NCBI GenBank assembly: GCA_038878695.1
Contig: JAVZVD010000001.1
Location: 62,001-126,000, forward strand
Direction of reading: 5' to 3'
DNA length: 64,000 bases
Source: Fervidicoccaceae archaeon
GTDB lineage: Archaea > Thermoproteota > Thermoprotei_A > Sulfolobales > Fervidicoccaceae
The position numbers were made by a program, and so were the translations under genes. The notes under the pieces were generated by a model, which worked only from the letters and a program-made list of their open reading frames with translations, made no database searches and was not told where the DNA came from. Positions 1 through 64,000 of this stretch are shown here, piece after piece. Within the stretch, counting starts at the first letter, position 1. Each line of letters starts with the position of its first letter.

Positions 1-363
1 CAGCTCCACGATGTCGCCCACTACGAGGTCCTCGCTGGAGCGCTCGACGCAGTATCTAGCGCGAGCTCTTATCTTTTACCCGACGCGATGCTCAAGCGGG
101 ACCGCAGAGCCTTTGGAGGTGCTAAAGAGGGCGCCGCCGGAAAGTGTTGTCTCTTCGTTCTCTTGGTCGAGGGAGCGGCCCATGACGAGGAGAGGGCGGG
201 AGAGGGCTTCTGGTGCATAGTCGGCGAGGAAGGCAGCAAGACCACACGACGAGCTGTTGACTCGACGAGCTCTCTGAGAAGGCCGCATGTCGTCGTGGCC
301 GTTGGGTCCTGTGCGATCTATGGAGACGCGCGGCGTCCTGGATCACTTGGGGGACAAGAGTGA
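1..363 (+). pseudogene. [NiFe]-hydrogenase small subunit remnant (cut by left edge)
   Basis: The frame is open from base 1 to a stop at 361-363. It contains LVEGAAHDEERAGEGFWC and, about 40 residues on, HVVVAVGSCAIYGD. These match the two adjacent signatures of hydrogenase small subunits: the LVVEG motif and the AVGSCA(x)(Y/F)G motif that carries a cluster-ligand cysteine. The frame then dies. After a G5 run near 349-353, another frame continues with PVVYTYCSPLGNGQ, so a one-base indel probably ended the gene. The N-terminus lies outside the window, and nothing resembling the C-terminal ferredoxin-like part follows. A broken hydrogenase-type maturation protease lies convergently next to it, which fits decay of a hydrogenase locus. 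An assembly error at the G-run is the main alternative. Confidence 0.55.
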
Positions 364-425
364 AGGAGCGGGCCCCGGCCTTCCCGTCGTCTATACATAT
401 TGCTCTCCATTGGGCAACGGACAGC

Positions 426-796
426 TCAGATCAGACCCTCGGAGCCTTTATCCTCTCGCTGAGAAGCCTCGGGCCCGAGGAGGAGGCCAGCTCCAAGAAT
501 GTCGCGTATCGTGAGCCCGTGGGAGTCGACGCGTTTGCTCCAGAGGAGATTCTTCCCCTCGAGCTCGATGACCATTAGCGTGCCGGACTCCTCGCCGGCG
601 TCACCGCGTCCACGAAGATCACCGCGCCGTAGGATCCTCCGAGGATCTTGAGGAAGACGTCGTAGAGATTCGTGTCCGCGTCCAGCACCTCGACGTCGTC
701 CGGGAGCCTTCTCTCCGCCGGAGCCCTAACCACAGCGGATCCGAGCCCATCGTCTCTCCTGAGCTCGTTTCCCACTCCCGCTATTAGGACCCTCAA
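426..796 (-). pseudogene. Hydrogenase maturation protease (M52, HycI/HyaD family), frameshifted
   Basis: The N-terminal half reads MRVLIAGVGNELRRDDGLG and later VIFVDAV, the typical start of the M52 peptidases that trim the large-subunit C-terminus after nickel insertion. The two Asp-containing motifs expected to bind nickel are present. The frame stops at 575 after VTPARSPAR. Shifting frame near 596 restores EESGTLMVIELEGKNLL and then SHGLTIRD, which contains the third nickel ligand (His). This frame stops at 426-428, and I cannot follow the usual C-terminal end, so there may be further damage. The TTG start overlaps the stop of the dephospho-CoA kinase gene (TTGA), so it is the last gene of that operon. 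Real pseudogene or sequencing indel cannot be separated here. Confidence 0.65.
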
Positions 797-1362
797 GCCG
801 ACTCCACAGACCTAGAGGCTGCTGCGACCTCCATGAGCGACAAGAGATCGCAGGCCGCGGCCCTCCACGTCGCACTCGTCGGTAAGACCACCGCCCCCTC
901 GCCTGGCTGCCCGTACATCAGCAAGGCTCCGCCGAGGAGTCGAGTCGAGCGCGAGCACAAGATCGCGAGGGGCGCGAGGTCCTCCTCGCCTTCCACCACG
1001 AGTAAAGCCCCTCTCCTTGCTCCTCGACCTAGCGCGCGCTCGAGGACGAACTCCAGCTCGACGACATTGAGATGGCCGGGGGGATTGGCGACCTCGGAGA
1101 CGACCTCGAGCTTCGATATCGCCGAGCCGAGCTCCGGGGGGGCCGCCGAGCGCTCCACTCTGCCATCGATCACCGCGAGGATCAGCCTCTCCAGCGCGAC
1201 CAGGGAGCACTCTCTCGCAGTAACATCCCCCACCGCCACGAGAGCCGGGGACTCCTCGGCGAGGACCTCTCTCGCTCCTCCCTCGACGAGAGGACCGAGA
1301 GGTCTCTTGAGCTCTCTCCTGAGGCTCTCGGGCAGAGCCAGCAGGACCACTCGTTTAGTCAC
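793..1362 (-). CDS. GTP-dependent dephospho-CoA kinase (DUF359 family)
   Basis: About 189 aa. It phosphorylates dephospho-CoA with GTP in the last step of archaeal CoA synthesis. The archaeal DUF359 motifs are visible in order: VAVGDVTA, then VIDGRVERSA, then EVANPPG, and near the C-terminus VVEGEEDLAPLA, the Asp/Glu-rich segment linked to metal and catalysis in this family. Length matches the family (about 170-190 aa). I place the start at the GTG at 1360-1362, which overlaps the Spt4 stop by four bases (GTGA). The longer upstream reading would run through spt4 in another frame. Genes for Spt4 and this kinase are often adjacent in archaea. No bacterial-type CoaE P-loop is present, as expected. 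Confidence 0.85.
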   Translation of the reverse strand: MTKRVVLLALPESLRRELKRPLGPLVEGGAREVLAEESPALVAVGDVTARECSLVALERLILAVIDGRVERSAAPPELGSAISKLEVVSEVANPPGHLNVVELEFVLERALGRGARRGALLVVEGEEDLAPLAILCSRSTRLLGGALLMYGQPGEGAVVLPTSATWRAAACDLLSLMEVAAASRSVESA

Positions 1363-1544
1363 CTGATCTTCAGCGCATATCTCCCGGGCTTCTTCACGTC
1401 GAGGATCCTCGCTACCTCGGACCTCTCGGCGTCCAAAACAATGACTACGCCCTCCCACTCCGTCGTGAAGGTCTTGCCGCCGCAGTTGGGGCAGACCTCC
1501 ACCTCCGGCTCCACCAACAGCTTGCACCTAGTGCAAGCTTTCAT
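1359..1544 (-). CDS. spt4: Transcription elongation factor Spt4
   Basis: A 61-aa zinc-ribbon protein that pairs with Spt5 (NusG) to close the RNA polymerase clamp and promote elongation. Two Cys pairs are visible: CTRC at residues 4-7 and CPNC near residue 18, followed by FTTEWEGVVIV, the typical Spt4 core strand. Length is normal for archaea (about 60 aa). It lies 27 nt behind rpo7 and overlaps the following kinase gene by GTGA, so the three genes are translated as one unit. The older name is RNA polymerase subunit E''. Confidence 0.93.
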   Translation of the reverse strand: MKACTRCKLLVEPEVEVCPNCGGKTFTTEWEGVVIVLDAERSEVARILDVKKPGRYALKIR

Positions 1545-1571
1545 GCTCGTCGCTCTCTTGGACAGGACTCG

Positions 1572-2093
1572 TCACCTTCTCTTCCCTAAGTATGGCTGCC
1601 TCATGGTGAGTTGCACTCTCAGCCCCTCGCGCTCGCTGCTAGCGCTCACGCCAACGACTCTGGCCCTCACGGTGTCTCCCACCTCGATGGTCTCATTGAG
1701 CTTCTTAATTATGAAGCCCGGGCGCGAGGGATCGTACTCGACGTACTCGTCGGATATTTGAGACTTGTGCACGAAGCCGTCGACGGGTCCCAACCTAACG
1801 AAGATCCCGAAGTCCTTGACGTCGACTACGGGGCCCTCCACGACCTCGTGGAGGACCGGCTTATAGCACAGAAGCATGGCCTCGACGGCGTGGTAGCTGC
1901 CGCCGTCTCCCGGGAGGATCCTGCCCATAGGTTCCACCTGGACGTCGTAGACGCCGATCACCACGCCGAGCTCGCGGTCGACGAGCCCTATGTATTTTTG
2001 ATTTAGGGTCTCGAGGGCCACTTGCTCCAGCGGATCGAGCAGCCTGTGGGGAGGTATTCTCACCACGTCCCTTAGCTTAACGACATAATACAT
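1572..2093 (-). CDS. rpo7: RNA polymerase subunit Rpo7 (E')
   Basis: About 173 aa. It forms the Rpo4/Rpo7 stalk that binds emerging RNA and helps open-complex formation. The N-terminal half (YYVVKLRDVVRIPP onward) is the tip domain. The C-terminal half has an S1 RNA-binding fold, seen in VVDVKDFGIFVRLGP followed by GFVHKSQISD. I start it at ATG 2091-2093 because alignment begins with MYYVVKLRD. An ATG-like reading seven codons upstream (2114) would lie at or ahead of the expected transcription start. A TATA-like AT stretch at 2140-2150 gives this gene and spt4 their own promoter inside the larger operon. Confidence 0.93.
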   Translation of the reverse strand: MYYVVKLRDVVRIPPHRLLDPLEQVALETLNQKYIGLVDRELGVVIGVYDVQVEPMGRILPGDGGSYHAVEAMLLCYKPVLHEVVEGPVVDVKDFGIFVRLGPVDGFVHKSQISDEYVEYDPSRPGFIIKKLNETIEVGDTVRARVVGVSASSEREGLRVQLTMRQPYLGKRR

Positions 2094-2139
2094 AGCTCGA
2101 CGCCGCTCCTTCATGCTCCGCGCGGCTCTTAATTTCCCT

Positions 2140-2150
2140 TAAATTATCGA
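2140..2150 (-). promoter_or_regulatory. TATA-like element for rpo7-spt4
   Basis: On the minus strand the sequence reads GATAATTTAAG in an otherwise GC-rich gap. About 26 nt downstream predicts a start near 2115-2120, leaving a short leader before the rpo7 ATG at 2093 with a GGAGCGG-like ribosome site between them. Confidence 0.45.
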
Positions 2151-2166
2151 GAGACAGTCTCCGGCC

Positions 2167-2619
2167 TCATATCAGCGGCTCTCTCTCTAGCTCGAATCTC
2201 CTCTGCGACTCTCGATAGAATAGAGTAGGCACACCGGCTCGCCTAAGTCTTCCTCGGAGCTCCCTATCGCTCGTGGCCACCACGACTATCGCTCCGCTCT
2301 CTCTGAGCTCGAGAGCTAGCTCGAGCAGAGCTTCGTCGGCCTTCTCGGCCTTCTCCGCGGCGGGGGTATCGCTGCAGATCCTCGCGGCGATCTCGAGAGC
2401 CCTCTCCGCTCTCCTGCCCAGTTCGCCGCCTCTGGCTCTCAGAGAGACTAGCTCCTCGATCACGGCTCTCGGGCACAGGACTCGCGGCTTCACGTCGAGC
2501 AGCTCGGAGAGAGCCTCCTCGACCGGTAAGCCCTCGGCCCTCATCAAGAGGGCGTTGCTGTCCAGCAGGAGCAGAACGCCTCTCGCTACCTCAGGATGCC
2601 CCAACCTATGAGCCTCCAT
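2167..2619 (-). CDS. PIN-domain ribonuclease-like protein (Fcf1-like, archaeal)
   Basis: 150 aa. The PIN-domain acidic set is visible: LLLLDSNALL (first Asp), AVIEELVSL (Glu), ADEALLELAL (Asp) and VVATSDRELRGRL (last Asp). These residues bind divalent metal in PIN nucleases. The gene sits between aIF2-gamma and rpo7, a common archaeal position for a PIN protein thought to act in rRNA processing. That role is inferred from the family and neighbours. The ATG overlaps the end of the aIF2-gamma gene by 34 nt; a TTG at 2602-2604 is an alternative start. There is no adjacent antitoxin, so a VapBC toxin pair is unlikely. Confidence 0.8.
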   Translation of the reverse strand: MEAHRLGHPEVARGVLLLLDSNALLMRAEGLPVEEALSELLDVKPRVLCPRAVIEELVSLRARGGELGRRAERALEIAARICSDTPAAEKAEKADEALLELALELRESGAIVVVATSDRELRGRLRRAGVPTLFYRESQRRFELEREPLI

Positions 2620-3830
2620 CTCCCCAATACCTGTCTGCCCAGAGCTACTCTGGACCCCTCGATGTGGGCCACGGGCCTCCTCAGCGACACCTCCATAGAG
2701 TCCCCGCTCACGCTCGTCACAGTGCCCAACGTTATCGCCGTCCCTATAGTCAACATGAGGAGCTCCTTAGGTCTCACGGGCTCGACGCGCTTGAATTCGC
2801 GTAGACCCACGACTCTCTCGAGGAGGTGGTACTCGACCTCGATCTCCGTGAGACTCTCGGGCTCTTTGCCAGAGAGCGTCAAGACGTTCCCCACGAGCCC
2901 GTCCGCTTTCGCGAGAGAGGGGTCTAGCTCGGTCCCAATCGCCACCAAGCCTCCCGGCCTAGCCCTCTCTACCTCCACGTCTCCGAACCTCATGGATGTT
3001 ATCTTCGTGCGGAGGGGCTCGTAGGTCTCGCGACCGCTCGGCTTTACCACCTTAGTCCCCGGAGTCAGAACCACCTCTTGCCCCACCCTCAGCTCCCCCT
3101 GCATCACGCTGCCGCCCACCACTCCTCCCACGAGCTTATCCGCGGGCGTACCGGGCTTATTGACATCAAAACTCCTGGCCACGTACATGAGGGGGGGCTT
3201 CGATGGATCTCTCTCGGGAGTTGGTATGTACTCCTGTATGGCCATCAGGAGGGCGTCCACGTTAGCTCTCTTCAACGCGCTCACGGGTATTATCGGAGCG
3301 TCCTCGGCCCACGTGCCCTCGACGAGCTTCTTTATCTCAGCATAACTCTCCTTGGCCCGCTCCGGGCTCACAATATCGACCTTGTTCTGAACTATGATGA
3401 GCCTCTTCGTCCCAATTATCTGGAGCGCCACGAAGTGCTCCAGAGTTTGAGGCTGAGGGCACTTCTCGTTCGCAGCCACCACGAGCAGCGCCCCGTCCAT
3501 GAGAGCCGCGCCGGAGAGCATCGTGGCCATTAACACTTCGTGGCCAGGGGCGTCTACATACGACACCCTCCTCTCGAGCAGAGGCTCAGAGCCCTCGGGG
3601 CACTCAGCGCAGGTGGGGAAGGGCGAGTAAGCTTGGGGGGGCTCGCAGCCCGAGCACCTGTATATGGCCCCATCCGCGTAGCCGAGCTTTATCGTCATGC
3701 CTCGCTTGAGCTCCTCGCTATGCCTAGACGTCCAGACCCCCGTCAGCGCTGCCACGAGTGTGGTCTTGCCGTGGTCCACGTGACCGGCAGTCCCTATGTT
3801 GACCTCCGGCTGCCTCCACTCCTCACCCAT
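2586..3830 (-). CDS. eif2g: Translation initiation factor aIF2 subunit gamma
   Basis: About 414 aa. This is the GTPase core of the aIF2 heterotrimer, which brings initiator Met-tRNA to the small subunit. All G motifs are intact: GHVDHGKTT (P-loop), DAPGHE, NKVD and SALK. The zinc-ribbon insert of this family shows as CSGC and CAEC. I start at the ATG at 3828-3830, preceded by GGTAGGAG at a normal distance. The TTG at 3863 overlaps the S6e stop and would add eleven residues that do not look conserved. Unlike its GTPase relative aIF5B in the next operon, the P-loop here carries no intein. Confidence 0.96.
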   Translation of the reverse strand: MGEEWRQPEVNIGTAGHVDHGKTTLVAALTGVWTSRHSEELKRGMTIKLGYADGAIYRCSGCEPPQAYSPFPTCAECPEGSEPLLERRVSYVDAPGHEVLMATMLSGAALMDGALLVVAANEKCPQPQTLEHFVALQIIGTKRLIIVQNKVDIVSPERAKESYAEIKKLVEGTWAEDAPIIPVSALKRANVDALLMAIQEYIPTPERDPSKPPLMYVARSFDVNKPGTPADKLVGGVVGGSVMQGELRVGQEVVLTPGTKVVKPSGRETYEPLRTKITSMRFGDVEVERARPGGLVAIGTELDPSLAKADGLVGNVLTLSGKEPESLTEIEVEYHLLERVVGLREFKRVEPVRPKELLMLTIGTAITLGTVTSVSGDSMEVSLRRPVAHIEGSRVALGRQVLGRWRLIGWGILR

Positions 3831-3859
3831 TCGATCTCCTACCTCCGCGGCATCGCCCC

Positions 3860-4501
3860 TCAATCTAGCACGAGCTTCGCGTTGACCTGGACCAAGTCGT
3901 CGACTATAGTGTTGCCCCTCACGATTCTGCGCTCTCTGAGCCCCCTCTTCTTGGGCCTGAAGCCGGGAGGCTGAGAGATCAGTACCCTCTTCTTCGCTCC
4001 GCCCGGCACGTCCGGCCTCATGGGGAACCCGCTGCTATCCGAGCCCCCAGTTATGACGAGCTTTCCTCTGAGCCCTACGAGCGAGGCGTCGATCTCGTCC
4101 CCTATCTTGAGACCCAGGAGCCTCCTGCTCTTAGAGTCGTCGAGTTGGAGCTGGAAAGCGCGGGACGGCTCTATTTCCCCTCTAGCCTCTTCGCCGCCCG
4201 TCGCCTCGATCAGCAGAGCCGCCGGCAGCTTGACGAGGTCCTCCTCGAGAGAGTCGCTGAGATACACCTGGACGTGGTGCTTCGCTGTTTTCCCTTCGGC
4301 GCTCGGAATCTTAATGAGGGCCACGTCGCCCTGGCTGAGCCCGATCCTCTCGGCCAAGCTAGGGCTTATCAACGCTCGGGGGAGAGCTCTCTTCTCTCTG
4401 TGGCTCTTGTCGAGCTTCAACGAGTCGTCGGCCATCAGCCTGACCTCTGCTCTCTCCGCTTTGCTCCTCGGTATCGACACAACGAGCTTGAACTCAGGCA
4501 T
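3860..4501 (-). CDS. rps6e: Ribosomal protein S6e
   Basis: 213 aa, the length usual for crenarchaeal S6e, which has an extended C-terminal part compared with euryarchaeal forms. The conserved S6e block lies in the second half: LGLKIGDEIDASLVGLRGKL, then GGSDSSGFPMRPDVPGG and RRIVRGNTI. The product is a small-subunit ribosomal protein. It is the first gene of the operon that continues with aIF2-gamma, and starts at an ATG about 60 nt downstream of a predicted transcription start. The N-terminal 100 residues are less conserved and I do not recognise a separate domain there. Confidence 0.92.
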   Translation of the reverse strand: MPEFKLVVSIPRSKAERAEVRLMADDSLKLDKSHREKRALPRALISPSLAERIGLSQGDVALIKIPSAEGKTAKHHVQVYLSDSLEEDLVKLPAALLIEATGGEEARGEIEPSRAFQLQLDDSKSRRLLGLKIGDEIDASLVGLRGKLVITGGSDSSGFPMRPDVPGGAKKRVLISQPPGFRPKKRGLRERRIVRGNTIVDDLVQVNAKLVLD

Positions 4502-4559
4502 GCTGGGCCCCTCGGCGTCGAATCCTCCTCGCTTTCTCGAGTCGCCGGAAAGTAGGTTC

Positions 4560-4574
4560 GCTGGATTAAAATGA
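4560..4574 (-). promoter_or_regulatory. TATA-like element for the S6e-aIF2g operon
   Basis: The minus strand reads TAAATCATTTTAATCC, the only AT-rich stretch in the gap between the aIF5B stop and the S6e start. It predicts a start near 4540 and a leader of about 40 nt. Confidence 0.45.
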
Positions 4575-4616
4575 TTTAGCGGCGGGGTCTCTCCGCGCGC
4601 CGAACCGGCCGAGAAT

Positions 4617-6905
4617 TTAGACCAGAGCGTAGAGAGGATCCGTTCTACGCTTTATCTCGGCTATCTCTTTGAGGACGTAGACCTCATCGTCGCTTATCAT
4701 TTGCCTGAACTTCGTGAGCAGAGCCCTCGCGTGAGCGTCCGGCACGTCCGTGTAGAGCACGTCGCCCTCCTCGACGTGTCTCCCCACCATAACGTTGCCG
4801 CGTATAGAAATCGCGATCTGGGCTCCAGCTCTAGCCTGCTCGACGGCGCGGCCTTTGTCTTGCAGTTGCATAACTACGCCGAGCCTCCTGCCGTCGCTCC
4901 TCATGAGCGGGGCCCCTGGCCTCAGCACTCCCCCCAACACCTCGACCCCCACTATGGCCGGCTCGCTCCTCCTGAAGACGCAGCCCGGTATTATCCTAAT
5001 CTTCGCTGGTCTAACGATTGTCTCCAGCTCTCTCATGACCTCCTCGAGCTCGAGCCTCCTCTTCCACTCCTCGTATTCCTCGATGATTCTGTACGTTATG
5101 TTGCCGAGTATCACCTTGACGCCCTCTCTCGCTGCCTCAAGCTCGGCCTCCTTAGTTAACTTCACGTTGAATCCCAATATCACGCCGAGAGACCTCGACT
5201 CTCGAAGCGAGACCGCAGCCTCGATCACGTCGCGTCTCACGATGTGCCCTACGTCGGCTAGCCTCACGGGGATATCGCGCTTTCTGAGAGCCTCAACGAG
5301 AGCTTCGAGCGTGCCGAGTGTGTCGGCCTTTACTACGAGGCCCGATTTGTCCGTCTTGATCCTAACGCTCTCTATCTCCTCAATGACTCTCCTCTTATAC
5401 TCCTCGATCTCCGCCTCATTGGCGACCGAGTAGAACGTGCCGCCGGGCACCGCCTCCTCCAGGCGAGGGGCAACGATCTTGACGCCGCAGGCCGCGTGAA
5501 CCTCTTCGACGGAGACGAAGCGATCCTCCGGGCTCCGTATCTCCTGCAGAGGCTTCGGCATTAAAAGGGCCCTCACTCTGGTCACAACAGCTCCGGTCGA
5601 GGACCCGAACACTATGGTGTCGCCCCGTCTGAGCGCGCCATCGTATAATATGGCGTCGGCCGTGAGGCCCAGCCCCGGCTCCTCCTTGAGCTCTAGGAGC
5701 ACGCCCCGCCCCAACCCCTCGGCGTAGACGAGCTTGTCTTTGAGGTACTGCTGCGTCAGTCCGGCCAACACGGCGAGAAGCTCGGCTACGCCTTCGCCGG
5801 TCTTGGCCGAGACAGGGACTATGGCTACGGTCTTGGTGAAGTCTCGGATTCTATCGAATCTATCGGATAAAAAGCCGCGCTCTGCCAGTTGACCGATCAA
5901 TCTATATATCCTATCGTCGAGGGCTCTCAGAGCCTCCTTCGACTGCTTCTTGGCGCTCAAGATGAAGGGCTCATCGGGCTGGGGCCTCCAGCCCGGCACC
6001 CTGTCTATCTTATTCGCGGCCACGAGGAAGGGGACCTTCCTCTGCCTCAGCAGCTCGATGCTCTCGTCAGTCTGCTCCTTGACCCCCTCGTTTACGTCGA
6101 TCACCAACACGGCGAAATCCGCGACCGAGCCTCCGCGCCTCCTTAAGCTCGCGAAGAGTTCGTGGCCCGGCGTGTCTATGAAGAGCAGGCCCGGTATGGT
6201 CAGCTTGAAAGGTATTAGAGCCTTGAGAGGACGCGCTATCTCCTCGATGACGTGCGCCGGAACGAGGCTCGCTCCAATGTGTTGCGTCATCTCGCCTGGC
6301 TCTCGCCTCGCCACGGTCGTGCCTCTTATCTTATCGAGGAGCGTCGTGTTGTGAGCCACGATCTCCTCGGCGACGAAGTTCTGGAAGCCCGGAACGCTGA
6401 GGTCGTACAGAGGGCCCTCGTAGCGCTCGGCGGTCACGCGCTCTACGCGCTCGAGAGAGGGAGAGAGCCCCTCGACGACTACTATGCTGTCCCCGGCACG
6501 GAGCTCGCGAGCTGGGACCCACCCGCGCGTCGTGGCGAAGGGGTGGGTAGACGAGCTCCTGAGCCTCTTGCCCCTCTCGGTGACGACTTCGTAGATCTCC
6601 CCCTCGTAGTTTACGCGCCAAGCGTGAGAGGCCCTCGCCGCTCGCAGCCTCGACTCCTCTGGATCCAGCGACAGCACCACTACGTCGACGCGCCTCCTCT
6701 CGTGCGCCCCCACGCGCTCAATCGTTCCCCTCCCGGACTCGAATAGCTCGGATATCTCGACGAGCTCCGCCCCCCCTTTCTCGAGGACTCGCACTCGCTC
6801 ATCTGGATGGAGGCACTTGCCGTGGTCCACGTGGCCCAGCACGGTCACTATAGGCTGCCTGAGCCTCCTACTCTTCTCGCTCACCGCCTCTTCACCTCGG
6901 CTCAT
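4617..6905 (-). CDS. infB: Translation initiation factor aIF5B with an in-frame mini-intein
   Basis: The ORF encodes about 762 aa, of which 156 are an intein; the spliced factor would be about 606 aa, normal for archaeal IF5B (IF2 homologue, the GTPase that joins subunits). Extein motifs are VTVLGHVDHGK just before the intein, TTLLDKIRGT just after, then DTPGHE, NKID and SAK. The C-terminal half carries the IF2/IF5B beta-barrel domains (LVVKADTLGTLEALVEAL and onward). Because the P-loop is split, the factor cannot bind GTP until the intein is removed. I start at ATG 6903-6905, since a GTG at 6918-6920 would sit at the predicted transcription start. A GTG at 6882-6884 is a third option. Confidence 0.93.
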   Translation of the reverse strand: MSRGEEAVSEKSRRLRQPIVTVLGHVDHGKCLHPDERVRVLEKGGAELVEISELFESGRGTIERVGAHERRRVDVVVLSLDPEESRLRAARASHAWRVNYEGEIYEVVTERGKRLRSSSTHPFATTRGWVPARELRAGDSIVVVEGLSPSLERVERVTAERYEGPLYDLSVPGFQNFVAEEIVAHNTTLLDKIRGTTVARREPGEMTQHIGASLVPAHVIEEIARPLKALIPFKLTIPGLLFIDTPGHELFASLRRRGGSVADFAVLVIDVNEGVKEQTDESIELLRQRKVPFLVAANKIDRVPGWRPQPDEPFILSAKKQSKEALRALDDRIYRLIGQLAERGFLSDRFDRIRDFTKTVAIVPVSAKTGEGVAELLAVLAGLTQQYLKDKLVYAEGLGRGVLLELKEEPGLGLTADAILYDGALRRGDTIVFGSSTGAVVTRVRALLMPKPLQEIRSPEDRFVSVEEVHAACGVKIVAPRLEEAVPGGTFYSVANEAEIEEYKRRVIEEIESVRIKTDKSGLVVKADTLGTLEALVEALRKRDIPVRLADVGHIVRRDVIEAAVSLRESRSLGVILGFNVKLTKEAELEAAREGVKVILGNITYRIIEEYEEWKRRLELEEVMRELETIVRPAKIRIIPGCVFRRSEPAIVGVEVLGGVLRPGAPLMRSDGRRLGVVMQLQDKGRAVEQARAGAQIAISIRGNVMVGRHVEEGDVLYTDVPDAHARALLTKFRQMISDDEVYVLKEIAEIKRRTDPLYALV
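6348..6815 (-). other. Mini-intein in the aIF5B P-loop (no homing endonuclease)
   Basis: 156 residues inserted between GHVDHGK and TTLLD. Residue 1 is Cys (CLHPDERV, block A). Block B is SSSTHPF, with the catalytic His and Ser in place of the usual Thr three residues before it. Block F is LYDLSVPGFQNFVAE. The C-terminal VAHN gives the penultimate His and terminal Asn, and the next extein residue is Thr, a usable +1 nucleophile. The His often seen in block F (HNF) is Gln here. Only about 40 residues separate blocks B and F, so there is no room for a LAGLIDADG endonuclease. Codon use matches the host gene. Splicing activity is inferred from these residues. Confidence 0.93.
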
Positions 6906-6937
6906 CGATCTACGACACACAATCTATTAATCCCCCC

Positions 6938-6952
6938 CTAAAATGATATAGA
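6938..6952. promoter_or_regulatory. Divergent promoter between aIF5B and L7Ae
   Basis: The 80-bp divergent gap has one AT-rich core, CTAAAATGATATAG. Read on minus it gives a TATA box predicting a start near 6922, just ahead of the aIF5B ATG at 6905. Read on plus it predicts a start near 6970, just ahead of the L7Ae TTG with its GAGGGGTGAT ribosome site. Confidence 0.45.
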
Positions 6953-6985
6953 GAGGTCGATGAAGAACCCGAGGGGTGATGATGA

Positions 6986-7372
6986 TTGAGCAAAGCCGCG
7001 GGGAAGGCCTTCTACGTTAAGTTCAACGTCCCGCCCGAGTTGGCCGAGAAGGCCTATAAGCTCGTTCAAATAGCTCGCGAGACTGGTAAAGTGAAGAAGG
7101 GCACGAACGAGACGACGAAGGCCATCGAGCGGGGCCTGGCCAAGCTCGTCGTCATAGCCGAGGACGTGGATCCGCCCGAGGTCGTGGCCCATCTGCCTCT
7201 CCTCTGCGACGAGAAGAAAGTGCCGTACGTCTACGTGCCGAGCAAGAAGAGGCTAGGCGAGGCCGTCGGCATAGAAGTGCAGGCCGCATCCGTGGCCGTG
7301 ATAGAGCCAGGAGAGGGCCAGGGCCTCCTCAACGAGATCGTGAGCGCCGTCAGCTCGCTGAGGACGCGCTGA
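6986..7372 (+). CDS. rpl7ae: Ribosomal protein L7Ae (kink-turn RNA-binding)
   Basis: 128 aa. The L7Ae signature [15 protein letters not shown] lies near residue 40, followed by [21 protein letters not shown]. The protein binds kink-turns in 23S rRNA and in C/D and H/ACA guide RNAs, and is also an RNase P subunit. So it can serve Cbf5, Rpp30 and Pop5, which are all encoded in this window. The start is TTG at 6986-6988, preceded by GAGGGGTGAT, a close match to the 16S anti-Shine-Dalgarno sequence. The next gene in the usual archaeal cluster, S28e, is on the opposite strand here. Confidence 0.95.
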
Positions 7373-7447
7373 CTCGGTGGCAGCTCAGAAGGAGCTCGAC
7401 TCGACGACTAGCCGACGAGTGGTGTCGCGTCTCTCGGACCTTATATC

Positions 7448-7687
7448 TCATCTCCTACCGGTGAGCTTTCTAGCTTCTCTCTCGGTCTCACGCAAGATCA
7501 ATATGTCGCCCAGCCTGACCGGGCCCCTCACGTTCCTCGTTAGGATCCTCCCTTTATCCCGACCCTCTAGAACTCTCACTCGAACTTGAGTGACTTCGCC
7601 GCTCACGCCGGTTCTACCAATGATCTGGATTACCTCGGCTGGAAAGCCTAGCTCCTCCGTGATGTCCCTGCCGCTCTCCCCGCTCAT
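7448..7687 (-). CDS. rps28e: Ribosomal protein S28e
   Basis: 79 aa. It is recognised by [19 protein letters not shown], then [18 protein letters not shown], the S28e core ending in an Arg-rich tail. I start at the ATG at 7685-7687 (MSGESGRD); twelve further upstream codons are open, but the expected transcription start (near 7706, from a TTTAAG-containing AT patch around 7730) makes that reading unlikely. In many archaea S28e lies in the same direction between L7Ae and L24e. Here it is inverted and has its own promoter. The protein itself looks intact. Confidence 0.92.
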
Positions 7688-7815
7688 GCCACAGGTCCAC
7701 CGTCTGCTCCTGAGAGCTAGCACGGATTTAAGACTTAGCGAGCGGCCCGCTACTCCGGCGCGCGGAACTGTTATTAGCGCCGCGTCCTCACGGCTGTAGC
7801 GAGAGATGGTGCATC

Positions 7816-8004
7816 GTGACGCGCCTAAAGAAGTGCAGCTTCTGCGGAGCCGATATTCCGCCCGGGCGGGGCTTGATGTACGTCAAAAACGACGGTAGCA
7901 TCGATTGGTACTGCAGGGGCAAGTGTTACAAGAGCGCCGTCGTGCTCGGCCGCGATCCTAAACGAACGGCCTGGGCCAGAGCTTCCAGGGGGGCTCAGCG
8001 TTGA
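7816..8004 (+). CDS. rpl24e: Ribosomal protein L24e
   Basis: 62 aa zinc-binding large-subunit protein. The treble-clef zinc site shows as CSFC at residues 8-11 and, later, YCRGKCYKS. Length is typical of archaeal L24e. It starts at GTG 7816 and its stop overlaps the TTG start of ndk (TTGA), so the two are translationally coupled. An AT patch (CTGTTATTAG, about 7768) gives a promoter separate from L7Ae, consistent with the inverted S28e having split the usual operon. Confidence 0.93.
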
Positions 8005-8432
8005 GCTCCGTGGAGAGGACCTTCGTGTTGATAAAACCGGACGGAGTTAGGCGAGGTCTCATTGGGGAGATTCTTAGCAGGTTCGAACGAAAGGGGCTCA
8101 AGATAGTCGCGATGAAGATGCTGAAGATGACGCGTGAGCAAGCCGAGGAGCTATACAGTCCTCACCGCGGCAAGGCCTTCTATGAGTCACTCGTTCAGTT
8201 CGTGACTAGCGGGCCAGTGGTCGCTCTAATACTCGAGGGGAGCTCGGCCGTCGAGGTGGTTAGGGCCATGATAGGGTCCACCGATGCGAGAAGAGCTCAG
8301 CCCGGCACGATACGCGGCGACCTAGCCATCGACATCCAGGAGAACCTCGTGCACGCCTCAGACTCCAGGGAGAGTTACGAGAGAGAGGCCAGGATATTCT
8401 TCGATCTCAACGAGCTCGGAGCTCAATCGTGA
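8001..8432 (+). CDS. ndk: Nucleoside diphosphate kinase
   Basis: 143 aa. It transfers the terminal phosphate between NTPs and NDPs through a phospho-His. The family core is present: [16 protein letters not shown] at the N-terminus and [16 protein letters not shown] around the catalytic His near residue 117 (the family norm is NLIHGSDS). Two small differences from the usual consensus are seen: LAID where GDFG(x) often occurs, and Ala for Gly after the catalytic His. Neither removes a catalytic residue. Its 3' end overlaps the convergent gltX gene by ten bases. Confidence 0.94.
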
Positions 8433-10165
8433 GCGTATATCATCCTGACTCGAGGGGTCTTCTCTTCAATCCTCGCGAAGCCTACTCTCACGAGTTGGAC
8501 TACGCCGACGCGCTCTACCTGCTCGGAGCTCGCCACAGAGTCCTCGACGAGCCCCTCGAAGACTCTCAGCTCCTCGCCCTCCGGCTTTAAGAGCTCCGCG
8601 CTCAGCGACCTCTCTCGCTTAACCCATTGGATTATTGGTATCCTCTCTCGCCTGGCCTCCTCGAGTCCTCCGCCCACGTTCACGAGCGCGCCCTCTCTTA
8701 CTTCGAAGTTGCCCAAGCCCATGAGCCTCACTCTCCTCCCGCGAAGCTCGCCGTAATCGTCTGAGGATATCGCGAGGACGTCGCCGTCGCAGACCTCATA
8801 AGTCCTCGAGCCCAGCTCTGAGCGATCAGGATGGAAGGGGATCTCGGCGGAGATGCAGCCCCCCAAACCCTCCGCTTTCAGAGCGACGGGGTCGCGGGCG
8901 AACATCACGCGGGGCGCCAGAGGGTCCAGCAATTTTCTGTTCTCAGAGGCCAAGTTCGCGTAGCTGAGTTGAGAGTCCGTCCCCTTGATCCCAACGGTCA
9001 ACATGATATTCCTGATAGCCGTAGGCGAGATGCCTCGCCTCCTGAGCGCCGCCAGCGTGCCGAGTCTCGGATCATCGTAGCTTTCCAAGCCTCTTCCGCC
9101 CTCGCTCAGTGCTCGCCTAATGATAGACTTACTCATTATGAAGCCCTCGAGCTTGAGTCTACCGACGTGTATCGTGTTAGGATAGCTCCAGCCCATGTGG
9201 GCGTAGAGGAACCTCTGCTTCATCGTGTTCGACTCGTGCTCTCTCCCGCGAATTATGTGAGTCACGCCCATCAGGTGATCGTCGACCGCGGCCGCGAAAT
9301 TGTAGGTGGGCCAGACCACGTATTTCGAGCCGGTCAGAGGATGCGGGTGCCTCTCCGTGTCTATCACCCTGAGGGCGACCCAGTCCACGGCGCTGGGGTC
9401 CTCGAGCTCCCACGACGTCTTCACCCTCACCACGGCCCGTCCTTCTTCGAAGCCTCCTTCCAACATCTTATCGAAGAGCTCGAGGTTCTCCTCGGGAGAG
9501 CGCTCGCGCGGCGGATACGGCTTCCTGGCCTCCAGGTGAGAGGAGAATTCCTCCTTGCTCATCGTGTCGACGTATGCTCCGCCGACCTCGATTAGCTTCT
9601 CGGCTACGCGATAGTACCGCTCCATTCTCAGGCTCTGAATGTACTCTTCGTCCCAATAGACGCCTAACCACTTGAGGTCCTCGCGTATTTTGGAATACGC
9701 GTCGAGCAGAGGCGTCTTGGTCCTGGGGTCCGTATCCTCGAACCTCAAGATCATCTTACCGCGATACATCCTCGCGTACTCGTGGCTCAGGATAGCCACC
9801 CTGCTATTGCCTATGTGAATGACGAAGTCCGGGTTCGGGGCGAACCTCGTGACGACGGCCCCGTGCTTAGCGTTTGGGAGAGGAGCCAGAGCTCGGCCTC
9901 GGTCCTCCGCCGCTCTCTCCACCTCAGCTCCTAGGAGCTCCGGGTGCTTCTCTTCCAACAGCTTCTTCTGCTCCTCCGGGCTCATGGAGTTGACCTCTCG
10001 CGTCGCCTCCTCCGCCGCTCTAGCTACCTCCTGCACTCTAGCCCGCAGGTCGGGCCTCTCAGCCAATATCTTGGAGATTATCACCTTCGCCGAGGCCTTT
10101 CCGCCGTGCTTGTAGGCGTTGAAGAGTGCGTGCTTTAGGGCCAGCTGATAGAGCTCCTCGCTCAT
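8423..10165 (-). CDS. gltX: Glutamyl-tRNA synthetase (archaeal type)
   Basis: About 580 aa class I synthetase. The HIGH-like motif is [15 protein letters not shown] near residue 115, and the KMSKS-like motif is [11 protein letters not shown]. The N-terminal helical extension of about 100 residues and the C-terminal beta-barrel anticodon domain are those of the archaeal/eukaryotic GlxRS branch. In archaea this non-discriminating type charges both tRNA-Glu and tRNA-Gln, the latter then amidated; that is family knowledge, not visible here. Start is ATG 10163-10165; a TTG two codons upstream is possible. It follows GGPP synthase by 46 nt in the same direction. Confidence 0.94.
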
Positions 10166-10211
10166 TTCCAAATGCTCTCGCCCCGGCTCCGATCGGTCCG
10201 GCTTCCTCGTG

Positions 10212-11246
10212 CTACTTCGACCTCTCTACCACGTATAGAGCGAGAGCTCTGAGCGCGTCGATGTACTCGGGCCTGGGAGCGTCCCTTAATCTCTCGAGAT
10301 GCTCCAGGGCCTCGAGCGCCCGACGCCTCGCCTCCTCTTCCACCTCCTCGGCTATGCCCTCAGCTCTCAAGAGCTCCGCGACTTCCTCATACGCGCTCCT
10401 GGGAGCGTCTCTCTTCCCCAACACGCCTAGGAGCTTGTCGCGCAGCTCGTTGCTTCCCCGCGCGAGCGCTCTGATGACGAGCAAAGTCTTCTTGCCCTCT
10501 CTCAAGTCGCTGAACACAGGCTTACCGATTTCCTCCTCGGTCCCGTACATGCCGAGCAGATCGTCCTTCACCTGGAAGGCCACCCCAACGTTGAGCGCGT
10601 AGCGCCCTAGGGCGTCGACGTGCTCGTCGGGCGCTCCGGCGAGCAGAGCCCCCATCCTGGCCGAGGCCTCGATGAGGGCTCCTGTCTTCTTGCGGACCAT
10701 CTCGAAGTACTCGTGCTCAGACACGCTTGGGCTGCTCTCGAAGTACATGTCGAGAGCCTGGCCCTCGGCAACGACCCGAGCGGCTCTGGCCAGCTCGAAG
10801 AGGGCGGAGAGAGTTCTCCGAGGATCGACGCTCGCACTCATCAGGGCACTTGACGACGCTACCTCGAACGCTTTCGCGAAGAGAGCGTCTCCGGCTGTTA
10901 TGGCCATTGGGACACCCCACAACCTATGGACCGTCGGCACGCCCCTCCTGAGGTCGTCGTTGTCCATCACGTCGTCGTGTACGAGCGTGAACGTGTGGAC
11001 CAGCTCGACAGCCGCGGCGAAGGGCAGGAGGACCTCGTAGTCGGCCCCGCTCGCTAAGCCCGATGCAACTAGGAGGACCGGCCTGAGCCTCTTGCCGCCG
11101 ACTTTGATCAAGTGGGTCGCCGCGTCGTAGAGCTCGCGCGGCTCTCCCGTCACCGTCCTCGCTATAAGCGAGTTTACATCGGAGCTCACGCGCCTGATTA
11201 GCTCCGCGAGGAGCTCGCGATCTTCGCTCAATCTACCTCCTACCAC
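10212..11246 (-). CDS. Geranylgeranyl/polyprenyl diphosphate synthase
   Basis: 344 aa trans-prenyltransferase that chains IPP onto DMAPP to make the C20 precursor of archaeal lipids. GGKRLRPVL and the first Asp-rich motif HDDVMDNDDLRRG are standard. The second Asp-rich motif reads QVKDDLLGMYG, with Gly where the last Asp of DDxxD usually stands, followed by GKPVFSDLREGKKTLL. The start is GTG 11244-11246 with GGAGGATC upstream; a TTG at 11229-11231 preceded by GGAGGT is an alternative. It is the last isoprenoid gene after Fni and IPK, so the cluster runs from isopentenyl phosphate to C20 chains. Confidence 0.9.
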   Translation of the reverse strand: MVGGRLSEDRELLAELIRRVSSDVNSLIARTVTGEPRELYDAATHLIKVGGKRLRPVLLVASGLASGADYEVLLPFAAAVELVHTFTLVHDDVMDNDDLRRGVPTVHRLWGVPMAITAGDALFAKAFEVASSSALMSASVDPRRTLSALFELARAARVVAEGQALDMYFESSPSVSEHEYFEMVRKKTGALIEASARMGALLAGAPDEHVDALGRYALNVGVAFQVKDDLLGMYGTEEEIGKPVFSDLREGKKTLLVIRALARGSNELRDKLLGVLGKRDAPRSAYEEVAELLRAEGIAEEVEEEARRRALEALEHLERLRDAPRPEYIDALRALALYVVERSK

Positions 11247-11296
11247 GTTCTCGATCCTCCGAGCCTATTTCTCTGAGGTTGCCGTGCCATCGCTCC

Positions 11297-12415
11297 TCAC
11301 GTAATCGGCAAGCGCAGTAGAGCCTGCCATCCGGGGATCCTCTGCTGGAACCAAGATAAGAGCCTGGGCCCCAACACTATGGGTGCTCTTCGGAGTTCTT
11401 CGAAATTCCGCGAGCCTGTCAAGAAGAGGGCTCTCCTCAGCTCGGCCTTGAACCTCTCTACGTAAGCGTCGAGGCTCTCCTCGGAGCGGAGAGCCAGCCT
11501 GAAGAGCGGGAGAGCCATGCCGACGGCGCCCGCGCCGAGCCTCATCGCGGCGGCCGCGTGGAGGCCGCTCCTAATACCGCCGCTCCCGATCACGAAGGCC
11601 TGGGGGTGAGCGGCTTTTACCTCGACTATGCTGGCAGCCGTGGGGATCCCCCACGAGAGGAACGACTTGGCTGCCCCGGCCAATACCTCGTCGCCTCTTC
11701 TCTTGCATCTGAGCATCTCGATTTTGATCCAACTCGTACCGCCGCGACCCGCCACATCTATATAGCTCACTCCGGCGTCTCTCAGCATTCTGGCGGCTTC
11801 GAACGAGACGCCGCACCCCGTCTCCTTAACTATGAGCGGGACCTTGAGGGACCTCGCGAGCCTCCTCACTTTCTCGAGCGCACCGGAGTATAGGGCGTCT
11901 CCTTCGGGCTGAAAGACCTCTTGAGCCGGATTGAGGTGCACCGCCAGGGCGTCCGCGTCGACCGCCTCGACTAGGCGATTAGCCGCGTCGGCGGGATCCT
12001 CGTCGGGTAGCTGCTGAACCCCGATGTTGCCTATTACGGGAGCTTCTCCAGCCTCCTCGCGGAGGACACGATAGGAGCGCAGTATCTCCTCGTTTTCGCC
12101 AGCCTCCATGAGGGCCCGCTGGCTCCCCATCTCGACGGCCAATTTGTGCCTACGAGCGAGCCTAGCTAGCCTCCTGTTAACCTCGACTGAGAGAGGGTGG
12201 CCCCCGGTCACTCCCTCGACCACTATCGGCGCGTCGAGCTCTCTCCCGAGAAACTCGATCCTCAGGTCGACGCCTCTCAGGTCAATCTCGGGCAAAGGAT
12301 TATGGACGAAGACGACCTCGTCGAGTAAGGTCTCGCCCTCCTCTACGTCCTCGCTGAGAGCTAAGAGCATGTGCTCCAGCTTCCTCGAGACTGTCTCCTC
12401 CAGCTCTCTCCTCAC
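11297..12415 (-). CDS. fni: Isopentenyl-diphosphate delta-isomerase, type 2 (FMN-dependent)
   Basis: 372 aa. It interconverts IPP and DMAPP using reduced FMN. Type-2 hallmarks visible are RKLEHM near the N-terminus, VEGVTGGHPL, the FMN/phosphate-binding stretches VAGRGGTSW and IGSGGIRSG, and HLNPAQE. Length is normal. The GTG start overlaps the IPK stop (GTGA), so IPK and Fni are translated in sequence and act one after the other. Confidence 0.95.
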   Translation of the reverse strand: MRRELEETVSRKLEHMLLALSEDVEEGETLLDEVVFVHNPLPEIDLRGVDLRIEFLGRELDAPIVVEGVTGGHPLSVEVNRRLARLARRHKLAVEMGSQRALMEAGENEEILRSYRVLREEAGEAPVIGNIGVQQLPDEDPADAANRLVEAVDADALAVHLNPAQEVFQPEGDALYSGALEKVRRLARSLKVPLIVKETGCGVSFEAARMLRDAGVSYIDVAGRGGTSWIKIEMLRCKRRGDEVLAGAAKSFLSWGIPTAASIVEVKAAHPQAFVIGSGGIRSGLHAAAAMRLGAGAVGMALPLFRLALRSEESLDAYVERFKAELRRALFLTGSRNFEELRRAPIVLGPRLLSWFQQRIPGWQALLRLPIT

Positions 12416-13218
12416 GTCCTCCTCGCCTCGAGTAGCGTCCCGATCACGGGCTCTCCCGTGAGGGCTCTCTCGAGATTGCCGGGCTTGAGGCCCGTTGTGA
12501 ATAAGACTCGCCCGGAGTAACCCCTCTCGATGTACTTGGCCACAACCTCGAGCTTCGCCGCTATCCCTCCTGTCACGTCGTAGACTCCGCCTATTCTCCG
12601 CCCCAAGCTCTTGGCTAGTCTCCTGAGCTCCTCCGGCTGTATTGTTCTCAAGACCCTCTCGCGCCTCCCTCTACTCGGCACGAGGATTCCCGGCACGTCC
12701 ATCGCGAATACCACGAGCTCAGAGCGCGTGAGCAACGCGAGGTGCATGGTTAGTTCGTCGCCCGATAAGATCATTGGAGCGCAGTCGCCGACGGGGTAGA
12801 CGGCGTCGCCGTGGAGGAGAGGCACGTGACCTCTCTCGAAAGCCCTCACGACGGCCTCGTAATTACATTCGAGAGCTCCTCTCTCACAATCAAAGTAACA
12901 CGAGGAGCTGGGGTGAAACACCAGAATTGGGAGGCCGAGCTCTTCCATGCTCTCTGCGACGATCGCGTTGAGTCTTCTCATCAGGCCCGAGATCTTTGGC
13001 ACAGAGTCGACGTCGAGCTTGCCCTTCTCTTTGATCTCGTGCTCGACCGCATAGTGGCCGAAAGATCCCCCGCCGTGCACCACGACGAGCCTCGAGCCCC
13101 TTCTCCAGGAAGTCTCGAGTTCGCGCGATAATCTGCGCACGACGCGCGCTCTCACTCTCATCGGTTTGCCCTTGTCGGTGATGAGGCTACCGCCCAGCTT
13201 CACTGCGAGTCTCTCCAT
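12412..13218 (-). CDS. ipk: Isopentenyl phosphate kinase
   Basis: About 268 aa amino-acid-kinase-fold enzyme that makes IPP from isopentenyl phosphate, the last step of the archaeal mevalonate route. Motifs seen are LAVKLGGSLITDKGK (Lys and glycine loop), VVVHGGGSFGHYAV (with the His that marks IPKs among this fold), and DVTGGIAAKLEVVAKYI. Start is ATG 13216-13218 or the GTG two codons upstream. It overlaps the end of the upstream GHMP-like gene by about 30 nt, an unusually long overlap for this cluster. Confidence 0.94.
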   Translation of the reverse strand: MERLAVKLGGSLITDKGKPMRVRARVVRRLSRELETSWRRGSRLVVVHGGGSFGHYAVEHEIKEKGKLDVDSVPKISGLMRRLNAIVAESMEELGLPILVFHPSSSCYFDCERGALECNYEAVVRAFERGHVPLLHGDAVYPVGDCAPMILSGDELTMHLALLTRSELVVFAMDVPGILVPSRGRRERVLRTIQPEELRRLAKSLGRRIGGVYDVTGGIAAKLEVVAKYIERGYSGRVLFTTGLKPGNLERALTGEPVIGTLLEARRT

Positions 13219-14017
13219 CGACACGACGTATCTCCACCTCCACCGCCTCGCCGGGGAGAGAGGGAATAGTCAATTTGACCCTCTCGCGGTTGACCATCGG
13301 CACCCGCGCCCCATGCAATACGTGCCACAGAGAGTTGCTTGACCTCAACATAGTAATATCCTCATCGCTGAGCTCCTCCCCCGACGCGAGCTTCGGCAGA
13401 AGCCTGGCCAGCGCAGCTACGACTCGAGCCGACAGCTTAGCGGCGTAGTCTAGCAAGTAAGTCGGGTAACCCTTAAGGCGCTCTAGCTTTACTCGACGCA
13501 TCCCCCCGAGGGCTACCGGCTCTCCCTCGAGCTCGAGCAGCCCCTCCGCCGCGCTATAGATTACAGGTTTATCTAGCTCGATCGCGTTAGCGAGAGCGAG
13601 AGCCTCGGTGTGCGTCGAGCCGCGCTCGACTAGCAGCGCTGCCAGAATCGACGTCCTCTCCTCGCGGGTGAAGCCCACCTCGAAGAATCTCTCGAGCGCT
13701 ATGATGATAGAGTGAGCCGCGAGGGCCGTGGTCGTCATTGCTCCGAGACGTCGAGCACCAGAGACCTTCAACTCTATCTCGACGGGGGTCGGTAGGACCT
13801 CTCTCGCCAGCGAGTCGAAGACTAGCTCGACCTCTCGGCGAACTTCGGCGGGTCCTCGCGCGATTACCGACGAGGCTCTGCTCCCGGCTCTTGCTTCGAC
13901 CCTCAAGGAGATCACGTCTAGCGTAGGATAGGCCAGAGCGGGGGGATCTCTGCCGGGGACCCTATGCGATATCAGCAGCGGAGCGCGCTTCTCCACGAAC
14001 ACCAGAGAACGTCTCAA
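13187..14017 (-). CDS. GHMP-kinase-like protein of uncertain function in the mevalonate cluster
   Basis: 276 aa. It lies where many crenarchaea have mevalonate kinase, between MEMO and IPK. The opening KRAPLLISHRVPGRD and the later ARRLGAMTTTALAAHSI helix region resemble the layout of GHMP kinases, but the ATP-binding PxxxGLGSSAA motif is not there; RLGAMTTT stands in its place. The acidic/Ser residues of the later HGxPSGxD region are also not recognisable. So it is either a very divergent kinase or a non-catalytic relative, and the mevalonate kinase step may be encoded elsewhere. Assignment to the GHMP fold is my inference from weak similarity and position. Start is TTG 14015-14017 after GGAGAAGATC. 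Confidence 0.45.
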   Translation of the reverse strand: MRRSLVFVEKRAPLLISHRVPGRDPPALAYPTLDVISLRVEARAGSRASSVIARGPAEVRREVELVFDSLAREVLPTPVEIELKVSGARRLGAMTTTALAAHSIIIALERFFEVGFTREERTSILAALLVERGSTHTEALALANAIELDKPVIYSAAEGLLELEGEPVALGGMRRVKLERLKGYPTYLLDYAAKLSARVVAALARLLPKLASGEELSDEDITMLRSSNSLWHVLHGARVPMVNRERVKLTIPSLPGEAVEVEIRRVDGETRSEAGR

Positions 14018-14036
14018 TTCGATCTTCTCCGTCTGC

Positions 14037-14924
14037 TCAGATGGCGCCCGAGGCTCTGAGCGGGAACTTGGCCGCCACGTAGCCGACGGTGTGGCTCAGG
14101 TCGCCGCTCGTGTCTCCCGAAGTGGCGTGCGCGAGGATCTCGGGCCTCCCTCCTCTTCTCCTCCTAGCGAGGAGCATTAAGACCATCACGCCGAGAGGCC
14201 CGCACACGCTCACGTCCTCTCTCATGACCACTCTGTAGAACTCCTCAACGTCGAGCGACTCCATGGCCTCTATAGCTCTCATGTCCTTCCTGAAGGTAAC
14301 GTCGTGGGGGTCGTAGTGATTGAAGTCGGTGCTGGCCAGAATAACGGCGTCCCTGCCTAGCGCCTCCACCGCCTCCTCGAGCTCCGCGACCACGGCCTCG
14401 GCCACCGAGGGGGTCTGCTCCAGTGCAACTATCGGTAGAATTTTGACCTCTTCGCCGTATACATATTGAATGAACGGCAGCTGTACTTCGAGGCTATGCT
14501 CGAAGAGATGAGCCTCGTAGTCTGGCACGATCACTCCTCCCCTTTTGACCAAGTAGTCTCTGAGCTCTACGTCAACCTCCATGATCCCCAGGGGAGTCCT
14601 CCACTTCCTCCACGGGGCGAGGGAGACGGGGGGGCCTGCGCCGGTGTGATTGGGTCCTATCAGGATGATGGTCTCGGGCCTCTTCTCTCGAGAGAGGGCA
14701 TAGTAGGCGTGGGCAGCGACGGGTCCGCTGTATACGTAGCCGGCGTGCGGCACGACGTAACCTATAGACTCCCGCTCTCCCTCCCCGCTTCTCTCTGGGA
14801 GAAGGCCCGGCCCTATTCTGTGCCTGAAGCACCACTCGATCCTGCGTCTCAGCTGAGAAGCGTCGGCCTCGTAGAAGTACCCGGCCACGGCGGGCCTCCT
14901 AATGTCCTCCACTTTGCTCACCAA
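14037..14924 (-). CDS. MEMO1-family protein
   Basis: 295 aa. MEMO family members share a fold with class III extradiol dioxygenases; recent work on the family points to iron/copper binding, and the archaeal role is unknown. Family motifs are RRPAVAGYFYEAD at the N-terminus, VVPHAGYVYSGPVAA, GPNHTGAG, AHLFEHSLEVQLPF, and ASTDFNHYDPH, giving the conserved His set. In crenarchaea this gene is regularly found just before the isoprenoid genes, as here (19 nt to the next ORF). It begins the second half of the long minus-strand block and has its own promoter. Confidence 0.9.
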   Translation of the reverse strand: MVSKVEDIRRPAVAGYFYEADASQLRRRIEWCFRHRIGPGLLPERSGEGERESIGYVVPHAGYVYSGPVAAHAYYALSREKRPETIILIGPNHTGAGPPVSLAPWRKWRTPLGIMEVDVELRDYLVKRGGVIVPDYEAHLFEHSLEVQLPFIQYVYGEEVKILPIVALEQTPSVAEAVVAELEEAVEALGRDAVILASTDFNHYDPHDVTFRKDMRAIEAMESLDVEEFYRVVMREDVSVCGPLGVMVLMLLARRRRGGRPEILAHATSGDTSGDLSHTVGYVAAKFPLRASGAI

Positions 14925-14963
14925 GCAAACGCTCGAGCAAAGGCCTCCGAATACTTTACGGTT

Positions 14964-14974
14964 CTGGAGATGTA
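14964..14974 (-). promoter_or_regulatory. TATA box for the MEMO-isoprenoid operon
   Basis: The minus strand reads GACTTATACATC inside the 112-bp gap between S2 and MEMO. It predicts transcription starting near 14945, about 20 nt before the TTG/GTG start codons. Confidence 0.55.
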
Positions 14975-15036
14975 TAAGTCGGGGAAGCGCGATAGACGCT
15001 CCGTCCGGGCTCCGGCCCTCGCTCGCCTAGGAGCCC

Positions 15037-15699
15037 TCAGGCCGCGACCTTCGATGCCTTGGCCTCGAAGGCCGCGGGCGGCTCCGGTAGGCTCTGATGC
15101 TTAGCTATGAGCCCCCTCGCTCTCAGGATCTCGCGGGCCAGTAGCCAGTAGAGGAGGGCCAAGCTCTTTCTGCCCTTGTTGTTAGCCGGTATCACTAGGT
15201 CGATGTCGTCGGTCCTATTGTCCGTGTCGACAAAGGCCACGACCGGGATCCCCATGTTCGAGGCCTCCAACACGGCGTGCTCGTCTGCTCTAGGGTCGGT
15301 CACGAGGACGACGTCGGGCTCCACGTACCACTCGAGCCTCGGGTTGGTCAACGTGCCCGGCATGAATCTACCAATCACAGCCTTGGCCCCCGTGTAGTGA
15401 GAGAACTTCTCTACAGGGGTGAAGCCGTATTGCCTAACGCTAACGACAAGCAGCTTCCCGGGCTCCGCGGTCGAGAGCATGTTAGCGGCTATCCTCAGCC
15501 TCTCGTCGATCTTCCTCACGTCGAGGATATATATGCCGTCCGGCCTTATCCTATAGACGAATTGCTTCATAGTCTTAGTGCAGATGTGCGTCCCTATGTG
15601 GACTCCCGCTGCTAGGTACTTCTCTATATCGATGAGGAGCTCAATTTGTGCTCTTCGAACCTCGAGCTCCTGCTCGGTCTCTCTCATGTACGACGACAC
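15037..15699 (-). CDS. rps2: Ribosomal protein S2 (uS2)
   Basis: 220 aa small-subunit protein. Recognised by [37 protein letters not shown], and [16 protein letters not shown], all in the standard archaeal/eukaryotic order. The GTG start has GGTGA nine bases upstream; an internal ATG four codons on is possible. It ends the ribosomal part of the S13-to-S2 operon; the C-terminal tail is short, as in other archaea. Confidence 0.95.
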
Positions 15700-15708
15700 G
15701 GCGCAGTC

Positions 15709-15906
15709 TCACCTCAGCGACCTAAACTTCATGGCCTGCTCTATTAAGGGCACGTGAGCCACGAGCACTCTCCTACAGCAGTACCTATCTACGCCCAGCT
15801 CATCGAGAACGCTCTCGGGCTCCTCGCCGGCCTTCACCCTCTCGCTGAACTCCTCCCAGAGGTGGCCCAGGAGCTTGCCGCACGTGAAGCACCTGACGGG
15901 GATCAA
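15709..15906 (-). CDS. rpo10: RNA polymerase subunit Rpo10 (N)
   Basis: 65 aa zinc-bundle subunit that anchors the Rpo3/Rpo11 platform. The start [13 protein letters not shown] has the first Cys pair, and [12 protein letters not shown] has the second. I choose the TTG at 15904-15906: it follows GGTGAGGAG at a good distance and gives the family length of about 65 aa, whereas the longer open frame overlaps S9. The rpoK and enolase genes that often follow in other archaea are absent here. Confidence 0.94.
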
Positions 15907-15916
15907 CAAGAGCTCC

Positions 15917-16324
15917 TCACCTGTAGGACTTCTGCCACCTCCTCCTAGCACTCCTCCTCATGTACTTCTCGGGCTCGGTCTGCCTAGGGTCCCCGGCCAA
16001 CATCGTCCTATCGTAAGCCGTGTAGATCCTCCTGAGCTCCTCGGACCCGAAGTACTCTACGAGCCCGCGCGCCAGGGCCATGCGCGCCGCGTCGGCTTGT
16101 CCCATGACTCCTCCCCCCTCGACTTTCACTTGGATATCAACGCTTCCCCAGAGGGCCTCGCCAGCTAGTAGGAGAGGCTCCATTATCTTCAATCTCACGA
16201 GCTCGTTGGGCAGGAGCTCTAGCGGGACCCCGTTGACCCACACTCTGCCCCTGCCCGGCTTAATCACGACTCTCGCTCGAGCCGTCTTCCTCCTCCCGGC
16301 TGCTATGACGATCCTCGTGCTCAC
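15917..16324 (-). CDS. rps9: Ribosomal protein S9 (uS9)
   Basis: 135 aa. [23 protein letters not shown] at the N-terminus and the basic tail ending in [10 protein letters not shown], which reaches toward the P-site tRNA in ribosomes, are diagnostic. [19 protein letters not shown] is the conserved middle. It starts at GTG after GGTGAGGTAGA and lies six bases behind L13, in the usual L18e-L13-S9-Rpo10 order. Confidence 0.96.
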
Positions 16325-16330
16325 TCTACC

Positions 16331-16792
16331 TCACCCTCGCCAGCCCAGCTGCCTCGCGAGCTCTCCGACAGAGACGCTCTTGCACCTAAGCTTCGAGGCG
16401 TCGGCCTCGGGGAATTTGATTTTAATAGCCTCGGCGAACTCGCTCGGCACCCCCGCGTAGACCATGAGGTTCTTAAGGGCCGCCCTCCCTTTGTGCTTGT
16501 CCACTGGCAGCATTCCGCGCACCGCGCTCTTGACTATTCTCTCGGGGCTTCTCTCTCTCCTTATCCCCTGCCTCTCCGGGTTCCTGTAGGTCTGCACCTC
16601 GAAGATCTTCTTGTAGCCCTCGATGACCGTCCTAGGCTCGCCGCTCAGCAAGGCCTTCTCGGCGTTGACGATTACGATTTTGCGCCCCTCTAGTAGCAGC
16701 TTCGCCACTCTACTGGCTAGCCTCCCCAATATCTGATTCTCGGCGTCGATCACCAGGATCCCGGAGCTAACGCCGACCTTACCCGTCATCAC
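16331..16792 (-). CDS. rpl13: Ribosomal protein L13 (uL13)
   Basis: 153 aa. LVIDAENQILGRLASRVAKLLL at the start and RGMLPVDKHKGRAALKNLMVYAG are the L13 signature regions. Its GTG start overlaps the L18e stop, and an ATG follows directly, so translation is coupled to L18e. Part of the small-subunit/polymerase operon. Confidence 0.95.
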   Translation of the reverse strand: MMTGKVGVSSGILVIDAENQILGRLASRVAKLLLEGRKIVIVNAEKALLSGEPRTVIEGYKKIFEVQTYRNPERQGIRRERSPERIVKSAVRGMLPVDKHKGRAALKNLMVYAGVPSEFAEAIKIKFPEADASKLRCKSVSVGELARQLGWRG

Positions 16793-17178
16793 GACACCAA
16801 CCTCTTAGGTCGCGAGAGCACCTCGCGTAGCAGGCTCTCGTCTCTCACCACGTCCTCGATGAGCAGAGGGGTTCCCCCGGCCTCTTTAATCTTCCTCCAC
16901 GCTTTCACGCTGTACGAGTAAGCCACCACGGTCAGCTTCTTCGTTAGCTCTCCTCCTCCCAATACCTTCCCGGGAACCACCAGCACCTCGCCCTCTCGGC
17001 CTATCTCCTCCAGCTCGCCCACGTTGACTGCCACGGCTCTGCGCCTGGGCGACCCCAGCTTCTCCGCGACTCTTCTAAGCAACCTAGATTTGTGAGCTCG
17101 AGAGAGCGAGACGAGTCTTCTCAGGAGCCTTCTCTTGAGAGCATTGGTGCTCTTCGTCTCGATCGTCAAGGTCCTCAC
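16789..17178 (-). CDS. rpl18e: Ribosomal protein L18e
   Basis: About 129 aa large-subunit protein. VVPGKVLGGGELTKKLTVVAYSY and the preceding VAVNVGELEEIGREGE are typical. The GTG start (17176-17178) overlaps the rpo3 stop by GTGA. A longer open frame upstream runs through rpo3 in the wrong phase and is not coding. Confidence 0.94.
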   Translation of the reverse strand: MRTLTIETKSTNALKRRLLRRLVSLSRAHKSRLLRRVAEKLGSPRRRAVAVNVGELEEIGREGEVLVVPGKVLGGGELTKKLTVVAYSYSVKAWRKIKEAGGTPLLIEDVVRDESLLREVLSRPKRLVS

Positions 17179-18056
17179 CCCCCAGCGCCTTCTCTCTCGA
17201 TCTCCTTCAGCGAGGCCAGAGTTCTCAGGACCTTTCTCTTCAGCTCCTCGATCCCTCGCAGCACGATCAGGTCGCAGGGTAGGGCCCCCGTGCCCTCGAT
17301 CTTCAGTATCCTCTTGGTTCCAGAGTACGTTACCTTGAGAGCTCCCGAGCACTTCTTCGCCTCGCAGTACCTCAGCAGCGAGGTGTTCCTGAACCTGGTC
17401 AACTCGATCGTGCCTCTGAGCTCTCTCCTAACGCGCTCGGCCAGCTCGCGGCTCAAGCCCTCGAGGCAGCCCAAGCACTCTTCGAGCTCTTTCTCGCTTA
17501 CTCGGGAAAAGTCGAAGGTCACTCGAGGGACCGCCACGACGACTGCCACCGTGACAGGGCTCCATTTAGCGTGCTCCCTGCCGCGCCCCAGCCTAGCCTC
17601 GGCCTCCAACGCAATGCTCTGTCCCCTGGCCAGCTTCACGATGGGCACGCGGTCGTGCACCGGCCTCACGTCGGGGTCCTCGGGCTTCAAGTCGCCCGAG
17701 TACACTGTCAGCTCGTCTAAGTCGACGTTCTTCACGTCGAGGTAGAGCTTAGTCGTGCAATTCTCGCAATCGACGCACTCTCTACACTCTTCCGGGGGCC
17801 TGTACTTCCTCAGGGCCTCCTCGCTGCGGAGGGGGATCATAGCCAGCCTGTGGGCCAGGACCTCGTCGTGGAGCGCGCTGCTGTTCTCGAGGAACATGAC
17901 GGCGCTCACTGCCATGGTGGGTACCTCCTCAATCACTGCTCTCCTCAGCGCCGCCAACAAATGCAGAGGCACTCCGTCGAAGAGCAGGCTGAGTTTATCC
18001 TCGCTTCTCTCCAGGACCTCGACTCTCCATCCTCCATCTCCGCTTTCTCCGCTCAT
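17175..18056 (-). CDS. rpo3: RNA polymerase subunit Rpo3 (D)
   Basis: 293 aa, homologue of the bacterial alpha N-terminal domain and eukaryotic Rpb3; it nucleates polymerase assembly with Rpo11. LHLLAALRRAVIEEVPTMAV is the alpha-motif helix. A cluster of Cys (CRECVDCENC) lies near residue 88. Some archaeal D subunits carry an iron-sulfur domain, but the four-Cys spacing here is tight and I would not claim a cluster type. The protein is about 25 residues longer than the Sulfolobus form, mainly through the 180-230 region. Confidence 0.93.
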   Translation of the reverse strand: MSGESGDGGWRVEVLERSEDKLSLLFDGVPLHLLAALRRAVIEEVPTMAVSAVMFLENSSALHDEVLAHRLAMIPLRSEEALRKYRPPEECRECVDCENCTTKLYLDVKNVDLDELTVYSGDLKPEDPDVRPVHDRVPIVKLARGQSIALEAEARLGRGREHAKWSPVTVAVVVAVPRVTFDFSRVSEKELEECLGCLEGLSRELAERVRRELRGTIELTRFRNTSLLRYCEAKKCSGALKVTYSGTKRILKIEGTGALPCDLIVLRGIEELKRKVLRTLASLKEIEREGAGG

Positions 18057-18077
18057 CGAAGCCTCAGCTCCTCTGCG

Positions 18078-18479
18078 TCAGACTCTCCTACCCCGTCTTC
18101 CGCCGGGTCTCCTCGTAGTGTCGTGCGGTATCGGCGTCACGTCCTCTATTCTACCTATGACGAAGCCGGCTCTCGCTAGAACCCTAATGGCTGGTTGAGC
18201 TCCGGGTCCCGGGGTCTTGGGGCCGTGCCCCCCCGGGGCTCTGACCCTAATGTGTATCGCCGTGATGCCCTTATCCATTGCCTCTTTGGCCGCTCTCGCC
18301 GCGCAAAGCATAGCGGCATAAGGCGACGGCTTCTCTCTGTCGGCCTTGACCACCATTCCGCCGCTCACTCGAGCGAAGGTCTCGGCTCCGCTGAGGTCGG
18401 TTATGTGGACTATGGTGTTGTTGAGCGAGCTGTAGATGTGAGCCACGCCCCACTTGAGCTCTCTAGAGTGTAGCGACAA
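18078..18479 (-). CDS. rps11: Ribosomal protein S11 (uS11)
   Basis: 133 aa. [21 protein letters not shown], then [20 protein letters not shown] and the C-terminal [11 protein letters not shown] are unmistakable S11 blocks. TTG start preceded by GGTGGTC. It sits between S4 and Rpo3 as in most archaea. Confidence 0.97.
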
Positions 18480-18505
18480 TCGCGACCACCTTCTGCCTCA
18501 CTACC

Positions 18506-19018
18506 TCAGGCGCTCGGCGCCGCGAGGACCCGCCTCATGGGGCTGTCGGGGAGCAGGTCCACGAGCTCCTCCTCTTCGGGCGAGACGAGGCGGCCGGGGC
18601 TCCTCACCCTCCTCCCACCGATGCCCACGTGGCCGTGTACTATGAGCTGCCTAGCCTCGTGAATGGTCCTCGCCAGCCTCTTCTTGTAGACCACGGTCTG
18701 GAGCCTCCTCTCGAGCACGTGCTCGGCCGTGATAGAGAGCACGTCGTCGAGGCTCGAGGCCTCGCGGAGCAGACCGAGCTTGCGCGTGACCAAGTCGAGC
18801 AGCCTCCTCTCCTCTACGGCTCTGACCTCGAGCGGCAGAGCCAACAGGCTTCTGGCTCTATGCCTCAGCCTCCTAGCCAGGCTAGCGGCGGCCCAGAGCT
18901 CGCGCTTGTTCCTGAGGCCGTACCTCCCCATGAGCTCGAGCTCGTGCTGTAATCTCTCCTTGATCCACGGGTGGCCGGGTCTCTCCCACTTTCTCTTAGG
19001 CTTCTTCGGATCTCCCAT
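18506..19018 (-). CDS. rps4: Ribosomal protein S4 (uS4)
   Basis: 170 aa. Contains the S4 RNA-binding domain, [20 protein letters not shown] then [16 protein letters not shown]. Length fits the archaeal form, which lacks the bacterial zinc-finger N-terminus. ATG start, seven bases after the S13 stop region. Confidence 0.96.
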
Positions 19019-19025
19019 GGCGCCC

Positions 19026-19490
19026 TCACTTCTTGGCCTTGCTCTTCTTCACGCCAACGGTCGGCCCGAATCTGCCCGTGGTCGCGGTCCTCTGCCCTCT
19101 CACTTTCAGGCCTAGCGCGTGTCTTATGCCGCGCCAGCTCTTTATCTTCTTCTCTCGCTCTATGTCCTGTCTCACCTTGAATATTAGGTCAGCACCGACG
19201 AGGTGTAGATCTTCTCCGCTCTCGTAGTCCTTTCTCCTATTGAGCATCCAGCTAGGGACGCCGTACTTGGACGGATCGAGCACCGCGTCCTCCAAGGTCG
19301 CCAGCTCGGCATCGGTGAGCTCGCCTATCTTCCTCGTCGGGTCCATCCCGAGCCTCCTGACGAGGGCCGCCGCTAAGTTCACGCCGATCCCCTTGATGCT
19401 CGCTAAGCCGTGGACTACGTCTAGTTTTCCCTCCAAGTCCACGCCGGCCACTCTGACTATGTGCCTAAATTGTTGAGAGCTCGAGGACAC
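19026..19490 (-). CDS. rps13: Ribosomal protein S13 (uS13)
   Basis: About 154 aa. [32 protein letters not shown] and the C-terminal [16 protein letters not shown] are conserved. I start at GTG 19488-19490 because GAGGAGGTG lies six bases ahead of it. The upstream GTG (19517) coincides with the predicted transcription start, so it is less likely. It is the first gene of the operon running leftward to S2. Confidence 0.94.
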
Positions 19491-19536
19491 CCGGCGCACC
19501 TCCTCGCCATCGGGCACGGTCCTATGCTGCCGCGCT

Positions 19537-19546
19537 TAAAAAGCTG
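19537..19546 (-). promoter_or_regulatory. TATA box for the S13-S4-S11-Rpo3 operon
   Basis: The minus strand reads GCTTTTTAAGCG in the 62-bp gap between L14e and S13. It predicts a start near 19513-19517 and a leader of about 25 nt containing the strong GAGGAGGTG ribosome site. Confidence 0.55.
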
Positions 19547-19552
19547 AGACCG

Positions 19553-19864
19553 TCACCGTGCTCCCCCGAGAAGCTGAGGTCTCGGTCCGATCTTAACGCG
19601 CTGCCGCATGTAGTCCAGGAGCCCCGCTCTCTCTAGGGTCTCCCTCACGATCTCGTCGCCGGCCCCCCTGGGCAAGTCGATCTTCTTGTCGGTGGGCTCC
19701 AGGTGCTCTATGTTGACTCTCCGCCTCCTGACCCCGCTCAATTCCTTGGGGCCCGTCACTAGGACAAAGTCGTCATCTATTATGTCGACTACCACGCACT
19801 TTCTCCCGGCTTCGCGCCCGAGCGTCTTCACGCATATCCTACCGACTTCTATTATCGCGGGCAA
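19553..19864 (-). CDS. rpl14e: Ribosomal protein L14e
   Basis: 103 aa. [27 protein letters not shown] is the N-terminal KOW-like region; [15 protein letters not shown] follows as in other archaea. TTG start after GGTGCTAGGAGA. In related genomes L14e lies with L34e, cmk and cbf5 in one direction. Here it is on the other strand, divergent from L34e, and just ahead of the S13 operon. Confidence 0.92.
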
Positions 19865-19978
19865 TCTCCTAGCACCGCCTCTTCGGCCCTTGGAGGGGTA
19901 AGGCTCTTAACCACTCTCCGAGGTGAACTCGCGCCAGCTAATTAACTCTCGCCGCGATCAATCGCTCAGGTGACGCCC

Positions 19979-20251
19979 TTGCCCAGGCCCTCGTACAGGA
20001 CGAGCAGCCTGGCTAGGGTCCACGTGAGGGTCCCGAGCGGAAAAACCGTCGTGCGTTACCGAGCGAGGAAAGCCGGGAGAGCCCAATGTTGTGTCTGTGG
20101 TAGAGAGCTCGCGGGGGTGCCGGCTCTGAGGCCGAGCGAGCTCAGGTCTCTGTCTAAGACCTCGAAGAGGCCGGAGAGGCCGTACGGCGGGGTCCTCTGC
20201 CCGGCGTGCCTGTCGAGGGCGATCAAGGAGGCCGTGCGGGCCTCGAGCTAG
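19979..20251 (+). CDS. rpl34e: Ribosomal protein L34e
   Basis: About 90 aa. The family start MPRPxxRTSSLARVHVRVPSG is obtained from the TTG at 19979, which lies behind a GGTGA ribosome site. The GTG nine bases upstream is part of that site and is unlikely to be the start. Two Cys pairs, CCVC and CPAC, form the zinc ribbon. TAATTAAC at about 19938-19945 is a plausible TATA box for this gene and for cmk and cbf5 behind it. Confidence 0.92.
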   Translation: MPRPSYRTSSLARVHVRVPSGKTVVRYRARKAGRAQCCVCGRELAGVPALRPSELRSLSKTSKRPERPYGGVLCPACLSRAIKEAVRASS

Positions 20252-20295
20252 GTTGCGGGAGGGCTCAGTCCTCCGAGGGCTCGAAGTCGCGGGAG

Positions 20296-20868
20296 ATGGG
20301 GGCGTTGAGGCGGCGAGGCCTTATAATCGCGGTGAGCGGGAGCGCCGGCAGCGGTAAGACCACGTACGCGGCGCATCTATCCAAAGAGCTAGGCCTAAAG
20401 CTCGTCAGCGCCGGGAAGATCTTCAGGAAAATTGCCGAGGAGAGAGGGCTCACGCTCGAGGAGCTCAACAGAGAGGCCCTGGAGAGTCCGAGCGTTGATT
20501 TCCTTATCGAGTCGGAGGTCATCAGGGAGGCGTCGAGCGGCGGAGCGGTCATCGAAGGGCACCTGGCGGCGTGGGCCGTGGCCGGCGTGGCCGATCTGCT
20601 CGTGTTCCTCGACGCACCTCTCGAGGTGAGAGTCTTGAGGATCGCCTCGAGAGAGGGTAGACCCCTCGGCGAGGTCGTCGTCGAGACCACGAAGAGAGAG
20701 CTCCTCGAAGCTCTGAGGTACAAGAAGTTCTATGGGATTGACGTTACGGATCAGGGGTTCTTCCACGTGAAGCTCGACACCTCCCTAGCAAGCGAGGAAG
20801 AGATTAAGGAGACCTTGACGGACCTCGTTAAACGCATCCTGAAGCTCGGCGCCTCGACTACACATTAA
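20296..20868 (+). CDS. cmk: Cytidylate kinase (archaeal type)
   Basis: About 190 aa NMP kinase that phosphorylates CMP/dCMP. P-loop AVSGSAGSGKTT near the start, then VIEGHLAAW and LFLDAPLEVRVLRIASREGR (lid region). ATG at 20296 follows CGCGGGAG; the longer open frame overlaps L34e in the wrong phase. The adjacency L34e-cmk-cbf5 is common in Crenarchaea. Confidence 0.93.
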   Translation: MGALRRRGLIIAVSGSAGSGKTTYAAHLSKELGLKLVSAGKIFRKIAEERGLTLEELNREALESPSVDFLIESEVIREASSGGAVIEGHLAAWAVAGVADLLVFLDAPLEVRVLRIASREGRPLGEVVVETTKRELLEALRYKKFYGIDVTDQGFFHVKLDTSLASEEEIKETLTDLVKRILKLGASTTH

Positions 20869-20908
20869 TTCTCCGCCCGCCCGATAAAAGTCGGCGGGTG
20901 AGAGAGGA

Positions 20909-21989
20909 GTGGACGCGGAGGAGGCGCTCAGGAACATAGATCGCCTGGTCCACGGCTTCTGCGGCGAGAAGAAAGAGTGGGTGGTGCTGATCGACGAGCA
21001 GCTAGATCCCGAGCTCGGGGTCTCGCCGACGGAGAGGAGCCTGAACGATCTCCTGAACCTGGGCGTGATCAACGTCGATAAGCCCCCGGGGCCCACCAGC
21101 CACGAAGTCGTCGCGTGGATCAAGAGGATGCTGGGCGTGAGCAAGGCCGGCCACGGGGGGACCCTCGAGCTCGGCCCCGCGCGAGCGGGTCGAGCGGGGA
21201 GACCCCAAGGTGACCGGCGTCCTCCCGATAGCTCTCGGCAGAGCCACGGCAGTGATGAGAGTCGTAATGGGGTCGGATAAAGAGTACGTGTGCGTTGCGC
21301 AGTTGCACGGAGAAGTCGACGTCGAGGAGATAGAGAGAGTGGCTCGGTACTTCACGGGTCTTATATATCAGAGGCCTCCCGTTAGGTCAAACGTCAAGAG
21401 GACCCTGCGAGTGAGGAGAGTTCGCCGCCTCGAGGTCCTGGAGAAGGTCGACAGGCTCGTCCTCGTGAGGATCTCGTGCGACGCCGGGACCTACGTTAGG
21501 AAGCTGTGCCACGACATGGGAGTGCTGCTGGGGACGGGGGCCCACATGCGCGAGCTGAGACGCACGAGGAGCGGGCCCTTCTCGGAGGATACGTCGCATA
21601 CGCTGCACGAGATAAGCGAGGCCGTCTATGCGTGGAGGTGCCTGGGCGAGGAGGAGATGCTCAGGAAGATCGTTATGCCCGTCGAGGTGGCCGTGTGTCG
21701 CCTCCCTAAGATCGTGCTTAGGCAATCCGCCGTGGCGGCTGTGGCGAACGGAGCCTACTTAGCGATCCCCGGAGTCATGGCATTCACCAGAGACGCGAAG
21801 AGGGGGTCGATGGTCGCTCTGATGACTCCGAAGGCTGAGCTCGTGGCGCTCGGGAGAATCGAGGAGAGCCCCGAGGCTCTGGCCAAGCGGGGGCGGGGCG
21901 TGGTGGCTCGCCCCGAGAGGGTGATAATGTCGCCCGAAGCCTACCCTCGCGCCTGGAGGAGCTCGGGAGAGCTGGGCCGAAACCCTTGA
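20909..21989 (+). CDS. cbf5: Cbf5/TruB-family rRNA pseudouridine synthase, interrupted by an archaeal intron
   Basis: Catalytic subunit of H/ACA RNPs, which convert uridine to pseudouridine in rRNA. The genomic frame is broken inside the catalytic motif: exon 1 reads INVDKPPGPTSHEVVAWIKR then KAGHGGTL, and the expected Asp-Pro-Lys-Val resumes only in another phase 34 bases later. Removing bases 21168-21201 joins CTC-G to AC-CCC-AAG and restores GGTLDPKVTGVLPIALGRAT, giving 348 aa with the catalytic Asp at the junction. The C-terminal PUA domain starts near LPKIVLRQSAVAAVANGAYL. Start is GTG 20909 after GGGTGAG. Without splicing the product would be a useless short peptide. The methyltransferase behind it overlaps the stop (TTGA). 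Confidence 0.93.
21168..21201 (+). other. Bulge-helix-bulge intron in cbf5 (34 nt)
   Basis: The fold is a textbook substrate of the archaeal splicing endonuclease. Bulge 1 is CGA (21166-21168) and bulge 2 is AGA (21200-21202). The central four-pair helix is CCCU (21162-21165) with GGGG (21196-21199). The intron's own stem is GCUCGGCCC (21169-21177) with GGGUCGAGC (21187-21195), nine pairs including one G-U. Outside, GGG (21158-21160) pairs with CCC (21204-21206) across an A-C mismatch. Cutting after the second base of each bulge restores the reading frame exactly. Introns in crenarchaeal cbf5 genes are established knowledge. Confidence 0.93.
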
Positions 21990-22585
21990 TCGAGCACTAC
22001 TACTCGCCGAGGCCTCCGAGGGGTAAGCTGAGGCTGATACTAGATAGCGTCGCCGGGATCCAGCTCAAGCTCTATACGTCTAGCGGGGTCTTCTCCTCGA
22101 GCAGGATAGATCCGGGTACGAGACTACTCCTGGAGCATCTCGTTGTCCCCCCGGAGGGCGCGGTCCTAGACCTAGGCGCTGGGATAGGCGTGATAGGAAT
22201 CTTCGTGGCCAAGGCGAATCCGCGTCTGACGATCTACATGAGCGACGTCAATCGGAGGGCTCTGGAGCTCGCGAGGCTCAACGCTAGAGCTAATAACGTT
22301 GAGGAACGCGTAAGAGTGGTGGAGTCGGACGTATACGATGGATTGAGGGGCCTCAGATTCGCGGCCGTGTACTCCAACCCTCCTCTCTCGGCCGGGTGGA
22401 GAGTTGTCGAGAGGATGATACTCGAGGCCCCCGGGGTGCTCGAGGACGAGGGCTTCATGCAGGCTGTCTTCGCTCGAGGGGAGAGGAGAGCCATCGAGCT
22501 GGGCTCGCGCGTCTTCGAGTCGGTCGAAGTGCTCAAGCGTAAGTCCGGCTACGCGGTCCTCCTCTTTCGAAGACCCTCTCGCTGA
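21986..22585 (+). CDS. RsmC-like class I SAM methyltransferase
   Basis: 199 aa. Motif I is VLDLGAGIGVIGI near residue 60, and motif IV is SNPPLSAG near residue 129, the NPP(Y/L) pattern of N-methyltransferases acting on nucleic-acid bases. Overall layout resembles the catalytic half of RsmC (16S rRNA guanine-N2 methylation), so an RNA target is likely, but the substrate is not proven. The TTG start overlaps the cbf5 stop, tying it to an rRNA-modification context. It overlaps the convergent PGI/PMI gene by 37 nt. Confidence 0.8.
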   Translation: MIEHYYSPRPPRGKLRLILDSVAGIQLKLYTSSGVFSSSRIDPGTRLLLEHLVVPPEGAVLDLGAGIGVIGIFVAKANPRLTIYMSDVNRRALELARLNARANNVEERVRVVESDVYDGLRGLRFAAVYSNPPLSAGWRVVERMILEAPGVLEDEGFMQAVFARGERRAIELGSRVFESVEVLKRKSGYAVLLFRRPSR

Positions 22586-23562
22586 TCGAGAGCTCTTCTA
22601 TACGCGTTGATCTCCGGTGTCTCGACTGGATCCACCCCCGCCGCCTCGGCGAGCTTGATGCTCGTCAGACCCGCTATCCAAGCCCCCCTCAGCATCTCCT
22701 CGAGGAGGCTTCTACCTCTCAGCCTCCAGAGCGCCGGCTCAGACCCGACCGCTTCGGCGAAGCTCTCGACGAGAGCCTCGCACTCGGTGGCGCGGTGGCC
22801 GACTATTCCGATGAATTTGTAATCCCGCTTAGACGCTCTGGCCCAAGCTACCACGGCGTTGTGGCCGGCGTTTGGGAGAGTCTCCAGCAGCGAGAGCCTC
22901 TTGGAGTTCTCGGCCAGCTCCTCGCGCAGCCTCGTCGCCACGACCTCGTAGGGATCGCAGCTGAGTAGCACCGGCGTGGAGCTCCCGATGACCTCAGCGA
23001 GCTCTCTCGACTCCTCCTCGGCTGATACCACATCTGCGAGAGCCTCGTCGGCTCCACTGAGCTCGGGACTTACTCTCACGCCGACGGCCTCTAACGCCCT
23101 CAGGCTGGCCGAGAGCATGAGGGGTAGGCTAGCGCGGGGAAGAAGCCCCCCCGGTAGCCTGACCACGGGGAGGCCTCTCTTCTCCAGCAGCTCCAGCAGA
23201 GGGCCTCCCGACGTTACTCCGATCACTCGAGCTCCTAGCCTCAGGGCGCGCTCCACCGAATGCAGCGTCTCGAGCGTCCTGCCCGAATAACTCAGGGCGA
23301 GGACGAGGGTTCTCTCGTCTACGGGCCCGGGCAGCCCGAGAGACCTGTGAGATATTATTAGGGCCTCCACCTCGCCCCACCTCGCCAACGCCGAGAGGAA
23401 CGCGCCAGCCGAGCCGGAGCCCCCGACTCCCACAGCGTAGATTTTATCGTAGTCTCCTCTCAGAGCCTCCACGCGCTTGTCAACGAGGGAGGAGCCCGCG
23501 ATGTAGAGCTCGCGCCACTTAGCGTAGGCTTCTAGCAGTCGCGAGGGCAAGCGGTCCCGCAC
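22549..23562 (-). CDS. Bifunctional phosphoglucose/phosphomannose isomerase
   Basis: 337 aa double-SIS-domain enzyme interconverting fructose-6-phosphate with glucose-6- or mannose-6-phosphate, as known from Aeropyrum and Pyrobaculum. AVGVGGSGSAGAFL and ALSYSGRTLETL are the first SIS sugar-phosphate loop and Ser/Thr cluster. ETLPNAGHNAVVAW holds the Glu and His that act in catalysis. It is followed further left by GAPDH and PGK, though on the far side of a small plus-strand gene. Mannose-6-phosphate output could also feed glycosylation. Confidence 0.92.
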   Translation of the reverse strand: MRDRLPSRLLEAYAKWRELYIAGSSLVDKRVEALRGDYDKIYAVGVGGSGSAGAFLSALARWGEVEALIISHRSLGLPGPVDERTLVLALSYSGRTLETLHSVERALRLGARVIGVTSGGPLLELLEKRGLPVVRLPGGLLPRASLPLMLSASLRALEAVGVRVSPELSGADEALADVVSAEEESRELAEVIGSSTPVLLSCDPYEVVATRLREELAENSKRLSLLETLPNAGHNAVVAWARASKRDYKFIGIVGHRATECEALVESFAEAVGSEPALWRLRGRSLLEEMLRGAWIAGLTSIKLAEAAGVDPVETPEINAYRRALDQREGLRKRRTA

Positions 23563-23590
23563 TCCACAAAGGCTTGAGCAGGGGGTATAG

Positions 23591-23599
23591 CTTTATATC
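23591..23599 (+). promoter_or_regulatory. TATA box for the 2-TM membrane protein gene
   Basis: CTTTATATC on plus, about 50 nt before the ATG at 23643. It predicts a start near 23620 and a leader that includes GAGGTG at a suitable distance. Confidence 0.6.
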
Positions 23600-23642
23600 A
23601 AGCTGTTTGTACCCAATTGAGGGCCCGAGGTGCCGTCCCTCG

Positions 23643-23909
23643 ATGTCGCGCGATCGCGTTATCGGCTTCTCCCTCATCGCGGTGAGCGTTCTCGTCGTGT
23701 TCTTCTACATCTACGCGCTGTTCACTGAATATGCCTTGATCGTGCTCAAGCTCACGGCGGCGGTGGCGGTCGCCGGCGTCTTCGGGATACTGGCCTGGAT
23801 AGGCTACACGCTCGCCACGACGCCCCCGCCTAAGCCCGTAGAGGAGATAGAGAAGGAGATAGAACAGGAGCTCAAAAAGCTGGATGCAGAAGAGAAGACC
23901 TCCTCGTGA
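23643..23909 (+). CDS. Small two-helix membrane protein of unknown function
   Basis: 88 aa from ATG 23643, chosen because GAGGTG and a good TATA box precede it; an upstream-extended frame would start before transcription. Two hydrophobic segments (about residues 6-26 and 33-55) are followed by a Pro-rich turn TTPPPKP and a charged coiled tail (EEIEKEIEQELKKLDAEE). I do not recognise a family. The layout (two helices in the membrane, acidic helix in the cytoplasm) suggests a membrane anchor for a soluble partner, which is inference only. The neighbours are sugar-phosphate enzymes on the other strand. Confidence 0.7.
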   Translation: MSRDRVIGFSLIAVSVLVVFFYIYALFTEYALIVLKLTAAVAVAGVFGILAWIGYTLATTPPPKPVEEIEKEIEQELKKLDAEEKTSS

Positions 23910-23964
23910 GCCCGAGAATTTTCCTTAAGCGAAAGGTTTGAAAATCCGCCTCTCGAGCGAGCCC

Positions 23965-25008
23965 TCAGGCGATCTCGTGTAGGTAGCCGCGCTTCAGCCC
24001 CAGAGCCCTATCGGTTTTCTCTATAGACGCCGCGGCGCTCACCTCGAGCCGAGTCGAGGCTCTTACCGCGTCCACGTTCTCGGGGACCACTATCGATTCT
24101 TGATGGACGCTCTGCGTCAGAGAGACTTCGTCCCCATCGACCCAGATGCTCTCCTCCCACACGATCAGCTCCGGCACGTCGTAGCGCCTCCTGCCGTAAT
24201 CTCTGAAGAACTCCACGAGCTGTCCTGTGCTGATTATGCTCGTCGCCTCGCTGCTCACTACCAGGATCCTGGGGGTCTCGAGGAAGAGCTCCACGAGGTC
24301 GCGCTTCTCGACTCTCCTCTTGAGCTTGAGCGTGACATGATGCGTGTGCATGAGAGTGGTCGGCACGGCTATGGCCGCCGTCACGATGTCGATCCTCGGC
24401 ATCACCGACTTCACGTCGAGGCCGTGGTGACTCGGGACCTGAGGAGGGTCGAGCACGATGCTGTTGATGGGGCCTCTCGCGTGCTCCTTCGGGTCTGCGC
24501 CGCGCCTAACTATGAAGGCTCTGGCCTTCTCGAGCCCGAAGGCCCTGGCCACCGTGCAGAGCAATCTGAGGAGGCCCGTCGTGTTGCACGAAACGACTCG
24601 TATGCTGCTCTTGCCGAGCGCCTCCTCGTAGTTGCAGAAGGAATTGAACGATATCTCGGCTACTCGAGCCTTCTCGCCGCCCTGAAAGACGGCCCTCACG
24701 CCCCGCTCGGCGTAGATCGGCTTGTACTTCTCGCCCACTCCTCCCGGGGTTGCGTCGACGATCACGTCAACCGATCTCAGCAGGTCGTCGAGCGTCCCTT
24801 TGACCTTGATCCCTCTCTCCTCGAAGTCCTCCGGCTTGCTCCCGGCTACATAGATGTCGTAGCCGCGGGACCTGGCGATGAGGGCCTCGTAGTCCGGCTT
24901 GGTCTTGGCTACCCCCACGAGCTTCATGTCGTCCTGAGCAGCGATCGCCTCAGCGATCCTCTTGCCTATCGTGCCAAATCCGTTGACTCCAACGCGCACC
25001 ATCGCCAA
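23965..25008 (-). CDS. gap: Glyceraldehyde-3-phosphate dehydrogenase, archaeal (type II)
   Basis: 347 aa, phosphorylating NAD(P)-dependent enzyme. VGVNGFGTIGKRIAEAI is the nucleotide fold start. SCNTTGLLRLL carries the catalytic Cys near residue 142. HTHHVTLKL provides the archaeal His motif. It follows pgk with three bases between them, and the TTG start lies eight bases behind GGAGGTG; an ATG two codons on is possible. With PGK it likely works in gluconeogenesis, since archaeal glycolysis often uses non-phosphorylating enzymes (family knowledge). Confidence 0.95.
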   Translation of the reverse strand: MAMVRVGVNGFGTIGKRIAEAIAAQDDMKLVGVAKTKPDYEALIARSRGYDIYVAGSKPEDFEERGIKVKGTLDDLLRSVDVIVDATPGGVGEKYKPIYAERGVRAVFQGGEKARVAEISFNSFCNYEEALGKSSIRVVSCNTTGLLRLLCTVARAFGLEKARAFIVRRGADPKEHARGPINSIVLDPPQVPSHHGLDVKSVMPRIDIVTAAIAVPTTLMHTHHVTLKLKRRVEKRDLVELFLETPRILVVSSEATSIISTGQLVEFFRDYGRRRYDVPELIVWEESIWVDGDEVSLTQSVHQESIVVPENVDAVRASTRLEVSAAASIEKTDRALGLKRGYLHEIA

Positions 25009-25011
25009 GCC

Positions 25012-26268
25012 TCAGCACCTCCACCCTAAGAACCTCTTCGCAGAGAGCTTCAGGGCTTCGAGAGCCGGGAGAGGCTCGCCGGTCAATAGGCTTATCAACG
25101 CTCCGCCGCCGGTGCTTATGTGAACGTTGGGTTTATCTCGGAGCCCGAGCTCCTCGGCCACCATGCCGATGTGGCCCCCGCCTATCAAGAGGAGCGCCCC
25201 CGAGCTCGCCGCAGCCTCAACGAGGGCTCTGGTCCCCCTCCTATATCTTGGATCTTCCACGACCCCCGCCGGCCCGCGCATCACGACTACTTTGGCTCTT
25301 CGGATCTCGTCCGAGTAGGCCTCGATCGTCTCCTCGCCGATGTCACGCACGAGACCCTCCACGCTCCTTGAGGAGCAGCTAGCTATTTCGCTCCCGCGCT
25401 CCACTACGAAGTCCCTCGGCAGTTCCACCGGGGCTCCTCTCTCCAGCAGCCTCCTCGCCGCCTCGAGGAGACGCGGCGCTCCGGCCTTCTCGAGGACCCT
25501 ATAGTTCTCGTGACCCAAGCGGGCGCCGGTGGCCTGCAAGAATAGCTCGGCGACGAGACCTGTCGTGAGGATCTTGTCGGCTACCTTCTTCTCGGCGAGC
25601 TTCTCGATCAGCTTCACGCTATCCTCGAGCTTGCTCCCGCCTAACACGAAGACCTTAGGGCTCATCGACGGATCGAACGCTCTGCTCACCGCCTCGAGCT
25701 CTTTCTGCAGCAGTCTGCCGGCCGCCGAGGGCAACACAGCCGGGAAGCCCACCACGCTGGCGTGGCTTCTGTGGGCCGAGGCGAAAGCGTCGTTCACGTA
25801 AGCATCAAAGAGTTTGTAAAGTCGCTTAACGAAGAGGGACCTGGCGTGGAAGTCAGGATCGCCCTCGATCGATTCCTCCGAGAGAACGCGGAGATTATCT
25901 AGGAGCAGAAGCTCTCCTCTCTTCAGCTCTTTTATCGCGTTTCTGGCCGCAGGCCCTATCACATCGTCGACCCACCTCACCTCTCTCCCGACGAACTCGC
26001 TCAAGGCTACGGCATGAGCTCTGAGCTCAACGAAGTCGCTCGAGCCCGGTCTCCCCTGATGCGACATCGCTACGACGCTGCACCCGCGCTCTATTAGCTC
26101 TCTCAGAGTTGGCACGTGCGCCCGTATCTTCCCGGGATCTAAGATCTCGCCGGTCTCGGCATCGATGGGGACGTTGATGTCAAGCCTCACGAGAATTTTC
26201 TTCCCGTCGGGCTCTATGTCGTCGAGAAGAGGGACGGACAAGCCGCGTATGTTCGAGGCGCTCTGCAC
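25012..26268 (-). CDS. pgk: Phosphoglycerate kinase
   Basis: About 418 aa. KILVRLDINVP near the start, MSHQGRPG, VNDAFASAHRSHASVVGFP, and the C-terminal nucleotide region LIGGGHIGMVAEELG with STGGGALISLLTGE are all standard. I start at GTG 26266-26268, behind GGGGGGTATCC; the earlier TTG at 26286 may lie at the transcription start. Operon with gap. Confidence 0.95.
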   Translation of the reverse strand: MQSASNIRGLSVPLLDDIEPDGKKILVRLDINVPIDAETGEILDPGKIRAHVPTLRELIERGCSVVAMSHQGRPGSSDFVELRAHAVALSEFVGREVRWVDDVIGPAARNAIKELKRGELLLLDNLRVLSEESIEGDPDFHARSLFVKRLYKLFDAYVNDAFASAHRSHASVVGFPAVLPSAAGRLLQKELEAVSRAFDPSMSPKVFVLGGSKLEDSVKLIEKLAEKKVADKILTTGLVAELFLQATGARLGHENYRVLEKAGAPRLLEAARRLLERGAPVELPRDFVVERGSEIASCSSRSVEGLVRDIGEETIEAYSDEIRRAKVVVMRGPAGVVEDPRYRRGTRALVEAAASSGALLLIGGGHIGMVAEELGLRDKPNVHISTGGGALISLLTGEPLPALEALKLSAKRFLGWRC

Positions 26269-26363
26269 GCCCCGGATACCCCCCAAGTACGTCCACTAGC
26301 TGGGGGGAAAAATCTCCGTTTGTTTTCTCCTCGACGGTGCGCGACCGGGTCGATCTCGGCGCT

Positions 26364-28394
26364 TTACGCGACCGTAGCGCCTCTCAGCTCCTCGAGGGCG
26401 ACCCTAACCTCCTCGAGAGCGGTCTCGTCCTCTATCGTGGAGAGATCGCCGGGGGGCCGCCCCGTCGCGATCGCCCTCAACACTCTCCTCATTATCTTGC
26501 CGCTCCTCGTCTTGGGGAGCTTCCTCACGAAGAAGATCCTCGATGGGATGGCCACCGGACCGTATTTCCTCCTGACCCATTCTCGAAGCTCATCCGCGAC
26601 CCCGCTCGAGGGCTCGAAGCCCTCCTTCAGTACGACGAACGCTATAGGGACCTCGCCCTTTATGGCGTCCGGCACGCCGACTACGGCCGACTCGGCCACC
26701 TTGTAGTGAGAGGCTATGATGCTCTCCAACTCGTAGGTTCCGATCCTGTGCCCCGCCACTTTAAGGACCTCGTCTGCTCTGCCCAGCACCCAGATGTAGC
26801 CATCTCTATCTTTTATCGCGTAGTCTCCTGTGTAAAACCAGCGAGTTCCGGGGAACTTGCTAAAGTATACCCTCGCGTAGAGCTCCGGGTCTCCCCACAC
26901 GCCCGTCGGGGGACCCGGCATCCCGGGCCAAGGCCTCTTGATGACGAGATATCCCTTCGTCTCGGGCGGGAGGCTCTCGCCCTTCTCGCCGACGACGTCC
27001 GCCTCCACGCCGGGCAGGGGGAGGCCGTTGGTGCCCGGCTTCAGGGGGATGAGAGCCAGGCCGGGGGCGTGGCTTATCATTATGCCCCCTGTCTCGGTCA
27101 TCCACCACGTGGAGCCCACGGGACAGCGCTTCTCGCCCACGACCTCGAAGAGCCAGCGCCACGCCGAGGGATTTATCGGCTCCCCAACGGTGTGGATGAT
27201 CCTCAGAGTGCTCCGATCGTGTCTCTTGACGTATTCGTCGCCAAACCTCATGAGCATTCTGACGGCCGTGGGCGATGTGTAGAATATCGTGACGCCGTAC
27301 CTCTCGATTATGGACCAGAACCTATCGGGCTCCGGGTAATCGGGGGCTCCCTCGTACATCACCACGGTGGTTCCCTCGATGAGGGGGCCGAAGACCACGT
27401 ACGAGTGCCCCGTTATCCAGCCTATGTCGGCCGTGCAGAAGTACACGTCCTCGTCGCGAACGTCGAAGACAAACTTCATAGTGGCGTGAAGTATCGTAGC
27501 GTAGCCGCCGTTGTCGTGTATTATGCCCTTGGGCTTTCCCGTCGTGCCCGACGTGTATAGAACGAAAAGCGGGTGGTCGCTCTCGAGGGGCTCGGGCTCC
27601 ACGTAGGCCGATGTGGGAGCTCCACGTAACAGATCATCGTACCACCAATCTCTGCCCTCAACCATGTTGACCTCATTGGAGTTCAGCCTTTTGACCACGA
27701 TGACGTTCTTGATGCTTGGACAACGCTCGACCATCTCGTCGGCAACGCTCTTGAGCCTCACGACTCTGCCGCGCCTGTAGAAGCCGTCGGCGGTCACCAG
27801 GAGCGTAGCGCCGAGGTCGTTGATCCTCGCTGCCGCCACCTCGGCCGCGAATCCGCTGAATATCACGGTGAAGATCACGCCGAGCCTAGCGGCCGCCAGC
27901 ATGAATATGGGAAGCTCCGGTATCATGGGCATGTAGAAGGCTATTTTGTCTCCCTTCTTCAGTCCGAACTGCTTCTTGAGCACGTACGCCGTTCGATTTA
28001 CGGCTCTCCAGAGGTCGTAGTAGGTGAGCTTGACGACCTCCTTCGGCTCGCCGTGAGGATCGACGGGCTCTCCCTCCCATATCAGAGCTAGCTTGTTCTT
28101 CCTCCATCCGCGAACGTGTCTGTCGAGGGCGAGATACGATAGATTGATCTTGCCGCCAACGAACCATCTATAGACGTGCTCGTGCTCTCCCGGCTCGATG
28201 ACCCTGCTCCACGGGGCGAACCAATCGAGCTCCCTGGCGATCCTAGCCCAGTGCTCCTCGTAAGCCTCGAGGCTATTGGCGTGCAGCTCCTCGTAGGCCT
28301 CGATCCTCACGTGCTTGCCTCGCCAGTTCTCGAGCTCTATCTTCTCGTCGAAGGGTAGCGTGGCCTCTATGGGGGACGCGTCGCGCTCCTCCAA
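26364..28394 (-). CDS. acs: AMP-forming acetyl-CoA (short-chain acyl-CoA) synthetase
   Basis: About 676 aa. The adenylate motif is LYTSGTTGKPKGIIHD, followed by WWMTETGGIMIS, YTGDYAIKDRDGYIWVLGR and the C-terminal PKTRSGKIMRR with the Lys that adenylates the substrate. The best substrate guess is acetate; propionate or 3-hydroxypropionate cannot be excluded. The open frame runs 27 codons further to 28475, but that stretch is AT-rich, codes for residues unlike the rest (NYLNSLIK) and contains the best TATA box. So I start at the TTG at 28392-28394, behind GGAGGG and GGTG. ASADH lies upstream in the same direction. Confidence 0.92.
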   Translation of the reverse strand: MEERDASPIEATLPFDEKIELENWRGKHVRIEAYEELHANSLEAYEEHWARIARELDWFAPWSRVIEPGEHEHVYRWFVGGKINLSYLALDRHVRGWRKNKLALIWEGEPVDPHGEPKEVVKLTYYDLWRAVNRTAYVLKKQFGLKKGDKIAFYMPMIPELPIFMLAAARLGVIFTVIFSGFAAEVAAARINDLGATLLVTADGFYRRGRVVRLKSVADEMVERCPSIKNVIVVKRLNSNEVNMVEGRDWWYDDLLRGAPTSAYVEPEPLESDHPLFVLYTSGTTGKPKGIIHDNGGYATILHATMKFVFDVRDEDVYFCTADIGWITGHSYVVFGPLIEGTTVVMYEGAPDYPEPDRFWSIIERYGVTIFYTSPTAVRMLMRFGDEYVKRHDRSTLRIIHTVGEPINPSAWRWLFEVVGEKRCPVGSTWWMTETGGIMISHAPGLALIPLKPGTNGLPLPGVEADVVGEKGESLPPETKGYLVIKRPWPGMPGPPTGVWGDPELYARVYFSKFPGTRWFYTGDYAIKDRDGYIWVLGRADEVLKVAGHRIGTYELESIIASHYKVAESAVVGVPDAIKGEVPIAFVVLKEGFEPSSGVADELREWVRRKYGPVAIPSRIFFVRKLPKTRSGKIMRRVLRAIATGRPPGDLSTIEDETALEEVRVALEELRGATVA

Positions 28395-28446
28395 AAACGC
28401 AGCACCGTTTCCCTCCGCTAGGACGCGTTTAATAAGTGAATTTAGA

Positions 28447-28455
28447 TAATTTAAA
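28447..28455 (-). promoter_or_regulatory. TATA box for the acyl-CoA synthetase gene
   Basis: TTTAAATTA on minus, in the most AT-rich stretch of this part of the window. It predicts a start near 28425 and a 30-nt leader with GGAGGG before the TTG at 28394. Confidence 0.5.
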
Positions 28456-28527
28456 TCTCTCAAATTCTCAAGCAACTAATATCTCAATTTTAATCGTTAG
28501 TAGTCTATCGATCGCTAATCGAGATTC

Positions 28528-29604
28528 TCAGACCACGAGCCCGAGCTTTATCAGCAGCTCGGCTATGAGCAGGCCAGTGCCGGCAGCTCCCCGCACGAGA
28601 TTGTTGCCCAGCACCACCATCTTGAAGCCGTTCTCCAGAGCCCGATCGAGTCGGAGCCTACCCACGACGACGCTCATGCCCGAGCCCTCGCTCCTATCGA
28701 GCCTCGGCTGAGGCCTGTCGACCTCCCTTCTAACGACGATCGGCCTGGACGGGGCCGATGGGAGTCCCAGGCCTCGTATCTTGTTGGCGCTGAAGGACTC
28801 GAGCGCTTCAATTACCTCCTCCGGCGAGGCGCTCCTGCTCAGCTCGACGAAAACGTTCTCGAGGTGGCCCTCTAACACGGGCACGCGGTTGCACGAGGCG
28901 CTCACGCGGACAGAAGCCGGCGAGACCTCGCTCCCTCTCAACACCCCCAAGACCTTCGGAGCTTCTCTCTCTATCTTCTCCTCCTCACCCTCTATGAACG
29001 GCACAATGTTATCTATTATCGACATCGAGGGGACCCCTCTCAGGCCCGCCCCCGACACAGACTGCATGGTCGAGACTATGACGCGCTTGAGGCCGAACTC
29101 GTCTAAGAGGGGCTTCAGGGCCAGCGTCAATATCGCCGTGGTGCAGTTCGGGACCTTGAGTATCCCTCCGCCCCACCCTCGCCTCCTGTGCTGTTCCTTT
29201 AACAACTCGACGTGATCGGCGTTTACCTCGGGGTTGAGGAGAGGAACGTCCGGGTCCAATCTCATGGGGCTCGCGTTCGAGACTACATATATGCCGGCTC
29301 GCGCAAGCTCCGGCTCTATGCGCTCAGCGTCATCGGGCGGCAGAGCCGAGAATGCTATCGATATTCCCCTGCGCTTCAGCTTCTCGACCGACGTCTCCTC
29401 GACCAGAGTGCTTGAGAGCTCCTCTGGTACGCATGATTCGCCGCACCAAGCGACCTCTCGATAGGGTTTCCCAACGCTCTTCTCCGAGCCCGTGAGGGCC
29501 ACTATCTCGAGCCAAGGATGACGGGCCGCGAGCTCGACGAACTTGTGGCCCACGAGGCCGCCGGCTCCTAGGACGGCCACGGGGATCTTCAAGGCGAGAG
29601 GCAC
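28528..29604 (-). CDS. asd: Aspartate-semialdehyde dehydrogenase
   Basis: 358 aa. NADP-dependent reduction of aspartyl phosphate in the Lys/Thr/Met pathway. AVLGAGGLVGHKFVEL is the nucleotide-binding start, KVPNCTTAILTLAL carries the catalytic Cys, and HLENVFVELS holds the active-site His. The same fold includes the malonyl/succinyl-CoA reductases of Sulfolobales, where PLCTA replaces PNCTT; the motif here points to ASADH. The neighbour downstream is an acyl-CoA synthetase, but nothing else of the 3-hydroxypropionate/4-hydroxybutyrate cycle is near. Confidence 0.9.
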   Translation of the reverse strand: MPLALKIPVAVLGAGGLVGHKFVELAARHPWLEIVALTGSEKSVGKPYREVAWCGESCVPEELSSTLVEETSVEKLKRRGISIAFSALPPDDAERIEPELARAGIYVVSNASPMRLDPDVPLLNPEVNADHVELLKEQHRRRGWGGGILKVPNCTTAILTLALKPLLDEFGLKRVIVSTMQSVSGAGLRGVPSMSIIDNIVPFIEGEEEKIEREAPKVLGVLRGSEVSPASVRVSASCNRVPVLEGHLENVFVELSRSASPEEVIEALESFSANKIRGLGLPSAPSRPIVVRREVDRPQPRLDRSEGSGMSVVVGRLRLDRALENGFKMVVLGNNLVRGAAGTGLLIAELLIKLGLVV

Positions 29605-29632
29605 CGACGCCGGTTCTCGGAGCTCAGCCCCC

Positions 29633-30322
29633 TTAAATCTCAGCGCCTCGAGCCGGAGCGGCCCTTCTCCTCTCCCTCACATACCTACCCATTAGAGTAA
29701 GCCTAGAATAACTCTCGGAGATTTCCTCCCAATCTCTGAGGCCCTCGCTGTAGCTCTCGAGAAAGGACCTCATGAACACTTCTTTGAGCGAGGGGTGCGT
29801 GCTCGAGACGGCGCGCTCGAGCACTCTGATGTCCACGGCCTTATCCTCCGGTCTGCCGCTGTAGTACGAGAGACCGAAGTCTATGAGGTAGAGGGGGCCC
29901 TCGTCGGATACGATGACGTTCGACGTAGTGAGGTCGCCGTGGATTATATCGGCGTTGTGGAGGCTCCTCACGACTTCTCCAAGCTCGCGCGCTCTCTCCT
30001 CGGCCCACTCCGGGCTCCTCGCCCCCAGCTCGTCGCGTAGCAGGGGGCCACGCAAATATTCCATGACTATGAGCCCCCTCTCGGGATCGACGTAGAGGGG
30101 GAGAGGGGCTCTTACTCCGGCTCTGCTCGCGTCAAACAGTATTTTGGCTTCTTGCACGGTCCTCTTATATACCAGTCTCCTCGCCAGCCTCGAGTCCATA
30201 TATGGCTTAAGGAATCTGATCTTCACCACGACCCTCCTGCCCATATAGGTGGAGAGGTAGAGGTTAGACTCCGCTCCCCACGCGAGGGGCTCGAGGGGCC
30301 GAGGCCACTTTAGGCTCTCCAC
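29633..30322 (-). CDS. bud32: KEOPS complex kinase/ATPase Bud32
   Basis: 229 aa small RIO-like kinase. WGAESNLYL (glycine-loop equivalent), VVVKIRFLKPY (Lys), IIHGDLTTSNVIV (catalytic loop) and LIDFGLSYYS (metal Asp) are present. KEOPS makes the t6A base in tRNAs reading ANN codons; Bud32 supports Kae1. Its GTG start overlaps the kae1 end by 13 nt. In some archaea the two are one fused protein; here they are separate. The C-terminal Arg-rich tail is usual. Confidence 0.94.
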   Translation of the reverse strand: MESLKWPRPLEPLAWGAESNLYLSTYMGRRVVVKIRFLKPYMDSRLARRLVYKRTVQEAKILFDASRAGVRAPLPLYVDPERGLIVMEYLRGPLLRDELGARSPEWAEERARELGEVVRSLHNADIIHGDLTTSNVIVSDEGPLYLIDFGLSYYSGRPEDKAVDIRVLERAVSSTHPSLKEVFMRSFLESYSEGLRDWEEISESYSRLTLMGRYVRERRRAAPARGAEI

Positions 30323-31317
30323 GGCACCTCGACCTCATCTACTCTCCACCTCTGCGCGACGAGAGCCTTCTCGGGGTCAACCCGCACGCCGCGGAGGTGA
30401 GCCAGGACCCCGGTCCACGCGATCATAGCACCGTTATCGCCCGCGTACTCCGGGGGTACGCCGTAGAACTTCGCCCCGTGCGACTCTGCCATGACCTTGA
30501 GCTTCTCCCGAAGCTGCTCGCTAGCCGCGACGCCGCCGGTCAACAGAACCTCCTTCTTCCCCGTGTGGGCCAGGCCTCTCTCCGCCACTTCGGTGACCAT
30601 GGAGAAGCTGATCTCGACGAGGCTTCGGCAGATCTCGGGAAGGCTCGAGGGTCTCTCTCTCAGCATCTTGAGAGCCGCGGTCAGCAGACCAGAAAACGAG
30701 ACGTCCTGGCCCTTAACGACGTAGGGCAGATCGAGCAGCTCCTCCCCACGCGCCTCGCTGGAGCAGAGGTGAACCACGTGAACTCCCCCCTTCACGTAAG
30801 GAGGCGCCAGGCCCGCCTCTCGGGCGAACGTGTCGAGCAGGTTCCCCAGCGCCACATCGAGGGTCTCGCCGAAGGTCCTATACTTACCCTCCTTGAATGC
30901 TATCACCGCGGTGTTGCCGCCCGAGACATAGACTACGAGAGGATCCTCGAAGCCCGACAATAGAATCCCTATCTCGATGTGGGCCACGGCGTGGTTGACC
31001 GGAACGAGAGGCTTCTCGTAATACGCGGCGAGCGCTCTGGCCACCGTAGCCCCAACTCTAAGGCAGGGGCCCATGCCGGGCCCGAGCGCCACGGCCACGG
31101 CGTCTATTTCGTCCATTCCGAGCCTCGAGGCCTTGAGAGCCTCCTCGAGCACGCCCGGGGCGTTCTCGGCTAAGAACCTCGAGGCCTCCCTCGGGTGAAT
31201 GCCCCCGGAGGCCGGGACGTATCTCCTATTGACGTTGGCCAGGAGGTGAGGAGGTTTATTGCTGGCGACCCCGACCCCGATCGTGTGAGCCGTCGACTCT
31301 ATGCCTAGGACGATCAC
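30310..31317 (-). CDS. kae1: tRNA threonylcarbamoyladenosine synthase Kae1
   Basis: 335 aa, the catalytic ASKHA-fold subunit of KEOPS. VLGIESTAHTIGVGV starts the protein; HAVAHIEIG supplies the metal-binding His pair and YAGDNGAMIAW the Asp. I choose the GTG at 31315-31317, which overlaps the S27ae stop as GTGA and gives the usual start EVIVLGIEST. Upstream codons in the same frame lie inside the S27ae gene. Gene order S24e-S27ae-Kae1-Bud32 ties tRNA modification to ribosome genes, as in several archaea. Confidence 0.95.
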   Translation of the reverse strand: MIVLGIESTAHTIGVGVASNKPPHLLANVNRRYVPASGGIHPREASRFLAENAPGVLEEALKASRLGMDEIDAVAVALGPGMGPCLRVGATVARALAAYYEKPLVPVNHAVAHIEIGILLSGFEDPLVVYVSGGNTAVIAFKEGKYRTFGETLDVALGNLLDTFAREAGLAPPYVKGGVHVVHLCSSEARGEELLDLPYVVKGQDVSFSGLLTAALKMLRERPSSLPEICRSLVEISFSMVTEVAERGLAHTGKKEVLLTGGVAASEQLREKLKVMAESHGAKFYGVPPEYAGDNGAMIAWTGVLAHLRGVRVDPEKALVAQRWRVDEVEVPWRA

Positions 31318-31484
31318 TTCCTTGTCTCCAGGAACTCCGTGTAGCCGCATGCTCCGCAGTGCCACCTAGCTACGGGCTTTTCGTGGCGACCCATTATATT
31401 ACCACATCTGGGGCACTTCTTGTTCTTCAACCTTATCTTACCGGTCTTATAGTCGAACTCATAGAGCTTGTGGACGTGAGCCAA
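31314..31484 (-). CDS. rps27ae: Ribosomal protein S27ae (short zinc protein)
   Basis: 56 aa, easily missed because it is so short. The reading frame gives VHKLYEFDYKTGKIRLKNKK, then CPRCGNIMGRH and WHCGACGYTEF: two CxxC pairs of the S27ae zinc finger. The TTG start (31482-31484) lies right behind GGAGGT and eight bases past the S24e stop. The stop overlaps the kae1 start. The eukaryotic homologue is fused to ubiquitin; here, as in other archaea, it is free. Confidence 0.9.
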   Translation of the reverse strand: MAHVHKLYEFDYKTGKIRLKNKKCPRCGNIMGRHEKPVARWHCGACGYTEFLETRK

Positions 31485-31491
31485 GACCTCC

Positions 31492-31869
31492 TCACGCTCT
31501 CTTGCTCCTCTCCGCGTTCCTCCTCACGACGTGCTCGGGCTCGATCTTCAGAGCTAGCTGAGCGTCGTCGTATACGTGCACCGTGGCTCGCGAGACCGCC
31601 GCTCCGTACTCCGTCAGGAGCCTCCTAATATAGAGCCTCTCGATCTCGACCCTCAGCACTTTAGCTAGCAGAGCCCTTAGCTCCGCCAGAGGAGGAGTGC
31701 CTCGGCCCGCGTGGTGTATCGCGAGGACGTACTCGGTCCTCCCCAGGAGGTTGTTCCTCTTCTCGCTCACCACGACAGCGCTTAGGTCTTCGCTTAAGCG
31801 AAGCGCCGGGGCCTCTTCCGCTCGCAAAGCGCAGCGCCTCGATTTCTGGCTCTTCCTCGACGTCTCCAC
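31492..31869 (-). CDS. rps24e: Ribosomal protein S24e
   Basis: 125 aa as read from GTG 31869. The S24e core is [22 protein letters not shown], then [27 protein letters not shown]. About 25 residues precede the core. A TTG at 31827 is a shorter start, and the predicted transcription start (about 31869) makes the long form leaderless at best. First gene of the minus-strand operon to Bud32, divergent from L15e. Confidence 0.9.
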
Positions 31870-31889
31870 GATGAGGGGCTCTCGGCTCT

Positions 31890-31922
31890 TAAAAATCTGG
31901 CGGAGCGGCGGAAATTTGATAA
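31890..31922. promoter_or_regulatory. Divergent promoters of S24e and L15e
   Basis: Two AT patches lie in the 118-bp gap. On minus, GATTTTTAAGAG (about 31889-31900) predicts the S24e start near 31869. On plus, AAATTTGATAAG (about 31912-31923) predicts the L15e start near 31940. Confidence 0.45.
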
Positions 31923-31987
31923 GAGCGGGCGCGCGATTCCTCGCGAGCTCGGGGAAATGGCGCGAGCGCCGGCGGAGATGGCCGAGG

Positions 31988-32638
31988 ATGACTAAGTCCG
32001 CGTACCACTACATGGGTGAACTGTGGAAGCGGGAGATCAAGGGGGAGGAAGAGCTGAGGGAGCTAGTTAAGCAGAGGCTAATGCAGTGGAGGCGAGAGCC
32101 CTCGATCGTGCGCGTCGACAAGCCGACGAGGATCGACAGAGCGAGGGCCCTCGGCTACAAGGCCAAGGTCGGAGTCGTCGTGGTCAGAGTTAGGGTCAGA
32201 AAGGGGGGCAGGAGGAAGGAGAGGCCCAACTCCGGGAGGAGGCCGAAGAGGATGGGAGTCTACGGCTACGCCCCGGCGAAGAGTCTGAGGCTCATAGCCG
32301 AGGAGAGGGCCGCTAGGAAATACCCAAACATGGAGGTCCTCAACAGCTATTACGTGGGCGAGGACGGGGTGCACGAGTGGTACGAGGTCATATTGGTGGA
32401 CCCGAATCACCCCGCCATTAAGAGCGACCCGGAGCTCAAGTGGATCGCCGAGCCGGCCAATAGGAGGAGAGTCTTCAGAGGGCTGACTAGCGCCGGCAAG
32501 AAGATGAGAGGGCTCAGGAAGTCGCGGGGCCTGAGAGGGACTGTCAAACAAAAGTGGAAGAGGAAAGCCAGAGAGAGGGAGGAGAAGAGGAGACACGAGG
32601 CAAGCCGAGGAGCGAGGGTCGTCGCCCCCTCCGAGTAG
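31988..32638 (+). CDS. rpl15e: Ribosomal protein L15e
   Basis: 216 aa, very basic. [13 protein letters not shown] at the start, [40 protein letters not shown], and the basic tail after [16 protein letters not shown] are all standard. Start is ATG 31988; upstream open codons are not conserved. It leads the plus-strand group COG1325-Rpp30-Pop5-PsmA, the front end of the archaeal exosome/proteasome superoperon. Confidence 0.95.
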
Positions 32639-32689
32639 ACTCTAAATAAGCCGCTCACGCTTACTCGAGGCTGGCGGCGAAGAGGCGCC

Positions 32690-33142
32690 GTGACGAGTGG
32701 AGCTAATCGGGGCTGCCGCGCCTCGTCCCTCGAGATCGCGGTCATTCAACACGCCACCGAGAGCAGAGAGAAGATACTCGCCGCTCTCGCGCTCATTCTA
32801 CCTCCCCCCCTCATGTCCGCGGCCCGCGCGGAGGAGCGCCGCATCGAGGGCCACTACGGCAATCCCATCTCGTACTTGAGGTGGAGGCTCGAGGGAGAGA
32901 AAGCGTGCGAGGTCCTCGAGATCCTGGCCAGAGCGCTGGACGAGGCCTCGAGGTCTCTGCTCAGAGCGACCGCGAGAGAGAGGGTCGAGGGCGCCTCAAC
33001 TCTCCACCTCAGGCTCCACAAGCACGAGCTGGGAAGAGGAAGAGCCGTCCTGTGGGAAGGCGACGAAACGGTGAAGATCGTGGCGAGATTCCGGAGCCGC
33101 AGAGCTCTCGACGAATTCATTGAGCGTCTCTCGAGCGTGTAG
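32690..33142 (+). CDS. Predicted RNA-binding protein of the exosome superoperon (COG1325/DUF54)
   Basis: 150 aa. EGHYGNPISYLRWRLEG and STLHLRLHKHELGRGRAVLWEGDETVKIVARF match the COG1325 family, long predicted to be an exosome-associated RNA-binding protein because of its gene neighbourhood. No activity has been firmly assigned as far as I know. GTG start at 32690; a TATA-like CTAAATAAG at about 32641-32649 may allow separate transcription from L15e. It ends six bases before the Rpp30 start. Confidence 0.85.
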   Translation: MTSGANRGCRASSLEIAVIQHATESREKILAALALILPPPLMSAARAEERRIEGHYGNPISYLRWRLEGEKACEVLEILARALDEASRSLLRATARERVEGASTLHLRLHKHELGRGRAVLWEGDETVKIVARFRSRRALDEFIERLSSV

Positions 33143-33146
33143 AACC

Positions 33147-33773
33147 TTGTGGGTGGACCTCTACGTTCGACCCGAGGACGAGGCCGAGCTCGAGGAAATG
33201 CTCTCTCTCCACAGGAGAATGGGCTACAAGATCGTCGGAGTTGACAAGGGATTCTTGCAGACGAGGGGAGAGGTCGCGCTGATCGCCTCTCGCGAACTCG
33301 GAGTCAAGATCATCCCCGTGGAGGTCTTAGAGCCGCGCAACGTTGGAGAGGCCAGAGCCGCTCTGAGGAGGGTGAGGAGAGGAGAGCTGACCCTCGGGAG
33401 GCCTCGCAACCCTCAACTGTTCAGGCTCTTCTCCCGCGACAGTAGAGTAAGAGTCCTAGAGGTATGCCCCAAGCTCTCGTGGGGGATAGACGCTCCGGGA
33501 GCAGAGCTCATGAGGCGAGGCTCCACGGTGATCGGGGTCGACCTATCGCTCCTGCTCGAGAGGGTCGAAAGGCTGGCCTGGCTCTCGGAGCTCATAGCGA
33601 GGGCGACGAAGCACGCCGTTCCCCTGACCGTCTACAGCGGAGCGAGGACGTGGGACATGCTTTGGCACCCAGCGCACGTCAGGGCTCTCGTAGAGTCGCT
33701 CGGCTTCCCCGGCTCTCTCGCCGCTAGCGCTCTGAGGCCAGCGTTCATCGAGTTGACGGAGCTGAGAGCTTGA
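33147..33773 (+). CDS. rnp3: RNase P protein component 3 (Rpp30)
   Basis: About 208 aa TIM-barrel-like protein of archaeal RNase P. LWVDLYVRP opens the protein, VRVLEVCPK and YSGARTWDML occur in family order. With Pop5, encoded next, it forms the subcomplex that stimulates the catalytic domain of RNase P RNA. I start at TTG 33147, just after the COG1325 stop; the TTG at 33120 would overlap that gene by 23 nt. Presence of Rpp30 and Pop5 separates this organism from Pyrobaculum-like archaea with reduced RNase P. Confidence 0.9.
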   Translation: MWVDLYVRPEDEAELEEMLSLHRRMGYKIVGVDKGFLQTRGEVALIASRELGVKIIPVEVLEPRNVGEARAALRRVRRGELTLGRPRNPQLFRLFSRDSRVRVLEVCPKLSWGIDAPGAELMRRGSTVIGVDLSLLLERVERLAWLSELIARATKHAVPLTVYSGARTWDMLWHPAHVRALVESLGFPGSLAASALRPAFIELTELRA

Positions 33774-34255
33774 GCCTCGAGCTCTACTTGGCTGCGACGG
33801 CTCTCGCCGCCTCCACAGTGAGTCTGGCTCTAGCGCTCAGGAGCCGAGGCCTCTGCGGCCGCGCGATGAGGGCGGTCAAGGAGATCGCGGCCGCGCTAGA
33901 GGGAGTGGGCTCGCGGCCTCTCCGCGCCCCCCTCGCTAGGAGGAAGAGATACGTCGTGTTCAGAGCGGTGAGCTCCGGTCCTCTGAGGCCGGAGGAAGTC
34001 GAGAAGGCCCTCGAGGCCTCGCTCGCGGAGCTCTTCGGGAGGCCGGCCCTCGCCGAGAGCAGACTCGAGCTCGTCTTCTACGATGAGAAGACCGGCTATG
34101 GCGTCCTCAGAGTAGCCAGGGCCTGGAGGAGCCGCGTTCTACTCGCCACGGCTCTGGCGAGGAGGGTCGGCGAACGCAGGATCTTCGTGGTCCCCGTCAA
34201 GATCACGGGAAGCGCGAAGAGAGCCAGAGAGCTCGTCGCTGAGCTGACCAGATAG
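33770..34255 (+). CDS. rnp2: RNase P protein component 2 (Pop5) with a hydrophobic N-terminal extension
   Basis: 161 aa. The Pop5 core begins about residue 60: RYVVFRAVSSGPLRPEEVEKALE, LAELFG, LVFYDEKTGYGVLRVARAW. It is preceded by a segment rich in Leu/Ala, LELYLAATALAASTVSLALA, that looks like a membrane helix. The TTG start overlaps the Rpp30 stop (TTGA). If the true start were the internal ATG at 33866, the hydrophobic part would be absent, but no ribosome site is obvious there. A membrane-tethered RNase P subunit would be unusual. Confidence 0.87.
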   Translation: MSLELYLAATALAASTVSLALALRSRGLCGRAMRAVKEIAAALEGVGSRPLRAPLARRKRYVVFRAVSSGPLRPEEVEKALEASLAELFGRPALAESRLELVFYDEKTGYGVLRVARAWRSRVLLATALARRVGERRIFVVPVKITGSAKRARELVAELTR

Positions 34256-34309
34256 CGCTTCCGTTTATTACCGTCCTCCGCGCTAATATCGAGCGGAGAC
34301 CCCCGGTCG

Positions 34310-34368
34310 ATGATGAGGCCGCTCCAGTGAACGAGGCCACGGCCAATGAACTCCTCGCGACGATCTGA
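34310..34368 (+). ncRNA. Candidate C/D box guide RNA
   Basis: Weak candidate. In the 190-bp gap between Pop5 and psmA, a C box ATGATGA (34310-34316) and a D box CTGA (34365-34368) are 59 nt apart end to end, the size of archaeal C/D sRNAs. Internal boxes are poor: GTGA (34327-34330) as D' and AATGAA (34345-34350) as C', with more than the usual 3-5 nt between them. A TATA-like TTTATTA (34263-34269) precedes it. I could not match the guide regions to rRNA by eye. Confidence 0.22.
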
Positions 34369-34393
34369 GCGCGCTTCGAGCCGAGGAGTCAGC

Positions 34394-34404
34394 ATTTAAT
34401 AAGG
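34394..34404 (+). promoter_or_regulatory. TATA box for psmA
   Basis: CATTTAATAAGG on plus, about 45 nt before the psmA GTG. Predicted start near 34420, with GGGGGAGGGG in the leader. Confidence 0.55.
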
Positions 34405-34444
34405 CGGCGCTCTGCAACCGTTGCCGGGGGAGGGGCGAAGCGGA

Positions 34445-35170
34445 GTGGCGTTCTCGCCGATGGTCATGGGATATGATAGGGCTCTCACCATATTCTCCCC
34501 CGACGGTAAGCTGTACCAGGTCGAGTACGCCTTCCAAGCCGTGAGGCAGGGCTGGAGCACCCTGGGCATTAAGGTGGCCGAGGGAGTGGTGCTGGCTGCC
34601 GAGAAGGCCCTCTTCAAGGAGCTCGTCGAGGTGAGGGAGCTCGAGAAGGTCATGCCGCTCGACTCGCACATAGGCATAACGTTCGCGGGCTTCGGCAGCG
34701 ACGGCCGAGTCCTGATAGATTATGCGAGGGTGCTCGCGGTTAGGCACAGGCTCCTATACGGCGAGCCCATACCCGTCGAGTTTCTCACGAAGAGCATAAG
34801 CGACATTAAGCAGGCCTACACGCAGCACGGCGGCGTCAGGCCCTTCGGGGTCTCGCTCCTGATAGCCGGCGTCGACGCCACGGGCCCCCACCTCTTCAAG
34901 ACCGATCCGGCCGGCCAGTACTTCAGCTACAAGGCCACCGCCATAGGCAGAGGAGAGCAGAAAATAGAGGAGATCATAGAGAAGAAGTATAGAGAGGACC
35001 TGCCTCTCGAGGAAGCGGTCCTCCTCGCCGTGGAGGCCTTGAGGAGCTCCTCCTCGGAGGAGCTGAAGCCTAGGAACATAGATATCGGCGTAGTCCCCTG
35101 TTCGACGAAGCAGTTCAGAAAGCTCGCCGAGAAAGAGATAGAGAATTTGATGGCTAAGCTCAAGAAGTAG
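34445..35170 (+). CDS. psmA: Proteasome subunit alpha
   Basis: About 241 aa. YDRALTIFSPDGKLYQVEYAFQAV at the N-terminus is the alpha-subunit helix H0 region that forms the gate. RPFGVSLLIAGVD and SYKATAIGRG follow. Alpha subunits lack the catalytic Thr, as here. I start at GTG 34445 because the conserved region begins MAFSPMVMGYDR. In the usual superoperon SBDS, Rrp4, Rrp41 and Rrp42 come next; here a convergent dehydrogenase ends the group. Confidence 0.95.
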   Translation: MAFSPMVMGYDRALTIFSPDGKLYQVEYAFQAVRQGWSTLGIKVAEGVVLAAEKALFKELVEVRELEKVMPLDSHIGITFAGFGSDGRVLIDYARVLAVRHRLLYGEPIPVEFLTKSISDIKQAYTQHGGVRPFGVSLLIAGVDATGPHLFKTDPAGQYFSYKATAIGRGEQKIEEIIEKKYREDLPLEEAVLLAVEALRSSSSEELKPRNIDIGVVPCSTKQFRKLAEKEIENLMAKLKK

Positions 35171-36215
35171 AGCCGAAGAGCTCCCCCAATAGCGCGAGAG
35201 AGAGCCTTTTCACCTCCTCGGCCACCTCGCGAGTCGAGGCAGAGCCTCCCAAATCGGGCGTGAGGGGGCCTCCTCTCTCGACGAGACGCCTCATCGCCCT
35301 CTCGAGAGCGGAGGCCGCCCTCCTCAGCTTCTCGTCGCCTCGAGACTCGGCTAAGTGCTCCAGCATGAGGGCTGCCGCCTTGAGCTGGCCGAGCGGGTTG
35401 GCCACGCCTCGCCCAGCTATGTCGGGGGCCGTCCCGTGGACCGGCTCGAAGACGGCGATCCTATCGCCTATCTGAGCCGAGCCGCAGAGGCCCAGGCTGC
35501 CCACGAGCGCTGCGGCCACGTCCGATAGAATGTCTCCGTAGAGATTTGGAGATACTATGACTCCGAAGCGATTGGGGCTCCTGACGAGATTGTAGGCGGC
35601 CGAATCCACGATCATCTCATCTACCTCGAACGCTCCCGCGTAGCTCGAAGCCTCTCGTAGGAAGACCTCTCGGAACAGACCGTCGGTCTCCTTCATTACG
35701 TTGGCCTTGTGGACCACCGTCACTCTCTTGTAGCCCCTCGACGCGGCGTAGCGCAGAGCGAAGCGGGAGACCCTCCTGCTCCCCTCCTCCGTGATGACTT
35801 TGAGGGAGAACGCCGAGCCCCCGTGCCTCCCCTCGATCCCCACGTAAAGGTCCTCCGTGTTCTCTCGAATAATGACGAAGTCGAATCTGCCTATGGACAC
35901 TCCCTCGTAGCTGGCGAAGGGCCTGACGTTGGCGTAGAGATCGAGCTCTCTCCTGATCAACAGATTGACGCTCCTCGGGCTCTCGGGTCCGGGCGGCGTG
36001 TGGAGAGGCCCCTTGAGTATGGCGTCCAGCTCTCGAGCTCTATCGAAGAATCCCTCCTCGAGTAGTCTCCCAGTCCTCTTATAGAGCTCGTAGCCCGCCC
36101 TCAGCTCGACGAGCTCTAGGTCTTCCGCTAACTCGACCAACACGCTCAGCGCCGCGTCGACTATCTCGGGACCCACGCCGTCTCCCCTGATGTAGCCGAC
36201 GCGGTACCTCCTCAA
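35160..36215 (-). CDS. Isopropylmalate/isocitrate dehydrogenase-family enzyme
   Basis: 351 aa NAD(P)-dependent beta-decarboxylating dehydrogenase. YIRGDGVGPEIVDAAL is the start; FVIIRENTEDLYVGIEG the substrate loop; VVHKANVMKETDGLF the catalytic Lys; SPNLYGDILSDVAAAL the Asp metal site; and FEPVHGTAPDIAGRGVANP the nucleotide loop. Archaeal members act on isopropylmalate, isocitrate, homoisocitrate or tartrate. The ENTEDLY pattern is shared by archaeal isocitrate-type and homoisocitrate-type enzymes, so leucine synthesis is not certain. No other leu genes lie here. It overlaps psmA at the 3' end by 11 nt. Confidence 0.85.
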   Translation of the reverse strand: MRRYRVGYIRGDGVGPEIVDAALSVLVELAEDLELVELRAGYELYKRTGRLLEEGFFDRARELDAILKGPLHTPPGPESPRSVNLLIRRELDLYANVRPFASYEGVSIGRFDFVIIRENTEDLYVGIEGRHGGSAFSLKVITEEGSRRVSRFALRYAASRGYKRVTVVHKANVMKETDGLFREVFLREASSYAGAFEVDEMIVDSAAYNLVRSPNRFGVIVSPNLYGDILSDVAAALVGSLGLCGSAQIGDRIAVFEPVHGTAPDIAGRGVANPLGQLKAAALMLEHLAESRGDEKLRRAASALERAMRRLVERGGPLTPDLGGSASTREVAEEVKRLSLALLGELFGSTS

Positions 36216-36261
36216 GGCTTCAGCCCTCTGGCCGCTGTGGCGGAAGAGCTTAATCTACGCG

Positions 36262-36345
36262 CGCCGGGGGCGGGATTCGAACCCGCGCGGGCGGAGACCC
36301 ACCGGCTCTCAAGGCCGGCCCCTTGGTCCGCTCGGGCACCCCGGC
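36262..36345 (-). tRNA. tRNA-Ser (UGA anticodon)
   Basis: Acceptor stem GCCGGGG/CCCCGGC with discriminator G, as expected for archaeal Ser. T arm GCGGG-TTCGAAT-CCCGC. Anticodon stem CCGGC/GCCGG encloses CTTGAGA, anticodon TGA. The long variable arm (TGGGTCTCCGCCC region) marks a class II tRNA. No intron, and no encoded CCA. 84 nt. Confidence 0.96.
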
Positions 36346-36409
36346 GCCCTCGCCGCACTCTGGGGGAACGGCTAATAATATCCCCTTCCTCTCCTCGCGG
36401 GATTCGAGG

Positions 36410-37423
36410 TCAGGTTAGAGTTAGGAGGGCGAGCGCTCCCACGACCGCCTGGAGCGATAAGATGAAGGCAACGACCCCCCTCTCCGTTGCTCTACCCCTC
36501 AATCTCCTCAGGGCGACGAGCGCCGCGTGAGTGAGACTGTAAATTTTGTCATAGGGGGGGTCGAGAGAGCCGTCGGGCCTGGGGATCCCGAAGTTCTCCT
36601 TATAGACTCCGTTGGCCAGCCCGCGGAGGAAGAGAGCGAGCTCAACGAAGTAGAGCGAGAACAGAGCGAGCCCGAACTTCTCGAGGTTCCCCAATATCAC
36701 GAGGCTCGCATAGTAAGCGCCGAAGCCGTAGGTCAAGCTGTTCCCCGGGAAGACTCTAGCCGGGTACCTATTGTAGAGGAGGAAGGCCGCGAGCGACGAT
36801 GCGGCCAGAATCGAGCCGACGAGAGGCAGCTCCAGCCCCTTGACGAGCGAGAAGGCCGCGAGGAAGACGCAGAGCAAGAGCCCCATGCCGGCCTCGAGAC
36901 CGTTGTAGCCGGCTATCATGTTGAAGGCGTTGCTCGCTCCCACGACCCCTAGGGGGACCGCCGCGAGGGGGTAAAGCAGGCCGAGGTCCGTGGGGCCCGC
37001 CAGGGGGAGGTCGATCACCGAGGTCCCCGCTTTTATCACCACGAGGGGGATAGCGAGGGGCGCCGTGAACGCCACTCTCTGCCAAGCTCTCAAACCTCTC
37101 TTCCACCCCAAGATGTCGTCGAGGAAGCCGAGGAAGCCGGCCAACAGGAGGAGGAGGGCCAGCGCCATGTAGCTCTCCGAGTCGCTCGAGCCCTCTAGGT
37201 ATCTCCGCATAGCGATGAGGGTCAGCACCCCGAAGCTGAGGCCGATCGCGACCCATACCCCCCCGGCCTCGGGGACCTCGCGAGGCTCTAGCTTGTTCAT
37301 GTCCCTACCGACGAGTTTGACTCTCCTCGCCGCCTCGACCCACCACCTTAGACAGAGCAAAGTGACGGAGAAAGAGACGCTCGCCGAGGTGACTAGAGAA
37401 GCAGCGCCCGTCAGCGACGCCAA
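36410..37423 (-). CDS. aglH: UDP-GlcNAc:dolichyl-phosphate GlcNAc-1-phosphate transferase-like (MraY/GPT family)
   Basis: 337 aa with about ten hydrophobic helices. Starts lipid-linked glycan assembly by moving a sugar-1-phosphate to a polyprenyl phosphate. Family motifs are KLEPREVPEAGGV in the first loop, GFLDDILGWKRGLRAWQR (the Asp pair that binds metal) and ASNAFNMIAGYNGLEAGMG (the NxFN...DGxxG-type motif, with Asn-Gly here). FPGNSLTYGFGAYYA follows. It probably feeds N-glycosylation of the sequon-rich S-layer proteins encoded further right. The sugar specificity is not determined by sequence. Confidence 0.88.
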   Translation of the reverse strand: MASLTGAASLVTSASVSFSVTLLCLRWWVEAARRVKLVGRDMNKLEPREVPEAGGVWVAIGLSFGVLTLIAMRRYLEGSSDSESYMALALLLLLAGFLGFLDDILGWKRGLRAWQRVAFTAPLAIPLVVIKAGTSVIDLPLAGPTDLGLLYPLAAVPLGVVGASNAFNMIAGYNGLEAGMGLLLCVFLAAFSLVKGLELPLVGSILAASSLAAFLLYNRYPARVFPGNSLTYGFGAYYASLVILGNLEKFGLALFSLYFVELALFLRGLANGVYKENFGIPRPDGSLDPPYDKIYSLTHAALVALRRLRGRATERGVVAFILSLQAVVGALALLTLT

Positions 37424-37442
37424 GTCTGGCCCCTCGAGCCTC

Positions 37443-37883
37443 TCAGGCTTTGTAGATCCCCGTTACGACGGCGGGACACACTCTCTTGACGCCGGGCAGC
37501 TCGGAGATCTTCTTGGTGATCGAAGAGAGCTCCTCGAAGTCCCTCGCCCAAATGATCGCTATTATCGCGTGGTCTCCGCTCGTCATCGCGAGGTACTTGA
37601 CGCAATCTATTGACTTCAGCTCCTCGAGCACTCCTACGAGGCGCTCGGGCTCGACGTCTATGCCCGTTATCGAGACGACCTCGTAGCCTAGCTTCCGCGG
37701 GTCGACTCTGACCGTGTAACCCTCTATGACGCCGAGCCTCTCGAGCTTCCTCACCCTCTTGAGCACGGCCACGTCGCTCAAGCCTAGATCGCGCGCTATT
37801 CTAGAGAAGGGGGTTCTGGAGTCTCTCAAAAGAGTCTCTATTATCTTCGCGTCTATTTCGTCGACCTTAGCTCTCCTGGCCAA
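37443..37883 (-). CDS. Lrp/AsnC-family transcription regulator
   Basis: About 146 aa. N-terminal helix-turn-helix: VDEIDAKIIETLLRDSRTPFSRIARDLGLSD split by the usual loop. The C-terminal half is a ligand-binding RAM domain (VVSITGIDVEPERL onward, ending CPAVVTGIYKA). I prefer the TTG at 37881-37883, which follows GAGGAGGATT at six bases; the GTG at 37916 adds eleven residues. A perfect inverted repeat lies between the likely TATA box and the start of transcription, suggesting that the protein represses its own gene. Confidence 0.88.
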   Translation of the reverse strand: MARRAKVDEIDAKIIETLLRDSRTPFSRIARDLGLSDVAVLKRVRKLERLGVIEGYTVRVDPRKLGYEVVSITGIDVEPERLVGVLEELKSIDCVKYLAMTSGDHAIIAIIWARDFEELSSITKKISELPGVKRVCPAVVTGIYKA

Positions 37884-37940
37884 CGCAATCCTCCTCGAGT
37901 CTCCTCGATGGGACACGCCGAAAGGCGATTAACATGAAAG

Positions 37941-37970
37941 AAGAACAAAAGAGTTCTTTTTTTTTTTTTT
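37941..37970. promoter_or_regulatory. Palindromic operator plus T14/A14 tract ahead of the Lrp-like gene
   Basis: AAGAAC (37941-37946), six bases, then GTTCTT (37953-37958) form a perfect inverted repeat. It runs into a pure T14 run on plus (37957-37970), read on minus as TTAAAAA. On minus the A-run can serve as TATA element with a start near 37939, placing the palindrome between TATA and start. The hairpin followed by T-run also looks like an intrinsic terminator on plus, but no plus gene lies upstream. Confidence 0.5.
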
Positions 37971-37981
37971 AAGTGGAGAGC

Positions 37982-38359
37982 TCAAGCCGTCACTCTCACT
38001 TCTCTGCCGGCCTCCCAGAGCCCGTGCAAGTTGCAGTACTCCACAGCGTAGATCGTGCCACTCCTCGAGAGTTTGAGCGTCATTTTGAGGACGGGCTCGG
38101 CGTAGACCGGGGCCAAGTCGATGCTAGTCACGAGGATCGGATTGAATGGCCTCCCCTCCTCGTAGAAGTAGACCTCGATCCTCCTTATCGAGTGCTGCTC
38201 GGTATTGGGGTGAGGGCCCACCTTAATCTCGACCTCGAACGGCTCGCCCGCTCTCACGGACTCGGGCGCCGTTATCTTGGGCGTGTGGCTCTCGACCTTC
38301 GAGAGAGCCTCGCCCGAGGCCCTCTCGGGAGAGTATATGAGTTCTCCGAAAGCTTTCAT
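37982..38359 (-). CDS. sor: Superoxide reductase (neelaredoxin type)
   Basis: 125 aa, one-iron enzyme that reduces superoxide to peroxide without making oxygen; typical of anaerobes or microaerophiles. Iron ligands visible are the HTPK stretch near residue 26, HPNTEQHSI with two His, and CNLHGLW near the C-terminus (Cys and His). The N-terminal desulforedoxin domain of the long form is absent. ATG start with GGTGA nine bases upstream. It shares a bidirectional TATA with the radical SAM gene. Confidence 0.93.
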   Translation of the reverse strand: MKAFGELIYSPERASGEALSKVESHTPKITAPESVRAGEPFEVEIKVGPHPNTEQHSIRRIEVYFYEEGRPFNPILVTSIDLAPVYAEPVLKMTLKLSRSGTIYAVEYCNLHGLWEAGREVRVTA

Positions 38360-38397
38360 TTATTTTGCTCACCTACGAGTTAGTTTTGCTCTCTGAG

Positions 38398-38408
38398 GAT
38401 ATAATAAG
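38398..38408. promoter_or_regulatory. Bidirectional TATA box (SOR / radical SAM)
   Basis: GATATAATAAG. On minus it predicts a start near 38377, 20 nt before the SOR ATG. On plus it predicts a start near 38428, just before the region where the radical SAM gene should begin. Confidence 0.55.
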
Positions 38409-39355
38409 CTCAGCGACTCGAGAAGCGCGATCGGTGGGGATCCTCGCTCGAGGGCTCTCGGCGGCACGCGAGGGCTCTCAGGCCCTTCGACCCGTGGAGC
38501 TCTCCCCTCTGCACCTGCCCGCCTAAGCTCGTTCTGAATCTCTACACGGGGTGCGGCCACGGTTGCCTCTACTGCTACGCCAGGTTCTACGTCTCGAGAT
38601 TCGACGAGCCCAGGCTCAAGGAGAAGATCGCGCAGATGCTCGCCGAGGACTTGGCCCGGCTGAGGAGCGAGGCTCTAGTCGAGCTAGCCACGAGCACGGA
38701 CCCCTATCAGCCTCTAGAGTTTAGGCTCTCCGCCTCGAGGAGATGCCTCGAACTCTTGAGCTCATCGAGGGCTCGCGTCCTGATAACCACGAAGAGCGAT
38801 CTCGTCCTCAGAGACCTCGACCTGCTCGGGAAGATGAGGGGCAGAGTGGCCGTCGCGATAACCGTGACCACGCTCGACAGACGAGTCGCCTCTATCCTCG
38901 AGCCCGGGGCCCCTCCGCCTGAGAGGAGGATCAGAGCCATCGAGCTCCTCTCTCGAGAAGGGATCCCGTCGGTCGTCAGAATAGACCCGGTGATCCCGGG
39001 CGTGAACGACGACCTCGACGAGATCGAGGCGCTCGTCGACAGAGCGGCTAGAGCCGGAGCTCTCCAGATCACGTCATCTACTCTGAAAGCCAAGAGCTCT
39101 CTGCTCGAGAAGCTCTCGCGCTCGTTCCCCGGGGCTCGAGCCGAGCTCGCCGAGCTCTACGTCGAGAAGGGGGTCAGAGTGAGAGGCTACCTCTACGCGG
39201 ACTCCGGCTGGAGGCTCCGCGTGTTGAGGGAGATCAAGAGCTTATCCGAGGAGAGGGGGCTCGTCTTCAAGGTCTGCAGAGAGGGTCTCCCGGGCCTCGC
39301 GTCGACGGGGTCCACGTGCGACGGCTTCGGCCTGATAGATCTCATTCCCCGATGA
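38408..39355 (+). CDS. Radical SAM protein (COG1533/SplB-like), no standard start in frame
   Basis: The frame is open from 38408. It reads RPFDPWSSPLCTCPPKLVLN, then YTGCGHGCLYCYARFY with the radical SAM Cys set (C-x3-C-x2-C, with an extra CTC upstream). The TIM-barrel part follows, with TSTDPYQPLEFRL and RIDPVIPGVNDD. These match the archaeal COG1533 group related to spore photoproduct lyase; the substrate is unknown. The first ATG (38636) lies behind the Cys motif, and no ATG, GTG or TTG exists in frame before it. A GTG at 38434 in another frame suggests a one-base insertion between about 38440 and 38520, or a sequencing error. Length would be about 307 aa. Confidence 0.7.
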   Translation, partial: AQRLEKRDRWGSSLEGSRRHARALRPFDPWSSPLCTCPPKLVLNLYTGCGHGCLYCYARFYVSRFDEPRLKEKIAQMLAEDLARLRSEALVELATSTDPYQPLEFRLSASRRCLELLSSSRARVLITTKSDLVLRDLDLLGKMRGRVAVAITVTTLDRRVASILEPGAPPPERRIRAIELLSREGIPSVVRIDPVIPGVNDDLDEIEALVDRAARAGALQITSSTLKAKSSLLEKLSRSFPGARAELAELYVEKGVRVRGYLYADSGWRLRVLREIKSLSEERGLVFKVCREGLPGLASTGSTCDGFGLIDLIPR

Positions 39356-39752
39356 CCGTTACGTGAATTCTCCTGGTCCTCGGCCCGTCCAGCTCGATCA
39401 GCAGGAGCTCTTGCCACGTGCCTCTGACGAGTCTTCCGCTCTCTATCGGCAAGATCGCCGAAGAGCCCAGAGTCAAGGAGGCCAAGTGGGCGGAGGCGTT
39501 GTCGTCGACCCTGTTGTGCTCCCATACCCCATCGTCTGGGAAAGCCCGCGATATCCACGCGAGGACGTCCCGCCTCAGTCCCTCCTCGTCCTCGTTGACG
39601 ACGAGGGCTGCCGTGGCGTGGGGGACGTGAACCAGGCAGAGGCCCCTCCGGACCCCGGCCTCTCTCACTATCTCCTCGACGAGCTCCGTGACGTTGATCG
39701 TTTCCCTTCGAGCCCTCGTCGCCACTCTCAGCTCTCTCTGCTCGATCCTCAT
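39342..39752 (-). CDS. YjbQ/UPF0047 family protein
   Basis: About 136 aa. LCLVHVPHATAALVVNEDEE, then HNRVDDNASAHL and RLVRGTWQELLLIELDGPRTRRI contain the conserved His/Glu metal-binding set of the family. Some members have thiamin-phosphate synthase side activity in cell tests; the physiological role is unsettled. Start is ATG 39750-39752; the longer open frame upstream overlaps the Nudix promoter. Convergent overlap of 14 nt with the radical SAM gene. Confidence 0.88.
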   Translation of the reverse strand: MRIEQRELRVATRARRETINVTELVEEIVREAGVRRGLCLVHVPHATAALVVNEDEEGLRRDVLAWISRAFPDDGVWEHNRVDDNASAHLASLTLGSSAILPIESGRLVRGTWQELLLIELDGPRTRRIHVTVIGE

Positions 39753-39841
39753 GAAGGGCTCCCCGGCCCCGAGCGCGGCTGAGGAGAGCCGACTTTTTAG
39801 GCTTGGCGCGCCAGCTGCTCGCCGCGAGAGGGTCCTCTCCA

Positions 39842-40312
39842 TTGAGCTGTCGTCCTCAAGTCGGAGTGGGCGTGCTCGTCTTCGATGAGAGGGGCAGGAT
39901 ACTCTTGGTCAGGAGAGGCCACCCCCCGGGGGCGGGGCTCTGGAGCCTGCCCGGCGGCAGAGTAGAGGAGGGCGAGAGGGTATTCGACGCGGCGAGGAGA
40001 GAGCTCTTGGAGGAGGCCGGGATCGATGGGGAGCCCAGAGCGATCGTGGACGTGAACGAGCTCGTGGTGAGGAGGCCGAGCGGCGAGCTGGCCTACCACT
40101 ACGTGCTGCTGGCGGTCCTCGTCGAGCCGAGGAGCCTCGAGGCCAGGCCGGGCGGAGACGCCGTAGAGCTCGATTTCTTCGAGGTGGAGCGAGCCCTAGC
40201 GCTCCCCGACCTCAGCCCCAGCACGAGGGCTCTCTTGACGAAGATGCTCTCCGGCAGGAGGGCCGAGATCTCGCCCGTCACCGTCCAAATCACCGAGGCT
40301 CCGATATCCTGA
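39842..40312 (+). CDS. Nudix hydrolase
   Basis: About 156 aa. The Nudix box is complete: GGRVEEGERVFDAARRELLE continuing EAG. It is preceded by LVRRGHPPGAGLWSLP, typical of ADP-ribose or oxidised-nucleotide pyrophosphatases. Substrate not predictable. TATA-like CTTTTTAGG at 39791-39799 puts the transcription start near 39817, so the TTG at 39842 is preferred over the TTG at 39803. Convergent overlap of 23 nt with the next minus gene. Confidence 0.88.
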   Translation: MSCRPQVGVGVLVFDERGRILLVRRGHPPGAGLWSLPGGRVEEGERVFDAARRELLEEAGIDGEPRAIVDVNELVVRRPSGELAYHYVLLAVLVEPRSLEARPGGDAVELDFFEVERALALPDLSPSTRALLTKMLSGRRAEISPVTVQITEAPIS

Positions 40313-40814
40313 GCTCGAGCACGTTCGCCCTCGAATGGACCGAGAGCCTCTCGCCGAAGGCCGCTCTCGCGAAGCCCGTCAACATCTCCGCGAGCATCGC
40401 CCCCTCTCGCCCCTCCGGGAGCCCTATCACCACTCTCGTCTCGCCACTCACGCTTAGCATGATCCTCCTCCTGCCAACGAGGAGGCTCGCGAGCTTGACC
40501 AGAACCTGCTTCGGGTCTGGGGATCTCTCCCTCGACGAGGCGATCCTCCACAGCATCTCTCCGAGCGCCGCCGCCTCTCCCCCGTCGAGAGGAGGAGGGC
40601 AGAGCCTGAAGCCCATCGTCGTCAGGTCGCCGATGAGAGCGAGCTCGAGCGCAGCGTCGACCGGGTCGGGGTAGCCTGAGCTCTCGAGACTAAGATAAGC
40701 CTCGATGAGTCTGTTCGTCAAATTGTACAAGCTAACCCCGATCCTCCTCGCCGCTCTCAACAGCTCCGACGCTAGCTCGGCGTCGGCAGCTAAGACCTTC
40801 CTACTGCTCGGCAA
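40290..40814 (-). CDS. Uncharacterised protein, downstream member of a tandem paralogous pair
   Basis: About 174 aa. The start LPSSRKVLAADAELASELLR and the segment RIGVSLYNLTNRLIEAYLSL are similar to the gene just upstream. The middle (about 30 residues either side of LCPPPLDGGEAAALGEML) and the C-terminal strand set VVIGLPEGREGAML follow. No known domain recognised; the N-terminal strand-helix-helix could be a ribbon-helix-helix fold. TTG start 40812-40814 with GGAGGGG upstream; only four bases separate it from the preceding stop, so the pair is one operon. Confidence 0.72.
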   Translation of the reverse strand: MPSSRKVLAADAELASELLRAARRIGVSLYNLTNRLIEAYLSLESSGYPDPVDAALELALIGDLTTMGFRLCPPPLDGGEAAALGEMLWRIASSRERSPDPKQVLVKLASLLVGRRRIMLSVSGETRVVIGLPEGREGAMLAEMLTGFARAAFGERLSVHSRANVLELRISEPR

Positions 40815-40818
40815 GCTC

Positions 40819-41397
40819 TCAGCCCCTCCTCTCGTAAGATAACACGAGGGCTCCCGGGCCCAGCTCCTCCTCCGTCTCAACGTAGCCGAGCTCCGAGAGA
40901 AGCCCCCTGAGGAATCTGGCTCCGAGCTCGAGGCTCTTCTTGGACCTGCCGTGAGCCACCACGACGATCCTCAGCGAGGTGCTCCCGGGCTTCACCGCCG
41001 CCTCGGACGCGTCGGGGAACACCGCTCTCACGATCGCGGCCAGCTCCTTTTCCGAGGGAGCTCCACCGAGCGCGTAGACCGCTCCCACGCTTCTTCCGAG
41101 CCTCTCGGCCTCCTCGAGGGCCTCTTCTCTCTTCCCCTCGAGGAGGGAGTTCAACACACCGAGGGGAACCAGAGCTAGACCGAGCCTCGAGAGGCTCGAT
41201 ACAGCTTTGTAGTCCAGCTCGATCCTCTCCATATCGCCGTGAGCCAAGAGCAGGAGGTTACAGCCGTGCTCGGCGACTCTCCTGAGGACTTCGCGAAAGG
41301 GTATGCCGAGACTCTCGCCGGCTCTCCTCAGCTTATCGACGAGCTCAGCGCTCATCGGTACTAGCACGACCCTCCTCGAGCTCGGCAAGACCGCCAC
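40819..41397 (-). CDS. Uncharacterised protein, upstream member of the tandem paralogous pair
   Basis: About 192 aa. LPSSRRVVLVPMSAELVDKL followed by SLGIPFREVLRRVAEHGC mirrors the start of the next gene. The C-terminal half has RIVVVAHGRSKKSLELGARF. No catalytic motif is evident. A strong TATA (ATATATAAT at 41431-41439 on minus) predicts a start near 41408, so the real start is GTG 41395-41397 or TTG 41386-41388, giving a nearly leaderless transcript. The longer open frame to 41526 lies before the promoter. The shared N-terminal pattern suggests DNA- or RNA-binding, which is inference. Confidence 0.7.
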   Translation of the reverse strand: MAVLPSSRRVVLVPMSAELVDKLRRAGESLGIPFREVLRRVAEHGCNLLLLAHGDMERIELDYKAVSSLSRLGLALVPLGVLNSLLEGKREEALEEAERLGRSVGAVYALGGAPSEKELAAIVRAVFPDASEAAVKPGSTSLRIVVVAHGRSKKSLELGARFLRGLLSELGYVETEEELGPGALVLSYERRG

Positions 41398-41430
41398 CGG
41401 GACGAGGTCTCGGAGTTCTACGAGTCTACA

Positions 41431-41439
41431 ATTATATAT
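41431..41439 (-). promoter_or_regulatory. TATA box for the paralogous pair
   Basis: ATATATAAT on minus, one of the best TATA boxes in the window, ten to twenty bases from the expected transcription start. Confidence 0.65.
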
Positions 41440-41591
41440 GAGATTCGCTCGCGTCCGGCATCTCTCCCGAGCGCTGGGCCGAGGAGCGTTCTCTAAGCGG
41501 GGAGCTCGGGAAGACCTAGGTAACACGATCGAGCTAGGTCCTTTGGAGGCGGAGAAGAGCTCGGGGCGCGCCCCGAGCGCGACTCCGCTGG

Positions 41592-41606
41592 AAATAAAAA
41601 AGCTGG
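41592..41606 (-). terminator. Poly-T terminator after the S-layer stalk gene
   Basis: On minus, GCTTTTTTATTTCC follows the stop at 41620 within 30 nt. Archaeal RNA polymerase terminates on such T-runs without needing a hairpin. Confidence 0.6.
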
Positions 41607-41619
41607 GGGAATTCTTCTC

Positions 41620-43002
41620 TCAAGCGGATATTTTCCTGTAGATGAAGATCAGGGCGACTACAGCGATTATCAGCGCTATTACGCCCACGGCCACGGCGGC
41701 TTGAGCCAGGCCCTTGGCCCCTTTCAGCTCGCCGACGCTGGCGCTCAGGCTGCTCACGGTCTTCTGGAGATCGCCGACGGTCTTCTGGAGATCCGAGACC
41801 GTCCCGCTGAGGTTCTGCAGAGCGTCGACGCTCTTAGCCAGCGAGCTCACCTGCCCGGAGATCGCGTCGACCTTGGACTTTAGGTCGGCTATCGAGGCGT
41901 TGATGGCTTTGGCCTGCTCTACCCCGGCGGCCTGCAGCGCGTTTACCGTGGCGTTGAGGGCCGCTAGGCTCTCGGAGAGGGCCTCGAGTTGGACCTGGAG
42001 AGAGGCTATGGTCGCGTTGAGAGCCACGATCTGAGCCACCGTGGGGGCGGGGGTCAGCACGATGAAGTCGGCCTTGGCCTCGGCCGACTCCGCCGCCCTC
42101 GTCGCCTCGACCGACACGGTGTAGATGCTGTCGACGCCGGTGACCGGCAGGCTCGCCGTGCCTAGGTACGCCTTATCGGCGGCGCTGTAGGCTAGGTCGA
42201 TCGATATCGGCGGGAGCCCAGCGGCCTCTCTTATAGGGCTGGTCAAGTAGGCCTTGGCCGTCGCGTCCCCGATCGGGGTCCCTCCGTACGTCACGACGGC
42301 CATTATCGTCAGCTTATCGCCCTCTCTCGCCACTCCGGCTAGAGGCTTCCCGTCCTTCAGCAGAGTTATCGAGGCGATCTCCAGCCTGGGCTTCTCGAGC
42401 GTCAAGACCACGCTGAGCGTGGCCGGGAGAGCGTCGACCTTCACGGTCTTGCTGACGCTGACGTAGCCGGGGGCGCTGGCCGTCACGACGTAAGTCCCGA
42501 TCTCCTTCAGCTCTACGGAGAACCCGCCATCTGCTCCGCTGATCGCGGAGGCCACGAGGATCCCGTCCCTCGTGACCGTTATCGTCGCTCCCGCTATCGG
42601 ATTCCCGGCCGCGTCGACGACATTGCCTCTCAGCGTGGCGAAGGGGGTGGCGAACTCGACGCTGAAGCTGACCTCTTCTCCCGTGGCCGTGTCCTTGACC
42701 GTTACCTTGTAAGTTCCCAAAGGCACCGTGGCTGTCGGCGTCGTCGGGAACCTCATCACGTCCTTGGCGAAGGCGCCGTCGGCTCCGGCGGTCACTTGGT
42801 CTAACGCGACGAGGCCCGTCGGGCCCTCGACGACTATCGAGACTATGGCGTTGGGCGTGGCCGCGCCCGCGACCCTCAAGGTCTCGCCGGGATAGTACGT
42901 TTGCTTGCTCGGGGCGGCCGTGAGGGCCAGAGCGGCGGGGGCTAGCAGCAGAGCCGTCAGAGCCAATAGCGCGATGACTCCTAGCTCTCTCCTCATTACC
43001 AT
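41620..43002 (-). CDS. S-layer stalk protein (SlaB-like) with coiled coil and C-terminal membrane anchor
   Basis: 460 aa. Signal peptide with a hydrophobic core (GVIALLALTALLLAPAALA). Then an Ig-like domain, a carboxypeptidase-regulatory-like domain (about 123-200, LRGNVVDAAGNPIAGATITV), and another beta domain. A long coiled coil follows from about residue 320 to 430, with heptad-like repeats such as SDLQKTVGDLQKTVSSLSAS. A membrane helix near 435-457 leads into the short basic end YRKISA. This is the layout of SlaB, the stalk that holds the lattice protein above the membrane. Several Asn-x-Ser/Thr sequons are present. ATG start behind GAGGTGCGAGGAGG. Downstream of and in the same direction as the lattice protein. 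Confidence 0.82.
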   Translation of the reverse strand: MVMRRELGVIALLALTALLLAPAALALTAAPSKQTYYPGETLRVAGAATPNAIVSIVVEGPTGLVALDQVTAGADGAFAKDVMRFPTTPTATVPLGTYKVTVKDTATGEEVSFSVEFATPFATLRGNVVDAAGNPIAGATITVTRDGILVASAISGADGGFSVELKEIGTYVVTASAPGYVSVSKTVKVDALPATLSVVLTLEKPRLEIASITLLKDGKPLAGVAREGDKLTIMAVVTYGGTPIGDATAKAYLTSPIREAAGLPPISIDLAYSAADKAYLGTASLPVTGVDSIYTVSVEATRAAESAEAKADFIVLTPAPTVAQIVALNATIASLQVQLEALSESLAALNATVNALQAAGVEQAKAINASIADLKSKVDAISGQVSSLAKSVDALQNLSGTVSDLQKTVGDLQKTVSSLSASVGELKGAKGLAQAAVAVGVIALIIAVVALIFIYRKISA

Positions 43003-43100
43003 TGCCTCCTCGCACCTCGAGCGGGGTCTCTCTCACGGGGTTCATTTAAGGTAAACGGGGCCTCTTCGGCCGAGCTCGGCCCTCCGAGGGGCCGAGGAGA

Positions 43101-43110
43101 GCAAAAAAGC
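43101..43110 (-). terminator. Poly-T terminator after the S-layer lattice gene
   Basis: CCCCCCGCTTTTTTGC on minus, about 40 nt past the lattice gene stop. It separates that highly expressed transcript from the stalk gene, which has its own weak TATA (TTTACCTTAAAT, about 43044-43055). Confidence 0.6.
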
Positions 43111-43144
43111 GGGGGGTTTGGGGTCGTCATCGTCTTGAGCCGCC

Positions 43145-46100
43145 TCACCCGACCGTTATCGTCAGCTCGAGAGGCTTCTCGGAGAGCGGCGTCTTGGCTG
43201 CGAGGTCCCAGAAGTAGGCGGTCGCGAGGAACGTGCCCTCGGCCGGCGGTATCCAGCCGACGGCCGCGAGCGCGGTCTCGCCAGGCCCTAGCGTGATCCT
43301 CGCGTAGCTGATCCCAATCGGCACGCCGTCGGGCGTCTTGATGAGCAGCACCACGTCGACGGCGACGCTCCTGGTCGTGTCGGCGTTGGTCACGGGCATT
43401 CTGAGCAGCATGGGCTTGCCAGCGGCCGGGGCCGTTGGGGCTCCGGTCACGTCGACGAACGTCACGTTGGCGGGGGCCGGAGGAGTCACGGGCAGGACGG
43501 GCTTGTAGCCCACCTGTATCTCAATGCTGATCTTCTTCTCCTTTCCGTCTGCTCCTATCTTGTCGGTGTAGGTTATCGTGAGCTTGTCTCCCACTCTGAA
43601 CGCCGGCCTGAGGCCTCCGGACTCTATCGACAGCAGCGTGAGCGGGGCTCTGAAGACGCCGGTGTTGGCTCCTGTCTCGACCAGGGTCACCGTGGCGCCC
43701 GCCGGGTCGATGGGGCTCGTTATCCTGACGTCCACGGACTCGATATTCGCGGGGTCTCTGTTGGCGTCGGGATCCCTCACGTATATCACTATGTCCTCCT
43801 TATCGTTGTAGAACGGCTTCTTCGGCTCGACCCAGACCACTCCGTCGTAGGCCACCACCTTGGCCGTGAGCAGTATCGGCGCGACCTTGCCGTCGGCTCC
43901 GACCTCGTCGAGGTATCTGAGCACGATCGTGTCGGGCACCGTCACATCGAGCCTTTTCCCGTCCGTGACCGTGAGGTTCAGAGCCAGCGTCGCGTTGAAG
44001 AGCCCAGGCTTGCCCGGCACGGCGCTCAGAGTGTTGATCCATTCCTCGCTGATCCCGCTCCTCACGTAGATCTCGTAATCTTTGCTCAGAGTCAGCGTGC
44101 CCTTCTCCCAATACACGATGAGGTCGGGGTCGTACAGATAGACTCCGACCTTGGTGAACGGGGAGAGCTCCGCGAGCCTCACGTCGGCTGTGCCGAGCCA
44201 CACGTCGGCCGTGGTTGACTTGACGCTCACCGAGGCCTCGAGCTCGGCGCTGCGCTTGGCGGTGACCGAGGTGGCCGCCGTGTACCCGTCGGTGTAGCTG
44301 AACTTTATCTTCTGACCGGCCCTCACATTGCTGAGATCGTCGAAGCCCACTCTCAGGGTCTTCTCGAAGACGCCGGTGTTCTTGCCCGTCTCCTTGAGCG
44401 TTAGCGTCCCGAGGAACTTACCGTCCACGGTGACGTCCACCTCGATTTCGTTCACGGCGCCGCTGTCTTTGTTGGCGTCGGGCTCCACAACCGTCACCTT
44501 GATGTAGTCTCCCATCGCGACGGTCGTCGCGTTGACTCTGAGCTCGGCCGTGCTGGGGGCTATCGTCGCCTCGGCCTTGTACGTGGTGCCCTCGTAGTCG
44601 TACGCCGCCGTCAGCTTGGCGCCCGTGGCCTCGTAGACCTTTATGCCTAGTAGATCCGTTAGATTGACCGTCGCGGTCCCTTTGAAGACGCCGGTGTCGA
44701 CGTCCGTCTCCGTGAGCTCGATATCGGAGCCGACCACTAGCGATGTGCCGTTCCACAGCGTCAGGTTCAGCTGCGTCAGTTTGATTTTATCTATCACGCC
44801 GGGATTCACGTTCTCGTACGGGTTGTTGACCGTTATTATGACTTCGAAGACTCCATCGTTCGGCATCGGGTAGGTCGCTCTGTCGAGGCTCACGGTCACG
44901 GCCGGGATCGTCACGGTCACGGTGGCCGAGGCCGTCGCGTTGGTGTAGGGGTCGTACCACTTGAACACGACCTTGCTGCCGTCCTTCAGGGTCTCGTTGA
45001 GCACGGACAAGTCGAAGGTGGCCTTGAAGACTCCTGGGCTCACCTCGTCGAAGAACAGGAAGAAAGTCTTCGTGGCGTTCGTGGGCTTGCCGTCGACCGT
45101 GACGGTCAGATTGCCCCTGGCTGGCGTGCCGATGCCGCAGTCCTTGAGGATCGTGTTAGGCTGGATCGTCTGGCCGAAGCTGTCCTTCACGTCGTCGCCC
45201 TCGTCGTTGAGGTCTCTATCGATCAAGGTCAGCGTGACCTTGCCCTTCGGCAGGACCGTCGCCGGCTCGGCCGTCAGAGTCGGCGCGTAGGAGGTCATCG
45301 AGACGACTACCTCGGAGGTCTTCTTGCCCTCGTCCTCCGAGGGGTCGACGTACGTCACGTTGAGCTTGGCCGGGCGGTCGGCGCTCGAGAAGTTGACGTA
45401 TATCTTGGAGTCGGTCACATCGGCTCCGCTCGTGCGTAGCGCGAGCGGCACCTTCCCCGAGAACTCGCCGGTGTTGTCGCCCGTCTCCTTGAGATTCACG
45501 GTGAGGGGGCCTATTGTCACGTACGCGCTCCCGTTCCACACCAGCAGGGTGACGTTGACGTTGAGGGAGTCTTTTTTGCTCGTGTCGATGTTCATGTCGG
45601 GATCGCTCACCCTTATGAGGAGCTCGGTCTCGGTGCTGACCACGTCGGTCGACGCGGGCCTCGTTATCAGGCCGGGGTAGGACTTGAAGGAGAACTCGGC
45701 CTCAACGGTCTCCCGCGTCTCATTGAGGAACTTCAACTTCACGGACTTGAGCGGCACGGCGTCGAGCGTGAAGTTGGTCAGGTTCAGGACTTTGTATTCC
45801 GCGCCGGCCACGTCATAAGTGGTTTTCCAGCGACCCGTGATGCCGAGACTGCTCAGAACAGAGGTCAGCGTATCAATGATATCTTCTTCCAGCATTATGC
45901 TCCCGCGGAACCTGGCGCTGTTCGCGTCGGTCTCGCTGAGCTCGATGGTGAGGGTGGACAGGCTCGTGTCATCGGGGCGGACTCTGCCGTCCAGGTACAC
46001 GAGGCTTACCGAGAACTCCGCGATGATCGTGTCTTTCTTCGTCGGGTCCCTGTTGTAGTCCTGGTCGTACACCTCGATGTATATCGCCGTGTTGTTGAAC

Positions 46101-46627
46101 GGAGGCACCACGGCCCTGTCGAGGGAGAGCGTGGCGATCGTCTCCTCCACTTTCACGTCTACGTAGACTCTCCCTCCGGGCCCGTAGTACTCGAACGTCA
46201 GCTTCGTCCCTCCCGGAGCCGAGAGGTTGTAGAGCGCGTCGGTGAGATTGCGTTCAGGCAGCAATCTGACGTTGATGCCCTCGGTGGTGTTGACCGCGGG
46301 CACGCTCACTGTTGTATCATTGATGAAGAAGTACCCGTAGAATATGCCGCTCGTTCCGACCTCCCTGAGCAGCACCGCTCCATCGGGCAGGTGAGCCGTC
46401 GGGAGGGGCGTGCCGTTGGCGTATATGGTGACGGTCGCGTTCCTGGCGCCCCTCATGCTCGGGTCAACTACTTTGACCTCGAGCCACGACAGGTTCCATA
46501 TCCTGCCGCCGTGGCGATCCGCCGACGTCTCTATGGTCGGGGCCTCGGCTCTGGCGGTCGGCACGACGGCTATCGGCAGAATCAGCAGAGCGACGAGGAG
46601 GATCGATAGAGCTTTGCGATTTTCCAT
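43145..46627 (-). CDS. Large S-layer lattice protein (SlaA-like) with repeated domains
   Basis: About 1160 aa secreted protein. Signal peptide ALSILLVALLILPIAVVPTA then ARAEA. No C-terminal anchor, so it needs the stalk protein. At least six beta domains repeat two signatures: an acidic loop like VSDPDMNID, YDQDYNRDP, VVEPDANKD and VRDPDANRDP, and 30-50 residues on a strand like KETGKNTGVF, KETGDNTGEF, TETDVDTGVF and VETGANTGVF. The acidic loops may bind calcium (inference). Many Asn-x-Ser/Thr sequons suggest heavy glycosylation. ATG 46625-46627 is preceded by GAGAGGTGCGG and a very strong TATA. It has no evident similarity by eye to Staphylothermus tetrabrachion. Confidence 0.82.
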   Translation of the reverse strand: MENRKALSILLVALLILPIAVVPTARAEAPTIETSADRHGGRIWNLSWLEVKVVDPSMRGARNATVTIYANGTPLPTAHLPDGAVLLREVGTSGIFYGYFFINDTTVSVPAVNTTEGINVRLLPERNLTDALYNLSAPGGTKLTFEYYGPGGRVYVDVKVEETIATLSLDRAVVPPFNNTAIYIEVYDQDYNRDPTKKDTIIAEFSVSLVYLDGRVRPDDTSLSTLTIELSETDANSARFRGSIMLEEDIIDTLTSVLSSLGITGRWKTTYDVAGAEYKVLNLTNFTLDAVPLKSVKLKFLNETRETVEAEFSFKSYPGLITRPASTDVVSTETELLIRVSDPDMNIDTSKKDSLNVNVTLLVWNGSAYVTIGPLTVNLKETGDNTGEFSGKVPLALRTSGADVTDSKIYVNFSSADRPAKLNVTYVDPSEDEGKKTSEVVVSMTSYAPTLTAEPATVLPKGKVTLTLIDRDLNDEGDDVKDSFGQTIQPNTILKDCGIGTPARGNLTVTVDGKPTNATKTFFLFFDEVSPGVFKATFDLSVLNETLKDGSKVVFKWYDPYTNATASATVTVTIPAVTVSLDRATYPMPNDGVFEVIITVNNPYENVNPGVIDKIKLTQLNLTLWNGTSLVVGSDIELTETDVDTGVFKGTATVNLTDLLGIKVYEATGAKLTAAYDYEGTTYKAEATIAPSTAELRVNATTVAMGDYIKVTVVEPDANKDSGAVNEIEVDVTVDGKFLGTLTLKETGKNTGVFEKTLRVGFDDLSNVRAGQKIKFSYTDGYTAATSVTAKRSAELEASVSVKSTTADVWLGTADVRLAELSPFTKVGVYLYDPDLIVYWEKGTLTLSKDYEIYVRSGISEEWINTLSAVPGKPGLFNATLALNLTVTDGKRLDVTVPDTIVLRYLDEVGADGKVAPILLTAKVVAYDGVVWVEPKKPFYNDKEDIVIYVRDPDANRDPANIESVDVRITSPIDPAGATVTLVETGANTGVFRAPLTLLSIESGGLRPAFRVGDKLTITYTDKIGADGKEKKISIEIQVGYKPVLPVTPPAPANVTFVDVTGAPTAPAAGKPMLLRMPVTNADTTRSVAVDVVLLIKTPDGVPIGISYARITLGPGETALAAVGWIPPAEGTFLATAYFWDLAAKTPLSEKPLELTITVG

Positions 46628-46679
46628 GACCTTATCCGCACCTCTCACCCTAGCGTCGAGCCGGAGCTCTGGGGAGCTC

Positions 46680-46688
46680 GATATATAA
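46680..46688 (-). promoter_or_regulatory. Strong TATA box of the S-layer gene
   Basis: GGTTATATATCG on minus. Predicted start near 46659 and a leader of about 30 nt ending in GAGAGGTGCGG. Expected for one of the most expressed genes of the cell. Confidence 0.7.
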
Positions 46689-46868
46689 CCGGTGCGGCGA
46701 CAATTGTATACAGAGCTCCGTCGGGCTCGGCCGAGCCGGGAGCGGAGGTCGCTCGGGCGGATCGAGAGACCCGAAACGGAGAAGAGCGCCCCCTCGGGAC
46801 GATCCCCTCGGGTTTGCGAGTAGTCCGCCTGGAGTCGACCTCAGGCGACTTCAGGTCGGCTTGGAGCG

Positions 46869-46900
46869 AATTCGATGCGACATCGATGTCGCATCGAATT
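46869..46900. repeat. Perfect 32-bp palindrome A
   Basis: Half-site AATTCGATGCGACATC followed without spacer by its exact reverse complement. The centre is CATCGATG. Confidence 0.95.
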
Positions 46901-46979
46901 TCCCGGAACTCGACTCGAGATTGACCCGAATTCGAGCCGAGTCCCCCCGAAGCTCCGAGCGATTTCGCCCGAATTTCGG

Positions 46980-47011
46980 CGGAATTTCCCCGAGATCTCG
47001 GGGAAATTCCG
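46980..47011. repeat. Perfect 32-bp palindrome B
   Basis: Half-site CGGAATTTCCCCGAGA followed by its exact reverse complement, centre GAGATCTC. Same length as palindrome A, 79 bp away, but a different sequence apart from the AATT-type core. Confidence 0.95.
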
Positions 47012-47057
47012 AGAAATCTCCCGGGAAATCCTCGAAATCCGACTGGCCGGGCGCTAA

Positions 47058-47126
47058 CGTTCGCTCAGCGAACGGTGGCGGGCCGCTAGCCTTCGCTCGC
47101 GTTCCTGAGCGAACGTCAGCGCGAAG
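47058..47126. repeat. Two hairpins sharing AGCGAACG
   Basis: CGTTCGCT (47058-47065), one base, AGCGAACG (47067-47074). Then CTTCGC (47091-47096) pairs with GCGAAG (47121-47126), enclosing CGTTC/GAACG (47100-47104 and 47110-47114). Confidence 0.75.
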
Positions 47127-47549
47127 CAATTAATTAGAAGAAACCGAAGGAGTCGGCTCGCGGAGCTAGGATCCGCCGGGCTCTCCGCCGATCGATGGAG
47201 GAGGATCCTCCGAACGACTCCGCGCAAGACGCGCGCAAAGAGCGGATCCTCCGAGGCGCAGCCCACCCTGCTGTCGTGAGGTGAACCGCGCCTCGGGGTC
47301 GAGTTGATCGCCGGGTTAGCCTGACCCGGGGGGTCCTCGCTCCCCCTCCCCTCGATGAGCGAGGGGATCCTCTCGATAGGATGGGCTTCGGCTCTCGGCG
47401 ATGCTCGCCTCTCTCGCGGGCCCGGTCTCGGCTCGAGCGAAATGGGCCGACCCGCCGCGATCGCGCGGTCCAATCTCTACTCATTCGCGAGTGGCAACCA
47501 ATATTTTGGCGATTCTAAAAACGCGGGCCCCCGAGGAGGTCGAGGGCTC

Positions 47550-48134
47550 TTGGCCCCTCGCGCCGAGAGGCCCGGCGCGGCGGCGGAGATCGCCTGCGCG
47601 GCCTCTCTCTCTGCTCTAGCCGTCGCGCTCCACGCGGTCAAGGTCCCCTTCCCTCTCATGCCAGCTCTCAAGTACGATCTGGCCGGAGTCCCCGTGGCCC
47701 TCCTGGCCCTGGCTTCCGTCAGGCTCTCGCTGGCCTCGCTCGTCGCGCTTTTCGTCGGGGTCCTGGCCCTCGGGGGGGACGCGGTGGGGGCCTCCATGAA
47801 GGCTCTGGCCGAGCTGACCACCGCTCTCCCGCTGGCTCTCGGCCGCAGGCTCCTCTCTAGGCCCAACCCCCGGCTCGGGGGGGTCCTCTCCGTCGCGCTC
47901 GCCACCGCGTCGAGGACTGGGATCATGTGCTTGGCCAACTACTTCGTGCTGCCCAGGTGGGCGCTCGCCGTGGGGTGGGCCTCGAGCCCCGAGGCGGCTC
48001 GAGAGCTCATGGTAGCGGCCATGCCCTTCGTCGCTATATTCAACGCGAGCCTGGCGGCTCCCGTGGCGGCTCTGAGCCTGGGGGCGTTCAGGGCGCTCGC
48101 GAGGGCCGGTGTGAGGCCTTGGGCCTCGCTCTGA
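47550..48134 (+). CDS. ECF transporter substrate-binding membrane protein (RibU-like S component)
   Basis: About 194 aa, five to six hydrophobic helices. HAVKVPFPLMPALKYDLAGV matches the first-loop pattern of RibU-type S components (FPxxPxLKxDxxDxP). The specificity is suggested, not proven, to be a flavin-like vitamin. TTG 47550 is chosen because GGAGGT lies nine bases ahead and the TATA box CTAAAAACG precedes it at the right distance; upstream open codons belong to the gene-free region. The stop lies 16 nt inside the ATPase gene. Confidence 0.72.
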   Translation: MAPRAERPGAAAEIACAASLSALAVALHAVKVPFPLMPALKYDLAGVPVALLALASVRLSLASLVALFVGVLALGGDAVGASMKALAELTTALPLALGRRLLSRPNPRLGGVLSVALATASRTGIMCLANYFVLPRWALAVGWASSPEAARELMVAAMPFVAIFNASLAAPVAALSLGAFRALARAGVRPWASL

Positions 48135-49453
48135 GAGTCGAGGGCCTCTGGTTCAGGTACCCCGGGGGCCCGTGGGTTCTCAGAGGAGCGTCGATGGCCC
48201 TCGGCGAGGGCGAGATAGCGCTGATCGCCGGGGGCAGCGGCTCCGGGAAGACCACGCTGGCCAGGGCGATAACGGGCTCCGGGGTCGAGGTCTACGGGGG
48301 GGAGATGAGGGGGGTGGTCGAGGTGGGGGGAGTCAATCCCCTCGCCCATCGAGGCAGGATATCCGAGCTGGTCCAGGTCGTGAGCCAGAACCCCTGGGCG
48401 CACTTCGCCGAGCACGTGGTGGGGGAGGACCTCCTGGCGTACGCCGAGGAGCTCTACGGGCCGAGCGAGGGGTCGAGGAGGCTCGAGGAGGCCCTGGAGC
48501 TCGTCGGGGCCGAGAGCCTGGTCGACAAGCTGGTCTCGGAGCTCTCGGGGGGTCAGCTGAGGAGAGCCGCCATCGCCAAGGCCCTCCTCAGCGACCCCGA
48601 GCTGCTGATATTGGACGAGCCCATGATGTGGCTCGACGAGGAGGGGGAGGCCCAGGTGATCGAGGTCGTCGAGAGGCTCAAGGCATCGGGGAGGTCTGTC
48701 CTGATACTGGAGCACAGATACGCCCCCCTGACGAGGATCGTCGACAGGAGCTACGCAATGGAGGGCGGGAGGATCGAGGAGTTCGAGCCGAGGGTCCCCG
48801 CCGCGAGAGCTCGCGGGCCGCGCGAGCGCCGAGGGCCCGGCGAGGTCGTGCTGAGGGCGAGGGGGCTGAGGTTCAGGTACTCTAGGAGGGGCCCCTGGGT
48901 CCTGGAGGGGGTGGACCTCGACGTCGAGATGGGGGAGCTCGTGGCCGTGTACGGGAGGAACGGCAGCGGGAAGTCCACGCTCTTGAAGCTCCTGGCCGGC
49001 TACCTGAAGCCTACGAGCGGATCCGTGGAGAGGAGGGGGAGGGCGTTCTACGTTCCTCAGATCCCCTATCTCCTCTTCTCCGAGGAGACCGTCGAGGGGG
49101 AGATCGAGGCTCTCTGCCCACCGAGGTCGGAGTGCGCCGAGAGGGGGGCCGAGCTCGCGAGGACTCTGGCGGGCCTAGACGGCCTCGACTCCTCCCCCTT
49201 CTCTTTATCGTGGGGGCAGCAGGTCAGGCTGGCCGTGGCCCTAGCCCTCGCGTCGAGGGCCTCGATACTCCTCATGGACGAGCCCTTCTCGGGCCTCCCC
49301 TACTCAGATAGGCTGGAGCTCTCCTCGATCCTCCGCTCCGCCCCCGCCGCGAAGATAGTCAGCGCCGCGAGCAGGGAGTCCCTCGAGATCCTGGAGCCCG
49401 ATAGAGCCCTAGAGCTGAGCGGGGGGAGGCTGAGGGAGGTCGACCTCGCTTGA
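48119..49453 (+). CDS. ECF transporter ATPase, two ABC domains fused
   Basis: 444 aa. Domain 1: GGSGSGKTT, signature LSGGQLRRAAIAKAL, Walker B LLILDEPMMWLD. Domain 2: GRNGSGKST, signature LSWGQQVRLAVALAL (the Gly-Gly replaced by Trp-Gly), Walker B ILLMDEPFSGL. This is EcfA1 and EcfA2 in one chain. The signature change in domain 2 may make one ATP site weaker. TTG start overlaps the S gene; stop overlaps the T gene as TTGA. Confidence 0.88.
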   Translation: MGLALRVEGLWFRYPGGPWVLRGASMALGEGEIALIAGGSGSGKTTLARAITGSGVEVYGGEMRGVVEVGGVNPLAHRGRISELVQVVSQNPWAHFAEHVVGEDLLAYAEELYGPSEGSRRLEEALELVGAESLVDKLVSELSGGQLRRAAIAKALLSDPELLILDEPMMWLDEEGEAQVIEVVERLKASGRSVLILEHRYAPLTRIVDRSYAMEGGRIEEFEPRVPAARARGPRERRGPGEVVLRARGLRFRYSRRGPWVLEGVDLDVEMGELVAVYGRNGSGKSTLLKLLAGYLKPTSGSVERRGRAFYVPQIPYLLFSEETVEGEIEALCPPRSECAERGAELARTLAGLDGLDSSPFSLSWGQQVRLAVALALASRASILLMDEPFSGLPYSDRLELSSILRSAPAAKIVSAASRESLEILEPDRALELSGGRLREVDLA

Positions 49454-50172
49454 GCCACGCCTCGAGGATCGCGAGGGATCTCTCGTACGCCTTCGCGGGC
49501 TCTCCCAGGACCTCGAGGCTGAGCTTGTCGTTCAGGCTCGGGGCTCCCTCGCTCCTCTTGGCCTCCGTGATCGCCTCGTGGGTGGAGCCCTCGCCAGGCC
49601 CCAACGCAGCCCTGGGCCTGACGGCGCTCGGCTGGGCCCTGGGCCTCTCTCTCGCCTTCGAGGGGCTCGAGAGGACGGGGCCCGCTCTGAGGTTCGCCGC
49701 CCTCTTCGCCTCTCTGGGCCTGGCCCTCACGCTGCTCGGGGGCCTCGCGGGCTATTCCGTGAGGCTCGAGGGGGCTCTCGGGGGGGCTCTAGAGCTGTCC
49801 GCCGCCTTCGCCTCGTCTAGTCTGCTGGCGAGGTGGATCAGGGCGAGGGATATCGCGTGGATCTCGAGGAGGCTCGGGGCCGGGGCCTCGGCCTCGCTGG
49901 CTCTCCTCGGCCTCTCTCAGCTCCCTCGCTCTCTCGCGGCCTACTCCGAGGCCCTCGCCGCGATATCGCTGAAGCTCGGGCGTCGCAGAGCCTCGTCCGC
50001 GGTCAAGCCCGTCGTGTTCCACGCCGTCATAGCCGGGAGAGAGCTGGCCGAGAGCATCTACCTCCACGGCACTCCGAGCCCCGCGCCCCCGAGGCTCTCG
50101 CCATCTATTCTCGAGGTCGCGCTCTTCTGCGCTCTGGCGGCCTCGCTCTCTCTCGCGTGGCTCGCCGGCTGA
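49450..50172 (+). CDS. ECF transporter T component-like membrane protein
   Basis: 240 aa, hydrophobic, about five helices with a charged coupling segment in the second half (KLGRRRASSAVKP, then GRELAESIYLHG). In EcfT, two Ala-Arg-Gly-like coupling helices contact the ATPases; here the corresponding signatures are only weakly kept. The identification rests mainly on topology and gene order: S, AA, then this gene with a TTGA overlap. Base composition is very GC-rich. Confidence 0.65.
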   Translation: MSHASRIARDLSYAFAGSPRTSRLSLSFRLGAPSLLLASVIASWVEPSPGPNAALGLTALGWALGLSLAFEGLERTGPALRFAALFASLGLALTLLGGLAGYSVRLEGALGGALELSAAFASSSLLARWIRARDIAWISRRLGAGASASLALLGLSQLPRSLAAYSEALAAISLKLGRRRASSAVKPVVFHAVIAGRELAESIYLHGTPSPAPPRLSPSILEVALFCALAASLSLAWLAG

Positions 50173-50231
50173 GCCGGCGCGAAGCTCTTGAGCCCTAGAG
50201 CTAGATCCTCGAAGCTGGGGGAGAGGAGCTG

Positions 50232-51113
50232 CTGAAGATACTAGTCGTCGGCTTGGTGAGGCACGACGCCGGCAAGACCACCGTGGCCGAGGGCCTCCTG
50301 AGGAGCGCTCTGGAGAGGGGCCTCGACGCCGCCTTCTCGAAGCCCCTCGGGGCGTTCAACGCGTGGTATCAATTCGAGGTTCTGCTCGAGAGCGCGAAGC
50401 TGGGAGTCCTCGCCGGCGAGGACCTGCTGAGGCTGCACAGAGCCTCGAGGAGCTCGAGGCCCATCGAGGTCGAGGGGCCCGTCGCCGGGCTCGTAGCTCC
50501 GCCCGACCCGGAGGCCGTCGAGTGGAGGCTCACGCTCTACGAGGCCCTGGCCTCGAGCGTCGAGTGGCAGCTCGCTCTCCTCAGGCTCACCAGGTGCCCC
50601 GGCCTCTCCTCGTCGTCTCCGTCGTCGCTCTACCTCGTGTCGAGGAGGGCCCTCTCGAGGACCACGCCGTCTATCAGAGAGGCCGTCGAGGAGCTCGTCT
50701 CCTCGTGCGGGGTGAGGGCCGTCGAGGTCGAGCAGGGCGAGCTCTCGAGGATCCTGGCCGAGGAGGGCCCCGCAGTCGCCGAGGAGTGCCTCGGAGCCAT
50801 CGAGGCCGAGGGGCCTGACCTGTTGCTCATCGAGTCCTTCAACGACGCCGTCGCTCCCACCAGGTCCTCGCTGAGGGCCGACGCCGTCGTGCTGGTGGCC
50901 CCCGGCAGAGCGGTCGTGGTCGGCGGTCGCGACTACGCGAACGCCTCCGAGGCGGCCGGGGCCTCGAGCAGGCCCTGGGCCTCATCGACGGGCAGAGTGG
51001 CTCCTCTCCTCAGGCGCGCCGCTAGCGTTGAGGTGGAGCCGACGCTTAAGAGCTCGGCGTGGGCCGACGAGATATTGGACTCGGCCCTATCGGTGAGCGG
51101 GAAACGCTTTTGA
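50232..51113 (+). CDS. P-loop ATPase of dethiobiotin-synthetase/SIMIBI type, apparent CTG start
   Basis: About 293 aa. The N-terminal strand and P-loop read KILVVGLVRHDAGKTTVAEG, like dethiobiotin synthetase and related SIMIBI NTPases. KPLGAFNAW follows, typical of the switch region, and LLLIESFNDA looks like the second strand with an acidic end. The frame has no ATG, GTG or TTG before the P-loop strand; TTG 50253 would cut it off. CTG codons at 50229 and 50232 follow GGGGGAGAGGAG, so I start there. Function unknown. Its position suggests a step in the use of the ECF substrate. Confidence 0.6.
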   Translation: MKILVVGLVRHDAGKTTVAEGLLRSALERGLDAAFSKPLGAFNAWYQFEVLLESAKLGVLAGEDLLRLHRASRSSRPIEVEGPVAGLVAPPDPEAVEWRLTLYEALASSVEWQLALLRLTRCPGLSSSSPSSLYLVSRRALSRTTPSIREAVEELVSSCGVRAVEVEQGELSRILAEEGPAVAEECLGAIEAEGPDLLLIESFNDAVAPTRSSLRADAVVLVAPGRAVVVGGRDYANASEAAGASSRPWASSTGRVAPLLRRAASVEVEPTLKSSAWADEILDSALSVSGKRF

Positions 51114-51138
51114 GGAGGAGCCGGGGGACCTCGAGCGG

Positions 51139-52383
51139 GTGCGCCCCCTGCCTCTCAGGCCCGTAGTCGCCGTGGCGTTCGCCTCGAGGATCCACCCGCG
51201 GGAGGAGGCCGAGGCCTCTCTCGGCGAGATCCTCCGCGCCGCCCCGAGCCTGCCCGTGAGAGGCGTGGTGGCGAGCGAGGAGGAGGCGAGGAGAAAGGGG
51301 GAGGAGCTCGTTGGCTCGATCCCCATAGCGTTGGTCCTGACGGGCGGGACCTCGCGCATGATCGAGGCGTTCGCCTCATCCGGGAGGTTCAGGGGGCTGC
51401 TCCTCGTGGCCGGAGACGCGAGGAACAGCCTGCCCTCCGCCCTCTCGGCGAGGTCCAGGCTGTCCGAGCTCGGCGTGGGATCGGCGCTGTATCTGTGCAG
51501 GGGGGGTCCCGAGGGCGAGTGCGGGGCGGCGCTCTCGAGGGCCCTGTCGGTGGCGAGGGCCGCGGCGTCTCTGGCGGGGGCCAGGATCCTCCTGGTCGCG
51601 AACGAGCCTCCTCCCGCCTCGGAGGTCGAGGGGGTCTCGCGGTTTGGCGCATCGATGGAGGTGGCGAGCTGGGACGAGGCGCTGAGGGCGGGCTCGGGGG
51701 GCGGGGCGGGAGAGCTCGAGAAGTCCCTCGGCTTCTCGCTCTCGGGAGGAGAGGCGAGCGCTCTCAGGACCATCGCCGACATCTACGCGGGGATCAAGAG
51801 GCTCTGCTCCTCGGCGCGTTGCGACGCCGTGGCGGTCGACTGCTTCCCCCTCATCGCGGAGAGAGGCGTGGCTCCGTGCCTCGTCGTAGCGGCCCTCAAC
51901 GCCGAGGGAGCCGTGGCGGCCTGCGAGGCCGACCTCAGGTCTCTCGCCCTCATGATCTTGATGAGCTCGCTCGCGGGCTCCCCGGCTTGGATGGCCAATC
52001 TATCCTCGGTGTCCGGGGGGCTGGTGCATCTGGCCCACTGCACCGCCCCGCCCGCCATCCTCGAGAGGGCGGAGCTCGCGATGCACTTCGAGTCGGGCCG
52101 CCCCTATTCTCTGGCGGGGAGGCTGAGGACGGGGATCGTCACGGTCGCCTCGATGAGCAGGAGGTTCGACGAGGTTAGAGCCTTCGTAGCCGGCGTGGTC
52201 GCGTCGGGGAGGCTGTCAGAGAGGATGTGCAGAACTCAGGCCGCCCTCGGGGTCCAATTCGATGGCGAGAGGCTGCTCGAGGAGGCCCCGGCCAATCACC
52301 ACGTGCTCGTCGCCGGCGACGTCAGGCGAGGGCTCAGAGAGGCGTGCGGAGTGCTGGGCCTGAGATATCGCGAGATAGCGTGA
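51139..52383 (+). CDS. L-fucose/L-arabinose isomerase-like protein
   Basis: 414 aa. LVLTGGTSRMIEAF and LLLVAGDARNSLP in the N-terminal half resemble the nucleotide/sugar-fold domains of the FucI/AraA superfamily. The second half has VDCFPLIAERGVAPCLVVAAL, then HLAHCTAPPAI and HFESGRPYSLAGRLRTGIVT, which look like the metal-binding Glu/Asp/His part of COG2407. True isomerase activity is not certain: archaeal members with this layout are largely untested. GTG start 51139, 25 nt after the ATPase gene. Confidence 0.62.
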   Translation: MRPLPLRPVVAVAFASRIHPREEAEASLGEILRAAPSLPVRGVVASEEEARRKGEELVGSIPIALVLTGGTSRMIEAFASSGRFRGLLLVAGDARNSLPSALSARSRLSELGVGSALYLCRGGPEGECGAALSRALSVARAAASLAGARILLVANEPPPASEVEGVSRFGASMEVASWDEALRAGSGGGAGELEKSLGFSLSGGEASALRTIADIYAGIKRLCSSARCDAVAVDCFPLIAERGVAPCLVVAALNAEGAVAACEADLRSLALMILMSSLAGSPAWMANLSSVSGGLVHLAHCTAPPAILERAELAMHFESGRPYSLAGRLRTGIVTVASMSRRFDEVRAFVAGVVASGRLSERMCRTQAALGVQFDGERLLEEAPANHHVLVAGDVRRGLREACGVLGLRYREIA

Positions 52384-52424
52384 GGATCTCTCGTCGAGCT
52401 CCGAGCCAGGCATCGAGCTCCTCT

Positions 52425-53627
52425 TCACCTAGGAGCGAGCTCCGCCAGCACGAACAGGAGCCTAGGCCTAGAGGCCCAGAGCTGAGCTCCGTTGTAGGCT
52501 CCCCCCTCGACGTAGTGGCTGGCCCTCAAGATGGGCGAGCTCGAGTAGTAGATGTAGAGGGAGTCGGCAGAGCCCGAGCTCCCGAGGAGTGAGAGCTCGT
52601 CTCTGCTGACCCCGGTCCCTCCCTCCCAGAGCCTCACGTCTCTCGAGTCAACGACGAGCAGGGGAGTCAGCGAGCCCACGTAGTACAGTCTGAGCTCCAG
52701 CGACCCCCCGACCCCTGCGTAGGGAGAGATGTAGCTCCAGGAGTTGGTGCAATAATAGAAGGGGTCGGGCGACGAGGCCGAGAGCTTAACCCACAAGCTC
52801 GCGTAGAGCTCGTACTCGAGCTCTCGAGCCTCGGTCAGCCCCTGGCGGGGGAGGTAGACGTAGAGGGACGCGTAGTCCGAGCCCGAGCCGGGCGAGCTCT
52901 TGAGAAATCTGAGCTCGCCGGACTTGGAGCCGACGAGCGCTCCCCCCCTGTAGACCTCGATGGCGTAGCTCGCCCTAGCCCCCCACGAAGAGACTCGCGA
53001 GTAGCCGGGAGGGCACCCGCTCGACGTAGTCTGAAGAAGATACTCGACGTTGTACACTCTGACCGCGACGTCGACGGGGAGGCTCGCGTTGACGACTCCA
53101 ACGCTCGAGACCCCCGACGACCTCTTGACGAGCGCGTCGTAGGCCGCCGCGGGCCCCAGGGCGGCGTCTACGATCTCGATCAACAGGGCCTCCAGCGAGC
53201 CCCGAGAGCTCGAGGGGCTCAGGGGGAGGCCCGAGATCGTGAACGATCCCCCACCCCGCAGCAAGAGAGAGACCCCGGCTCCGCTCTTGAGGGCGTCGTA
53301 CGCCTCCCCCACCACGAGGGCTCCGCCGTCGCTCGCTCTCACGCAGCACGAGGCGTCGAGCCTCGAGACCTCGCCCGAGCGTAGCACCACGAGGAGCTCC
53401 ACCGAGGACGGGTCCACGCCTCGGAGAAGGAGGCCCGACCCCGTGTCGATGGCCTCGAGAGAGGAGGAGTAGATCCTCCCGATAGCCCTGGCCTCGGCCG
53501 CCTTCGCCGCCTTATCGAGCGCGCTCGAGCTTACCTCGAGGGACGAGGCCAAGATCAGGACGCCGGCCGTGATCGTCATGAGGAGGACGGCGGAGGCGGC
53601 CACGCCCGAGAGGCCCCTGGCGCTCAA
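52425..53627 (-). CDS. Large pilin-like secreted protein (class III signal peptide)
   Basis: About 400 aa from TTG 53627, behind GGAGGAGAGG. The start MSARGLSGVAASAVLLMTIT continuing AGVLILA is a short basic leader followed by a hydrophobic helix, the pattern cut by archaeal prepilin peptidase (after Arg-Gly or similar). The rest is Ser-, Gly- and Tyr-rich beta structure with several Cys (CCVRAS, SSGCPPGY, YYCTNSW). Resembles adhesive pilin-like proteins; no close family recognised. The longer ATG start at 53657 lies in the TATA box. Convergent with the fucose-isomerase-like gene. Confidence 0.65.
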   Translation of the reverse strand: MSARGLSGVAASAVLLMTITAGVLILASSLEVSSSALDKAAKAAEARAIGRIYSSSLEAIDTGSGLLLRGVDPSSVELLVVLRSGEVSRLDASCCVRASDGGALVVGEAYDALKSGAGVSLLLRGGGSFTISGLPLSPSSSRGSLEALLIEIVDAALGPAAAYDALVKRSSGVSSVGVVNASLPVDVAVRVYNVEYLLQTTSSGCPPGYSRVSSWGARASYAIEVYRGGALVGSKSGELRFLKSSPGSGSDYASLYVYLPRQGLTEARELEYELYASLWVKLSASSPDPFYYCTNSWSYISPYAGVGGSLELRLYYVGSLTPLLVVDSRDVRLWEGGTGVSRDELSLLGSSGSADSLYIYYSSSPILRASHYVEGGAYNGAQLWASRPRLLFVLAELAPR

Positions 53628-53653
53628 GCCCTCTCCTCCAAGAGCGTCGGGCT

Positions 53654-53662
53654 CCATTTAAA
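53654..53662. promoter_or_regulatory. Bidirectional TATA box of the pilin-like pair
   Basis: CATTTAAAG on plus, CTTTAAATG on minus. On minus it predicts a start near 53632, almost at the TTG 53627. On plus near 53685, just before TTG 53697. One element seems to serve both genes. Confidence 0.55.
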
Positions 53663-53696
53663 GCGGCCTCCATCCCCTCGGGAGGCGCCCGGAGAG

Positions 53697-54086
53697 TTGA
53701 AGAGGAGAGCTCTCAGCGAGGTAGTGAGCGAGGCGATACTCCTGGCCCTCGTGGCCTCTTGGGCCGTCGTCCTCTCCGCGACGCTGAACGAGCGCCTCTC
53801 GAGAGCGAGCGGGGCCGCCGAGGCTCCGGTCCTCGAGCTCGTCGGCTGCGAGGGGGGGTCCGCCGTGCTGAGAGTCGTCGAGAGAGGAGTGCTGGAGTCG
53901 AGCTCCGCTCGAGTCTTGAGGCTCTCCTCGTCGGGCTGGGTCGAGTTAGGCGAAAAGGCTCTGCTCGAGAAGAACGACCTGCTCTCCGTCTCGGCTCGAG
54001 GAGGGCTGGCCGCGCTCAGGGGCGGCAAGCTCGTGTACTTGGTCGATGCCGCCTCGTGTTCTCTCAGAGTGCTCGCCGCGCCCTGA
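53697..54086 (+). CDS. Small archaeal type IV pilin-like protein
   Basis: 129 aa. MKRRALSEVVSEAILLALVA is a class III signal: two Arg, Ala, then LSEVVSxAILL, as in many archaeal pilins where cleavage leaves Leu-Ser at the new N-terminus. Beyond the hydrophobic helix the domain is beta-rich with two Cys (VGCEGG, AASCSL) that could form a disulfide. TTG start. No pilus ATPase or membrane platform gene lies in the window. Confidence 0.7.
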   Translation: MKRRALSEVVSEAILLALVASWAVVLSATLNERLSRASGAAEAPVLELVGCEGGSAVLRVVERGVLESSSARVLRLSSSGWVELGEKALLEKNDLLSVSARGGLAALRGGKLVYLVDAASCSLRVLAAP

Positions 54087-54110
54087 GGTCCGGCTGGACT
54101 CGAGGCGCCG

Positions 54111-54198
54111 TGGTGCGGGGGGCGGGATTCGAACCCGCGCAGGCCTAAGCCAGCGGATCTTAAGTCCGCCCCCTTTGTCCCGGCTCGGGCACCCCCGC
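54111..54198 (-). tRNA. tRNA-Leu (UAA anticodon)
   Basis: Acceptor GCGGGGG/CCCCCGC, discriminator A, encoded CCA (54111-54113). Anticodon stem GCGGA/TCCGC encloses CTTAAGA, anticodon TAA. Long variable arm and T arm GCGGG-TTCGAAT-CCCGC. No intron. The last 13 codons of the upstream PAC2-EamA ORF lie inside this gene. Confidence 0.96.
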
Positions 54199-55845
54199 CC
54201 CCTCGATATTCGCGCTCGGGCGACTTGAGCTTTTCCGCTCCGCCCCGACGACCAGCGCCAGGCCCAGCGCCGTGAGGGGGACCCCGAGCGCGGCCGTTCG
54301 AGGAGGCGCCTGGCCCAGAGCTATCAAGGCTAAGAGCGATGCCCCGGCCGGCTCGCCGAGGGCGATCGACGTCACCGAGACGGTCCTCGCGTGCTTGAGG
54401 AGATAGTTCATGACCGTGTGGCCTCCGAACATGGGCACCGCCGCCAGAGCCAATAGAAAGGGCCACGAGCTCTCCGGCGGCGTGAGGCTCTCCCCGGAGG
54501 CCGCGGAGTAGAGCAGCAGCGTCGCTGATGCCGAGAGGTAAGCCGTGGTCGCGTAGCTCCACAGGCTCTCCCCGCCGACTCTGGCCGCTCTGCCCAAGCT
54601 GAAGTATCCGGCCGCCAGCGCCGCCCCGAGCGCGGCGAGGGCGGCTCCTTCCAGCTGCTCGCGGGAGGAGCCGAGGCTCAGGAGCGGGGCGAGCAGCAGC
54701 AGAGTCCCTAGGCCGGCTATCCCGAGGCCCGCGAGCTGCCTCCTCTCGAGCCTCTCGCTCAGAAGGGCTCTATCTATCAGGGCAGATATGGCGGGGTACC
54801 AGACGACTATGGACGTGCTGAGAGCCACGGGGATCAAGAAAAGGCTGCGCATCCAGGTCAAGAAGTGGAGGCCGAGGAGCGCTCCGGCCAAAACGGCGCG
54901 AGGGCTGAGAGGGGGCCTCCCCCCGAGGACCGGCGCCAGGGCCAGTAGAGCGAGCGAGGACAGAGCCGTCCTCCAGAAGGCAGCTTGGAGGGCCGTGGCG
55001 CCGGACGCTAGGACGAGGACAGACGATGAGCTTATGCTGAGCCAGGCCACGACCAGCAGAGCTATCGTGATCGGCGTCGGCCTGGAAGGCGAGTCGAGAT
55101 CGCCTCCAAAGCTAAGCTGTATGTAGGGCCTCTCTTCGCCTCTCCCCGCTCTGCCGAGCTCCTCCTCCAATCTGCTGAGCTCCGCCTGGATCCTAGCGGC
55201 CTCGGCCAGGAGGGGCTCGACCGCCACGTCGAGTCCGAGAAGACTATTGAGCCTAAGCACGGCGACAGCCGCGGCGGCCGGGTCGGGAGCGTCCGCTCTA
55301 GCGTAGGGCAGGATCGCAAGGGTGGGGATCGCCAGAGCCTCGGAGAACATCAGCTGGAGGGCTAGAGGGCCCACCACCATGAGTCCTCTCTCGAGCTCCG
55401 GGTCGGGGGGCAGCGGGCCTCGGTAGTGTCTGTTGGCGACCCACCTGGCTTGGTCGCTCGGGCTTTGCTTGTATCTACTATCGAGCCCCCCGACAGCGAG
55501 GAGGACCTCGGCCCCCGCTCTCCTCGCGAGCCTCGTGATCCTCCAGACGTACTCCGCTCTCACGGGCCTGGCCGGCAACTCTCTCGAGACGAGAGCTAGG
55601 AGCCTCCTTTCTCTCTCGACGTATACCTCGAAGGGGTAGGCTATGCCTCTCTCGTCTCTGAACGCGTACTCGGGACCTCCGCTGGTCGCCACCACGCCTA
55701 CTCTCTCCATGCCGAGGCTCTCTACGAGGTGGAGGAGAGCTATCAGTCCGACCGCCCCGAAGCCCTTGTAGCCGACGATCGCTCTGTAGCCGGGCCCCAT
55801 CCAGCTCTCGTCGAAGAGGAGGAGCCTGACCGCTCCGCGCCTCAA
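54160..55845 (-). CDS. PAC2-family chaperone domain fused to an EamA/DMT transporter
   Basis: 561 aa in one frame. Residues 1 to about 240 are a PAC2 (proteasome-assembly-chaperone-like) domain: GYKGFGAVGLIALLHLVESL, VVATSGGPEYAFRDERG, GLMVVGPLALQLMFSEA, and the acidic helix RLEEELGRAGRGEE. From about 260 on there are roughly ten membrane helices of the DMT superfamily, with an EamA repeat (GFRT-like AAFWRTALSSLALLALAP, and LGEPAGASLLALIALGQ in the second half). No stop or good start codon separates them; only an internal GTG inside the first helix could start the transporter alone. The end runs into tRNA-Leu. Start GTG overlaps the PUA gene. Confidence 0.8.
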   Translation of the reverse strand: MRRGAVRLLLFDESWMGPGYRAIVGYKGFGAVGLIALLHLVESLGMERVGVVATSGGPEYAFRDERGIAYPFEVYVERERRLLALVSRELPARPVRAEYVWRITRLARRAGAEVLLAVGGLDSRYKQSPSDQARWVANRHYRGPLPPDPELERGLMVVGPLALQLMFSEALAIPTLAILPYARADAPDPAAAAVAVLRLNSLLGLDVAVEPLLAEAARIQAELSRLEEELGRAGRGEERPYIQLSFGGDLDSPSRPTPITIALLVVAWLSISSSSVLVLASGATALQAAFWRTALSSLALLALAPVLGGRPPLSPRAVLAGALLGLHFLTWMRSLFLIPVALSTSIVVWYPAISALIDRALLSERLERRQLAGLGIAGLGTLLLLAPLLSLGSSREQLEGAALAALGAALAAGYFSLGRAARVGGESLWSYATTAYLSASATLLLYSAASGESLTPPESSWPFLLALAAVPMFGGHTVMNYLLKHARTVSVTSIALGEPAGASLLALIALGQAPPRTAALGVPLTALGLALVVGAERKSSSRPSANIEGAGVPEPGQRGRT

Positions 55846-56315
55846 GTCCCGAGCCTCCTCCTGATCCTGGCAACCTCGCCGCGCTTGAGACCGCGGAGCT
55901 CTTCCGCGCTTATTAGGGCTTTCCCCAAGGCCAGGAGCCTCCCTCTCTCGTCAACTATGAAGACCTCGTCGCCCGCTCTCACGTCCTCGCTGACCGCCTT
56001 GACGGCCGGGGCCAACACCACGTTCTTGGCGAACTTCTCGAAGATCTCGCCGTCAACGATTATCCTCTTCCCCTCACACCGCTCGAAGACGAGCTTGGCC
56101 GAGTGCTCGCTGAGCGTGAGCCTGCCAAGTCTCGCGTCGACGTAGAAGTAAGGCTCTCTGCCGTCCAAGTAGAATGCTCTAGGACTCCCCCCGGCGTATC
56201 TGGTGACCCACAGCCTCTCGGCCAGCTCTTCGGCGACCTCGCGCGCTCTCCCGCCAAACTGCATGTCTAGAGCCGCGCGGAGGAACGCCACGTCGCGCGG
56301 CCTAGCCCTCTCCAA
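55842..56315 (-). CDS. PUA-domain protein (TGT/archaeosine-synthase-like C-terminal part)
   Basis: 157 aa. The C-terminal 80 residues form a PUA domain: NVVLAPAVKAVSEDVRAGDEV then VDERGRLLALGKALISAEEL. The N-terminal part with YAGGSPRAFYLDGREPYFYVD is like the region before PUA in archaeal tRNA-guanine transglycosylase relatives. Probably binds RNA; no catalytic centre is seen. It overlaps the PAC2 gene by four bases and follows tRNA-Ala. Confidence 0.78.
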   Translation of the reverse strand: MERARPRDVAFLRAALDMQFGGRAREVAEELAERLWVTRYAGGSPRAFYLDGREPYFYVDARLGRLTLSEHSAKLVFERCEGKRIIVDGEIFEKFAKNVVLAPAVKAVSEDVRAGDEVFIVDERGRLLALGKALISAEELRGLKRGEVARIRRRLGT

Positions 56316-56355
56316 CGGCCTTCATCTCCGGCGCCGATCGAAGAGAAGACGAGCT

Positions 56356-56432
56356 TGGTGGACCGGCCGGGACTCGAACCCGGGACCTCTGCCGTGCGAG
56401 GGCAGCGCTCTTCCAGGCTGAGCTACCGGCCC
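56356..56432 (-). tRNA. tRNA-Ala (CGC anticodon)
   Basis: Acceptor GGGCCGG/CCGGTCC with the G3-U70 pair that defines Ala, discriminator A and encoded CCA (56356-56358). Anticodon stem CTGCC/GGCAG encloses CTCGCAC, anticodon CGC. T arm CCGGG-TTCGAGT-CCCGG. No intron. Confidence 0.96.
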
Positions 56433-56484
56433 CGCCGTGACATGAGCTGCGTGTCGGCTTATAAATGATGCCGCGGCGCGGCGC

Positions 56485-56817
56485 TCACAGCAGCTTTATC
56501 CTTATTTCGCGTATCTTCGAGTGGCAGCTCTTCTTGACCCCTCTCTGCCCGGGTCTATAGAACGTCTTGATGAGCCCGGCCTCTTCGAGCTTCTTTATTT
56601 GAGCGCTCGCGTTGGCCTTGCTCTGCTTTATGTGATCAGCTATCTCGCCGACGTCCGCCTCCTTCTGAGATACGTACTTGAGGATCTTAAGTCTGGTCGG
56701 ATTAGAGAGAGCGCTCGTCACGCGCAACACGTATTCTTCCCCGGATACGATCAATATCCCGTTTTCTTCTTGTATGCCGGGCTTAGTGGTAGCTTCAACC
56801 CCAATTTCCTCTGACAT
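56485..56817 (-). CDS. ArsR-type winged-helix transcription regulator
   Basis: 110 aa. VTSALSNPTRLKILKYVSQK is the classic ArsR helix 2-3 region; VGEIADHIKQSKANASAQIK the recognition helix; then KLEEAGLIKTFYRPGQRGV the wing. One Cys near the C-terminus (KKSCHSK) may sense metal or redox but no ArsR CxC metal motif is present. ATG start behind GGTGG. Divergent from rio2, with a TACAGCTGTA palindrome in between. Confidence 0.87.
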   Translation of the reverse strand: MSEEIGVEATTKPGIQEENGILIVSGEEYVLRVTSALSNPTRLKILKYVSQKEADVGEIADHIKQSKANASAQIKKLEEAGLIKTFYRPGQRGVKKSCHSKIREIRIKLL

Positions 56818-56848
56818 TAATATCCACCGCTCAGACTCTCGATATGCA

Positions 56849-56915
56849 GATATTTAAAATTTTACTTGTACAGCTGTATCAAGAGTTTTTCGATTATAGA
56901 GAGCGGGGAAATATA
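56849..56915. promoter_or_regulatory. Divergent promoter region of arsR-like and rio2, with a palindrome
   Basis: AT-rich. On minus, AATTTTAAATATC (56849-56862) is the TATA box of the ArsR-like gene (start near 56832). Next to it TACAGCTGTA (56869-56878) is a perfect palindrome, a possible operator. On plus, AAATATAAAAAG (about 56909-56920) predicts the rio2 start near 56938. Confidence 0.55.
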
Positions 56916-56948
56916 AAAAGCAGAGGGCTCTCAGCTCCGCTCAGCGCG

Positions 56949-57902
56949 GTGGCCTTGGTACTGCTGGGGAAGCTCTACAGGTCGCTGGACGAGGAGGCCC
57001 TGCGAGTCCTCCTCGCGGTCGAGAGGTCGTCGAGAGGGCGCGAGTACGCTCCGGTGGAGCTCGTGGGGAAGATCTCGGGGATTCCCCCGAGGAGGCTCGA
57101 CGCTCTGCTCGAAGCTCTAGTGGCTAAGAAGATGCTCGCGAGGAGAGTGGGGCAGTTCGTCGGCTATAGGCTCTCGTTCCTCGGCCTCGACATGCTAGCG
57201 TTAGACGACTTAGTGAAGAGAGAAGCTCTGGCGGCGGTCGGAGAGAGGATAGGCGTCGGGAAGGAGAGCGACGTCTACGAGGCCCTGGACTCCTCGGGCT
57301 CTAGGGTGATCCTTAAGCTCTATAGAATAGGGAGGACGAGCTTCAGGAGGACGGCGAGAGTCAGAGCTTACGCCCTAGAGCGCGAGCTCGCCGACTGGCT
57401 GGAAGAATCCAAGCTAGCCGCCGAGAGGGAATTCGCGGCTCTCTCGAAGCTGTCCCCCAGGACGCGCTTCGTCCCCAAGCCCATCGCTCGGAGCCGTCAT
57501 GCGCTGGTCACGGAGTTCGTCGAAGGGCTGGAACTCTATAGAGTTAAGGCTCTCGAGAAGCCGCGCGAGGTCCTCGAGGGCGTGCTGGAGGTCGTGAGGG
57601 TGGCGTTCCTCGACGTGGGGATAGTGCACGGGGACCTGAGCGAGTACAACGTGCTCGTGGCATACCCGGACGAGAGGCCCCTCGTGATAGATTGGCCCCA
57701 ATACATCTACCGAGAGCACCCGGGAGCGCGAGATGCCCTGGAGAGGGACGTGAGATACTTGTCGAGGTTCTTCGAGAAGAGGTTCGGCGTCGAGTTCGAC
57801 TGGAAGAGCTTTTTGAGCGAGCTTCTCGGAGCGGCTCGCGGCTCCTCGGGAAGAGTTGAGGACGATCTCGGGCGCTCAGATCAAGAGCCTCTTTATCCTT
57901 GA
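56949..57902 (+). CDS. rio2: RIO2 family kinase/ATPase
   Basis: About 317 aa. The N-terminal winged helix is YAPVELVGKISGIPPRRLDALL; kinase motifs are GERIGVGKESDVYEAL, VILKLYRIG (Lys), GIVHGDLSEYNVLV (catalytic loop) and LVIDWPQYI (metal Asp, typical DWPQ of Rio2). Acts in 40S-like subunit maturation. GTG 56949 or TTG 56955 is chosen: the promoter lies behind the longer ATG frame at 56844, which is AT-rich and not conserved. The 3' end overlaps the convergent Rqc2 gene by 27 nt. Confidence 0.92.
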   Translation: MALVLLGKLYRSLDEEALRVLLAVERSSRGREYAPVELVGKISGIPPRRLDALLEALVAKKMLARRVGQFVGYRLSFLGLDMLALDDLVKREALAAVGERIGVGKESDVYEALDSSGSRVILKLYRIGRTSFRRTARVRAYALERELADWLEESKLAAEREFAALSKLSPRTRFVPKPIARSRHALVTEFVEGLELYRVKALEKPREVLEGVLEVVRVAFLDVGIVHGDLSEYNVLVAYPDERPLVIDWPQYIYREHPGARDALERDVRYLSRFFEKRFGVEFDWKSFLSELLGAARGSSGRVEDDLGRSDQEPLYP

Positions 57903-59780
57903 GCGGCCCGGGATCAGGAGAGCGAGCTCCTCGGGAGGCGGGTGAGCTATTCCGCGAGACCTCAGAGTCTCGGCGATCTTCTCGGCCACGTCGATTGGCG
58001 GAGATTCTCCGGGGACGAGTAGAGCGACGAGCCTCCCTCTCGCCGCGACGCTATCGGGGCTCCCCACGATGTATCTGGCTCCCCAATCTTCGAGCTCCTC
58101 AACTCCTACGGCCAGCTCGAGCGGCACGCCCCGCACGTAGTTCCTCTGCCCGTATACCATGAAGCTTCCCCTCGGTAGATACTCCCCCGAGGGAGGCGAC
58201 TTAGAGACTTGCTCGCCGCGAACCCAGAAGACGTCGACCGCGGCGTAGCCGGCGCTCCAGGCCTTCGAGTAGCACGCAGCGATCCTCGCCGCGTCGAGCA
58301 GATCCTCGTCCGAGGGCTCTTCGCTCGCTCCGAGCTTTAGCACGGTGGCCGCCGCCCCGTGCACGTCAGCGTGGAGGAATACGTCTCTCTCGCTCAAGTG
58401 CCTCCGCACTATGGCCTCGTTCTGTTGCGCGTTCCTCCCGGCTATCACGAGGAGGCCCCTTCTCGTGAAGCTCCAATTGAATCTCTCGTACCAGCGCCTG
58501 ACTCTGGCCGCCGCGCGGGCCTCGACTCTCTCGACCTCTCCGCGCTCGACGACCTCTCGGATCTTGCGCTCAAGCTCGGCGAGCTTCTCTCGAGCGCTCT
58601 CCGCCTTTCTCTTGAGCTTCTTATACCTCTCAAACCTCTCCTCTATCTGCTCCCGTAGGCTTCTGTGCACCGCGAGCTCCAAGACCTTGCCCCCCACGTC
58701 GACCCACACGAGCCCCCTAGAGGGCTCCGCTCTCTTGACCCCGAGGCAGGACTCAACGACCTCGCTCCACCCGCTCGACTCCCGCGTCCTCCTCACGCAC
58801 TCGAGCGCGCGCTCTAGCTCCTCGCGCGCCGCCAGAATGAGCTCGGCCTCGCTCTTCGCCTCCTCCGCCTCTCTCTCGTACCTCCTCATCGACTCCGTCT
58901 CGCGCTCGAGCGCGGCCCTAAGCCTGGCCGCCTCTCTCTCGGCTTCCCTCGAGGAGAGCTCCACCAGCCTGGCTCTGTCGAGAGAGGAGAAGTACTCCTC
59001 GACGGCCTCGCTGAAGCTATCTAGGACTCTCACCTCGAGGCCCGCGCTCTCGAGCCTTCGGGGGCGGAACGGCGCGAAGTACACGAGCGAGCCCCCGGGA
59101 CTCGCGGCCAGGTAGCCCCGCCCCTCCTCGGCCTCCTCGAAGAGAGAGCGGAGGGCCTCGCAGATTCCCCGCTCTCCCCCCCGGAACATCGCCTCCTCCA
59201 CGAGCTCTCCTGGCAAGCTCAGAGCCCTCGAGAGCCTCGCCGGGCCCTCGGCGAGAGCCGCCGCTCTGCACTCCTCGATCGTTGGGGGGGCTCTTCGAGC
59301 TCCGGGAGGGGGCTTGTACTCGGCGCCTCTCTCTATGGCTCTGTCCCTCATCTTCGCGTACTCGCTCGCGTGCAGAATCCTGCCCGCTTCGTCCAGGACC
59401 GCCACGACCCCCCTCGGAAGCAGCTCGAGCACTAACGTGCTGCCGCTGCTTAACCTGAGCGCGAGGATCCTGTCGAAGCCCAACTGCTCCGCGCCGACGA
59501 GCCTGGCGCCGCGCACGCGCTTCCTGAGCCCCTGCACGAATTGATCGAGAGTGCGCTCTCTCGGGTACGCGAGGCGAGCCCAGTGGATCCTGGCGGAGGG
59601 CTCCACCACGAGATCCCCTTTAGCCCTGTGGAGCCTAAAGATGAGCGCCTCCATGCCCTTGACTCTGTGGACGTTCTTGACGATGGAGCCTTCGAGGAAA
59701 CTCTTATTTTCTCTCAACCAGCACGCTAGGTCGAGCGCCGTCATGCTCTTCTTGGGTGCGAAGGCGATCTGCTCGCTCAA
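57876..59780 (-). CDS. rqcH: Rqc2/NEMF (NFACT) family ribosome quality-control factor
   Basis: 634 aa. NFACT-N with TALDLACWLRENKSFLEGS and VVEPSARIHWARLAYPRE; two helix-hairpin-helix-like stretches; a long charged coiled coil (about residues 280-460, AEREAARLRAALERETESMR and others); and the NFACT-R domain with LVIAGRNAQQNE, VFLHADVHGAAATVLK, and VFWVRGEQVSKSPPSGEYLP. Binds split large subunits carrying stalled peptidyl-tRNA; in other organisms adds Ala or Ala/Thr tails. TTG start behind GGCGAGG; an ATG at 59744 is an alternative. Confidence 0.92.
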   Translation of the reverse strand: MSEQIAFAPKKSMTALDLACWLRENKSFLEGSIVKNVHRVKGMEALIFRLHRAKGDLVVEPSARIHWARLAYPRERTLDQFVQGLRKRVRGARLVGAEQLGFDRILALRLSSGSTLVLELLPRGVVAVLDEAGRILHASEYAKMRDRAIERGAEYKPPPGARRAPPTIEECRAAALAEGPARLSRALSLPGELVEEAMFRGGERGICEALRSLFEEAEEGRGYLAASPGGSLVYFAPFRPRRLESAGLEVRVLDSFSEAVEEYFSSLDRARLVELSSREAEREAARLRAALERETESMRRYEREAEEAKSEAELILAAREELERALECVRRTRESSGWSEVVESCLGVKRAEPSRGLVWVDVGGKVLELAVHRSLREQIEERFERYKKLKRKAESAREKLAELERKIREVVERGEVERVEARAAARVRRWYERFNWSFTRRGLLVIAGRNAQQNEAIVRRHLSERDVFLHADVHGAAATVLKLGASEEPSDEDLLDAARIAACYSKAWSAGYAAVDVFWVRGEQVSKSPPSGEYLPRGSFMVYGQRNYVRGVPLELAVGVEELEDWGARYIVGSPDSVAARGRLVALLVPGESPPIDVAEKIAETLRSRGIAHPPPEELALLIPGRSRIKRLLI

Positions 59781-59795
59781 GGTGCCTCGCCCGTC

Positions 59796-60104
59796 ATGAG
59801 GTCCCCGATCCCCCTCACCTTGAGGCTCACTCCCCAGGGCATAATCCTATTGGTTAAGGGAGCGCTGGGGGCCGCTCTGGGCGTCGCCGCTCCGCTCTTG
59901 GTCCCAGCTCTCGGGCTCGCGTACTTCGCCGCTCTCACGCTAGCGCTCTACATCGTCGCCTCCCTGACAACGATCGGGGTCGCAAAGAGAGCCAGGCCTC
60001 CTTTAAACGTCTACGCTTACGCGCTCCTCAAGGGGTCCCTCACGTACTACCTCTCGCTCTACTTGGCGTGGACGGCGCTGCACGCGGCGCTATCAAGCCG
60101 ATAG
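59796..60104 (+). CDS. Small membrane protein of unknown function
   Basis: 102 aa, three hydrophobic stretches: about 17-34 (IILLVKGALGAALGVAAPLL), 38-62, and 76-98. Short basic N-terminus. No motif recognised. It starts 15 bp from the Rqc2 start on the other strand, leaving no room for two separate promoters, so transcription must begin inside the Rqc2 coding region. It converges with the uracil-DNA glycosylase gene (12-nt overlap). Confidence 0.6.
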   Translation: MRSPIPLTLRLTPQGIILLVKGALGAALGVAAPLLVPALGLAYFAALTLALYIVASLTTIGVAKRARPPLNVYAYALLKGSLTYYLSLYLAWTALHAALSSR

Positions 60105-60701
60105 CGATCCTGCAGCGGCTATCTCCGAGAGCCTAGCCAGGTCTGCTCTAAGAGCCCCCAAGAGCCTCGGATTCCTGAGAGCGGCCGCGGGGTGATACGT
60201 GGGCATGAGAGCAATGCTCAGGCCCCCGATCTCGAGGCGGAAAATCTTCCCCCTCAGCTCGCTCAGCTTAGCCGCAGCGAGCTTGGTCTCTCCCCCCATC
60301 GCGAGGATGCTCGAGGAGGCCAGCGCCCCTAGAGCGAGAACGAGCCTCGGGGCCACCAGCGATATCTGCCTCTTCAAATAAGGAGCGCAGGCCGAGACCT
60401 CGTCGCGGCGAGGCGCTCTGTTGCCCGGGGGCCTGCACTTGACGACATTCGTCACGTAGGCCTCTTCTCTCTTCAGGTTGACCTCCTCGAGCAGAGAGGT
60501 CAGAAGCCTGCCGGCTCTCCCAACGAAAGGCCTACCCGACGCGTCCTCATCTCGGCCCGGGGCCTCGCCCACTATCATCAGAGCGGCTCTCGGAGGCCCC
60601 TCTCCCGGCACGGCCCTCCGCCTGCTCGCGCTCAGCGCGCAGCGCGAGCAGGACGCGATCTCCCTCGCCAGGCGCTCTAGCTCCTCAGCCGCGCTCAACA
60701 T
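60093..60701 (-). CDS. udg: Type-4 uracil-DNA glycosylase (iron-sulfur)
   Basis: 202 aa. GEAPGRDEDASGRPFVGRAG is motif A, with the Glu-Ala-Pro-Gly of family 4; MPTYHPAA is motif B. Four Cys, CSRC near residue 18, C in KCRPPGNR and C in SACAPYL, bind the 4Fe-4S cluster. Removes uracil arising from cytosine deamination, an important repair at high temperature. Overlaps the frameshifted glycosyltransferase gene by seven bases. Confidence 0.95.
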   Translation of the reverse strand: MLSAAEELERLAREIASCSRCALSASRRRAVPGEGPPRAALMIVGEAPGRDEDASGRPFVGRAGRLLTSLLEEVNLKREEAYVTNVVKCRPPGNRAPRRDEVSACAPYLKRQISLVAPRLVLALGALASSSILAMGGETKLAAAKLSELRGKIFRLEIGGLSIALMPTYHPAAALRNPRLLGALRADLARLSEIAAAGSLSA

Positions 60702-61818
60702 TCAACCCCTCCTTCGACCGCAGCGACGCGGCGCCACACGTACCGCTCGCTCAACGCATAATTCGCCAGAAAGCCCGCGGCTATGCCAACGAGATTCGAG
60801 AGCAGAGGATTGAGGCCCAGCAGGAGCGAGAAGAGCAAGAGCAGCGAATAATTCACGGCGAGCCCAGCGGCCACGGCCAGGTGATACTTGAAGAGCCTCG
60901 CGACAACGCCACCCGACGCTTCAACTCTTCTGAACGTGAAGAGAGAGTTCCACGTGAAGTTGTTGAGGACGCTGAGCTCGATCGACAGCGCCCCCGATAA
61001 ATAGAGGGGCAGCCCGAGCACGGCGTGCAGGAGCCAGAGAACGCCCTCGTTGACCAGCACGCCGGATAGGCCGACCAGAGCGAACTTGAGAGCTCTGTAC
61101 TCGTTGAGCTCCAATATGTAGATCGCGAAGGAGATTATCTCGCCTACCCCCAGCTTGCTCTTGCCCGCGTGTCTCCTCGCGAACTCGTACTCGACCTCGA
61201 CTATTCCGCCGCCGCGGTAGCGACCTCTCGCCAGTAGGTGGAGCAATATCTTAAAGCCTCTGGGCCTCGGCCCGTTCTCTCCCAGCACGCCTCTCCTAAA
61301 TCCGAAGAAGCCCGACATGGGGTCTCTCACTCCTCTGACTTCCGGCACGAGAAGGCGCGCCATCAGCTCGGCCGCCAGGGACAGAATCGCTCTCGGCAAT
61401 CCCATCGAACTCAGCCTGTTGCGCCTGCTCCCAATGACTAGGTCGGCACCGTCGACCAGCCTCGAGTAGATCTCCGGGACCTTCTCTGGGGGTGCTGGAG
61501 GTCGGCATCCATGACGACGAGGTACTTGCCTCGAGCTAGCTTGACCCCCTCGAGCACCGCCGTGGAGAGACCCAGTCTGCCCGGCCTCACGATCACCCTA
61601 ACTTTATCTTCTATGCTCTCTTTCCTGGCCGTCTCCTCGGCCACCTTAGCAGTACCGTCGGGGCTGCTGTCGTCTACTATTATCACCTCGTACTTATCCC
61701 CAACGCTCGAGGACTCCAGAGCTCTCTTCAGCCTCCTCAAGAGAACGGGGATGTTCTCTGCCTCGTTGTACGTCGGGATTATCACGGAGAGCTCCGTGCT
61801 TTTCTCCTCGCCGCTCAC
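60695..61818 (-). pseudogene. Dolichyl-phosphate mannose synthase-like GT2 fused to GtrA domain, one-base frameshift
   Basis: N-terminal part from ATG 61818: ELSVIIPTYNEAENIPVLL and YEVIIVDDSSPDGTAKVAEE and VVMDADLQHP (the DxD-like metal site). At the C5 run (61488-61492 as G5 on plus) the frame ends in a 15-residue false tail. Adding one base restores HPPEKVPEIYSRLVDGADLV then IGSRRNRLSSMGLPRAI, and the second frame continues through the GT2 C-terminus to a four-helix GtrA domain (FALVGLSGVLVNEGVLWLL) ending at 60695. The total is about 374 aa, the size of archaeal DPM1-GtrA proteins. It would make polyprenyl-phosphate sugars for protein glycosylation. Real inactivation, slippage at the C-run, or sequence error are all possible. 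Confidence 0.85.
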
Positions 61819-61879
61819 GCTGCCCGCCTCTCGCCCTTCCCCGCAGCACTAAGCGCAGAGAGTGAGGCACCGATAGATT

Positions 61880-61888
61880 ATTTTAAAG
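61880..61888. promoter_or_regulatory. Divergent TATA region (DPM-GtrA / TrkH)
   Basis: ATTTTAAAG on plus. On plus it predicts a start near 61910 and a 20-nt leader to the TrkH TTG. On minus the same AT patch predicts a start near 61855 for the glycosyltransferase. Confidence 0.45.
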
Positions 61889-61931
61889 TAACAAGGCCTC
61901 GTGAAGGTGCGAACGAGGCGAGGCGCGAGCG

Positions 61932-63590
61932 TTGGGGAGCGGGGGATCGGCTCCGCGGAGGCCCTCCACTGCTCGCGCAATCGCGGGCCACGCGGGGAGG
62001 ATCCTTCTCATAGCCTCATCCACCCAGCTCGCGCCCGGAATCCTGGCTCTCTCTCTGGACCTGCTCGAGGCTCCCGGCTCTAGGGAATCTATCACCGCTC
62101 TAGCGTTCGTTGCGCTCTCGAGCTTTGTCGTCGCGTTCGTTGGGGCTCTCCGCTCGCTGAGGTCTTCGATCGCGTGCGCTCTGTTCTTATCGTGGGTCAT
62201 TGGGGCGAGCCTGTCCGGGGCTCTCTCGCGCGTCTCTACGTGCTTCCTAGCGGTGGGGACTTCAACTCTGCTCGCCGGATTAACGCTGACGCGTCTCGAG
62301 CGAGGGAGACGGGAGCCCGGCACGAGAGAGGCTATTCTCGTGGTGGTCCTCACCTGGTTTCTCGTTCCACCGATATCCGCGCTGCCCGCGTGGCTAGCGC
62401 TGAGGATGCCCTTCGTCGATCTCTGGTTCGAGAGCGTGAGCGGCTTCACGACCACGGGTTTCACAATCTTCGATGGAGGCGTGGACCACGCCGGAGTTCG
62501 CGTTCCGAGAGTCGAGGAGCTTCACCCGGCTCTGATCCTCTGGAGAGCCTTCGCCCAGTGGGTCGGTGGGCTCGGAATAGTAGTGCTAAGCCTAGTCCTC
62601 TTCACGCGACCCGGTCTGGCCGTCGTCAGGCTCGCCGAAGCCGAGACGCGGTTGGAGCGCATAGGGCTGAGCGTGAGGGCCACGCTGAGGGAGATGCTCA
62701 AGCTCTACGCCGTAATAACGGTGATAGCTCTGCTCGCTCTGACGGCCGCCGGATTGAGAGGCCTCGACTCTCTCGCGCTGGCCCTCGCCGGAGTGGCCAC
62801 GGGAGGTTTCTCGACGAGTTCTAACAGCGTTCAGTCCATCGCCTCCGCCGAGGTCCTGAGCGCGCTGATCATTGCAATGGTGCTCGGGGCGAGCAACTTC
62901 AACGACCTTCACAGAGCGGTGAGCGAGCGCAGGAGTCCCCTGGCGTCTCCGGAGCTTAAGGCCATGGCAGTTATAATAGCGCTCTGGACTCCGGTCGGCG
63001 CCGCGATCCTGTGGAGCCACGGTTGGGGGAGCATGTGGGACTCGCTAGAGGCCTCGCTCTTTCACGTCGTGAGCGCTCTCACCACAACGGGCTTCCAATC
63101 AATGGACCTGAGCTCCGCTCCTGTGCCCTTCAAGGCCCTGCTCCTCCCCCTCATGATCTCGGGAGGCAGCGTTTTCTCGACTGCTGGCGGGATCAAGCTG
63201 ATGCGAGTTCTGATCCTAGCGCGCGCGGCACTCGAAGAGGCCGCCGGGCTCGAGAGGCCGCCGGGCCTCCTCAGGTCAATGAGGCTCGGCCGCTACGAAT
63301 TCGCCGAGAGCGAGATCATGAGAGCCGCCGTGGTGCTGGCACTCTATCTCGGGCTCGCGCTGGCCGGCTACATCTACGCGGTGATCAGACTCGCGGAGAG
63401 CGCCCCGACCTTCGACTTGCTCTTCGACGTGGTGAGCGCCTCGTGCAACGTGGGATTGAGCGCTGGCGTGATCGGCTCGGGTCTGCCGGTCGACCTGAAG
63501 GTGTTGCTCGGGCTGATCTTCACCGCCGGGAGGCTCGAGGTCCTCCCTCTGCTGTACATAGCGGGCTCCGCGACTAGGAGGAGGATATGA
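61932..63590 (+). CDS. trkH: TrkH-type potassium transporter membrane subunit
   Basis: 552 aa, about eleven helices. The four selectivity-filter loops are visible: ESVSGFTTTGFTIFDGGV, GVATGGFSTSSNS, VSALTTTGFQSMDL and VSASCNVGLSAGVI; each keeps the central Gly. GRLEVLPLLYI near the C-terminus is a TrkH family end motif. It needs a TrkA-like RCK partner, not found in this window. TTG start; the first 30 residues are basic and not conserved, so a later start is possible. Confidence 0.92.
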   Translation: MGSGGSAPRRPSTARAIAGHAGRILLIASSTQLAPGILALSLDLLEAPGSRESITALAFVALSSFVVAFVGALRSLRSSIACALFLSWVIGASLSGALSRVSTCFLAVGTSTLLAGLTLTRLERGRREPGTREAILVVVLTWFLVPPISALPAWLALRMPFVDLWFESVSGFTTTGFTIFDGGVDHAGVRVPRVEELHPALILWRAFAQWVGGLGIVVLSLVLFTRPGLAVVRLAEAETRLERIGLSVRATLREMLKLYAVITVIALLALTAAGLRGLDSLALALAGVATGGFSTSSNSVQSIASAEVLSALIIAMVLGASNFNDLHRAVSERRSPLASPELKAMAVIIALWTPVGAAILWSHGWGSMWDSLEASLFHVVSALTTTGFQSMDLSSAPVPFKALLLPLMISGGSVFSTAGGIKLMRVLILARAALEEAAGLERPPGLLRSMRLGRYEFAESEIMRAAVVLALYLGLALAGYIYAVIRLAESAPTFDLLFDVVSASCNVGLSAGVIGSGLPVDLKVLLGLIFTAGRLEVLPLLYIAGSATRRRI

Positions 63591-63604
63591 AGGTTCCTCG
63601 ACCC

Positions 63605-64000
63605 TCATGGGCCGACGAGCTCGAAGAGACTGCGGAGCGGGGGGAACTCGAGAGGGGCCTCGCCCGGCTCCACCACCACGGGCACGGCCTCCTCGAGCAC
63701 TCCGTACTTCCTTATTATCGGAGATAGATAGTGCTCTCGGATCAGAGTAACGACGTTGCCAACCTGATAGTAGCCGGCCGCTGGTAGCACCACAGCAACC
63801 GCGCCCGTCCGCAGAGGGACGAAGAGGAAGCTCCGAATCTTCACTACACCCCCCAGCTCGTCAGGTATCCTAAGAGCGGGGTGTTCGTGACCTATCACCA
63901 AGAGCTCCCCAGCACGGGGCTCGCGCTTGGGCTCGACGTGTCCGTGGAGGACCAGGACTCCTCCGCTGAGTCCGAGCTCGTCGACGAGAGGGATATCGAA
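63605..64000 (-). CDS. Icc-like metallophosphoesterase, C-terminal part (runs off the right edge)
   Basis: 132 residues in the window; the frame stays open to base 64000, so the N-terminus is outside. LHGHVEPKREPRAGELLV then IGHEHPALRI contains the His motifs (GHEHP) that end the calcineurin-like active site in the COG1407 phosphoesterases. C-terminal strands YYQVGNVVTLIREHYLSP follow. Substrate unknown; archaeal relatives are often next to helicase genes. Convergent with trkH, 14 bp apart. Confidence 0.85.
   Translation of the reverse strand, partial: FDIPLVDELGLSGGVLVLHGHVEPKREPRAGELLVIGHEHPALRIPDELGGVVKIRSFLFVPLRTGAVAVVLPAAGYYQVGNVVTLIREHYLSPIIRKYGVLEEAVPVVVEPGEAPLEFPPLRSLFELVGP

Follow-up and report, generated by a model that had tools for sequence, protein, structure and literature searches.

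Two perfect 32-bp palindromes and a helically phased box array upstream of the S-layer gene of a Fervidicoccaceae archaeon: a possible protein-docking region

The archaeal regulator BarR, an Lrp-type octamer, acts in a divergent intergenic region where the DNA wraps the octamer and the sites lie 2-3 helix turns apart; its boxes are 15-bp semi-palindromic motifs with spacers of 15-17 or 27-29 bp (PMC10201364). Palindromes can also be produced by mutation: template switching creates perfect reverse-complement repeats in one step and also repairs existing stems (PMC8794818). We compared with these systems an intergenic block of inverted repeats that contains two perfect palindromes, P1 and P2. 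Like the operators of Sa-BarR, St-BarR and Ah-BarR, the block has, between two divergent genes, a control region with multiple semi-palindromic boxes that have A/T cores and keep phase with the helix. Unlike those operators, it has boxes of 8-11 bp that are GAA/TTC-flanked and follow a ~10.5-bp pitch, i.e. neither the 15-bp boxes nor the 15-17 or 27-29-bp spacers of BarR are seen in the array, and an Lrp-type regulator is only a candidate. Because box length and spacing differ, we do not file the block as a BarR-type member. Phased A-tract curved DNA offers a second likeness, as short A/T runs recur at ~10.5 bp and the predicted curvature is unusual, although the tracts here are only 4-5 bp, are flanked by G+C and are set around a perfect dyad. 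The block also resembles quasi-palindromes and other template-switch palindromes in having a perfect core with diverged outer arms, in being single-copy and in not being conserved, although a lattice of boxes at helix pitch is not predicted for them. Finally, it shares intergenic inverted repeats with REP/BIME elements and MITEs, which are dispersed and multicopy, whereas each repeat here occurs once in the host genome.

The window is the whole stretch of 64,000 nucleotides that was analysed (positions 62,001 to 126,000 of contig C1), and its coordinates are used unless another locus is named. Genes were called with a simple codon model. The palindromes lie in an intergenic region of ~0.85-1.0 kb between the divergent slaA gene and an ECF-type transporter operon (Table 1), and are therefore upstream of both promoters. 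The original prediction placed them in a gene-free region next to an S-layer gene, and both points stood. The region is intergenic, between the slaA start and the next plus-strand gene; two frames that run over the palindromes (46851-47129, minus strand, and 46861-47133, plus strand) gave no family match and were taken as chance. The slaA product is 42-45% identical to family members, a profile of four of which matches the solved S-layer protein 8c8k (E 1.3e-23), and the gene that follows matches SlaB. On the other side, sequence and gene order indicate that the first gene of the divergent operon probably encodes the membrane component of an ECF-type transporter. Among named relatives, a Desulfurococcales MAG is the nearest.

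Table 1. Features of the palindrome region and neighbouring genes (window coordinates)
Feature	Position	Strand	Details
slaB-like S-layer anchor gene	41620-43002	-	NF040788, E 6.8e-40, under the model's strict cut-off
slaA-like S-layer protein gene	43145-46648	-	start ~46627/46648; ATG at 46627 likelier
Likely slaA TATA box	46679-46690	-	GGTTATATATCG; from sequence and position after the conserved box in relatives
Conserved S-layer promoter box	46696-46712	-	TGTATACA-N2-TGTMGYC; outside the palindrome block; shared with relatives
P1	46869-46900	no strand	perfect 32-bp palindrome AATTCGATGCGACATC, GATGTCGCATCGAATT; 16/16 pairs; spacer-free
Weaker inverted repeat between P1 and P2	46905-46945	no strand	16-17 predicted pairs
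A/T-cored mini-palindrome array	46959-47042	no strand	mean pitch ~10.5 bp; P2 is its dyad
Imperfect inverted repeat around P2	46961-47030	no strand	35-nt arms, 77% complementary
P2	46980-47011	no strand	perfect 32-bp palindrome CGGAATTTCCCCGAGA, TCTCGGGGAAATTCCG; 16/16 pairs; spacer-free
P3 nested hairpin	47051-47122	no strand	18-bp outer arms, one mismatch, inner stem
P4 hairpin	47251-47296	no strand	17-nt arms, 3 mismatches
Divergent operon gene 1	47658-48134	+	start uncertain, 47355-47658
Two-domain ABC ATPase, ECF type	47927-49453	+	next after divergent operon gene 1

P1 and P2 proved to be exactly as first described, i.e. perfect, spacer-free and 79 bp apart, with unrelated sequences. The core of P1 consists of two tandem 11-bp boxes (GATGCGACATC/GATGTCGCATC) with flanks CGAATT and GAATTT. 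A random-sequence model gives an expectation of 4e-5 palindromes with arms of at least 16 per 64-kb window, and the longest palindrome in 2 Mb simulated with a 5th-order Markov model was 22 bp, which bears out the claim that chance cannot explain two and supports the conclusion that P1 and P2 are beyond chance. They are the two longest palindromes in 464 kb of the host genome, the third being 28 bp; this sample, drawn as stretches and covering 42% of the 1.11-Mb assembly of five contigs, is the basis of all the genome-wide ranks. A called gene elsewhere holds a perfect 28-bp palindrome (L046 6344-6371). P1 and P2 lie deep within a 586-kb contig, away from its ends, and a search of the 1.11-Mb assembly for their half-sites, allowing up to 2 mismatches, found no further copy. 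A dispersed repeat is not supported, as both the half-sites and the whole region are single-copy in the genome, and a mobile element, virus or plasmid was rejected since the exact palindromes are absent from IMG/VR and no phage or plasmid match was found.

The two palindromes belong to a larger block of inverted repeats that spans about 46690-47500. Its region ranks first of 111 intergenic regions for inverted-repeat content, with 23.7% of bases in local inverted 8-mers vs 5.3% expected, and of the five strongest repeats in the 464-kb sample, three cluster within about 250 bp upstream of slaA. A general trait of the host's intergenic DNA is ruled out as the cause, because the typical intergenic region has no such excess (median z -0.18). 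As a single strand the block is more stable than shuffled sequence (z -8.75 for the minus strand and -6.98 for the plus strand), and a separate single-strand fold test against shuffles gave z -7.4. The nested hairpin that had been placed at 47058-47126 is real, but its span needed correction (P3 in Table 1). Elsewhere in the sample, a repeat with GCAAAATAACAAAGAACTAAAAG occurs ~40 times in intergenic DNA and is likely a CRISPR array, its probable site being the long gap at L050 16593-20000 (G000:C3 about 116593-120000).

P2 differs from P1 in its surroundings. It forms the core of a longer imperfect inverted repeat, in which all eight mismatches lie outside the 32-bp core, in the outer 19 of the 35 pairs, and its dyad (46995.5) is also that of an array of short boxes, each with an A/T tract at the middle of a mini-palindrome. 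The words of the array are CGATTTCG, CCGAATTTCGG, GGAATTTCC, GAGATCTC, GGAAATTCC, GAGAAATCTC, GGAAATCC and TCGAAATCCGA, of which GAGATCTC is central, and the box centres, picked from a longer list with half-pitch centres between tracts left out, are at ~46963.5, 46974, 46985, 46995.5, 47006, 47015.5, 47027.5 and 47037. The AATTTC-word repeats of the original prediction are therefore real, and more regular than it had said. The flanks of the array tracts are complementary at 16 of 21 positions, whereas other tracts average 0.95 of 3. The two halves of the array share their tract words and differ in their spacers. Helical phasing was scored from the recurrence of A/T trinucleotides with a period of 9.8-11.4 bp, a measure chosen after the words had been seen. 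By this score the array came first among the 462,131 windows of the 464-kb sample, with a power of 2.71 against 1.78 for the runner-up, and none of 20,000 plain and none of 20,000 arm-mirrored shuffles reached it. Once mirror symmetry is granted, tract spacing by itself departs only marginally from chance (1151 of 20,000 placements). Predicted curvature falls in the top 0.8% of sampled windows, using a wedge model with approximate parameters. A constant-pitch array of symmetric boxes is near-palindromic about every box, which partly explains P2. The equal length of the palindromes had been read as a sign of common function, which these results do not favour: P2 is the core of a longer repeat and of the box array, P1 is isolated, and the 111 bp between their dyads amount to about 10.6 turns, so that the dyads are not on the same helix face.

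The block was found in none of the seven other genomes of the family, where the best matches were about 20 bp with E above 0.1, and in the nearest relative the region upstream of slaA is short and has no palindrome. The palindromes are thus not kept in this comparison, which covers other genera only, and slaA lacks here the conservation that usually marks a regulatory site, which counts against a regulatory reading. Conservation was found instead in a different element, TGTATACA-N2-TGTMGYC, which adjoins the likely TATA box just upstream. It has eight matches in 117 genomes of the order, and its reversed pattern has none. Five of the eight precede an S-layer-type gene, in several families of the order: the site in the window and those at L014 ~2976, L016 ~8007, L004 1408 and in L086, where the gene was judged by a look at its N terminus only. 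The remaining three, one of them a second match in the host genome, fall inside or next to unrelated genes and could have arisen by chance. The motif looks like a conserved S-layer promoter element, and it, rather than P1 or P2, appears to be the palindromic element of slaA under long-term selection. A perfect 10-bp inverted repeat (CGGAGCTCTG/CAGAGCTCCG, 46662-46671 and 46711-46720) brackets the TATA box and this motif.

The explanation that we favour, although tentatively, is that the block serves as a lineage-specific platform for protein docking or DNA bending upstream of slaA, and that template-switch correction keeps its arms identical. P1 and P2 would be the most symmetric parts of a cis-element that lies between two divergent promoters, some 170-360 bp upstream of the TATA box of slaA. 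The boxes of the array, being one helix turn apart, would face one side of a slightly curved duplex, and a multimeric, dyad-symmetric DNA-binding protein, e.g. an Lrp-type octamer or a nucleoid protein, would most probably dock along that face. Bending or wrapping of the region by the docked protein might then set the strength of slaA transcription, and perhaps also that of the divergent transporter operon, while the exactness of the arms would probably be upheld by template-switch (quasi-palindrome) correction at replication. The docking platform is supported by the phasing of the array, first among the windows sampled and matched by no shuffle, by the complementary tract flanks, the predicted curvature and the tract words common to both halves, and by the position of the site, which as with BarR is in a divergent region, here ahead of the S-layer gene. 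The family of Lrp-type effector domains has six matches in the host genome, one of which is an Lrp/AsnC-type regulator gene at 37464-37664 (minus strand), ~9 kb from the block. A second intergenic region dense in inverted repeats weakens the docking reading, because the genes on either side of it converge and no promoter would be expected between them; this region (L047 11320-11660; G000:C2 about 171320-171660) has iterated GCTAGC and GGATCC words, and both of its strands fold much better than shuffles. Binding of a symmetric protein and homogenisation of the arms had both been proposed originally and remain the two best explanations; protein binding, its effect on transcription and the correction of the arms are all inferred. 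A more specific version, which we think decidedly unlikely, is a new archaeal control element in which palindromic boxes, one to each helix turn and in mirror order around a perfect 32-bp dyad, would seed a protein filament or wrap on one face of the DNA and so control the S-layer gene.

It is almost as likely, if still somewhat doubtful, that the block has no function and is a by-product of replication. Template switching, which can create and repair perfect stems (PMC8794818), would then have both made and perfected the palindromes, starting from short inverted repeats in intergenic DNA under no constraint. The perfect core of P2 and the abrupt divergence of its outer arms form the pattern that template-switch correction would leave. 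The genome sample has 11 palindromes of at least 20 bp, five of them in called genes, vs 3.0 expected from the 5th-order Markov model, and 380 kb of three relatives has only one, which favours a mutational contribution. The second repeat-dense region, with its different words and convergent genes, and the lack of conservation in the family point the same way; the relatives without the block are none of them close enough to show the ancestral state from which a lineage-specific copy would have arisen. However, neutral template switching gives no reason to expect an A/T-cored box at every helix turn or the clustering of the strongest repeats just upstream of slaA, and most intergenic regions of the host have no excess of inverted repeats.

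The hairpins, including P1-P4, might alternatively act in a structured minus-strand RNA, either a long slaA leader or a separate small RNA, which we consider unlikely. The minus strand does fold better than shuffles and better than the plus strand. In addition, P2, P3 and P4 have six wobble-type mismatches in their arms, every one of them A.C in the DNA and none G.T, so that they would become G.U pairs only in a minus-strand RNA and none would do so in a plus-strand RNA; this applies to the single P3 mismatch, A.C on the plus strand, and to all three in P4. However, this bias is weak, being six of six, and could be caused by strand-biased C-to-T change, and the block matches no Rfam family. 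The slaA TATA box and the conserved promoter motif are also downstream of the hairpins. The slaA leader would then be just some 30 nt long, and the main transcript of the gene would lack the hairpins.

Two further explanations fared worse. That the palindromes act by extruding cruciforms is very improbable: they are perfect and spacer-free, and single-stranded folding is far more stable than in shuffles, but spacer-free palindromes this short require strong negative supercoiling for extrusion, and hyperthermophiles with reverse gyrase generally keep their DNA relaxed to positively supercoiled. A replication origin or a centromere-like partition site, the latter raised by the original prediction as a plasmid-like site, is hardly credible, because although boxes iterated with a spacing of about one helix turn recall plasmid partition iterons, the orc1/cdc6 genes that would adjoin a crenarchaeal origin are at C1:48966 and C1:520138 (the nearest about 59 kb from the block at C1:108,869-109,300), the only match to the ParA/SegA-type genes that would adjoin a partition site is a ParA-type one at C1:61241, about 48 kb away, there is no clear turning point in GC skew, and phage and plasmid collections hold no similar sequence.

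The S-layer genes of these archaea commonly rank with the most highly expressed ones, yet, to our knowledge, their control regions have been little studied. If the block arose neutrally, it is a clean natural case of template-switch correction, with two adjacent perfect palindromes in a hyperthermophile. If instead it is a docking or bending site, it would provide a testable handle on the control of the S-layer gene. In both cases the contrast with the conserved promoter box shows which of the slaA palindromes appears to be under long-term selection.
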